Origin: a virus
DNA length: 37,307 bases
Virus record (IMG/VR): IMGVR_UViG_3300048006_000156
Location: 1-37,307 of that record
Strand: one strand, 5' to 3'
Shown here: positions 1-37,307 of the stretch, in pieces
How the letters are laid out: every line of letters starts with the position of its first letter
How positions within the stretch are numbered: position 1 is the first letter of the stretch
The notes under the pieces: model-generated
Told to the model about the DNA's origin: nothing
What the model saw: the letters and a program-made list of their open reading frames with translations, nothing else
Databases searched by the model: none
Program-made: the position numbers and the translations under genes

Positions 1-152
1 CTAATCCTTTTACTAGGTCTACACTTCTTAGTGTTTTTATTTTTAGTGGATCCACAAGGGTTACCTTTTTCGTCGGTCCATTTTTCTTTAAACCAACGCT
101 TAAGGTTTGCACCTTCTTTTGTTTTTCTAACAAACAACGGTGACTGTCTCAT
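1..152 (-). CDS. Small basic Lys/Cys-rich protein, 3' end cut by window edge
   Basis: This reading frame starts at an ATG at 152 and is still open at base 1, giving at least 50 residues. It begins MRQSPLFVRKTKEG and contains WFKEKWTDEKGNPCG and TKKCRPSKR. It is rich in lysine with two cysteines. Its ATG overlaps the stop of the upstream gene by one base (TAATG), so the two are probably translated together. Short proteins of this look are frequent in marine phage genomes, but I know no function for them. The frame is supported by its coupling to the neighbour and its position at the end of the late operon; the C-terminus lies outside the window. Confidence 0.7.
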   Translation of the reverse strand, partial: MRQSPLFVRKTKEGANLKRWFKEKWTDEKGNPCGSTKNKNTKKCRPSKRI

Positions 153-343
153 TACTTTTTAGCGTTCTTTTTATACTTGTCAGCTTTTTTAGGGTCATAA
201 CCAGGGGTTACGGTTTTTCCAGAGTAATCGGTTACTGGAGGAAACATTTTTTTATTATAACTCCCGTCGTGCTTTTTTTTAACTGGTTTATTTTTTTTAG
301 CACTAAAATCTTTTAGTTGTTTTCTTAAGTTTAAATTTCTCAT
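152..343 (-). CDS. Small lysine-rich hypothetical protein (63 aa)
   Basis: The product is a 63-residue, strongly basic protein (about one third lysine or arginine) with a central Tyr/Pro-containing stretch (PPVTDYSGKTVTPGYDPKK). It has no membrane segment and no cysteine. The start has an A/T-rich leader without a Shine-Dalgarno sequence, and its stop overlaps the next ATG as TAATG. It lies among tail-end late genes behind the M15 peptidase. The charge would allow nucleic-acid binding or packing in the virion, but that is inference. I do not recognise a named family. Confidence 0.65.
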   Translation of the reverse strand: MRNLNLRKQLKDFSAKKNKPVKKKHDGSYNKKMFPPVTDYSGKTVTPGYDPKKADKYKKNAKK

Positions 344-348
344 AATTA

Positions 349-486
349 TTATTTTTTACCTTTATTTTTTCTACACTTAGCTATTGCTCCACTCGCATAC
401 GCTGAAGGAAATACTTTGTATTGCTTCTTTACCTTATGGTAACATGCATCTTTTAATTGAAATGGCGATCCTTTTGTTAACTTCAT
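349..486 (-). CDS. Small conserved Cys/Lys-rich phage protein (45 aa)
   Basis: I take the ATG at 486, giving 45 residues. A start at 537 is possible in the same frame, but it would overlap the peptidase gene by 41 bases, and the residues it adds do not look conserved. The 486 start directly follows an A-rich leader after the peptidase stop. The core LKDACYHKVKKQYKVFPSAY, followed by ASGAIAKCRK, is a motif I associate with short proteins common in marine phages, sometimes also found at the ends of longer virion proteins. Two cysteines and many lysines suggest a small metal- or nucleic-acid-binding fold, which is not proven. Function unknown. Confidence 0.65.
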   Translation of the reverse strand: MKLTKGSPFQLKDACYHKVKKQYKVFPSAYASGAIAKCRKNKGKK

Positions 487-496
487 AATTTTTGTT

Positions 497-856
497 TTAG
501 TATACCCAAAAAACTTCAGGTGATTTATTTTTATCAATATCTACATGAATAAATGTTTTGCCAACACCTATTCTTTTAAATCCTACTTCTCTTAGTATAT
601 CATATAGCTTAAATCTATCAACAGAGTTAATACACTTTATATCTACAGCTAAACCTTTTAAGTGTGAAGAATCTGGTTTACCTCCAACAAACTCATTGTG
701 TTCAGGTGTTCTAAATCCTGAGTTAGGATCAATAGCTTTACCGTATTTTTTACGAGCAATATCTAACATGCTTATAAGTTCATCACTCATATTTTTCCCG
801 CTACCTTCTAAGTCTGGAGAATCAAACTCTCCGTAAGTAAAATATTTAAACTTCAT
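497..856 (-). CDS. M15-type D-Ala-D-Ala peptidase, probable endolysin
   Basis: This 119-residue protein matches the compact peptidase M15 fold (VanY / L-Ala-D-Glu or D-Ala-D-Ala peptidases). Visible motifs are SGFRTPEHN (residues 46-54), SSHLKGLAVDIK (63-74) and FIHVDID (102-108). The zinc ligands would be H65, D72 and H104. Such enzymes cut peptide cross-links in peptidoglycan. In a phage they act as endolysin or as a virion lysin. There is no signal peptide, so release would need a holin, and two candidates lie far upstream in the same operon. The ATG overlaps the stop of the giant internal-protein gene (TAATG), so expression is late. Length and spacing of the ligands are typical for phage M15 enzymes. 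Confidence 0.85.
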   Translation of the reverse strand: MKFKYFTYGEFDSPDLEGSGKNMSDELISMLDIARKKYGKAIDPNSGFRTPEHNEFVGGKPDSSHLKGLAVDIKCINSVDRFKLYDILREVGFKRIGVGKTFIHVDIDKNKSPEVFWVY

Positions 857-3800
857 TATTTAATAGTATATCTTTTTTTACGAGCTTCTTCTTCTTTTGC
901 TTTTTTAGTTTTAGCTCTAGTTGCTTTTGCTTTTTCTTTACCTTCTTTTTTTCTTCTAGCTTTAGCTTCAGTTTTTATAAGTTCGTGCTCTTCATTCTCC
1001 GCGCCAACATCCCAAGATCTCCAACCTAAAGCGAGAGCTACTCTTTGCCAAACAGTGTTTCTATAATCTAAGGCTTCAGTTAAAGCATTCACCTCCGTTA
1101 CAGCTCTATCTAAAGGTAAGTTTGTGATACCTTCAGTTACTGATCCTAGTACTTTATATGATGGACTTAAATTAAATTTACCATCTATAGTAATATCCCA
1201 ATCTCTTTTTTCAATAACATCTTTTTCAAATTTCTTTGTTTGAATACCGCTATAAACTTTTCTAAGTTTTGATCCAATAGATGGAGATAAATTTGCTAAG
1301 GCTAATATAGTATAGGTGTGATCAGCCATAAACTTCTTTTTCTCCTGTTTGTCATATTCTTGATAAGCATTTTTAATGGTAGATATGAAAGCGCCAGGTA
1401 AACCAAAACCTCCTTTTAAAGTAGTGTCAATCATTCCATTTATTATTCTACCTTGCTTTGTGCTATACACTTTCCCATACTTTTCTAATTGCTCTTCTTC
1501 AGTAAGCTCATCATCCTCATCTTCAAATCCTGGTATTAAAGCAAATAAAGCATTCTGCAATGCGGAGAATATTATGTTTTGAACAGTACCATAATATATA
1601 ATTTTACTTAAGTTGGAAAAATCACTCTGTATCATAGTCTGCCCAGGTGTTCTTCTTCTGTTTTTTATATCTAAAGCAGCCTTCTTTATAGACCTATTTA
1701 ACTGTATAGGTGTATTTTGAAATGCTAAAAGCATTCTACCGACAATACTTGCTTGATCAGATGATATTAAAGCCGGATCTCCAGATTGTTGGGTTTCTTC
1801 AGATATTTGACTAAAATCTTTAAAAGCCATTTCCTCTGCTTGTTCCTTAGTATATAGAGCCTCTCCCTCTTCGTTTACTTTTTTCAAATAGGAATTTATT
1901 CTATTTCTATAAAATGTAGCACCACCTGCTGCAATAGCAAAACTATCCGCCATTTGTGTTGGTGTAAAACCTATTTTTAATAAGTAACTTAAAGCAGCTA
2001 ATGCTTTGTTTTTAGACCCTTTGACCGCTCTTGCAATCTCAGCTTCGTTAACATCACTTTTCAAACCAGATCTTCTTTGCTTAAGTTTAGATGAATTAAA
2101 CAGTGTAGCAAAATCAGACCAATATTGTTTTTGATTAGCAAACGCAGCTGCTGCTTTTATAGGGTTGTTGTCTGACCAATTAATAAAGTTAACTGTCGAC
2201 AATGTTTGTAATAGCGCGGATCTTCTATTGAAAAACATTATTGCCCCAATAGAATTGTTAATCCAGTTATTAAATCTATTAGTATTATCAGACGAAGAAG
2301 ATGGTCTATTTGTACCGTTTTTCATTCTGTACAAAATATCTTCTAAAGCATCTCTAGTTGCTTTACCATAACCAGCTTCTACTTTGTTAAGATTATCTTC
2401 GCTAAATATTATATCTGCATTTTCAATAAATTCTGATAAGAATTCTTTTCTACCTACCTTTTCAGTTAAATTATTTAAATCAGATAATATAGTCTCCGCA
2501 TCCCAAAAATCACCAGGCTTAGCCCATTTAGGTCTTTTTGATATCTGTTGTAACTTTCTAGCATACTCACTTAAATCTGCATTGTCGTTTACATAATCAA
2601 CTAATTTTTTCTGATCTATTTCAGATAAACCTGGTATTTCATATCCCGAGGCATTCCATAATGCAATTCTTATAGCTTGATCGTGCGTAAATTCAGTCCC
2701 TGGTACAAGTTTACCAAGTTTCTTTATAACAGGTCTCATTTGTTTATTAAGTGCCTTAAAATCATCCTTAAACGATTGTCTAGTTTCTTCAATAGCTCTT
2801 ATGCCTTTAAAGTACGGGTCTATTAAGTTATCTTGAAAAAACTTTTGATCAGCTTCACCTTGTCTACCTTTTCCAGCAAAAGTATAAGAGGTTAATCCTT
2901 TAAAGTCATCGAGAGATGAAGGCATAAATAATTTAAATTTACCTTTTTTAATACCTTTTCTTCTAGCTATTACTTTGCTAATAGTTTCATTTGCTTTAAT
3001 GCCTGTACCTCTTTCTAGCATTTTATTGAAGCTTTTATCTAGTTTTAAACTAGGCTTCATATTTTCCATTTCCGCTACAGCTTTAATGCTTTTAACTAAA
3101 GACTTTATGCCACTAGCTGTGTCTAATGAATTACCTTTTGGGTTTTTTATTTCTTTAAAATTTGGAAAAAGCCTCATATAAACTGTAGTATTGGATCTCA
3201 CGGGTCTTAATACATTATTTGTAGTAGCCTCGAGCTTTTGATAAAATCCAGAAAGTTTACTTTGATTACCAACTGCAAAAGCACCGTAATTTCCAATCTG
3301 CATTAAATCTATCCCTTTGTAAAAGTCTTCTACAATAGATTGGTTACCTTCGTAACTTATGTACCCTGCTATTTTACTAGGCATTTCATCCTTTATATTT
3401 TGCCAAAATTCTTTATATGGTAATTCTAAATGACCGTTATCACTTATAGTTGCTTTTTCGTTAGACTTTGAATTAGCTTTATTAATGGCATTTATTAGAT
3501 CATTTAAATACTTTTTATTTTTATTTAAAAAATCTACAAATTTTTCTTTGTTATTTTCACTTAATTTGTTATTTATTTTTAAATTACTAGAATTTTTTAG
3601 TGAAACTAAGCCATTTGTTATTTTAAACAATCCAGTTGATATACTACCTATTTGAGCTTTATCATTAAGCTTAACCTCCACTTTATATTCTTTACCATTT
3701 GCTTTAACTACAATGTCTCCTTTTTTAGATTTTATTAACTCAATTTTTACTTTACCACTAGTATAATCATTTAAAACTTTTTGTAAAGCTTTTTCATATT

Positions 3801-6800
3801 TAAATCCTTTATTAGAAGCTTCAGCTTCTTGCATTCTTTGCAATATCCCTTCTTGTATGATATTTTCTAAAACCCTATTAATTACATTTTCAGGTATTCT
3901 ATTTGCAATACCAATTTCTTTAATTTTATCTGAAAGAAGTCCTTCTTCTATTGCTATTTTTTGTATATTATTTATATCTTCAATTTTCATAGAATACTTT
4001 ACAGTACCTCTATCTAAGTCTCTTTGAAGCTCGTTAACAAAATTATCATTTAACATTTCCCCTAAAGCTTCTTGATTACCTTCAAAAGCTTTACTTATAT
4101 CTGAATTTTCATTTTGTATTTCTTTAGACAATATTTCAAAAGCTATTTCTTCAGCTATAGCTTTACCTAAAGATTCTCTTTTACCTCTAATAAGTTTACC
4201 TTTTTCATCAATAAATAAACCTACAAAGTCAGCATCAGAAACTTTATCGGCAGGCACTCTTCTAACTATTTCATTACCAGCAGTAGCCCCTCTAACCAAT
4301 GTTTTTTCACGATCAATCTTCTGACCAACCCACTGTGGATATGGCACAAAATTAGGTGCAAACTCTTCTTGAACAATTTCCTTACCACCAACGTTCACAG
4401 TTACTTTCTTTCCAGTATATTTACCGCCAACTGATTTTTCAATCGCTTGAGGAATACCCCCGCTAACTTTCTTACCACTGTCTTTACCCATTAAAAAAGT
4501 AGTAGTCATATTTTCTATGATAGCTTTCTTATGTTTTATAAGATTCTTTTCATAACTACCATCCTTTAATTTACCCAATCTTTGGATAACAAGTTTAGGC
4601 GCAGCATTAGGATCTCCTACAACTTTACCTATTTTCTTTTTTATCTCTGCAACTAAAGGTGTTGTGGCTGAGTTATCACCTCTTCTAGCTGTGATTTTGC
4701 TTTCAAGACTAGCTAGAACTTGCGTTAACTTTTCTGTTATAGCCGTTAAAGTAAAGTTAGGTACAATATTGCTTTTAGTAAGTGGTACGTATTTTCTTTT
4801 TTCAACTTCTTGAGGTGCAGCATCTTCTCTTGCAATAACATTTTTAGCTACACTAACGTCTTCTTTAAAACCACCTTCACCTTCTTTCTTAAATTTAGCT
4901 AAAGCTTCCTTTACCCTATTTCTTACACCGTACTGACTACCTATAATGTAACCACCTAAATCATTGTTTGACTCAGGGTTAAAAGCCATTATGTTTTTCT
5001 TTAATTGAACTCCAGCTACTTCTATAAAAAAGTCGTCCCAACTTTTACCGTACACATTGTCAGCAACAACACCATAACCAGCAGCAATCTTTTTAATTAA
5101 AGGATTAAGCATACCTCTATCAATGTTATTTATGACTTTAATAGCTATCTTTTCTTTAAATTCTTTATTAGTTGTACCTGGAGGTACCATTTCTTTTAAC
5201 TGATCACCAATTCTTTTTTCATTTTTCTTGGTATCACTTTTTACTTTTTCTTTAGCTTCAGACGGTTTAGATAATTCTTTCTTTTTAGATAACCTTATTT
5301 TTGTTTCTAAATTAGCTTTAGCTGTTTGAAAATCAATTTCATTATCAAAATCAAATTCATCTAAATTATTCAGTTCCTCTTGCAAAGATAACGAAGGTTT
5401 AACGCTAGCAGTTCCTGTTCCCTTTAGGTTACTATCAATAAGCTTACCTTTAACACCTTCTTGCAATGATTTTTCAAGACCTTTGCTAAGTCCTTTTCCT
5501 TTTTTAATACTTCTATTATAATCTTTAATAAAGTTAAAAACATCTTGCCCTGTATTAAATTCAGCTTTCCATCCAAATTTACTAAACAATCTTCTAAAAA
5601 GATCTTTTAATTTAGTTCCTAAATTCTCGCTGTATTTTATGTCACCATCCAGCATAGCTTCACTTAAAAGAGTTATAGTTTCTTCCCTTAAGTTACCTAA
5701 AGCTTTCATTGCCTTATCATTAGCTTTTTTTGCTAATTCAGGGTCTTGCATGCTTTCTGATATGCTTTTAAGCTTATCAATTTTAGGTTGGTACTTTGCT
5801 TGATATTGATCTAATCTTTTTTGTAAAAACTTATTGTCGGTTTTTACTTTAAGAGTCTTCATAAAATCAAAAAGACTATTGCTTACGCTAATTTGATTTT
5901 CTGGTGATAAACCGGATTTTAAAGTTTGATCCAACGCAGCATGTAAAACTTCGTGAGCAGCTGTATTTACAACACCGTCTTTAAAAGCTTCTGCTCTATT
6001 TATTAATATTATTTGGCTACCATCTTTTCTAGTTATAGTTTGACCATAAGCATCGCTATAATTTACAATAGGTTTCTTACCGTCTTCTTCCCTAATTTTA
6101 TCTACTAACGCGTTTACGGTTGCTTGATCATCTGCAAATTCAATATTTGCCCCTTTTACGCTTTTTAATATTTCAACCGCTCCTTTTTCAGATTTAACTG
6201 TTTCAGCTAATAATGCTTCTTTTGCAGAAACATTATTTAACTCTTCATTTATTTCTTTAATCCTAGCTTTTTCTTCTTTTACTAATTCAGGATCTTTATT
6301 TGCAATATTTTGCTCAATGTTATTTTTTTCTATTATTAAGTCAAATGCTTTTTTTCTTCCAGATTCACTAAATGTTTTTGGAATTTTTAATCCAGAATTT
6401 CTTATAGTACTTAAGTTTTCGCTTTCGTTCCTGTATTCTTCTTGTGTAATTTCACCGTTATCCAGTTTTCTCTGTAAATTACTTTCAGCTTCTTTAAAAA
6501 AATTATTAGCAGCTTTAAGACTTGATCCAAATTTACTTGTTAAATCAAACTTTGTAGCTACATCCCTAGCTGAATTTCTTAATTCTGAAACAGATTGCCT
6601 ATATACGCTTGCTCCAAAAGGTATAAAGAATCCAGCTAAACCACCTCCTAATGCAGCCTCTCTGTTAGCTTCAGTATCTATATATTTACCTATACCACTA
6701 AGTCCTTCTAATTGAGTTCCTATGCTTATTTGCGAAGCTAAATTTTGACCTAATTCAGTACCAGCTTCTCCAATACCCGCTATAGATTGCTGTTTTAACC

Positions 6801-8574
6801 CTCTAGCTGTAGATTTTACAAATTGTTTTACCTCGCCTTTATATAAAGAGCCTAGTGATTTTCTTAAAGTACCACCTAGCCCTAATGCTTTCATTGTATT
6901 TTTAGCAACTTTAGTAGCTCCTAATTGTTCTAGACTAGCGGAAACTACACCTGTAGCAGCAGCCTGCGCTTGAGAAGCGTATTTGCCTTCCTTTAATGCT
7001 TCTATAATGTTTTTTTCGTTGTATTCTAGACCATCATTTTTTAAACCCTGCTCTATAGCCCCCATATAAGAAGCTCCGTATTCCATAGTGAACATAGACA
7101 TAAACCCTGCTCCGGCTAGCACTGGATTACCTGTCATTGCCCCACCGGCTGCTACCGCCATGTAAGGTGCGGATGCTGATATAGTTTTTATAATGTCCTT
7201 AAATTGTACCCCATCAGAAAAATCTGCTTGAGTAAAAAGAGAACCATATTCAGAAGAGTCCATAACATCTTGTATATCTTCAGCAATTGATTCCTGTGTT
7301 AAATTAATTTGATCTTCAAGATATTTTATTTTATCTTTTACAGTACCGCTTTTACCTCCAACTCTAGTATTGCTTTTTTGACTAAAAGATCCGCCATATA
7401 TTACTTTAGCATCCTCTTTTAATTTACCAGATTCAACATCATTTTTTAACCTAGTTATTTCGTCATACTTATTCTGTAGTTCTACTTGTTGAGCTGCTAC
7501 TTGAGCTTTGTTAAAGTCTCCTCCCATTTGTACAAATGTACCTCTAATAGGCTCTACAACATTTGAAAAAATGCCAGTAGGATCATATTGATCAAGAAAA
7601 TCTATAGAGCTTAAAAAAGCGCTTTTGTATCTTCCAAACTTTATATTTTCCTTTTCAGCAACTTTACTAGCTACTAATTGTAAGTCTTTTACAGTGTTTT
7701 TATAAGCGGCAGATTGGGACACCGGATCTATTACAAGTTCTTTCCATCTATTATCGTACGCTTTTTCAGCTTCAGCAATTCCCTCGGGAGTGTTGAAATC
7801 ATATTTATCTCTTAATCCAAGAGCGTAATCTTTCAGCTCTCGTTCTGCTTTTTTAGAGGCTATTTTTATTTGATAGTTTATAAGTGGGTTTTCTGCAATT
7901 GTTTTTTGTATACCTTGATCTAAAGCTATATTAAAATCTTTCTTATCATCAAAAGCATCAAAATTGTTTGGTAGATTTTTAGAAAACTGTTTTTCAGCGT
8001 CTTCTGTAGGTATTGAATCGTAAGTATTAGTTGATTGATTGTATTGCTGCCTAGTGTACCTAGGAGCTTTATTAGCTAATTGTGATGCTGCAAAATTTTG
8101 CCGGTATTCTATATCATAATTTTTTAAAAATTCATAAATACCTTCAGCCTTTAATATACCCTCAAAGCTATCCTTATAATCTTGCAATTGTACACTATAA
8201 GGTTTTTCATTGTAACCAGTAGTTCCGTCTTCTTTTAAATAAGTCCCGTATATTTCTTTTTTTTCAGTATCTCTTTTGTAATCTTCAAATTCTTGTTGAG
8301 TTACTTCCCTACCGTTTATAATAAATGGCTTAGGGTCTTCTAAATCCGAAGGAGTATCTACCGAAGGTAATTCCGTAAAACCTGCTTGTGATGCTGTCAT
8401 TGGTTGCTGCACTGCATCCGCATCCTCTACAGTGCTTGTTGGAAAATCCTGTGGTTCGTCTTTTTCAAAAGTAATTTTATGTTTACTAATATAATCTTCC
8501 ATAGAAAGATTTGCTAACTTTGCAGCATTTTTTATTTCTTCTTCAGAGTATTTAAAACCGTCGTATATATACAT
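856..8574 (-). CDS. Giant multi-domain internal virion (ejection) protein, 2572 aa
   Basis: This gene takes up a fifth of the window. The product is mostly charged and helical, with Ala/Gly-rich hydrophobic stretches around residues 460-500 and 635-660 and another near 2350, as in podovirus proteins that form a channel through the cell envelope. An AAHEVLHAAL motif (H874, E875, H878) is a zincin-type metallopeptidase site. Around residues 1594-1635, E1594, D1620 (KKGDIVV) and E1633-x-K1635 (VEVKLN) fit a PD-(D/E)xK nuclease core. The last 100 residues are very rich in Lys, Glu and Ala. It follows two other probable internal proteins and precedes the lysin, the usual place for ejected proteins. 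The family role is inferred from size, order and motifs; the enzymatic activities are hypotheses. Confidence 0.8.
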   Translation of the reverse strand: MYIYDGFKYSEEEIKNAAKLANLSMEDYISKHKITFEKDEPQDFPTSTVEDADAVQQPMTASQAGFTELPSVDTPSDLEDPKPFIINGREVTQQEFEDYKRDTEKKEIYGTYLKEDGTTGYNEKPYSVQLQDYKDSFEGILKAEGIYEFLKNYDIEYRQNFAASQLANKAPRYTRQQYNQSTNTYDSIPTEDAEKQFSKNLPNNFDAFDDKKDFNIALDQGIQKTIAENPLINYQIKIASKKAERELKDYALGLRDKYDFNTPEGIAEAEKAYDNRWKELVIDPVSQSAAYKNTVKDLQLVASKVAEKENIKFGRYKSAFLSSIDFLDQYDPTGIFSNVVEPIRGTFVQMGGDFNKAQVAAQQVELQNKYDEITRLKNDVESGKLKEDAKVIYGGSFSQKSNTRVGGKSGTVKDKIKYLEDQINLTQESIAEDIQDVMDSSEYGSLFTQADFSDGVQFKDIIKTISASAPYMAVAAGGAMTGNPVLAGAGFMSMFTMEYGASYMGAIEQGLKNDGLEYNEKNIIEALKEGKYASQAQAAATGVVSASLEQLGATKVAKNTMKALGLGGTLRKSLGSLYKGEVKQFVKSTARGLKQQSIAGIGEAGTELGQNLASQISIGTQLEGLSGIGKYIDTEANREAALGGGLAGFFIPFGASVYRQSVSELRNSARDVATKFDLTSKFGSSLKAANNFFKEAESNLQRKLDNGEITQEEYRNESENLSTIRNSGLKIPKTFSESGRKKAFDLIIEKNNIEQNIANKDPELVKEEKARIKEINEELNNVSAKEALLAETVKSEKGAVEILKSVKGANIEFADDQATVNALVDKIREEDGKKPIVNYSDAYGQTITRKDGSQIILINRAEAFKDGVVNTAAHEVLHAALDQTLKSGLSPENQISVSNSLFDFMKTLKVKTDNKFLQKRLDQYQAKYQPKIDKLKSISESMQDPELAKKANDKAMKALGNLREETITLLSEAMLDGDIKYSENLGTKLKDLFRRLFSKFGWKAEFNTGQDVFNFIKDYNRSIKKGKGLSKGLEKSLQEGVKGKLIDSNLKGTGTASVKPSLSLQEELNNLDEFDFDNEIDFQTAKANLETKIRLSKKKELSKPSEAKEKVKSDTKKNEKRIGDQLKEMVPPGTTNKEFKEKIAIKVINNIDRGMLNPLIKKIAAGYGVVADNVYGKSWDDFFIEVAGVQLKKNIMAFNPESNNDLGGYIIGSQYGVRNRVKEALAKFKKEGEGGFKEDVSVAKNVIAREDAAPQEVEKRKYVPLTKSNIVPNFTLTAITEKLTQVLASLESKITARRGDNSATTPLVAEIKKKIGKVVGDPNAAPKLVIQRLGKLKDGSYEKNLIKHKKAIIENMTTTFLMGKDSGKKVSGGIPQAIEKSVGGKYTGKKVTVNVGGKEIVQEEFAPNFVPYPQWVGQKIDREKTLVRGATAGNEIVRRVPADKVSDADFVGLFIDEKGKLIRGKRESLGKAIAEEIAFEILSKEIQNENSDISKAFEGNQEALGEMLNDNFVNELQRDLDRGTVKYSMKIEDINNIQKIAIEEGLLSDKIKEIGIANRIPENVINRVLENIIQEGILQRMQEAEASNKGFKYEKALQKVLNDYTSGKVKIELIKSKKGDIVVKANGKEYKVEVKLNDKAQIGSISTGLFKITNGLVSLKNSSNLKINNKLSENNKEKFVDFLNKNKKYLNDLINAINKANSKSNEKATISDNGHLELPYKEFWQNIKDEMPSKIAGYISYEGNQSIVEDFYKGIDLMQIGNYGAFAVGNQSKLSGFYQKLEATTNNVLRPVRSNTTVYMRLFPNFKEIKNPKGNSLDTASGIKSLVKSIKAVAEMENMKPSLKLDKSFNKMLERGTGIKANETISKVIARRKGIKKGKFKLFMPSSLDDFKGLTSYTFAGKGRQGEADQKFFQDNLIDPYFKGIRAIEETRQSFKDDFKALNKQMRPVIKKLGKLVPGTEFTHDQAIRIALWNASGYEIPGLSEIDQKKLVDYVNDNADLSEYARKLQQISKRPKWAKPGDFWDAETILSDLNNLTEKVGRKEFLSEFIENADIIFSEDNLNKVEAGYGKATRDALEDILYRMKNGTNRPSSSSDNTNRFNNWINNSIGAIMFFNRRSALLQTLSTVNFINWSDNNPIKAAAAFANQKQYWSDFATLFNSSKLKQRRSGLKSDVNEAEIARAVKGSKNKALAALSYLLKIGFTPTQMADSFAIAAGGATFYRNRINSYLKKVNEEGEALYTKEQAEEMAFKDFSQISEETQQSGDPALISSDQASIVGRMLLAFQNTPIQLNRSIKKAALDIKNRRRTPGQTMIQSDFSNLSKIIYYGTVQNIIFSALQNALFALIPGFEDEDDELTEEEQLEKYGKVYSTKQGRIINGMIDTTLKGGFGLPGAFISTIKNAYQEYDKQEKKKFMADHTYTILALANLSPSIGSKLRKVYSGIQTKKFEKDVIEKRDWDITIDGKFNLSPSYKVLGSVTEGITNLPLDRAVTEVNALTEALDYRNTVWQRVALALGWRSWDVGAENEEHELIKTEAKARRKKEGKEKAKATRAKTKKAKEEEARKKRYTIK

Positions 8575-8602
8575 AGTTATTTTTTTTATTTAATTAAATT
8601 AT

Positions 8603-9949
8603 TTAGGAATCCTTGGTAGGAAGCGACGGCTTAGGGTAACCTAATGCGTCAGATAAAAATTTTATGTTTGTATAACCCCCATCCATGACATCTGAAAACT
8701 TACCTTGAGCACTTTTTTGTTGAAGAAACCATCTAACGTCTCCGTTTTTGTCTTTCTTGCGTATTGCCTGAACGTTAGGGTCGTTAAAACTATATATAAT
8801 TGGAACATCGCCTTTAATTCCTTCTTCAATAGTTTTATTAAAAACTTTTATTCTTCTTTTTTCTTCTTGCAATTGTTTTTGTTGAGTAAATGTTAACTCC
8901 GTATCTGTATTGCCTTTCCTTTTTTCTGTTAAATCTTTAGTAACACCAAAAATATTATAAGTCGCTTTTGTTTCATTTATTAACGAGTTCATTAAAGCTT
9001 CCTTAATTAAATCTTCTTTACCTTCTCCAGTTAAATCATCATCATAGCTAAGATCTGGCTTGTTGCCTTTATCAAGAGTATTATTGTATAATCTTATTTT
9101 TTCTCTAGGTGATAAACCTGCTAATATCATATCAGCGTTAGGTTTTAATACTTTTTTAAAATAATCTTCAGTTACCCTAGCCCCTGTACCACCTTTTCCG
9201 TCTTTAATTATTGCTCCTTCTGCGCTTATAAATTCACCAAATCTCGATTTAAAATCGTTTGTATTAAGAGTTGCTTTTATAGCGGTAGACATTTCTTTAG
9301 TGACATCTGGAATTACAGGAGGCATTTGTGTAGTTGCAACGTTGTCGTTTATAACGCTCCCCACGAATTTCTCCCCGTCTTTTGTTTTTTGATAAACATC
9401 TAAAGAAAAAACAATCTGACCATTTTTATTTGTTTTGTATCTAGCTTTTGTTCTTCCTTCCACTTGGTTTGATAAAACAGCCATTTTTGCATAAAGCTCT
9501 GGGTTCTCCTTAGGATCAACAGCTCCAGGCATGCCAGGTATTTTATTAACCTGCTCCATCATAGCTTCTTGAGACATAGCAGTATTCTTTAGCATGTTAG
9601 CCATATTGCTCCCTATGTTTTCCATGCTATTAATAAAGGTTTTTTCTTCAGCTGTTCTTTTAGCTGGATCCTTCATTAAAAGACGATTCATCAAATTTAA
9701 TTGTTCGTCTAAATCACCAAAATCCGCAGTTGGATTTTTAGACTGTGTTTGCATTATAGAGTTTTGAGCGTCAGCCACCCTCTTATCAGCTTCAGCTCTA
9801 ATAGCGGCAGTTTTAGCAGCATTATCAGCGTGTATTTTATTTATACTGGATACGATACCTGTGCCAACCCCTGCCAGTGTTTTTTGCAAATTTTGTTGAA
9901 TTTGCATCGACTGTGTATCTATATATTGTTTTGGATTTCTATAACTCAT
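8603..9949 (-). CDS. Probable internal virion protein, 448 aa
   Basis: The product is a soluble, largely helical protein. Its N-terminal 70 residues are Ala/Gln-rich (MSYRNPKQYIDTQSMQIQQN onward) and look coiled-coil forming. The middle is Met-rich (residues about 105-150) and the C-terminal half is mixed alpha/beta. No catalytic motif is visible. It lies between the 300-aa and 2572-aa proteins, matching the second of the three internal or ejected proteins of podoviruses (compare gp14, gp15 and gp16 of T7 in order only). It may be a cargo protein stored in the capsid or tail. The assignment rests on position and composition, so the function is tentative. Confidence 0.65.
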   Translation of the reverse strand: MSYRNPKQYIDTQSMQIQQNLQKTLAGVGTGIVSSINKIHADNAAKTAAIRAEADKRVADAQNSIMQTQSKNPTADFGDLDEQLNLMNRLLMKDPAKRTAEEKTFINSMENIGSNMANMLKNTAMSQEAMMEQVNKIPGMPGAVDPKENPELYAKMAVLSNQVEGRTKARYKTNKNGQIVFSLDVYQKTKDGEKFVGSVINDNVATTQMPPVIPDVTKEMSTAIKATLNTNDFKSRFGEFISAEGAIIKDGKGGTGARVTEDYFKKVLKPNADMILAGLSPREKIRLYNNTLDKGNKPDLSYDDDLTGEGKEDLIKEALMNSLINETKATYNIFGVTKDLTEKRKGNTDTELTFTQQKQLQEEKRRIKVFNKTIEEGIKGDVPIIYSFNDPNVQAIRKKDKNGDVRWFLQQKSAQGKFSDVMDGGYTNIKFLSDALGYPKPSLPTKDS

Positions 9950-9961
9950 CTTATATTTTTT

Positions 9962-10864
9962 TTAATCGGCCCATGAAGGTCTGTAACTTAGATCTATACT
10001 AGGGTTTTCTATTCCTACTGGATCAGGTAATTCTGTTGCGACTACCATATCTCTAGATTCAGTATAAGGATTTGCTTGTCGCGAAGCTAAGCCTGTTAAT
10101 AAGTTTCCACCGATAGAAGCTAAACCACCAATTAATCCTGCAGTATTTGCTTGCCTAGCAGCTGAAGCTTGCATTGCTTGTGCCTCAGCTCCAGCTAATT
10201 GCGCAGATACTCTATCTAGCTGTGCCATTTCTCTTTGCTCTTGAGTTTGAAACATAAATTGTTTTCCAGCAGCATCTAAGCCTTGCACTCTTCCACCCTC
10301 AGCAATTTGTATACCCTGAACTCTTGCCGCTTCCTGCATTCTCATTCTATCTAGTTGTTGCTCGCCCTGTGCTCTTAATCTTTCGTTATTTGATTCTTGC
10401 TGTTCGATATTAGCAGATACACCTTTTTTACTTTGTAAAGCTGCTTGAGCTAAAGCTGTAGCGCCTCCTGATCCAGAGCCAGTAGCTCTTAATGTATCTA
10501 ATGTATTAGCTAATGATATATCAGCTTGTTCTATTTGCATTTCTGCTGCTTGAGTAGCTACACTTAGATTAGCGTATGGGTTAGATAATGTAGAGCTAAG
10601 GTCTTTAGCTAAGCCACTTAAATTCTTAACACCTGAGTATGGGTTGGTTATTTCTTGTCTACTAGCTTCTAATACACTTAATTTTCTTTGAAGCCTAGCT
10701 TGCTTTTGTTGAGCTTGTCTTTCAGCTCTTCTTCTTCTTCCACTACCAAATATAGATCCTACAAACTGAAGACCACCTGATATTAAAGCTGCTCCAGCCA
10801 TTGTCAGCTCTGCCATTTGAACATTACCTTGTCCAAAGAAAAATATTTCTAAAAATTCTATCAT
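9962..10864 (-). CDS. Probable internal virion / ejection protein with hydrophobic N-terminus, 300 aa
   Basis: The first 45 residues are hydrophobic and glycine-rich (MAGAALISGGLQFVGSIFGS) and are followed by RRRRAERQAQQKQ. The rest is a long Gln/Ala/Glu-rich helical region (residues 45-225). A second Gly-rich hydrophobic stretch follows (ANTAGLIGGLASIGG), ahead of a short Pro-rich tail. This pattern of helical membrane-active segments with a coiled-coil middle is typical of small ejected proteins such as T7 gp14. The 10864 start has an A-rich leader (AAAAAACAAACAAT) 12 bases after the upstream stop. A second in-frame ATG 16 codons on would give MAELTMAGAAL and is an alternative start. Role inferred from composition and gene order. 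Confidence 0.65.
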   Translation of the reverse strand: MIEFLEIFFFGQGNVQMAELTMAGAALISGGLQFVGSIFGSGRRRRAERQAQQKQARLQRKLSVLEASRQEITNPYSGVKNLSGLAKDLSSTLSNPYANLSVATQAAEMQIEQADISLANTLDTLRATGSGSGGATALAQAALQSKKGVSANIEQQESNNERLRAQGEQQLDRMRMQEAARVQGIQIAEGGRVQGLDAAGKQFMFQTQEQREMAQLDRVSAQLAGAEAQAMQASAARQANTAGLIGGLASIGGNLLTGLASRQANPYTESRDMVVATELPDPVGIENPSIDLSYRPSWAD

Positions 10865-10876
10865 ATTGTTTGTTTT

Positions 10877-12256
10877 TTATCTTCCATAAGTTGCACCTAC
10901 TGCAAATAATTCCTTTAATCCACCTGGATTAGTTGTAGAGTCAGTTGTCATATATACACTTAGGTAATGACCTTTTAACCCTGAAATAGCCGGACCTATT
11001 AATACCTGCCCAGGTAATACATCACCTGTATTTTGCGCTGCATTATTTTTAATAGCTGCAACATATTCGTTTTGTTTTCTGTCAAAACCAGCTCTATATT
11101 GAACATTGTTTTCAACATAAGCACCTTCGTTATAACTATATATTCTAGATGATTCATCAATAACTGTTGTCCACTGGTTATTAACATCTAATACAGGCTG
11201 TATCTCATCTGACTTTATATAACTTATTTCCCAACCATTACTACCTTCATAGTTTATAGTTTTAAATGTTTTAATTCTAGTAGGATCTGGATTTATAATA
11301 AATTCAATAATACTAGGATTAGTAGATCCTCCATAAAAAGAAGCTCTAGGAGCAGAACTGTCGTAGTGCTTATATACATTGGAACCGCTTGTTGTAAAAA
11401 AGTTTCCGTTAGAACTAAACCCCCAGTCAGGCTTATAAGAATAAAAACTACTCCATCCGTTAGTTGCTTCATCAAAACTTAATGTTTGGTAAGCACTATT
11501 ATTTGTATTATAATTTTGTAATGATAACGTATAATTCTTACTGTAGACATCGTAAGCACCTAGTATTTTACCATCGTCTGCAACGTTTAGTAAATTTTCT
11601 CTAAAAAAGCTACGCATTCCGTAGTTTGATATTTCAGTAATACCATCCATTGAAAGCCTTAATACAGCATTTCTATTTTTGTCTACAAAGTATTTTTGAT
11701 ACCCGTAAACAGCAAAAGACTCTGGGTTTTTAGAAATACCAAACTCCCCGGCATAAGAAACTATCTGCCCTATAACTAAATTCGTCGATGTTGTTATTGG
11801 GTTGCCTTCAGCAGAATATATAGCGTCTTTATCTATTAAAGCTCTATTTACTTTTCTTTCTTGGAATATAATCAAGTTAGTATCTTCAGCGTAAAGCTTT
11901 TGTATACTTCCATTGATAGGATCAACACTTCTAGTTATTTCTTCAGCAACACTAAATTGGTTTGTTTGGTTAATACCTGTTCTAGAATTTAAAGGACCAG
12001 AATATATTAGTGAATTTGAAAGTCTTTGTTGACTATCGTTGTCTTCTACAATATATGCTTTAACACCTAAATCTGTAGACGTATTATTATAGCCACCTCT
12101 TATTCTTGATTCTTCTATATACCAATCCTCTTGAATAGTAGTGCTAGCTGGAGCTGTCCAAGCGGTAGCCCCAGTTTTTTGATAACCAACAGGAGCGTCA
12201 GCTATTCTCTTCACGTAAAATGAGTTAAAATATCCTACTTCTAATGTTACTGGCAT
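10877..12256 (-). CDS. Tail tube/muzzle-like beta-rich protein, 459 aa
   Basis: The product is beta-strand rich, full of Asn, Ser, Tyr and Thr, with no membrane segment. Segments such as IQKLYAEDTNLIIFQERKVN and the later KYFVDKNRNAVLRLSMDG look like blades of a beta-propeller, as in tail tubular protein B or the tail muzzle/stabilization proteins of Bacteroidota podoviruses. It directly follows the 1357-aa tail protein, 30 bases away, so it may be the second half of a propeller assembly that other phages make as one chain. It probably forms the tail nozzle to which fibres attach. Confidence is good for a tail structural role and lower for the exact position. Confidence 0.65.
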   Translation of the reverse strand: MPVTLEVGYFNSFYVKRIADAPVGYQKTGATAWTAPASTTIQEDWYIEESRIRGGYNNTSTDLGVKAYIVEDNDSQQRLSNSLIYSGPLNSRTGINQTNQFSVAEEITRSVDPINGSIQKLYAEDTNLIIFQERKVNRALIDKDAIYSAEGNPITTSTNLVIGQIVSYAGEFGISKNPESFAVYGYQKYFVDKNRNAVLRLSMDGITEISNYGMRSFFRENLLNVADDGKILGAYDVYSKNYTLSLQNYNTNNSAYQTLSFDEATNGWSSFYSYKPDWGFSSNGNFFTTSGSNVYKHYDSSAPRASFYGGSTNPSIIEFIINPDPTRIKTFKTINYEGSNGWEISYIKSDEIQPVLDVNNQWTTVIDESSRIYSYNEGAYVENNVQYRAGFDRKQNEYVAAIKNNAAQNTGDVLPGQVLIGPAISGLKGHYLSVYMTTDSTTNPGGLKELFAVGATYGR

Positions 12257-12286
12257 ATTTTATTTATTACTTGTTTTTTGTTAGTA

Positions 12287-15200
12287 TTACGGTGGCGTAG
12301 GGCAATTGGTATTTCCGTATGTATCGTCACCAAAAGTTACGTTAAAGAAACTATCACCACTGCTACAACCTGATCCTGATATCCTTTGTGTTATCAATCT
12401 ATATTCCCCCTCTAAATTAAACGTAAATGAATCAGTATCTGTTATGTTATTATCACTAGACAAATTTTCTGATAATGCAACTGTACCTCCTGTTGATTTA
12501 GTTGCTTGAGTCCAAGAACTATTGGCATCAGATCTGTATTGTATTGTATATATAATTTCAGAAGTAGCCGTAGTGGATGTATTTCTAAAGGAAGTATTAA
12601 TATACATAACTCCCTGGGTTAATGCACCGGTTGAAACAGGCTGTACATCTGAAGGAGCTTGATCACTTACATTGTAATATATAGTACCAGATTGATTATA
12701 TCCTGTAGGATAAGACCCTGTTGCCCCTGCGATATCACTTGCTAAAAATTGGTACTCTATAGATTCTGCACAATTAACTGTATCAGGTGTTCTTTGATTT
12801 CCTCTACATATAGCTACTGGTACATTTGGTATACCGGTAGTAAACTGTATAGCACATTGAGTTGAAAGAGAATCAGACCCAACGCCATTCAGATCAGAAA
12901 CCTTAACTGTTATGTTGTAAGTAACTTCGTTTGTTAATGAATAACCACTACCCATTTGTAATCTGCCTGGCACAGTATTTGAAAACTCAAAAAACCCAGC
13001 GTCTAGATCCGTGGTAACTCCATTAACTGTTTTAGTTCCATTACCCACTTTACTCCATAATAAATTTAAAGTATTAACGGCCGGTGTTCCTGAGGTATCA
13101 GCACTCCCGTTATCATCTACAGTGAAGTTTTTTATTACGGTAGAGGTATTATTTAATCCAGTAGGATTAGAACAATTTATATTTCTAGGGGCTACGTTTG
13201 TTAAAGATATATTATTTAAAGTTATATCGTCAGTATAGGTTCCAGAACCATCATTATATGTTACATTAACTGTTATAGTATATACGTCGTTAACAGCGCT
13301 GTTTGAAGTATATACAAATCTAGAATTAGAATTTGATTTTATTTCAAATCTATTAGTGTTAGAATTTAAAGATACAGAAAAAGTATCATTAGGTACTGTT
13401 TGATTAGGAGCTGTTATGTTTATATTATTTATAGTAATATTACTACTAGCTGCTACACTACCGCTTCCTGTTATAAAATCAAAATTATTTCCAATTGCCT
13501 GTTCGCTATTGATACTTTCAGGAAAAGTGGCTGCGGTAAAATTAGCGCTAACTAAGCCTCCGTATTGAGAATCTATAAGTGAATTTAATGTTATTAAATT
13601 ACCCGATAACGAAGTTTCCCAAAATATATCTAATATAGAATAAGCTGGTTTTGTCTCTGCAATTGATAAAAACGGGATCATAGAAAGCTGGTTATTATTC
13701 GAACTGTCATAAACAGATGTAGTAAAGACTCTAGCTCCTATTGAATTATTTCCATTTTCAGTAGATGATATCTTTACAACCAACGGGTTTGATTCCCCAT
13801 CGTATATAGATGGATCTGGCCCTGTTGTTCCCCAAGGTATTTTACCTGTTGGTTCTGGTATTTCGTTAACATCTTCTATACCACTAGTTGGATCTCCTGG
13901 AGTAAAATAATTATATGTTTGTAATATAGCTGATTCTCCATACTCTCCTGACGTAACAGCTGGTTTAAATGGAATAGCTTGTATTTCCATGTCTCTTACT
14001 GTAGCAATACTTAACACATTTTGTGAGATGCTATTTGGATAGTATTGAGCATTCCAAGGGGTATCTTTTCTGTAAGAAGCTTGTGGCTTATTATCTATAA
14101 TAGGATTATTAACTCTTATAGTTATTATTTCGTCACTATTATACTCGTTATCGCTAGGTCCAACCTCTTTTAGATTTCTAGGTATTTTATTAATATTGTC
14201 ACTAATTAAAGTTGTAAAAAACAATTTATTAGTATCAACCTGTTGAGTTACAGGATAACCATTAATAAATCCAGGTAGGTAAACATTGTAATATTCCTGC
14301 TCTTGTTGTTTTACAACAATCTTGTAAGAATACCATCCCAATGGGTTTGAAGTTGAATACACTCCAGGGTGACCATCTTGACTTGACCCTGATTCACCTA
14401 TAGTTTCATTTAATTGTACACTTAAAACGTCTCCTAACCATTGAATAACAGGATCCGTTGTTTGTCTATCTAAGGTATTATATGGATGAAAAACTGTTGA
14501 GCCAGGTATAGATGATACGTCATCATAGGAAGAAAGTATAACATCAGATTGTCTACCATATCTATCTGACAAAACAAAACCAACTTGATATGTTCTGTTT
14601 TGCTTTAAAGTATGTTTAGGGAACTGTGTGTAGTTATCGTATCTTGTATCCTTGTTTTGCGCTGTTGCGCTAAAAGCTATTTTATTTGGGCTGGAATGCT
14701 TGTCTAGGTAATTACCATACACTATTCTATTACCTATAACTTCTTGACTTAAAGCTTTAACAGGTACCTTGTCTGATACTCTAGTTGTTTGGTTTTGGGG
14801 TAAAGTTTTATACGGTTTATTTGAGGTGTAATTGTATTCTACATAATATTCAGAAATGTCTCCATGTATAAAATCATCATAAGCAATACTAGGTAAAACT
14901 GTTGTAGACGGGGTAATGTTTAGAGTATCTAAAACCTTAACAGCTAAAGCATCAGATTCTTTATATAGAATATCTATTTCGCTTAAGTGAAGGTTGTTAA
15001 TTAATTGAGTGTAATTAGCATTACCGTCTGGAGTTGGTATTTTTAATAGTATATTGTCAATGTTGTTTTCAAACCAAGATATTATCGTTGATTTGTAAGC
15101 ATTATCCATATCATCTGTGGTGGAATCTAATCCACCTCCAAACTCACTGTAATTACGAGGGATAAACATAGGTTGACTAAATGGAGCCATTAATGAGTAC

Positions 15201-16360
15201 TCGTTATCTTCAAATTTAAATCTATAACTAAATCTAACAAATTTATCGTCTAGCCATTCTGAATCACCTCTCCAGTTTATATCGTAATCAGGATTATCGC
15301 TTATGCTAATAAAACTGCCATCAGGCAATGTAGTTTCTTTATCTAAAGTTATTGTTATAGACTGAAAAGCACCTGTATTGTCAACAACTGAAACACTTGC
15401 AACTCTAGTGTCTACTGGTATTCCTGAAACAGTAGAGGTAACTAAATCTCCTATTTTTGGTATACCATTATTACCGTTATACAAAAATTCGGCGTCTACA
15501 GTTGAGGCTCCTTTTATTTGATAAGTCTTATTAGGGAATGTTCCTGTTATGGTAGCATTTCCTGATGAGCGGTTGGACATGTACTTACTGCTTTTGTTAG
15601 TCATCGAACTTCTGCTAAAATCCAATTTAGTTCCGTTAGATATAGTAACACTACTTGACAGCGTTAATGTATTAGCAGCTGGCTTGCCTATGACAACAAT
15701 CAAACCTGTTATTTGTTGTGTAGCTAATTTATCTTTTTCAGTAACTATGTCTCCAACTTTTACACCTGAAGAATCTGCGACTACTATTGTAGAAGAATTA
15801 CTTGCTGCAGCTGTTAAGCTAGTTTGAAATCTATCCATTACTAATATAGGCTTATATGGAGCGTACTTAGCTACCGATATTTGATCCTCATTAGTGTAAT
15901 GCCCTAAAGGTTTAGTAACATTTATTTTTCTAGGTTGGTTATAATTGTCTGTCCAAAATAAAAAATCTTCAATTAAATTTATACCGGTAATGATATAATC
16001 TTTATTAAAATTTAAAAAAGACCCTTGGACTAAAATAGTAGGTGCCTGCAGTCCAGTGCTTAAATTTACACTGAATATATAATGATCAGTATTGTTTGTT
16101 GCAATAAAATAACCTATATTGTTGCTTTCATCTACTGTATATCCTATTATTTCAATGTTCGGATCATTACTACCTGTAGACAAAGATAAATCAGATATTT
16201 TTACATTTCCTAAAATATTTTCAAATTCACCTACAGTAGACCCCTCAGATCTACTTATAGACAAGTTTTGAGCTTTTCTATATTCACCATTAGGCATTAT
16301 ACGAGGATCAAGATCTTGATTCATCTTGCCTTTAAGAAATGTATTTTTAATTTCAGCCAT
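12287..16360 (-). CDS. Large tail protein (tail tubular B / muzzle-like) with cadherin-like C-terminal repeats, 1357 aa
   Basis: The N-terminus (MAEIKNTFLKGKMNQDLDPR, then a YRKAQN motif) and the following beta-rich region, including FLFWTDNYNQPRKINVTKP near residue 135, resemble the propeller-containing tail stabilization or nozzle proteins of short-tailed phages. From about residue 980 to 1210 there are two or three Ig/cadherin-like repeats with DDNGSAD and SDLNGVGSDSL motifs, often linked to calcium or surface binding. The final 130 residues contain several cysteines. It sits between the neck protein and a second beta-rich tail protein. The cadherin-like part is probably exposed and could contribute to receptor or surface binding, which is inference. 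Confidence 0.7.
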   Translation of the reverse strand: MAEIKNTFLKGKMNQDLDPRIMPNGEYRKAQNLSISRSEGSTVGEFENILGNVKISDLSLSTGSNDPNIEIIGYTVDESNNIGYFIATNNTDHYIFSVNLSTGLQAPTILVQGSFLNFNKDYIITGINLIEDFLFWTDNYNQPRKINVTKPLGHYTNEDQISVAKYAPYKPILVMDRFQTSLTAAASNSSTIVVADSSGVKVGDIVTEKDKLATQQITGLIVVIGKPAANTLTLSSSVTISNGTKLDFSRSSMTNKSSKYMSNRSSGNATITGTFPNKTYQIKGASTVDAEFLYNGNNGIPKIGDLVTSTVSGIPVDTRVASVSVVDNTGAFQSITITLDKETTLPDGSFISISDNPDYDINWRGDSEWLDDKFVRFSYRFKFEDNEYSLMAPFSQPMFIPRNYSEFGGGLDSTTDDMDNAYKSTIISWFENNIDNILLKIPTPDGNANYTQLINNLHLSEIDILYKESDALAVKVLDTLNITPSTTVLPSIAYDDFIHGDISEYYVEYNYTSNKPYKTLPQNQTTRVSDKVPVKALSQEVIGNRIVYGNYLDKHSSPNKIAFSATAQNKDTRYDNYTQFPKHTLKQNRTYQVGFVLSDRYGRQSDVILSSYDDVSSIPGSTVFHPYNTLDRQTTDPVIQWLGDVLSVQLNETIGESGSSQDGHPGVYSTSNPLGWYSYKIVVKQQEQEYYNVYLPGFINGYPVTQQVDTNKLFFTTLISDNINKIPRNLKEVGPSDNEYNSDEIITIRVNNPIIDNKPQASYRKDTPWNAQYYPNSISQNVLSIATVRDMEIQAIPFKPAVTSGEYGESAILQTYNYFTPGDPTSGIEDVNEIPEPTGKIPWGTTGPDPSIYDGESNPLVVKISSTENGNNSIGARVFTTSVYDSSNNNQLSMIPFLSIAETKPAYSILDIFWETSLSGNLITLNSLIDSQYGGLVSANFTAATFPESINSEQAIGNNFDFITGSGSVAASSNITINNINITAPNQTVPNDTFSVSLNSNTNRFEIKSNSNSRFVYTSNSAVNDVYTITVNVTYNDGSGTYTDDITLNNISLTNVAPRNINCSNPTGLNNTSTVIKNFTVDDNGSADTSGTPAVNTLNLLWSKVGNGTKTVNGVTTDLDAGFFEFSNTVPGRLQMGSGYSLTNEVTYNITVKVSDLNGVGSDSLSTQCAIQFTTGIPNVPVAICRGNQRTPDTVNCAESIEYQFLASDIAGATGSYPTGYNQSGTIYYNVSDQAPSDVQPVSTGALTQGVMYINTSFRNTSTTATSEIIYTIQYRSDANSSWTQATKSTGGTVALSENLSSDNNITDTDSFTFNLEGEYRLITQRISGSGCSSGDSFFNVTFGDDTYGNTNCPTPP

Positions 16361-16366
16361 TTAATT

Positions 16367-17569
16367 CTAGTGTTTTATCCATTTAGATTTACCTCTCATT
16401 ACTTGAACTATTTCATCAAGTTTTATGTTTGATAGTCTTATTTTAGCGTTTCTTAATTTAGCGCTTCTCTCTTGCTTTAATCTTCTAACTATATATTCAG
16501 GTTGGTTTATTCTAGAAGCTACGATAGCGTGGCTTATATGAGCATATAAAGCCTCTTCTGCCAGCTTAGGAACTTGAGTATCCATATCGTAGGCTAATCC
16601 ATCAGATATATACTCTAAAACTATAAGTGCGCCAGCTAAATTACTTGAGAAAGACATCTTGCCTTCTCTGTGGTTTATAGTAAACCATCCGTTTACTTGA
16701 GCATACTGAGGATCTAATCCGTAATTTTGACCTAAAAGCTGCTCATCCCAACCCCAATTGTCATATCCTTCGTTATATAAATCTTCTACATTATCTTGAT
16801 TTATTAAAGTATCGTCTGCTGTTCGCCATCTTTCCTCTGTTATCGATGTTCCCTCAAGGTTGTTACCAAAGTTGTCTTGTGTTGGCACACCCTTAGAATC
16901 CTGTACAGGTGTTTCAAATGGGTTTGTAGTTAAATTGTTTGCAGGATATATAGGTCTTTTTACACCTAACTGATCTATCCAGGACACCTTTGTGTAGTTT
17001 ACGTAATCTTGTGGTATCACGACACTTAATTCAGGCGGTATATTTAATTCTTGTGATTTGATACTTTTTAATGTATCATAGCTAAATTCCTGCATTCCAC
17101 GTTTAGCGTGAAATATTATATCTGTTCTTTTGCAACTAGGTATTAATTTACCAGTTCCAACATAAGCTATTTGAAAGTTGTTTATTACATCTTCTAAAGA
17201 GATGTAACTGTAACTACCGTAATTTTCTTCAACAGTATTACCGTAGGCATCTCTGTTTCCATATTCACCACCACTTAATATTTTTAATTGAACAACAATA
17301 CTTGTATTAGCTGCTAAATTACCTGTAAATGTTATTGTATTACCTGAAACAGTGTAAGCTGAAGTGTATTCTGTATATGTTAAAACACCAGCGTTTGCGG
17401 TGTATAACTTAAAATTATTTAAAGCGTAGTTTTGCTGAAGAGGATCATAACTACCAAATACTAGTTCAGTATCAAATGTAGTTGTGAAGGCTTGCCCAGC
17501 ACCAGCTGCAGATAAGAACTTTTGTGTACCCGCGTAATATTGCTGATTATTTTCTGTAATTAAGCCCAT
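16367..17569 (-). CDS. Neck/tail tubular A-like structural protein, 400 aa
   Basis: The first 100 residues form a beta-rich, Thr-heavy domain (TYTEYTSAYTVSGNTITFTG) of the kind seen in phage tail attachment modules. The remainder holds SLEDVINNFQIAYVG at 120-135, then mixed segments and a basic C-terminus (RRLKQERSAKLRNAKIRLS). The C-terminal helical part with its long basic helix recalls adaptor or tail-tube-A proteins that bind under the portal. It lies 6 bases after the 231-aa connector gene and just before the tail protein, the expected place for a neck ring. I see no enzyme motif. The exact ring it forms cannot be told from sequence. Confidence 0.65.
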   Translation of the reverse strand: MGLITENNQQYYAGTQKFLSAAGAGQAFTTTFDTELVFGSYDPLQQNYALNNFKLYTANAGVLTYTEYTSAYTVSGNTITFTGNLAANTSIVVQLKILSGGEYGNRDAYGNTVEENYGSYSYISLEDVINNFQIAYVGTGKLIPSCKRTDIIFHAKRGMQEFSYDTLKSIKSQELNIPPELSVVIPQDYVNYTKVSWIDQLGVKRPIYPANNLTTNPFETPVQDSKGVPTQDNFGNNLEGTSITEERWRTADDTLINQDNVEDLYNEGYDNWGWDEQLLGQNYGLDPQYAQVNGWFTINHREGKMSFSSNLAGALIVLEYISDGLAYDMDTQVPKLAEEALYAHISHAIVASRINQPEYIVRRLKQERSAKLRNAKIRLSNIKLDEIVQVMRGKSKWIKH

Positions 17570-17575
17570 GTATTA

Positions 17576-18271
17576 TTAAGATTTTTCGTTTATGTCTTCT
17601 TGTTGTATTTTTTGTGCCGCTACTTGTATTATAGTAGGGTCTTGTATTATAACTCCTGAGTATAATAATATACCTGTAACAACATCAACTTGCTCAGATG
17701 GATGTAGTTCGAAGTTTACTGAAGAACTAGGGTCATAAATATACTGTCCTAAGCTACCAACTGAATATCCCCAATTTATCATTGCAGGTTGTTTCAAGTA
17801 GGATACTTGAATATCAGATGTTATACTTGTTGGATATACACTTATTTTAGTGTCTTCGTATAAAAATACAGGTTGTTTTTTAGTTGGCGCAAGTAATGGT
17901 GCTCTTTTTATTTTGTACCATTCGTTTCTTTCCACCATTTGAGCTTCAATAGTATCGTTATAAATTACAGTACCTAGCCTATAAAAGTTTGGCAATGAAG
18001 CGGTTGTGAAGTGATCTGTTGAAAATGTAGGTGTGGCTATTGTTTTAAATATATCTAGTTTTTCTTCTAGGTTTTTAACTCTGTTAGCATACTCATTATC
18101 ATTCTCCGGTATACGTAACTGTTGATTCAGGTCACTCATATATTTTTCAAATATACCTTGCTGAACTTGATTACCTACTTTATTAAACTCATCTGGGGTT
18201 ATATAACCTCTCTGTTGTTGGTTAAGTATTAATAAGACAGTTTTATAAACTAAATCTACATTTATAGCCAT
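17576..18271 (-). CDS. Head-tail connector / ring protein, 231 aa
   Basis: The product is a soluble 231-residue protein. Its N-terminal 60 residues are helical (VYKTVLLILNQQQRGYITP), the middle is beta-rich, and the C-terminal helix carries LHPSEQVDVVTGILLYSGV followed by an acidic Gln/Glu tail. Proteins of this size and helical-beta-helical layout sit between capsid and neck genes in Bacteroidota podoviruses and form rings below the portal. It follows the capsid-associated protein after a 66-base gap with small hairpins, and precedes the neck protein by 4 bases. Assignment rests on context and general resemblance. Confidence 0.6.
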   Translation of the reverse strand: MAINVDLVYKTVLLILNQQQRGYITPDEFNKVGNQVQQGIFEKYMSDLNQQLRIPENDNEYANRVKNLEEKLDIFKTIATPTFSTDHFTTASLPNFYRLGTVIYNDTIEAQMVERNEWYKIKRAPLLAPTKKQPVFLYEDTKISVYPTSITSDIQVSYLKQPAMINWGYSVGSLGQYIYDPSSSVNFELHPSEQVDVVTGILLYSGVIIQDPTIIQVAAQKIQQEDINEKS

Positions 18272-18299
18272 TATTTATTTTTTTATTATAATACCAGCC

Positions 18300-18328
18300 A
18301 GCCACGTTAAGTGACTAGCTAATATTAG
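18300..18328 (-). promoter_or_regulatory. Small hairpin and palindrome between two head genes
   Basis: In the 66-base gap after the capsid-associated gene, the minus strand reads AGTCAC-TTAAC-GTGGCT (18316-18300). This is a 6-bp stem with one G-T wobble that pairs only on the transcribed strand. Next to it is the perfect 10-base palindrome CTAATATTAG (18319-18328). No U-run follows, so it is not a classic terminator. It may slow ribosomes, mark an RNA processing site or stabilise the upstream mRNA end. Confidence 0.35.
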
Positions 18329-18337
18329 TATTACATG

Positions 18338-19180
18338 TTATTCTAAGTTTTTCTCTACTGACCTATAAACTTCTACACCTTCGTCGGTTTTAAAGTAAGC
18401 TGCCATTGCAGAGTAAGGATTTTCATCAAAAGGTACAGTCATTAATTTCCTACCATTTGATCCCCAAGTAAATGTTCTTTGATCTTGAGATAATTTTATA
18501 ATACCCATTTCAGAAGCTTTTATAGCTATGTTTCTTAATTGAACATTATCGTCGTTTGCTAGCTCCATGAATAAATCTGGGCTTTTCTTTGCAAACAATA
18601 AAAGATCTCTTTTTAATTCTTTAGTTGTCATAGTTGAAACCTTAGAACCTAATTCAACGCGAAGTATTGCTTCAGCATCATCAATATCCATGGTTCTTGC
18701 AGCCATCATTGCGTCAATTTGAACTTCTAAATCCTCTAATTCATCTTCAGCTATAGCAACAGGATTGTGTTCATAGTATTTGTTGCCCAGCAATGGGTGA
18801 TATAGAGATAATAATTTTTGTAGATTTTGTTGTTCTTTTTTAACGTAAAGTACACCGTCTTTAAACATTATATGTCCCAATGTAGCTTGTCCACTTTGCT
18901 CGTCTATAAAAGGAGAATTTTGATTGGTTGCGTATCTAATTTCTCTTTGTATTCCTTTTTCCTTATCAAAGTATAATAAAGGATGTCTTGATGTGTGTTT
19001 TGATGAAATTGTTAAAGTTAAAGGTGCTTGACCTATAACTATATACATTCTATCTTTTATTTCCCAACTTGGTTTTGCTGGTTCTTGTTTTTTTGGAGCA
19101 GTCATTACTTCTTGCTCTTGTACTATTTCTTTATTTGCTACAGGCTTTTTAGCTGTAGGCTTTTTTGCATTTGCTGCCAT
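18338..19180 (-). CDS. Capsid-associated protein of unknown role, 280 aa
   Basis: The first 35 residues are low-complexity, rich in Lys, Ala, Pro and Gln (MAANAKKPTAKKPVANKEI), and probably disordered. A beta-rich region follows (residues 45-115). The helical C-terminal half includes the acidic IAEDELEDLEVQIDAMMAA. No catalytic motif or membrane segment is visible. It is the first gene after the major capsid protein and is separated from it by a strong hairpin, so it may be a minor capsid, vertex or head-completion protein. I do not recognise a family. Confidence 0.6.
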   Translation of the reverse strand: MAANAKKPTAKKPVANKEIVQEQEVMTAPKKQEPAKPSWEIKDRMYIVIGQAPLTLTISSKHTSRHPLLYFDKEKGIQREIRYATNQNSPFIDEQSGQATLGHIMFKDGVLYVKKEQQNLQKLLSLYHPLLGNKYYEHNPVAIAEDELEDLEVQIDAMMAARTMDIDDAEAILRVELGSKVSTMTTKELKRDLLLFAKKSPDLFMELANDDNVQLRNIAIKASEMGIIKLSQDQRTFTWGSNGRKLMTVPFDENPYSAMAAYFKTDEGVEVYRSVEKNLE

Positions 19181-19216
19181 AATATAATATAATAAAATTT
19201 TTAATAAGAGTAATAA

Positions 19217-19243
19217 TTACCCTTGTCAGTTCAACAAGGGTAA
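19217..19243 (-). terminator. 10-bp hairpin after the major capsid gene
   Basis: The arms TTACCCTTGT and ACAAGGGTAA form a perfect 10-bp stem (19217-19226 with 19234-19243) around a 7-base loop, about 23 bases after the capsid stop codon. On the minus strand the stem is followed by ATTATTACTCTTATT, which is U-rich but broken. It can act as a weak or partial terminator, or as a 3'-end stabiliser that raises capsid mRNA relative to genes downstream. It is the strongest simple hairpin in the head block. Confidence 0.6.
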
Positions 19244-19266
19244 CTACTACATTAATTTAATCGGTA

Positions 19267-20745
19267 CTAGTCTGTGAATAACACAAAGTTGTTAGCCGCT
19301 TGAGTTACTAAACATCTTTCAGATAAGAAGTGAACTTCCATTGCATCTAAATCAGAAGTAGCAGCGCCACCTACAGATCCAGTGATCCAGTTTTTCATTC
19401 TTCTATCATCAGCTTGAGAAGCTCTATATCTTACGTGTAAGAAAGGTCTTCTGATGTTAGTTCCTAATATTTGATCGTAAACTGTAGAAGTTCCAGCAGG
19501 CACTAATACACCTTCGATACCAGCATCAGCAACACCACCACGAGTAGAAGCGTCGTTTAAGTATTTCCAGTCAGTTTTGTAGAAGTCATAAGAACCTCTT
19601 CTGAAACCAGAGAAACCTAAATTTAATGCCATTTCTTCAGAGTTTTCAAATACACCAAAAGAACTACCACCGTTGTAAGCAGCTGTTCCAGCTTGTTGTC
19701 CAACTCCAGCTAACATATCATCAAAGTCTAAAGAAGTTTCTCTATTTAAGAATAACATGTTTTCTTCGATAGCTCCTTGAGTATCTAAGTTTTTAAGAAT
19801 TGAATCAAACTGAGCTAAACCAGTTGCTGCAGTAAAGTCTACTAATACATTTCCACGGCTTTTAACAGCAGCGAAAAGACCCTCAGTACCTTTAGCAGTT
19901 GTAGTTGAAGTTCCAGATTTTAATTCACCTTCTACCATAGACATTTCTAAGTAGTCTTCAAAACGTAATCTTGTTTCAGATTCAGCTTTTAAATACCATA
20001 AGAAACCTCCTTGACCAGACTCAGTAGCTACTTCAACCCATCCAATCTGAGCAGTGTCAGATCCGTTGATTGCATACTTGTCTTTAATGATAATAGGAGA
20101 GTTAGAATACTGAGTAAAAGAAGGTGTTACAGAAATTCTGTTAGAATCTCCAGTCCCTTTTCCATATTCAGATCCGTAAACAAAGATTTTTAAGTTTGGT
20201 CCACCAGTTACTAAGTCAACTTCAGCAGCTCCACCACCGGTTCCGTCTAAAGCTTCTTGAGAGTAAGGAGCAACAGTTAATACACCTGCACCTAATGCAC
20301 TTCCAGGAGTAGCTCCAGAAGCAACAACGTAACAGTTTAATTCTGCTCCAGTTGCTGGATTCATTACTACGATTGTAGAACCAGGAGATACAACATTTTC
20401 AATAAGAGTCGCACCAGCTCCACCAACAGGAATAGTTAAGGTAGATACTTTAGCTCCAACAGCTCCAGCTGCAGTTGCTATTACGTTCTCGTAAGAAATG
20501 TGTAATCTATTTTGTTCAGACCATACTACTTGATCAGAAGTCATCGGCATTTCAGCTCCTACCATTCTTAAGAAACCACCTAAGGTTCTATTTCCATAAC
20601 GCTCTACTTCAGCTTCATAGATTTCTGGTAAATACTGTTGTGCAAAATCGTTGTTTCCATCAGTAAAGTTTAAATAATTGCCTTCTAAGGCTTGTTTTTT
20701 CTGTGTTGGGATTAAACTTCCAAACACTGGGCTTACATTTGCCAT
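19267..20745 (-). CDS. Major capsid protein, 492 aa
   Basis: The start MANVSPVFGSLIPTQKKQAL, the central beta-rich stretches and the size of about 490 residues fit an HK97-fold major capsid protein of Bacteroidota podoviruses. Motifs include QYLPEIYEAEVERYGNRTLG near the N-terminus, an Ala/Gly-rich domain at 85-175, SETRLRFEDYLEMSMVEGE at about 258-276, and a C-terminal region with RRPFLHVRYRASQADDRRMK. It follows the acidic scaffold-like protein by 15 bases and is followed by a stable hairpin. Base composition is a little richer in G+C, with more uniform codon choice than the neighbours, as expected for a very abundant protein. No cleavage site can be seen. Confidence 0.85.
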   Translation of the reverse strand: MANVSPVFGSLIPTQKKQALEGNYLNFTDGNNDFAQQYLPEIYEAEVERYGNRTLGGFLRMVGAEMPMTSDQVVWSEQNRLHISYENVIATAAGAVGAKVSTLTIPVGGAGATLIENVVSPGSTIVVMNPATGAELNCYVVASGATPGSALGAGVLTVAPYSQEALDGTGGGAAEVDLVTGGPNLKIFVYGSEYGKGTGDSNRISVTPSFTQYSNSPIIIKDKYAINGSDTAQIGWVEVATESGQGGFLWYLKAESETRLRFEDYLEMSMVEGELKSGTSTTTAKGTEGLFAAVKSRGNVLVDFTAATGLAQFDSILKNLDTQGAIEENMLFLNRETSLDFDDMLAGVGQQAGTAAYNGGSSFGVFENSEEMALNLGFSGFRRGSYDFYKTDWKYLNDASTRGGVADAGIEGVLVPAGTSTVYDQILGTNIRRPFLHVRYRASQADDRRMKNWITGSVGGAATSDLDAMEVHFLSERCLVTQAANNFVLFTD

Positions 20746-20760
20746 AATTTTTTAATTTTT

Positions 20761-21897
20761 TTAGTTAAATTTTTTTGTTTTAATTCTAAGTTTAGAAGAA
20801 TCATAACCGCTTATTGACTTAACTTTTATTCCGTTTACAAACTCACTAGAACTAGTTTGCCTAGGTTCTGCGCTTGGGTTTTTAGACTTGTTAACTATTT
20901 CTTTAGTTGCGTCTGTCCTCCCTTGTTCATAAAAATGATTAATAATCTTGTCAGCATTTGAAGCGATATAAATAGCCTTGTGATAACCTTTCGTGTCTTT
21001 TACATTACCATTTTCATCAAGAAACTTTCCTACGAAATTATTAATGCTTGATTGGTTTTCTGCAACTTTATTTGGATCTTGTAAACCATATCTAAACTTC
21101 TTCTTACCTACATTGAAGTCAAAACCTTTGAATTCATTAGTAAAGTAATCATTTGTTTTTGATTTAAAGTCTGAATGCTGTTGCTCAGCTATCTTCTGAT
21201 CTTCTTGATATCGGTTGAAAAATTCCATTGCTTTTTGTTGTTCCTGAGTAACGCCGGGTCTCAACTTGATTTCGTCGTAATATTTACTCTTGGTATTTTC
21301 TAAAAAGCCTTTTGCTTTTGCAACTTCTTCTTTAAACGCAAGTTTCTTTTTGCGTATATCTTTTTCCTCATCTATGTCTTCATCATAATCGTAGTCCTCT
21401 AATAGCAGGCTAACGTCATCTGATTCTAAATAAGGTTTTGTTTGTTTGTAATATTCTTTTAATAGTGTTTTATCATCAACACTTGAGTAGTCCGCGTTTA
21501 ATCTAACGTAGTCTTCTACTGATCCACCTGTTTCTTCCATAAAAGTAACAAGTTTATCTATGTTTTCAGGTAACACTCTTTGTTCAGCTACTTGCTTGTA
21601 TTCTTCAGCGGCTTCTTGTAATTGATTGTTCGGAGGCGTATCATCGTCTTCGTCTACAATTTCTATAATACCATCTTCTTCAGCTACTTCAGGCGTGTCG
21701 TTAACGACTACAACAGGTTCTTCAATAGTATCTTCTTTAACCTCTGGTATTACTACTTTAGCAGCTTCTTCAGCTACTGGCTCTTTTACTTCATCTATAT
21801 TAACCTTTATAGGCTCGTTAGATTGATTGCCTAAATTTTTAGGACTTGTTTTTTTGGATTTAATTTTAAAATCCCCTTCTTGTTTTACTTCTGACAT
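20761..21897 (-). CDS. Acidic capsid scaffolding-like protein, 378 aa
   Basis: The protein has a basic first 30 residues, a very acidic and Val/Pro/Glu-rich low-complexity region (about 35-95, with IIEIVDEDDDTPP), a second acidic patch (LLLEDYDYDEDIDEEKD, about residues 165-182), helical charged middle parts and a basic C-terminus ending in SKLRIKTKKFN. This charge pattern, with a basic tail that can bind capsid protein, and its position between portal and capsid genes are typical of scaffolding proteins. No protease motif is seen, and no separate head protease gene is present in the window. Function inferred from composition and place. Confidence 0.65.
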   Translation of the reverse strand: MSEVKQEGDFKIKSKKTSPKNLGNQSNEPIKVNIDEVKEPVAEEAAKVVIPEVKEDTIEEPVVVVNDTPEVAEEDGIIEIVDEDDDTPPNNQLQEAAEEYKQVAEQRVLPENIDKLVTFMEETGGSVEDYVRLNADYSSVDDKTLLKEYYKQTKPYLESDDVSLLLEDYDYDEDIDEEKDIRKKKLAFKEEVAKAKGFLENTKSKYYDEIKLRPGVTQEQQKAMEFFNRYQEDQKIAEQQHSDFKSKTNDYFTNEFKGFDFNVGKKKFRYGLQDPNKVAENQSSINNFVGKFLDENGNVKDTKGYHKAIYIASNADKIINHFYEQGRTDATKEIVNKSKNPSAEPRQTSSSEFVNGIKVKSISGYDSSKLRIKTKKFN

Positions 21898-21924
21898 AAT
21901 ATAATATAATTAAATAATTGTTTA

Positions 21925-24333
21925 TTAGCTAGGTCCAAACTCTTCTATTCCGAATCCACCTAACACATCGTTTCCTGATGATTCAAAGTTTTTAGGTAAT
22001 CCCTCTGTTTGCCTTTGTTGTATTAACTCCGACTGTTGGGATCCTTGCATCTTTATTCTTTTATCTTTTCTATCTTCAATTTCTTTTTCTTTAGCCCCTT
22101 CCGCATTTGCCCTTACCTGAGCTAACTGCATATTAAAGTTAAATTCTTCAGCCATTAACTCTCTTTTTATTTGAGCTTCAGTCTGCATTCTTTGTATTTC
22201 AAACTGCGATTTAGCTTGCTCTATACTTACTTTTTCTTGAGTGAGTGCTTGTTGTTTTTGCACTTCAGCCATTGCAGCTTTTTCAGATGCTTCAGCGTTT
22301 GCTTGAGCTTGAGCTTGAATATTAGCTTGCTGCTGTTCTTGTTCTCTTTTTATTTTTTGCTTTTGTCTAAGCTTTAGAAATTGATTAGCTAACTTTATGT
22401 TTTTTATTTGTCTGATATCAATTGCGTCAGATAGTGCAATTGCTTGTGTTTGCAATGCTACTTGTATGTTTTGTTCTAATAAAGCTTTCTCTTCATCTTC
22501 AGGTTCTAACTCTAAGTATATACCAAAATCATGCAGCTGTAAATTCATTAACTCTTCAAGAGTTTTTGTATTAAATGTACTTATAGCGTTCGTTAAAGCG
22601 TTTTCCGTTAAAGGGTTTTCAATAACGTCAGCTACTTTTAAACTTATATTTTCACAAGTTCTAACCGTTAAGTAAAGTAAAGAATCTAATATATGTTTGG
22701 TTGCAATATTAGAAGCGTTAGCCGCCATCTTTTGCAGACCTACAAGTGAATCTTTACTTGGAGCACTACCATCTCTAGCTTCATTTAATCCTGTCACATC
22801 CCTTATCATTTGTAAGTAATACTGATATGTACCAATTAAACTCTGTATTTTACCTTGACCGCTTGAAGATGATAATTCTTGCACAGGTACTTTACCTCTA
22901 TTTAATTCACCGTCTTGCGTAAGTGATCTACCTACAACAGAACCTGTTTGAAAATACATGTTTAATGCTTCAGCTGGATTGTATGTTGTACCATTACCCA
23001 AGTCGACTTCTGCTAAACCATCCATATCTAAGAATACACCGTCTGGTACTATTCTAGACATCACCTGCTGTAATTTAAGATGTGTTATTTGTATCATATC
23101 AGCAAAGCTAGTAATTTTACTAACCACGGATTCAATACGTCCTTTATACATTCTAGGTGCAGATATACAGTAATTCATCATTACTTTTGTAGTATCAGCT
23201 GTTGGTCTTGTCATATTTTCTGCTAGCTTCCATTCTAGCATTATATTTGTACCTAGTACCTTTGCTCCAGTATATAATACTTCTATTGTTCTAGATATTC
23301 TTTCAAAATTGTCATTAGCTGGAGGATTGAATGTGTCAGGTTTTTCTAACGTTTTTTCTAATCCTTGATCTGTTTTCTTTATTTTAAATACTTGGTCTGA
23401 ATATGTTTTGTATTCAAAGTATAATACTTGTATTGTGTTAGCATCGTAATTGCCCCAGTTAGTTACATACTGTGAATTACCAGGCATGTCTTGTATCTTT
23501 TCTAATTCAGCTGGTGATAAGTTTGGGAACTGCTTTTTAAGTTCTGATAAAGAAATTGATTTAACTTCACCTACGTAATATATATCTTCAAAGTTTGGAT
23601 CTTCTGTATATGAATAAATCATATTAGCAGGATCAACATAATCAGTGACTATACCTTCAGCTTTATTAAATGATGTTTTAATAGCTCCAATACCTATAGT
23701 AGTTAAATCGTGAGCTAATCGTTTTTTTGTTTCATCATATTTATTAAAAGCCAATACATTATTTATAACCTCTTCTTCTGCAATTTCAACATTCTGCTTA
23801 GGAGTCATTTGCAAATGTATATCTAGCTCTTCTCTGTTTTCAGGTAAACTTTCTAAATCTCCTGTTGTTGAGAAATCCATACCCAAGTTTTGCTTTATAT
23901 TTAACAAAGCTTTTTTGGTATTCATGTCTTTTTCAACAGCCGCTGCATAATCTGTTCTACTTTTCACAGAAAATGGATCTTGAGCAAAAGCATTTATATC
24001 ATATGATTTGTTCGACATTCCATTTACAACGATATCGACAAATTTTGATATAACTGGTATTGGCTTCCAGTCTAAATTAAGATAAGATAAATCGCCGTTT
24101 ATAGACAATTCATCTTTATACTTTTGTATTGATTGCTCGCCTCTGGCATATAAACGCAATGAGTGAAAGCTATTCCAATTGTTTAAGTATCTATTACCAT
24201 TACCTCTTCCTTGATTGAACCATTCTTGTTCAATAGCTCTAGAGACTTGTAAGCCGTAATCATAACTAGCTTTTACTTCGTCGCTAACAACCTGGTTAGG
24301 GAAAGAACTATCGGTATTTGTTTGTATTTTCAT
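21925..24333 (-). CDS. Portal protein, 802 aa
   Basis: The portal forms the dodecameric ring through which DNA enters and leaves the head. The N-terminal part has SLRLYARGEQSIQKYKDEL and VISKFVDIVVNGMSNKSYD, which I associate with portals of Bacteroidota podoviruses. The central region includes VTDYVDPANMIYSYTEDPNF, and a further helical part is near residues 450-560 (SLIGTYQYYLQMIRDVTGLN, followed by EARDGS). The last 170 residues are Gln/Ala/Glu-rich coiled coil, consistent with a barrel. Its ATG directly follows the terminase stop (TAAATG), and the scaffold-like gene follows. The length is close to the roughly 800 residues I expect for crAss-like and related portals. Confidence 0.85.
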   Translation of the reverse strand: MKIQTNTDSSFPNQVVSDEVKASYDYGLQVSRAIEQEWFNQGRGNGNRYLNNWNSFHSLRLYARGEQSIQKYKDELSINGDLSYLNLDWKPIPVISKFVDIVVNGMSNKSYDINAFAQDPFSVKSRTDYAAAVEKDMNTKKALLNIKQNLGMDFSTTGDLESLPENREELDIHLQMTPKQNVEIAEEEVINNVLAFNKYDETKKRLAHDLTTIGIGAIKTSFNKAEGIVTDYVDPANMIYSYTEDPNFEDIYYVGEVKSISLSELKKQFPNLSPAELEKIQDMPGNSQYVTNWGNYDANTIQVLYFEYKTYSDQVFKIKKTDQGLEKTLEKPDTFNPPANDNFERISRTIEVLYTGAKVLGTNIMLEWKLAENMTRPTADTTKVMMNYCISAPRMYKGRIESVVSKITSFADMIQITHLKLQQVMSRIVPDGVFLDMDGLAEVDLGNGTTYNPAEALNMYFQTGSVVGRSLTQDGELNRGKVPVQELSSSSGQGKIQSLIGTYQYYLQMIRDVTGLNEARDGSAPSKDSLVGLQKMAANASNIATKHILDSLLYLTVRTCENISLKVADVIENPLTENALTNAISTFNTKTLEELMNLQLHDFGIYLELEPEDEEKALLEQNIQVALQTQAIALSDAIDIRQIKNIKLANQFLKLRQKQKIKREQEQQQANIQAQAQANAEASEKAAMAEVQKQQALTQEKVSIEQAKSQFEIQRMQTEAQIKRELMAEEFNFNMQLAQVRANAEGAKEKEIEDRKDKRIKMQGSQQSELIQQRQTEGLPKNFESSGNDVLGGFGIEEFGPS

Positions 24334-26544
24334 TTATCTTAATATTTTAGACATAGAACCTCTATTATCATATCTTTTAATTCCTAAATCGTAAACCTTT
24401 TTTTGCACTGGACTAACAGGTGAGTATAGGTTTTTATTGCAAGCCATTATAGCTAATCCTGAACTTATAGAAGCATCGTGTTTTGTTCTATTGTTTATAT
24501 TGAATTTACCCCAATCTTCTAATGTTCTTTGAAAGTACATATCTCCATAACCTGCTTCTGTTCGTCCAACACAAGTTTCTATGTATGATTCTATAGCTGC
24601 AGCGTGTGCTTGCTTTATATCTTCACTAGAGTTTGGTATACCACCTATCTCTCTTTCAGTTACAGATAATTTGTTTAATCTTTTATCAGGTCTGTTCATT
24701 GAGAAGCCTCGATAACCTCTTCTTTTAAAATGATACAGTAATCTAGGTTTGTTATTTTCAGCAAGTAATGGCATACCGTAAAATATGCAAGCCATCAATA
24801 CGTCTTCAAAAAATATTTCAGCAGTTTGTGGCCTAGCTATATATTCTAAAAAGAATCTATTAGGCGGAACATCTTCCATGCTAAACTTAGTTAAACCGTG
24901 TAAAGCTCCATTAGAACCTCTTTTATCAACTGTACCTGATATATCATAACTATCACAACCAAAAGCACCACAGTGCTCGTTACCTGGATATTTTGTGTTA
25001 CCTTTTACTATAACCCTGTTTTGCAATTGAACAGGTGGAACCCAACTTACATTAAACCTGCCATTTTTGTTTGGCACAAATATAACTTTAGTATCTTTGA
25101 TCCCGTTTTCCCACATAAAACTTCCAGTGGTTATTATCGATGTGTTTCTAAGATCTTCGTTATAATCTATCTGTTCGTATATTTTTGTTAAGTTGAATAA
25201 AGATTGTTTTGCCTCATCTCTAAAAGCATGTTGCTCTGTTCTTGGAAATTGACGGTAGTATTCATTTAAACCATCTTGATCTCCCTTTAAGCCTTCAACT
25301 TCATTATTCCAATAATCAATTACACCTTGTTTTATAATCGATCCGTCAGGTCCTTCAATTGTTTTTTTTGGTGTTTCAAATACAGGAAATCCATAAGAAT
25401 CAATGTATCCTTCGTAGTTCCATTCCATAGGAATGAACAAACTATAGAGTCCTGAACGAGTTTGTCCATTTGCATTTCTTTTTGTTGCGTCGGAGTCATA
25501 GTATAATTTTTTGAAATTTTCACCACCCTTATCTAAAGCGTTAGATGTACTACCCATCATACACTTACCTATAATCTTAGAACCTAATCTTAAACAAGTT
25601 TTTGTAACTCTCCAGTTATTTAATATATTTGTAGGTCTTTCCCATTTTCCACTTTCATCGTGTACTAATAGTTTTAATTTTTCACCATCGTACGAGTTGT
25701 CCCCGGTGTTCTTCCAGTCGATCGTTGTGTCGAGACCTGTGATCTCCTGTAACTTCTCGTTGGTGTCAAGCTTTTTACGGGTGAATTTTGATGCTGGTAC
25801 TCTGTACGCAAGCTCCGTCTTCGGCCTGTCCATACCGTCCTGGATTGGTTTGAAGAAGAAGGGATAGTTAACTGAGATGGGTACGACCTTATCAGTAAAC
25901 ATCTTTTTGGCGTCTGGCCCGGACTTTGATAAAATGCCAAATCTTGAATCTGTGGATATTGTTGCCTGATTAACCGTCTCGCCTGATGCCATGAAAGAGA
26001 AACCTGACCGTCGGTTTTTAAGATAACACATTCCGTAACACCGTTCATCTGCCTTACAAGCTTCCCAGAATATATAGAATAATCTGTTTGATTCCCTAAA
26101 GTCTGGTTGCCCAACATCAATTTTGGACCACTGCAAGTACATGTAGTGAGTGCCAGTAATATAAGAAGGCTTGTTTTTATTAATAAACCAAAAACCTTCG
26201 TCACGCCTTTTAAACTCCTTGTCAATATAGTCATACCACTTTTCTTTAAAATCTGAAGGGTACTCATCCCAATCAAATACTGATTTAATTTTAGAAAGCT
26301 CCTTAGGATATTGAGTATATTGCCATTTGTTTTCTTCAAATTCAACAACGTCTTCTGCTTTTGGCAATGCTATTTTTAATCCTTGTATTTCGTAAACTTC
26401 CCCTATTTGTCCGGTTTTACTAATTATAACAACGTCATGTTCCTCATTGTATCCGTAATCCCACTTCTTATATCTATTTAGCCTATTAACTATTTTAGGC
26501 TTTATATAGTCTTTTAATACTGTTACTAAAGTTTGCTCGTACAT
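24334..26544 (-). CDS. Terminase large subunit, 736 aa
   Basis: This is the motor that pumps DNA into the prohead and cuts it. A degenerate Walker A lies in LKNRRSGFS (about 175-183). Walker B is KLLVHDES (291-298), with the catalytic Glu after Asp. A coupling motif MGSTSN is at 330-335. The C-terminal RNase H-like nuclease has GCDSYDISG (D531) and a late Asp in KHDASISSG (D690). The gene starts in a TAATG overlap with the preceding 93-aa gene and abuts the portal gene. The DNA for residues about 128-288 is much richer in G+C (about 45%) than the rest, yet the frame is intact and the motif order normal. Confidence 0.9.
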   Translation of the reverse strand: MYEQTLVTVLKDYIKPKIVNRLNRYKKWDYGYNEEHDVVIISKTGQIGEVYEIQGLKIALPKAEDVVEFEENKWQYTQYPKELSKIKSVFDWDEYPSDFKEKWYDYIDKEFKRRDEGFWFINKNKPSYITGTHYMYLQWSKIDVGQPDFRESNRLFYIFWEACKADERCYGMCYLKNRRSGFSFMASGETVNQATISTDSRFGILSKSGPDAKKMFTDKVVPISVNYPFFFKPIQDGMDRPKTELAYRVPASKFTRKKLDTNEKLQEITGLDTTIDWKNTGDNSYDGEKLKLLVHDESGKWERPTNILNNWRVTKTCLRLGSKIIGKCMMGSTSNALDKGGENFKKLYYDSDATKRNANGQTRSGLYSLFIPMEWNYEGYIDSYGFPVFETPKKTIEGPDGSIIKQGVIDYWNNEVEGLKGDQDGLNEYYRQFPRTEQHAFRDEAKQSLFNLTKIYEQIDYNEDLRNTSIITTGSFMWENGIKDTKVIFVPNKNGRFNVSWVPPVQLQNRVIVKGNTKYPGNEHCGAFGCDSYDISGTVDKRGSNGALHGLTKFSMEDVPPNRFFLEYIARPQTAEIFFEDVLMACIFYGMPLLAENNKPRLLYHFKRRGYRGFSMNRPDKRLNKLSVTEREIGGIPNSSEDIKQAHAAAIESYIETCVGRTEAGYGDMYFQRTLEDWGKFNINNRTKHDASISSGLAIMACNKNLYSPVSPVQKKVYDLGIKRYDNRGSMSKILR
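25676..26160. other. GC-rich segment inside the large terminase gene
   Basis: By direct count, 215 of 480 bases (about 45%) from 25681 to 26160 are G or C. The 60-base row before it has 27% and the row after it 32%. The left border is sharp and falls just before the Walker B codons. The segment uses codons rare elsewhere in the window (for example CGG, GTC and GAC) and also creates a long false reading frame on the same strand. It covers the first part of the ATPase domain, including Walker A. Likely cause: homologous recombination with a relative of different composition. Confidence 0.75.
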
Positions 26545-26825
26545 TACCTAGATCTTCCTTCTGCAAATCCTCTAAAAGCTTGCTTCATTTCTTCTTTAGC
26601 TTCTTTTGGATTATCATTTAACAAAGCCTCTTCCGCTTCTATTCTAGTAAGTATTTCGAAAGCATCAAATATCGCTAGCTTTTTTGTAGCTGCGGCGTTT
26701 TTTAATCTATCAGCTGTTATATCGTCCCCAGAATCAACAATAGCTTCTTTAGCTACTTTAATTAATTCTTCAACTGCTTTTTGCCCAGCTAGGATTATAC
26801 TCTTCTTCGTTTCCTTCGTGTTCAT
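26544..26825 (-). CDS. Small helical protein before terminase, possible small terminase (93 aa)
   Basis: This is a 93-residue, fully helical-looking, charged protein (KAVEELIKVAKEAIVDSG, then DAFEILTRIEAEEALLNDNP). The start overlaps the preceding gene by 56 bases, and the stop overlaps the large terminase ATG (TAATG), implying translational coupling. Small terminases often precede the large subunit and are helical, but there is no clear helix-turn-helix here. The small-terminase call rests on position alone. It could also be a head-assembly factor. Confidence 0.5.
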   Translation of the reverse strand: MNTKETKKSIILAGQKAVEELIKVAKEAIVDSGDDITADRLKNAAATKKLAIFDAFEILTRIEAEEALLNDNPKEAKEEMKQAFRGFAEGRSR

Positions 26826-27375
26826 ACTTTATTACAATATCATTAGATTTCATACAATAAACTCTTTGATCATCTATTATAAAATCCCATTCACTGCCTG
26901 GTGTAAAGCCTACGACATCCCCTGGATTGATATTAAGCGCTTTTAAAGAACTATTACCTATTTTTAATATACCAATAAGGTCTTGCTCTTTTTGTGATCT
27001 TAAAGTGTCTTTGTTTTTCAAAGGCATTACAAAACATCTGTCTCCAAATGATTTCCAATCCCCTGTATTTTTATACAAATATATTTGATCTGCTGAACAA
27101 AAGTGTAAGTCATCTTTAAAGTGAGATCTACTTCTTTTCTTATTGCCTCGGATATCATAAAAAACTCTAAATACATTATGATGTATTATTATTATGTCAC
27201 CTTTTTTTATATTTGTTTTAAAAGCTTTTGGCGTTTCAACTACTATAGCTAGATTATTTACAGACTTGAAGTCTTCAATTTTAGTGTTTAGTATTAATGT
27301 AACGCTGCCTAGCTTTATTTTGTTATCGTATCTATCGCCAATAGGTTTGACAATAAAATCGTATAGACTTCTCAT
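26770..27375 (-). CDS. Tandem GroES-like (cpn10-fold) protein, 201 aa
   Basis: The protein reads as two fused co-chaperonin-like halves. The first (residues 1-105) has SLYDFIVKP, a loop KLGSVTLILNT, IEDFKSVNNLAIVVETP and NIKKGDIIIIHHN. These line up in order with the GroES of this same phage: AIGRNLIIKK, the GGLLL loop, EDIRYVKASIVSP and GMKKNDIIYYD. The second half (110-187) has CFVMPLK, NINPGDVVGFTPGSEWDFII and RVYCMKSNDIVIKY, matching the end of GroES (QVIKMQDIVVVL). Tandem cpn10 proteins exist in chloroplasts (Cpn20). It sits among head genes just before the terminase, so a capsid-folding co-chaperonin is possible. The fold call is my own alignment by eye, and function is inference. Confidence 0.55.
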   Translation of the reverse strand: MRSLYDFIVKPIGDRYDNKIKLGSVTLILNTKIEDFKSVNNLAIVVETPKAFKTNIKKGDIIIIHHNVFRVFYDIRGNKKRSRSHFKDDLHFCSADQIYLYKNTGDWKSFGDRCFVMPLKNKDTLRSQKEQDLIGILKIGNSSLKALNINPGDVVGFTPGSEWDFIIDDQRVYCMKSNDIVIKYEHEGNEEEYNPSWAKSS

Positions 27376-27603
27376 TTAATATTCTAAATCATACTCAACG
27401 GATATTGCCATGTTAGAATTAAACTTCTTCCATGGCATAACCTCGTTTCCTTTCTTTATATAAATACTGTAAGAATTAGATTGCACATCATGTAGTATAC
27501 AATCTATAGTATGTCCACCATAAACGTTTTGCCCTACTGAATAGTGCATAGCGTCGTTCTTATAGTCAGAACCTATACTTATTTTTCTTACAACAGAACT
27601 CAT
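27376..27603 (-). CDS. Small hypothetical protein (75 aa)
   Basis: This is a 75-residue beta-rich protein with VGQNVYGGHTIDCILHDVQ and NSYSIYIKKGNEVMPWKKFN, suggesting a small SH3-like or barrel fold. The start overlaps the previous stop by one base and the stop abuts the next ATG, so it is tightly coupled to its neighbours. No membrane or enzyme motif is present. I do not recognise the family. Context suggests a virion or assembly role. Confidence 0.65.
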   Translation of the reverse strand: MSSVVRKISIGSDYKNDAMHYSVGQNVYGGHTIDCILHDVQSNSYSIYIKKGNEVMPWKKFNSNMAISVEYDLEY

Positions 27604-27860
27604 TATTCCGCTATTTCAAGAGTTTTAGTTTCTTCTTGCTTAGCTTCCTCATAAGTACCATCAACTAAGTTTACAGTTATATCACCATATTCTTCTCTGA
27701 TTTCAGCCTTGATACCATCTAATTCTTTTACAGCATCAAAATGTGCTGCTAGGTATTCTGCTTTTCTTGCCTCTAAAAATCCTACTTCTGTAAGTATAGA
27801 GTTCATTTTTCCTGTTGCGTCTTTAATAGACTTTAATTGTTCATCTGTTAATTTTCCCAT
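27603..27860 (-). CDS. Small coiled-coil protein (85 aa)
   Basis: The first 60 residues form a continuous amphipathic helix (LTDEQLKSIKDATGKMNSIL, then KAEYLAAHFDAVKELDGIKA), and the tail is acidic. Such short coiled-coil proteins are frequent in marine phage late regions and are sometimes annotated as structural, but their function is unknown. There is no signal peptide or lipobox, so a spanin role is unlikely. The next gene starts inside its stop (TAATG). Confidence 0.6.
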   Translation of the reverse strand: MGKLTDEQLKSIKDATGKMNSILTEVGFLEARKAEYLAAHFDAVKELDGIKAEIREEYGDITVNLVDGTYEEAKQEETKTLEIAE

Positions 27861-27896
27861 TTTATTTAATTTAATTGGTTACTGTTATTACTATTA

Positions 27897-28316
27897 TTAC
27901 TTGTTTTTAATATTTTTACTTTTAAATACTGGCGCTAACTTATCTACTATTTTTTCACCACTTCTACCTATAACATAACCTCCAATACCTATTTCTAATA
28001 AGCTCCAAAATTCTGGTTCTAAAACAGGTGTGACTAAGTATATTGACAGCTGTGATATGAATTTTGTATATATGATTATAAAACCAAATGAAAGCATTAG
28101 TATTGGTCTCCAGCTTCTTTGTAACCAGTTACCTTTAGCTTCCGCTATAATAATATCAGTTTGCATTTTCTGCAGCTCTAGTTGAGCATCCTGCAATACT
28201 TTAAATATTTTATTTCTAGCATTAAGTCTTTCTTCTTCGCTGGTGAATAAGTTATCAACTACATCACCAACTTGTTTAAAAACTTTAGTACTGAAAAACT
28301 CTAATATCTTTTTCAT
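27897..28316 (-). CDS. Holin of the 3TM / GTA-holin type, 139 aa
   Basis: The N-terminal 60 residues are an amphipathic helix, followed by NWLQRSWRPILMLSFGFIII, then a second hydrophobic stretch (YTKFISQLSIYLVTPVL) and EFWSLLEIGIGGYVIGRSGE. The W-x(2)-RSWRPILML signature and the final GIGGYVIGRSGEK are what I know from the 3TM holin family (PF11351 type). These proteins sit in the inner membrane and open holes that release the endolysin. The probable endolysin is not adjacent but lies some 27 kb downstream in the same transcription direction. The C-terminus is basic and cytoplasmic-looking. Confidence 0.75.
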   Translation of the reverse strand: MKKILEFFSTKVFKQVGDVVDNLFTSEEERLNARNKIFKVLQDAQLELQKMQTDIIIAEAKGNWLQRSWRPILMLSFGFIIIYTKFISQLSIYLVTPVLEPEFWSLLEIGIGGYVIGRSGEKIVDKLAPVFKSKNIKNK

Positions 28317-28320
28317 TATT

Positions 28321-28887
28321 CTAGAAACACCCGGGCTTAAAATTGCTACCTCTTGAAACTCTTTTTCTTAAATTTGATTTTACTTTAAATAGATTTTTTT
28401 TCTTTTTCTTAGAGTTATGGCTTTTTCTTCTCTGCTCAGCTGTACTCCCGTGTGCCTTATCAAACTCATCTTGCCTTCTAACTTGAGAGAGAAGAATTTC
28501 TTGTCTTTTTGTAAGTTTTTTAAGAGTAGGCTTTTTACTTAAATCAATTTTAGGTGTATTTGCTGAAAATGGTTTCATACTTGCTGACTTAGTTCCACCA
28601 TACGAATAAGTTGTTGTTCTAGAACCTGACTTTCCAGCATTAAACCTTTTAGCCTCCTCCACGTTTCCACCTTCTGCTGCAAACTGCTTATAGCTTTTAC
28701 CAGTTTTGCTACTACCTGGTGTTGAGAAAGGCTGAGTTACAGTAACTGTAGTTCTTCCGCTTTGGTCCGTGGTAGAGCTCTTTTTCATGTCTCCGTATTT
28801 TACGTTACTTGGTTTTGGATCTTTTGGATCTGGATCTGGCATTGTTATTGGTGATGCCGGTATAAATCTTTGTATTTTAAATGCCAT
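28321..28887 (-). CDS. Basic, disordered virion-associated candidate (188 aa)
   Basis: The protein starts MAFKIQRFIPASPI, then has a Pro/Asp-rich stretch, a Ser/Thr/Gly-rich region (residues 35-105) and a very basic C-terminus (SHNSKKKKKNLFKVKSNLRK), ending in KPGCF. It is probably disordered. Its first five residues, MAFKI, are shared with the next gene, the HExxH protein, suggesting a common sorting or docking tag or a gene-start duplication. No enzyme motif is visible. The charge suggests nucleic-acid contact. Function unknown. Confidence 0.6.
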   Translation of the reverse strand: MAFKIQRFIPASPITMPDPDPKDPKPSNVKYGDMKKSSTTDQSGRTTVTVTQPFSTPGSSKTGKSYKQFAAEGGNVEEAKRFNAGKSGSRTTTYSYGGTKSASMKPFSANTPKIDLSKKPTLKKLTKRQEILLSQVRRQDEFDKAHGSTAEQRRKSHNSKKKKKNLFKVKSNLRKRVSRGSNFKPGCF

Positions 28888-28889
28888 AG

Positions 28890-29198
28890 TTACTTTGCTT
28901 TTTTATATGCTTCTTTTTCCCAGGGTAAGTTTTTTGCCCCTTCTTTCATTTGTTTGCGTGAATATTTTTTACCTTTCCAGTAAACGTTTTGATCGTCGTA
29001 GTCTAAGTCGCCACGCTTCATTTGATCTATGTGTACCATTTCGTGGTTTATAACACTATTTAATTTAGCTGGTGATAAATTATTGTTTATAATAATAGTA
29101 CCGTTATTATTGGCTTTACCTAAAACGCCATCTTCCATATCTACACTGTAAATAGGAGTATTGTCTATGTTATAAAATGGTGTAATTTTAAAAGCCAT
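28890..29198 (-). CDS. Small HExxH zinc-metalloprotease-like protein (102 aa)
   Basis: The motif VINHEMVHIDQ places H52, E53 and H56 in a zincin site. The downstream NLPWEKEAYKKA offers E94 or E96 as a third ligand, in the gluzincin manner. The region between (KRGDLDYDDQNVYWKGKKYS) is one I associate with short marine phage proteins of this kind. There is no signal peptide. The substrate is unknown: head-protein maturation or a cell-wall or host target are both possible. It begins MAFKITPFYN, sharing MAFKI with the following gene. The ATG comes after a structured intergenic element and a run of A's. Confidence 0.7.
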   Translation of the reverse strand: MAFKITPFYNIDNTPIYSVDMEDGVLGKANNNGTIIINNNLSPAKLNSVINHEMVHIDQMKRGDLDYDDQNVYWKGKKYSRKQMKEGAKNLPWEKEAYKKAK

Positions 29199-29218
29199 AT
29201 TTTTTTTTTAAAAATAAA

Positions 29219-29381
29219 TGTACAGGCGGGTCTACAGTGCTGTCTTTGCAAAAAACTGGGGCGAGCTTCGCGGCTGGTTGTGGGGATCATCCCACGTGTA
29301 GCCGAAAGGTACCAAGATCTCTACCAATCATGCAAATGCTTGTCATGAGAAATGCTGGGACAACACCTCGCTGCCTGTACA
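29219..29381. ncRNA. Putative structured RNA of unknown class
   Basis: A 163-base element fills most of the 192-base gap between two genes. It has about 52% G+C in an AT-rich genome. Its ends, TGTACAGGC (29219-29227) and GCCTGTACA (29373-29381), form a perfect 9-bp closing helix. Inside are GCGA-GCT-TCGC (29261-29271), GTGGG-GATCAT-CCCAC (29280-29295), a GAAA-tetraloop stem with one bulge (29298-29312) and an 8-bp stem (29328-29348). Extra G-T pairs and the GAAA loop favour the plus strand, opposite to all genes, but only weakly. It is not a tRNA, and I cannot match it to a known ribozyme, riboswitch or pRNA. Confidence 0.65.
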
Positions 29382-29390
29382 ATTTTTATT

Positions 29391-29555
29391 TTACTTTCTG
29401 CAATATTTAGACATCCAAGAACCTTTCATGGCTAGTGGAGATTTACCTAATTCAGATCCATATCCTTTGTTAAGATTTTTAACAGCAGACCCTTTGTCTA
29501 CAATAGGATTGTCTTTAATTAAGTTTTTCTTTTCTTGCTTGTTGTAATTTTTCAT
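29391..29555 (-). CDS. Small basic hypothetical protein (54 aa)
   Basis: The frame from an ATG at 29555 to a TAA at 29391 encodes 54 residues, starting MKNYNKQEKKNLIKDNPIVD and ending with GSWMSKYCRK. The leader is AT-rich without a Shine-Dalgarno sequence, as for its neighbours, and the composition is Lys/Asn/Gly-rich. It ends ten bases before the structured element. The repeated Gly-Ser-Lys pattern (PLAMKGSWMSKYC) resembles neighbouring small genes. Unknown function. Confidence 0.6.
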   Translation of the reverse strand: MKNYNKQEKKNLIKDNPIVDKGSAVKNLNKGYGSELGKSPLAMKGSWMSKYCRK

Positions 29556-29573
29556 TTTAATATATATTTATTA

Positions 29574-29894
29574 TTAACAATTCCATCTTCTTCTAGCAGC
29601 TCTACCTCTTTCTGAGGTCCAGCCTTTTGATCTAGCGCAAAATGACTTTCTTCTTTTAGCATCCTTACTTCCTTTTTTTAATTTAGAAGGAGGTGTTGTT
29701 ACGGCTGTTTGTAATTTACTACCGGGATTATCTCTTTTGTATTTTTTAACACCTTTTTCAGACATACCCCCACCAGCAGCTGCCCCTGTGCCTGTTTTAT
29801 TTGCTTTGTTGTAATATCCTTTAGACTTCTTTTTAGAAGGTGCAGGAGGTTTACTCTTTTTTAAAAACGGAGAACTTGATTGAATGTAAGCCAT
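29574..29894 (-). CDS. Conserved basic small phage protein (106 aa)
   Basis: The sequence is strongly basic with a Lys/Pro-rich start (LKKSKPPAPSKKKSK), a Gly/Ala-rich middle (GTGAAAGGGMSEKGVKKY) and an end rich in Arg and Cys (AKRRKSFCARSKGW, then RGRAARRRWNC). I associate the pattern KKGSK-x-KRRKSFCAR with a small family widespread in marine phages (DUF6321-like, from memory). Two cysteines with clustered arginines suggest nucleic-acid or metal binding, unproven. The start follows the previous stop by two bases. Confidence 0.65.
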   Translation of the reverse strand: MAYIQSSSPFLKKSKPPAPSKKKSKGYYNKANKTGTGAAAGGGMSEKGVKKYKRDNPGSKLQTAVTTPPSKLKKGSKDAKRRKSFCARSKGWTSERGRAARRRWNC

Positions 29895-29896
29895 AA

Positions 29897-30052
29897 TTAT
29901 TTACTTTTTTTAAGTTTGAACCATTTAGACATAGTATAACCTATAGTCACTATTAATAATAGTATTTTTAACCCCATCTCTATTTTAGTAAACGTGGTCA
30001 CCCCTAGTGCAAAAGTATTTATCGAATATAATTTAAAATCTCCAAGTGTCAT
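29897..30052 (-). CDS. Single-helix holin-like small membrane protein (51 aa)
   Basis: A frame from ATG 30052 to TAA 29897 encodes 51 residues. The N-terminus is mixed (MTLGDFKLYSINTFALGV). It is followed by one membrane segment, about residues 26-42 (MGLKILLLIVTIGYTMS), and a short basic tail KWFKLKKSK. One transmembrane helix with a positively charged C-terminus is the layout of many small holins or pinholins. The ATG is one base after the previous stop codon, so it is clearly part of the operon. It may act with, or in place of, the 3TM-type holin about 1.6 kb downstream. Confidence 0.6.
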   Translation of the reverse strand: MTLGDFKLYSINTFALGVTTFTKIEMGLKILLLIVTIGYTMSKWFKLKKSK

Positions 30053-30053
30053 A

Positions 30054-30239
30054 CTACATTGCTTTAGCCCGCTGAGTAATAGGACCTTTCATAGAATCAC
30101 AACCACAGTGTGCTTTAGAAATTTCCATTCCATATTTACCTGAACTAGATCCTTTGCCTTTTGGCAACGCATCTAAATCTAAAGGGCCATCCCATATAGC
30201 GTTTTGTCCTACTGATGCTTTGTTTTTATAATCTTTCAT
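30054..30239 (-). CDS. Small hypothetical protein (61 aa)
   Basis: This is a 61-residue protein beginning MKDYKNKASVGQNAIWDGPL with a C-terminal HCGCDSM motif (three closely spaced candidate metal ligands) and a basic end. It has no hydrophobic segment. It is placed directly between the EF-hand protein and the small membrane protein, with short A/T-rich spacers. I do not recognise the family. Confidence 0.55.
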   Translation of the reverse strand: MKDYKNKASVGQNAIWDGPLDLDALPKGKGSSSGKYGMEISKAHCGCDSMKGPITQRAKAM

Positions 30240-30258
30240 ATTTATTTATTTATAAGTT

Positions 30259-30621
30259 TTATTCTTTATAACCTTCTATTCTAGCTTTTATAACATCAGC
30301 ACGTGTAATTTTACCGTCGCCGTTTTGGTCTTTCATAGATAAAGGTCCTTCTACGTTTCCTCTAACCGGTAGGCTTCTTTGTCTTTGCTCTTGAGTTCCA
30401 AAAAGATAATTTCCGTATGAATTTTGTTGTGGTGAAAAAACAGATTTATTACCATAGCTTGCTGAATCAGTTCTTTGAGCTGGTTTAATTCTTTCCACAC
30501 CCGGTTTAAAAAACGGGTCTCCAACATTAGCATTAGCTCTATACTGCTCTTGCTGCTGTTTTGCTAATATTTCCTGCGTTGTGCCTAAAATTCCTTTATA
30601 TTGGTTACCTGCTCCAAACAT
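30259..30621 (-). CDS. Protein with one C-terminal EF-hand/dockerin-type calcium loop (120 aa)
   Basis: Most of the chain is polar and probably disordered, with Gln-rich parts (ILAKQQQEQYRANAN) and Ser/Tyr/Asn-rich stretches. The last 25 residues hold KDQNGDGKITRADVIKARI, a near-perfect calcium loop: D98, N100, D102, G103, I105 and D109 at positions 1, 3, 5, 6, 8 and 12, followed by a helix. A single loop with Asp at position 12 recalls dockerins more than classic EF-hands. A calcium-stabilised virion or cell-surface interaction would suit a marine phage, but this is inference. The gene lies 2 bases after the 146-aa gene. Confidence 0.6.
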   Translation of the reverse strand: MFGAGNQYKGILGTTQEILAKQQQEQYRANANVGDPFFKPGVERIKPAQRTDSASYGNKSVFSPQQNSYGNYLFGTQEQRQRSLPVRGNVEGPLSMKDQNGDGKITRADVIKARIEGYKE

Positions 30622-30623
30622 AA

Positions 30624-31064
30624 TTATCTATTTTTATCGTTATTTACATTTCTTATAGATACACTTAAAACCTTATCAGTGTAAGTACTTCCTTTCATTA
30701 TTCTATTTCTACTACTCGTAGGTATATCATCTTGGCCAAGCATAATTCTATAAATTCTATTTATAAGTTGCTTGCCTTTAAATGATACTTTATATATATG
30801 ATACTTTTGAGTAGTTCTATTTCTTTTTCGCCAAACAGAAATCCAGTCTTCTTTCAATAATTTATTCCATCTTCTATTATTCCAGCTGTATGAAAACGTA
30901 CCTGTTTTAAAATCTTGCTTAGTAAACATATCTAAACAATCTAAATAAATTAATAGCTCTAGATCTGCATCATTTAAGTCGTTATTTCTGCACGCCCACT
31001 TTCGTATGATTCTATAGTGCTTTAATAACCCTAATTTTTTAACGTCACTAGCATCTATTCTCAT
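30624..31064 (-). CDS. Possible winged-helix DNA-binding protein (146 aa)
   Basis: The protein is basic. The N-terminal 50 residues are helical (LGLLKHYRIIRKWACRNNDL, then ADLELLIYLDCLDMFTK). A basic segment NNRRWNKLLKEDWISVWRKR follows, and then a beta-like KYHIYKVSFKGKQLINRIY. This resembles a MarR-like winged helix (helices, a recognition helix rich in Arg/Lys, then a wing and KGKQLI). The gene overlaps groES by 4 bases (ATGA). If it is a regulator, it could act on late phage transcription. The fold call is by pattern only. Confidence 0.5.
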   Translation of the reverse strand: MRIDASDVKKLGLLKHYRIIRKWACRNNDLNDADLELLIYLDCLDMFTKQDFKTGTFSYSWNNRRWNKLLKEDWISVWRKRNRTTQKYHIYKVSFKGKQLINRIYRIMLGQDDIPTSSRNRIMKGSTYTDKVLSVSIRNVNNDKNR

Positions 31065-31327
31065 AAAACTACAACTATATCTTGCATTTTTATAACTTGA
31101 TACGGATCACCTTCTATTTCTATAATGTGACCTGCATGTCTATCATAATATATAATATCGTTCTTTTTCATACCTGCATTAGCAGCATCTTCCCCAGGTG
31201 ATACTATTGATGCTTTCACATATCTAATATCCTCTCTTTGTTTTTCGGCAAGAAGTAAACCGCCTTTAGTAGCGGCTACTCCTTCTTTTTGTTTTTTTAT
31301 TATTAAGTTTCTACCTATCGCCTTCAT
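31061..31327 (-). CDS. groES: Co-chaperonin GroES-like protein, 88 aa
   Basis: The length and layout match cpn10, the heptameric lid of the chaperonin. It starts MKAIGRNLIIKKQKEG, has the mobile loop ATKGGLLLAEKQ with GG (22-23) and a hydrophobic LLL (24-26) equivalent to GG-IVL in E. coli GroES, then RYVKASIVSPG, the barrel strand KKNDIIYYD, and ends QVIKMQDIVVVL. It overlaps the groEL gene by 17 bases and lies downstream of it, the reverse of the usual groES-groEL order. The lid presumably works with the phage GroEL, or can adapt the host GroEL as T4 gp31 does. Confidence 0.8.
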   Translation of the reverse strand: MKAIGRNLIIKKQKEGVAATKGGLLLAEKQREDIRYVKASIVSPGEDAANAGMKKNDIIYYDRHAGHIIEIEGDPYQVIKMQDIVVVL

Positions 31328-32864
31328 TTGCTCTTAAATTATTAATTACACAATCAGTTGATAATATTGTAGTAGCTACAGACGCAGCATTTCTTAATGC
31401 ACTTTTGGTTACCATTAACGGGTCAATTATACCGTGTTTAACCATATCTACAGGCTCTCCTGTTATTGCATTCAAACCAACACCTTTATCTTGCGGTTGC
31501 AATGCTGTAATACCTGCATTTTCTAATATTGTAAAGTAAGGAGCTTTTATAGCTTTTAATAAAACTTCTTCGCCTAAGCCTTTACTTTTAATATATGTTG
31601 AAGCGTTTAATAATGCAACTCCACCTCCTGGTACAATACCTTCTTTAACAGCAGCTTTTGTTGCACAGATAGCATCTTCAACTCTATCAGTTTTTTCTTT
31701 TAACTCTACTTCAGAGTTTGCACCAACTTTAACTACTGCAATTTTAGCAGTTAGCATTGATAATCTTTTTTCAAGCTTTATAACTTCCCAACTTTTTAGC
31801 GTGTTATTTGTAAGCTTTTCTTTTATGCTACGTATTACATCTTTTATTTTTTCGGATGCCTCAGAGACTGTTATAACAGTATCCTCGTGTGAGGTAACAC
31901 TTTTTAAACAAGATCCTAAATAATCTACATCAATAGAGTCAAGATCATCGCCTAAATCTTCGTTAACTATAGTAGCACCTGTTAATAAAGAAAGATCCTC
32001 TAGTACTTCTCTTTTGCTTATACCATAAGTAGGAGCATTGATTACGTTTACTTTTAGATTACCTTTCTTTTTATTGGTAGCTAGAGTTGATAAAACACCT
32101 TGTTCTAAATCGCCTATAATAAGCAAAGGTTTGTTGTTTTTTATTACGTACTCCAGCACTTTTTGTATATCTCTTATAGTGTTTACGGGTGATTCCATTA
32201 TTAACACTAGTGGATTCTCTAATTCAGCTGTTTTTGTTTGTGGATTTGTAATGAAATGAGAATTTGTCAAGCCTTTATCATAAGGAACACCTTCAATTAA
32301 TTCAGAGACAGTTTTACCGTCACCGGCAGTTTCCATCATTACAATACCTGTATTATCTACAGATCTAAACGCGTCAGCTATAATAGAACCTAGTTCATTG
32401 TCGTTGTTAACGGATATAGAAGCTATATTATCTAACATATCGCCTTTTACTTCTACCGCTAGCTCTTCTAAATACTTAATTACTTTTTCAACTGCAGAAT
32501 TTATGCCGTCTTTTATTTCTCTAGCATTTTTCTTTTCCGAAACAGCGTAAGCTTCCTTTAATATAGCGTGAGCTAAAACAGTGGCAGTAGTTGTACCGTC
32601 TCCTGCTTCTTGAACAGTTTTTCTAGCAGCTTCTTTTAATAACGTAGAACCCATATTTTCAACTGGATCAAACAATATTATAGAATCAGCTACAGTAACA
32701 CCGTCTTTTGTTATTACAGGCTTACCCGTACTATCTTCTAGCATTACGCATTTACCACCAGCTCCTAATGTAGAGCTAACGGCATTTGCTAATTTTTCTA
32801 TTCCTTTAAATACTTGATCTCTAGCGTCTTCACCAAAATTCAAGTTTTTGACAATTCCGTTCAT
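31311..32864 (-). CDS. groEL: Chaperonin GroEL-like protein, 517 aa
   Basis: This is a full-length chaperonin, somewhat shorter than the roughly 540 residues of bacterial GroEL because it lacks the Gly-Met-rich tail. It has the nucleotide-binding motifs ITKDGVTVA (D54), AGDGTTTAT (D89), the catalytic Asp in RVEDAICATKAA (D397) and PGGGVALL (413-419), plus a late Asp in IIDPLMVTKSAL (D481). The apical domain lies around residues 185-365. All ATPase residues appear intact, so it should be active. It probably folds the fibre, capsid or other large virion proteins. The ATG follows AT-rich tandem repeats and hairpins, with no Shine-Dalgarno sequence. Confidence 0.92.
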   Translation of the reverse strand: MNGIVKNLNFGEDARDQVFKGIEKLANAVSSTLGAGGKCVMLEDSTGKPVITKDGVTVADSIILFDPVENMGSTLLKEAARKTVQEAGDGTTTATVLAHAILKEAYAVSEKKNAREIKDGINSAVEKVIKYLEELAVEVKGDMLDNIASISVNNDNELGSIIADAFRSVDNTGIVMMETAGDGKTVSELIEGVPYDKGLTNSHFITNPQTKTAELENPLVLIMESPVNTIRDIQKVLEYVIKNNKPLLIIGDLEQGVLSTLATNKKKGNLKVNVINAPTYGISKREVLEDLSLLTGATIVNEDLGDDLDSIDVDYLGSCLKSVTSHEDTVITVSEASEKIKDVIRSIKEKLTNNTLKSWEVIKLEKRLSMLTAKIAVVKVGANSEVELKEKTDRVEDAICATKAAVKEGIVPGGGVALLNASTYIKSKGLGEEVLLKAIKAPYFTILENAGITALQPQDKGVGLNAITGEPVDMVKHGIIDPLMVTKSALRNAASVATTILSTDCVINNLRANEGDR

Positions 32865-32947
32865 ATTTAATTTGATTTAATTTGATTTAATTCACCCATT
32901 TGCGGGTATACGAGTATTATTACTCGTTTTCTTTGATTTTTACCTAA
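32865..32947 (-). promoter_or_regulatory. Intergenic leader before groEL: tandem repeat and hairpin
   Basis: The 83-base gap contains 2.6 copies of the 10-base unit ATTTAATTTG (plus strand, 32865-32890), a short ACCC/GGGT stem (32894-32907) and a 7-bp perfect hairpin ACGAGTA-TTAT-TACTCGT (32910-32927). On the transcribed strand the order is hairpin, short stem, AT-rich repeat, ATG. The hairpin could end or slow transcription from the fibre genes, and the A-rich repeats fit a Bacteroidota translation start. No clear promoter consensus can be named. Confidence 0.45.
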
Positions 32948-33319
32948 TTAATCCTCAGCTTCAGGTTGTGGCGGTACTGGTTCTCCGATAGTTAATGTAA
33001 TACTAGTTGGCGTTATTAAATCTTGTATTTGTTTTTCTATGTTCGTTTCAATCTCAGTAACTTGTTCGCTACCCATAGCTCCTTTAGTCCAGGCAACCAC
33101 TTCATCGTTTGTTAAATCCTCAAATGGTATAAAGTTTGTTATACTACTTGTATCTAATACTTGAGTACCAATGTTGGTAGCTGAGTAAGGATTACCTTCT
33201 GGATCTAATTGATCTGAAATACCTGTTACAATCCAGTGCACATTGTATACCACATCAGCTTCGTTGTTTTGTTCTGGGTAGCAATCTACTGTTTTGCAAT
33301 CCCACTCGTAATTTGTCAT
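32948..33319 (-). CDS. Small tail-fibre-associated protein of unknown function (123 aa)
   Basis: The 123-residue chain is beta-rich and acidic. It begins MTNYEWDCKTVDCYPEQNNE and has VVYNVHWIVTG, NIGTQVLDTSSI and LTNDEVVAWTKGAMGSEQV, then ends in an acidic Pro-rich tail. Short proteins with this start and NVHW motif are common next to tail fibres in marine phages, including cyanophages (a DUF7936-like group, from memory). Its place directly after the fibre gene, 26 bases on, suggests a fibre-bound or fibre-assembly role. No catalytic motif. Confidence 0.65.
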   Translation of the reverse strand: MTNYEWDCKTVDCYPEQNNEADVVYNVHWIVTGISDQLDPEGNPYSATNIGTQVLDTSSITNFIPFEDLTNDEVVAWTKGAMGSEQVTEIETNIEKQIQDLITPTSITLTIGEPVPPQPEAED

Positions 33320-33345
33320 AATTTTTGTTTTTGGTTTTTGTTTAT

Positions 33346-36300
33346 TTATTTTTCTAATTCTTGTATTCTTTCTTCTAATTCGGCAATTTTTGCTATAAGT
33401 AAATCTATATAAGCTACAGACTTAAAACCTTCAGCATCTTCTCTTACAAATTCAGGATTAGTTTTTTCTAACTCCTGAGCAATAACTCCATATCTTTTTT
33501 GACCTTTATCAGATTTAAACTCAAATGTTTTCCATTTAACGTCTAAATTATTATTACATACTTTTTCAATATTTTCTTTTAATCTTTCGTCAGAAGAATT
33601 TATGAAGTTTGTAGCTGTAACCGTGCTTGTAAAAGTAGCTGCTTGGTTTGAAGCTAAAGATAACGCTTTTGAATTATTCGAATATAGATGTGTAGTTTCA
33701 GGTGTATTATATCCTTCTGTTGTAAAAACTTTGTAACCTCCAACCGATAGGTTTAAAGCTTCATTCCTATAACCACAATTTAAAATAACATTATAATTAC
33801 CGTCACTTGAACTGGATAGTTTTATAGACGGATGTGTTTCACCTGAAACGTGTAGTCTTTCTTGAGGACTAGCAATACCAATCCCAACGTCTCCACCGTT
33901 AAAGTACGAAGCAGAATTAGATCTTATTCTAGCGCCAATAACATTAGAACTATTTCTTAAATAAATTTCTGAACTATTATTATTAAAGTATATTCCACTG
34001 TCTGCTGTGCTAGCGTTGTTTCTTACTTGAACAGCCCATTGATTAGCTGAAGCGTTTGTACCTACAAAAAACCTATCACTTTGAACAACACCGTTTACAT
34101 CTAATTTTTGACTAGGGCTAGTCGTTCCAATTCCTACATTACCAGCATTAGATATTGTCATCCTCGTGGAATTGTTTGTTTTGAAAAACATAGGGTAGTA
34201 AGCACTATTGGATAACACTGTTTCATTGCTAGATTCAAGTAATGACGTATAATTGCCTGCTTTAAAACCTGTAGTAGCTTTTGCATATCCAGTTACCTCT
34301 AACTTCTCACTAGGGCTAGTCGTTCCGATACCTACGTTACCACCAGATTTTATACGCATGTATTCTGCGACACCAGCAGCGCTTTTTCCAACAAAAGCCA
34401 AATCACTAGCATCACTACCTGATCTTATAGATACTATTCTACTTACAGAATTATTATTAGTACCTACAGTAAAAAGTAGTTGAGAGAAATTATTAGTATT
34501 ACCAGCTGTGTTTGTATTATTTATTGTAGTACCCGCAGAGGCCTGACCACCTGAATCTGTTGGGCTGTAAACCGTAGTTTGACTTCCTTGAATATGTAAC
34601 TTATTTGTAGGACTAGTCGTCCCAATACCTACGTTACCCGCGCTTGTAATACGCATTTTTTCAGTACTATTAGTAGCAAATAATAAGTTACTATTTTCTC
34701 TTTGCCAAATTATAGCCTCATTACCTGTGTTAACCCCAACATCAAATCCATCAGCAGTTGTAGTTCCTGTTTGAGCATTACTAAATTTAGCGTAAGATGC
34801 TGAAGAAGCGGTACTATTATTAACGTGTAATTTTTGAACTGGATTAGTAGTCCCAATCCCTACATTACCGTCTGCTAGTACTTCGAATAAACTACTTGCT
34901 CCTCCATTACCTTTTAGTCTAAATACAGATGTATTATTATTTAAGTCGGTTTGTCCATAAAATAAATTTCCAGAGCTTCTTACATCTAATTTATAAACAG
35001 GACTAGTCGTACCGATCCCAAATCTACCTGAGGAATCTATACGCGCGCGTTCAGTGTTGTTTGTAGCAAATCGTAAAGCCGTATTATCCGAATTCCATAG
35101 TCTATTTCCATAAAAACCTTGATCTGAGAATACGTTTCCTGTTAAATTAATGCTACCAACAACATCCAACTTCTGGCTCGGACTATTAGTACCGATACCA
35201 ACGCTACCTGTGTTATCTATGTAAACTGTTTGGGCAGAGGAATTACCACCTCCCCTTAACTCAAGCTCTGTAGAATTAGATCTTTCTCCTATGAAAGTAT
35301 TATTTCCCCCGAAGTATATATGTCTATTGTCTCCGTCTAGTTTTACATTTCCAGCTACTTCAAGTTTTTGACTAGGGCTTGTCGTTCCAATACCTACGTT
35401 CTTAGATGTATCTATAAAAATAGCATTACTTCCGTTTTGCATGATTTGCATAGAAGTGTTGTTATAAGTACCCATATAGCCAGTTGCTCCACCCGCTACC
35501 ATTCTTATATCACCGCCCCCAGCCTCTGATACTTTCATTGTTGCGCTACTCTTGGAAATTGTTAAATTACCTGATAATGTACCTCCAGTTAAAGGCAGAA
35601 AAGGCCCCAGTCCACCACCATGAGCATCTACATAACTTTTACTTGCAGCATCGGTTGATGCTACTGGAGTAGCTGGTATTGTCACTTGCCCAGTAAAACT
35701 ACCAGTTCCAACTACATCTAATTTAGAAGTTGGACTATTCGTACCGATACCTAAATTACCAGCAGCGCTTAAGGTCATAGACGACGAACCTATTGCGTTG
35801 CCGTTAACAGTAAAACGTAAATACCCTCCTGATGTTTTTGCCCACAAGTAATTACCTGTTGCTCTAGTAAAACCTACGACATGACCGCTTAGAGTAGTAT
35901 TGCCATACTGACCAGCTACCTCTAATTTTTCACTAGGACTAGTTGTACCAATACCTACGTTGCCAGAGGAGTTTATATAAAATCTATCACTACCAGCTGT
36001 TCTTATCTTAAAAGTATCATTAGAAGGGAATCCAAATTTTGTATCGCCATCGTTATTGTGTAGTATGTAATCATCAATACCGACGGAGTCAGCACCAACC
36101 ACTGTCAAGGGATTAGAAGGACTAGTAGTACCGATACCTACATCGCCTTGAAAATAGTTTTTTACAGCACTACCTAGTTGATAAACGCCGTAATTGTTTG
36201 TAGCTGCTGTCCCTGGGTTTAAATATACACCGTAATTATTAGTCACTGTTGCTAACCCACCTACGCCTAAGCTGTTTACTTTTAAACCTGCATGACTACC

Positions 36301-37307
36301 TAATGTTACCGCATTCGTAGATGTATAATTTCTATATTCAGCAAAGAAATTAATCATCTCATCGGTATTACCTTTAGCGTTTTCTCCGTAAGCTCTAGCT
36401 CTAAAAGTAGACCATCTTCCTGTAGCTCCAGGAGGTGTTCCTGTTAACTTAATAAAAGCACCTACGCTACCACCCGATGATGAAGCCGTGTTATTTGCAA
36501 GTGTATCAAAGTTAAAGTTTGAAGTGGCTTGATTAGTCAAGTGAGCTCCGGTATACTCGTAAAACTTAGTTTCACCGTTAACCACTAATTTTTTTGTTGG
36601 GTTTGTATCATTAACACCAACATTACCAGTAGAAGCGATACGCATTTTTTCAGACCCAGACTGTTTGAATATAACATTACCTTGTGTTCCTTGTATTTCA
36701 GTACCCGTAGATAAGTTATCATCAAAAATTATAGATCCACCGGTATTGTTAGAACTATTTACATATATTTTAGGTATAACTCCAGCTACTTCAAGTTTTT
36801 GACTAGGGCTAGTCGTTCCGATACCTATGTTATGAGTAAGACCGTCTATGTGTAAAGCGGTAGAAGTAGTACCTCCTTTGTTACCTTGAAAATTTATATC
36901 ATGGTTTTGACCCATGTTCCTAATATACAAAGGTCCACCGCCAAAGTCTCCTGCTTGGTCTATATAACCAGCATATCCACTGTGCGAAAGAGTAATTCTT
37001 TTAGACTTAATATTACCATCTACATCTAATTTCTCACCTGGACTAGTTGTTCCGATACCAAAATTACCTGAACTGTTAAGAGTAACAAACCTATTACCAC
37101 CTCCTTTAATTGTAAAGTAGTTTCCACCACCAATAGACCAAACTGGCTGGCTTGAACCATATTGCCATTTATATTGGTTCGTGCTGTCGTTAAAAACAAA
37201 AACATCTCCGTCGTCAATATGTAATTTATCACTAGGGTTATTAGTTCCAATACCTACGTTAGTGCCAGAAACTACTAAAATATTATTATCAGTAGTAACC
37301 CCAGCTA
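33346..37307 (-). CDS. Long tail fibre with S74 self-cleaving chaperone domain, 5' end cut by window edge
   Basis: The frame is open to the window end, so the true start lies outside. A TTG at 36930 is in frame but falls inside a repeat and is not the start. At least 1319 residues are encoded. Some fifteen copies of a GNVGIGTTSPSQKLEVAG-like unit are spaced 45-120 residues apart with Ser/Asn/Thr-rich beta sequence between, typical of trimeric fibres. The C-terminus carries SSDERLKENIEKV followed by RYGVIAQELEKTNP and a coiled coil, the S74 intramolecular chaperone, which helps trimerise and then cuts itself off just before the Ser-Asp. It should bind the host receptor. Confidence 0.85.
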   Translation of the reverse strand, partial: AGVTTDNNILVVSGTNVGIGTNNPSDKLHIDDGDVFVFNDSTNQYKWQYGSSQPVWSIGGGNYFTIKGGGNRFVTLNSSGNFGIGTTSPGEKLDVDGNIKSKRITLSHSGYAGYIDQAGDFGGGPLYIRNMGQNHDINFQGNKGGTTSTALHIDGLTHNIGIGTTSPSQKLEVAGVIPKIYVNSSNNTGGSIIFDDNLSTGTEIQGTQGNVIFKQSGSEKMRIASTGNVGVNDTNPTKKLVVNGETKFYEYTGAHLTNQATSNFNFDTLANNTASSSGGSVGAFIKLTGTPPGATGRWSTFRARAYGENAKGNTDEMINFFAEYRNYTSTNAVTLGSHAGLKVNSLGVGGLATVTNNYGVYLNPGTAATNNYGVYQLGSAVKNYFQGDVGIGTTSPSNPLTVVGADSVGIDDYILHNNDGDTKFGFPSNDTFKIRTAGSDRFYINSSGNVGIGTTSPSEKLEVAGQYGNTTLSGHVVGFTRATGNYLWAKTSGGYLRFTVNGNAIGSSSMTLSAAGNLGIGTNSPTSKLDVVGTGSFTGQVTIPATPVASTDAASKSYVDAHGGGLGPFLPLTGGTLSGNLTISKSSATMKVSEAGGGDIRMVAGGATGYMGTYNNTSMQIMQNGSNAIFIDTSKNVGIGTTSPSQKLEVAGNVKLDGDNRHIYFGGNNTFIGERSNSTELELRGGGNSSAQTVYIDNTGSVGIGTNSPSQKLDVVGSINLTGNVFSDQGFYGNRLWNSDNTALRFATNNTERARIDSSGRFGIGTTSPVYKLDVRSSGNLFYGQTDLNNNTSVFRLKGNGGASSLFEVLADGNVGIGTTNPVQKLHVNNSTASSASYAKFSNAQTGTTTADGFDVGVNTGNEAIIWQRENSNLLFATNSTEKMRITSAGNVGIGTTSPTNKLHIQGSQTTVYSPTDSGGQASAGTTINNTNTAGNTNNFSQLLFTVGTNNNSVSRIVSIRSGSDASDLAFVGKSAAGVAEYMRIKSGGNVGIGTTSPSEKLEVTGYAKATTGFKAGNYTSLLESSNETVLSNSAYYPMFFKTNNSTRMTISNAGNVGIGTTSPSQKLDVNGVVQSDRFFVGTNASANQWAVQVRNNASTADSGIYFNNNSSEIYLRNSSNVIGARIRSNSASYFNGGDVGIGIASPQERLHVSGETHPSIKLSSSSDGNYNVILNCGYRNEALNLSVGGYKVFTTEGYNTPETTHLYSNNSKALSLASNQAATFTSTVTATNFINSSDERLKENIEKVCNNNLDVKWKTFEFKSDKGQKRYGVIAQELEKTNPEFVREDAEGFKSVAYIDLLIAKIAELEERIQELEK
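33863..37262 (-). repeat. About 15 dispersed near-identical repeats inside the fibre gene
   Basis: The unit encoding VGIGTTSP-type turns recurs at about 33865, 34110, 34310, 34610, 34845, 35000, 35180, 35375, 35735, 35935, 36120, 36600, 36805, 37040 and 37230. The DNA core is close to ACTAGGGCTAGTCGTTCC on the plus strand, with synonymous changes between copies. Protein variants include GIGTNSP, GIGIASP and a divergent GVNDTNP. Such repeats favour recombination that changes fibre length. They also mark the beta-structured shaft. Confidence 0.75.

Follow-up and report, generated by a model that had tools for sequence, protein, structure and literature searches.

A 163-bp, GC-rich segment bounded by perfect 9-bp terminal inverted repeats separates two genes that lie next to each other in close relatives of the phage examined here. 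The segment is present in this phage and absent from its sisters, its terminal repeats coincide with the edges of the GC-rich island, none of its reading frames has coding relatives, and no other copies were found where searched. It is a real feature, correctly described, and an orphan of one phage lineage. Our leading interpretation, which we hold tentatively and with less than even confidence, is that it is a recent, lineage-specific cassette without an ORF that acts as a terminator-like insulator.

The phage and the non-coding gap

The window, i.e., the whole 37,307-base virus record analysed, carries essentially all of its genes on the minus strand. These include a terminase (24334-26544, minus strand) and genes for a portal protein, a capsid protein, and a GroEL-like chaperonin. 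Terminase relatives among phages belong to phages of Flavobacterium, Cellulophaga, Tenacibaculum, and Maribacter, and the source is a marine flavobacterial phage. Relatives of the window terminase are also encoded in a sequence titled Candidatus Aenigmatarchaeota bin chromosome (CP070801.1, 862143-882347; a 65% relative) and in bins labelled Woesearchaeota, Pelagibacter, and Aliivibrio; these may be phage contigs wrongly binned or joined. Three other regions of the window deserve mention. At 31061-32864, the GroEL-like gene and an adjoining 88-aa gene resembling GroES apparently make up a phage-encoded chaperonin pair. A single 2572-aa protein with an HExxH-type motif (TAAHEVLHAAL) is encoded at 856-8574; it may be an internal virion protein that contains a peptidase domain. 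The repeat-rich, tail-fibre-like protein encoded at 33346-36930 ends in a stretch (SDERLKENIEKV) similar to an intramolecular chaperone domain.

The region of interest is organized as follows:

28890-29198, minus strand: downstream gene, metallo-protease-like, 102 aa (phrog_87, phrog_16532); the anchor of the junction in relatives
29199-29390: non-coding gap, between the start of ORF 28890-29198 (minus strand) and the stop of ORF 29391-29555 (minus strand)
29219-29381: GC-rich island, the inserted element proper, 163 bp; absent in relatives L002, L003, and L005
29391-29555, minus strand: upstream small gene, 54 aa; shared with part of the relatives, L002 and L003 among them

A gap scan identified this as the sole non-coding gap of at least 110 nt in the window, in agreement with the earlier note, which had called it the largest. 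The note had also described 163 bases of about 52% G+C closed by a perfect 9-bp helix, and this description holds: the island at 29219-29381 has a G+C content of 52.1% (44% in the gap and 34% in the window), is richer in G+C than any other segment of its length in the window, and has perfectly matching arms. A 54-codon open frame on its plus strand has no relatives. A leader peptide on that strand (MYRRVYSAVFAKNWGELRGWLWGSSHV) was considered and set aside, as there is no plus-strand gene downstream.

The element is probably an insertion at a variable junction

For comparison, 80 relatives were fetched by terminase and 23 more were taken from genome bins. None of the ca. 31 relatives that have the downstream gene contains the element, wherever their sequence upstream of it could be read. 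In L002 and L003, which are ~90% identical to the window around the site, the flanking genes are both intact and joined by 4 bp; L005, which also lacks the 54-aa gene, has 7 bp at the junction, compared to 192 in the window. Across ~100 related loci, totalling 1.09 Mb, a gap of such size is confined to the window. Other relatives carry different material at the same position: in L049 (3490-3928), an additional small gene of structural type with an ordinary terminator after it, and in L066, a hairpin just before the downstream gene. Since relatives carry 4-7 bp, an extra gene with a terminator, or a hairpin there, the junction is variable and, judging from these alignments, is a repeated site of small-gene gain and loss in this phage family. 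The element itself looks like a recent, one-off, lineage-specific insertion, which by parsimony was probably gained once rather than lost many times.

This distribution bears on what the element could be. A core phage RNA, a packaging RNA, an origin, and a core riboregulator were all rejected, because near-identical relatives do without the element. The earlier note had placed its size and complexity in the range of a ribozyme, a large riboregulator, or a packaging RNA like that of phi29; the same observation argues against the last of these. Nor do the data show the element to be "probably a new phage RNA", as had been proposed: it is missing in all relatives examined, those with ~90% identical flanks included, and no homologue was found in searches. 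Collecting homologous gaps from related phages had been recommended as a check; the junctions could be compared, and none of them contains the element. A narrower version of the proposal, a new RNA of undescribed class confined to a single lineage, made from the gene strand, closed by the 9-bp helix, and serving a regulatory function that near-identical relatives are without, appears to us rather improbable.

The terminal inverted repeats lie at the island edges

The sequence features at the island edges and the predicted helices inside it are listed below:

29219-29227: left arm, TGTACAGGC (P 0.0015 for the position at the island edges)
29373-29381: right arm, GCCTGTACA; pair probability 0.95 on both strands
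29201-29218, minus strand: U-tract (TTTATTTTT then A10) past the closing helix, continuous with the A-rich leader that precedes the next gene
29382-29393, plus strand: T-rich run ATTTTTATTTTA past the closing helix, as read in the sequence
29236-29244, minus strand: inner helix, side one (GACAGCACT as read on the minus strand), pairing with 29359-29367 at a pair probability of 0.99
29359-29367, minus strand: inner helix, side two (GGTGTTGTC as read on the minus strand)
29271-29304, minus strand: central hairpin CGGCT-ACAC-GTGGG-ATGATC-CCCAC-AACC-AGCCG; pair probability 0.95-0.99

The two 9-bp arms enclose 163 nt, with 145 nt between them. Repeats of 9 bp are not rare as such (0-4 per shuffled window), and since they arise anywhere by chance, it is their placement at the island edges that counts: a helix of at least 9 bp between the two edge zones was obtained in 0.15% of shuffles (P about 0.0015). 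The earlier note had pointed to U-rich runs on both strands and to possible termination either way. T-rich runs are indeed present on both strands, but a simple terminator scan of the window did not list the closing helix, whose 145-nt loop is far beyond that of a normal intrinsic terminator. Intrinsic terminator loops are short, at about 3-8 nt.

The placement of the arms also bears on another possibility, namely that the inverted repeat is accidental and the element is either inert foreign DNA, brought in through illegitimate recombination, or an artefact of assembly. Such an origin would account for the lack of homologues, for an interior fold near chance, and for the occurrence in a single metagenomic record. 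It must, however, contend with the location of the arms at the edges of the island (P 0.0015) and with flanks that are both syntenic with relatives, which would require the breakpoint of a chimera to coincide exactly with the boundary between two genes. We consider it rather improbable.

Folding of the interior

Predicted RNA folding of the whole 163 nt gave z values of -2.9 on the plus strand and -3.8 on the minus strand, the gene-strand fold being better than all 400 shuffles. Without the closing helix, the values were -1.1 and -2.1, respectively, and folding the core by itself gave -0.4 and -1.1. Because z falls once the closing helix is removed, most inner hairpins of the island are within chance. 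Partial structure is confirmed: among the "several inner hairpins" described earlier, the central hairpin and the inner helix are predicted at high pair probability. G-U pairs and a GAAA tetraloop had been taken to favour the strand opposite to the genes slightly. This is not borne out: the inner helix 29236-29244/29359-29367 is unbroken only on the minus (gene) strand, through two G-U pairs, and the GAAA loop on the plus strand closes a helix of just 3 bp with a mean pair probability of 0.32. If anything, the G-U argument favours the gene strand, through a helix that alone is not significant (P 0.35).

These data are relevant to a further alternative, an accessory non-coding RNA gene acquired by the phage lineage, folded via the closing helix and acting in trans, e.g., as a regulator or decoy. 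A GC-rich island in an AT-rich genome is often seen with structured RNA genes, and both the z value of -3.8 for the gene-strand fold and the inner helix held by G-U pairs on that strand alone agree with such an RNA. On the other hand, the interior folds near chance, the failure to find homologues means that there is no covariation, Rfam gives no match, and no promoter-like site above expectation is present at the island edge (the scan was for the σ70 type, and Bacteroidota promoters differ). Overall, we regard this alternative as somewhat unlikely.

Searches for other copies

A search of Rfam 15, ribozymes, riboswitches, and pRNA included, returned nothing at gathering thresholds and only two trivial matches up to E 10; the element is therefore of unknown class as far as covariance models go, as had been stated from inspection by eye. 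ARAGORN found no tRNA or tmRNA, with only meaningless matches at lowered thresholds. No homologue of the element was found in phages or plasmids. IMG/VR was searched with five DNA patterns and six back-translated seeds, and only chance matches were obtained; by estimate, the seeds would almost surely find a copy of 95% identity and have a ~0.85 chance of finding one of 90% identity, while more distant copies, or near-identical records omitted from the collections, could escape. No copy was found in all representative genomes using a 21-mer, or in ~795 flavobacterial genomes using BLAST. The ~100 relatives likewise gave nothing beyond chance. A covariance model built from the element alone detected no copy beyond chance in ~790 Bacteroidota genomes; this result is weak evidence, as no sequence from outside the window served as a positive control for the model. 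The inverted-repeat pair pattern was not found in 389 genomes of one flavobacterial family and gave chance matches only in viral contigs; its gap limit confines it to elements shorter than autonomous ones, which are 1-2 kb long.

The small size, the TG...CA terminal inverted repeats, the lack of an ORF, the AT-rich intergenic target, and the polymorphic presence are all in keeping with a MITE-like non-autonomous transposable element that jumped in from the host or another phage. Specifically, 9-bp inverted-repeat ends enclose 163 bp whose frames have no relatives, and the sisters L002, L003, and L005 have empty sites. Yet there is no second copy in viral contigs and 389 genomes by pattern, or in ~795 genomes by BLAST. 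The target duplication is at best a 3-bp AAT, with the arms read as GTACAGGC/GCCTGTAC, which is within chance in the AT-rich flanks, and the element has 52% G+C, whereas MITEs are typically AT-rich. Since copies were sought and none was found, we do not claim MITE membership, and consider it unlikely.

Several similarities proved to be spurious. Terminal-repeat pattern matches in L082-L085, 14-mer matches, and 16-mer matches in L086-L094 are due to chance. A thyA-like stretch at 29238-29271 matches 34 nt of a coding gene (L229 and L230), as is expected by chance over ~800 genomes, and a hairpin TACAGGC...GCCTGTA in L105 lies within a gene and is also a chance match. Kinship to the T-arm of a Synechococcus phage tRNA-Met was dismissed: the hairpin that resembles a T-arm has a loop of 6 nt, and the sequence does not form a tRNA.

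A weak BLAST match led to an unannotated intergenic region of ~130 nt in four ~149-kb Rhodobacterales phages (DSS3_MAL1, MD18, RpAliso, and RcXuper):

L100, 4993-5123 (DSS3_MAL1, MN602268, about 99789-99919): roseophage region; also in L097, L098, and L099

The minus strand of the element has GTGGGATGA[T/C]CCCCACAACCA in common with DSS3_MAL1. This shared stem varies within the roseophages, and their conserved single-stranded parts are absent from the element. Model R1, a covariance model built from the roseophage region, found no match up to E 10 in the whole window and scored 7.4 bits when forced. As the R1 model fails and the shared stem is the variable part, kinship was rejected. Mean column identity across the roseophage region is 89%; several of its hairpins show paired changes, both partners having changed in 7 pairs, and the MAL1 copy has no match in Rfam. 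The region is a candidate new structured RNA.

Discussion

The interpretation that we favour is that a cassette entered a junction where small genes come and go, arriving perhaps by MITE-like transposition or illegitimate recombination. The gene-strand RNA would read, in order, the stop codon, an AU-rich spacer, UGUACAGGC, 145 nt, GCCUGUACA, UUUAUUUUU, an A-tract, and AUG. From this anatomy we infer that upon gene-strand transcription the terminal repeats would pair, placing the closing helix after the upstream stop codon and before the U-tract. The helix and the U-tract would then weaken or stop read-through between the two genes, with the GC-rich middle forming a structured loop. Local terminator-like action is suggested by this anatomy and by the ordinary terminators that L049 and L066 have at this position. 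The closing helix ends 20 nt before the next ATG, and in L049 the distance from the end of the terminator hairpin, CCACAGGG-CTTAAAAA-TCCTGTGG-TATTTTT, to the same gene is 21 nt. Against a terminator, the one in L049 follows an extra gene that is missing in the window, which makes it an analogue and not an orthologue, and close relatives manage without any terminator at the junction.

If the element is a mobile non-coding cassette, it is a clear example of a small insert without an ORF that entered the junction of two phage genes, and would show how late-gene junctions acquire regulatory RNAs or terminators. Should it be an orphan RNA, homologues are needed before any claim is made. For now, its main lesson is that an island rich in G+C and closed by a helix, seen in a single phage, need not mean a conserved RNA.

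Among known systems, the phi29 packaging RNA and other core phage RNAs are similar to the element in size range and in having a closing helix, but absence from nearly identical relatives marks the element as non-core, and it has no Rfam match. Bacterial MITEs are small, bounded by inverted repeats, located in AT-rich intergenic DNA, and form stable stem-loops once transcribed (PMC10969869). The element resembles prokaryotic MITEs such as QMITE2 of Coxiella and SPRITE/BOX of pneumococcus in being shorter than 200 bp and ORF-less, with terminal inverted repeats, an AT-rich intergenic site, a foldable transcript, and presence in one lineage only, with sisters lacking it (PMC10969869); it differs in being GC-rich, in having no second copy found and no convincing target-site duplication, and in lacking a known parent insertion sequence. 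From intrinsic (rho-independent) terminators it differs in its loop, which is 145 nt long where theirs has a few nt, and in giving no match in a standard scan, while it shares with them a GC-containing perfect stem, T-rich runs in both directions, and a location directly after a stop codon.
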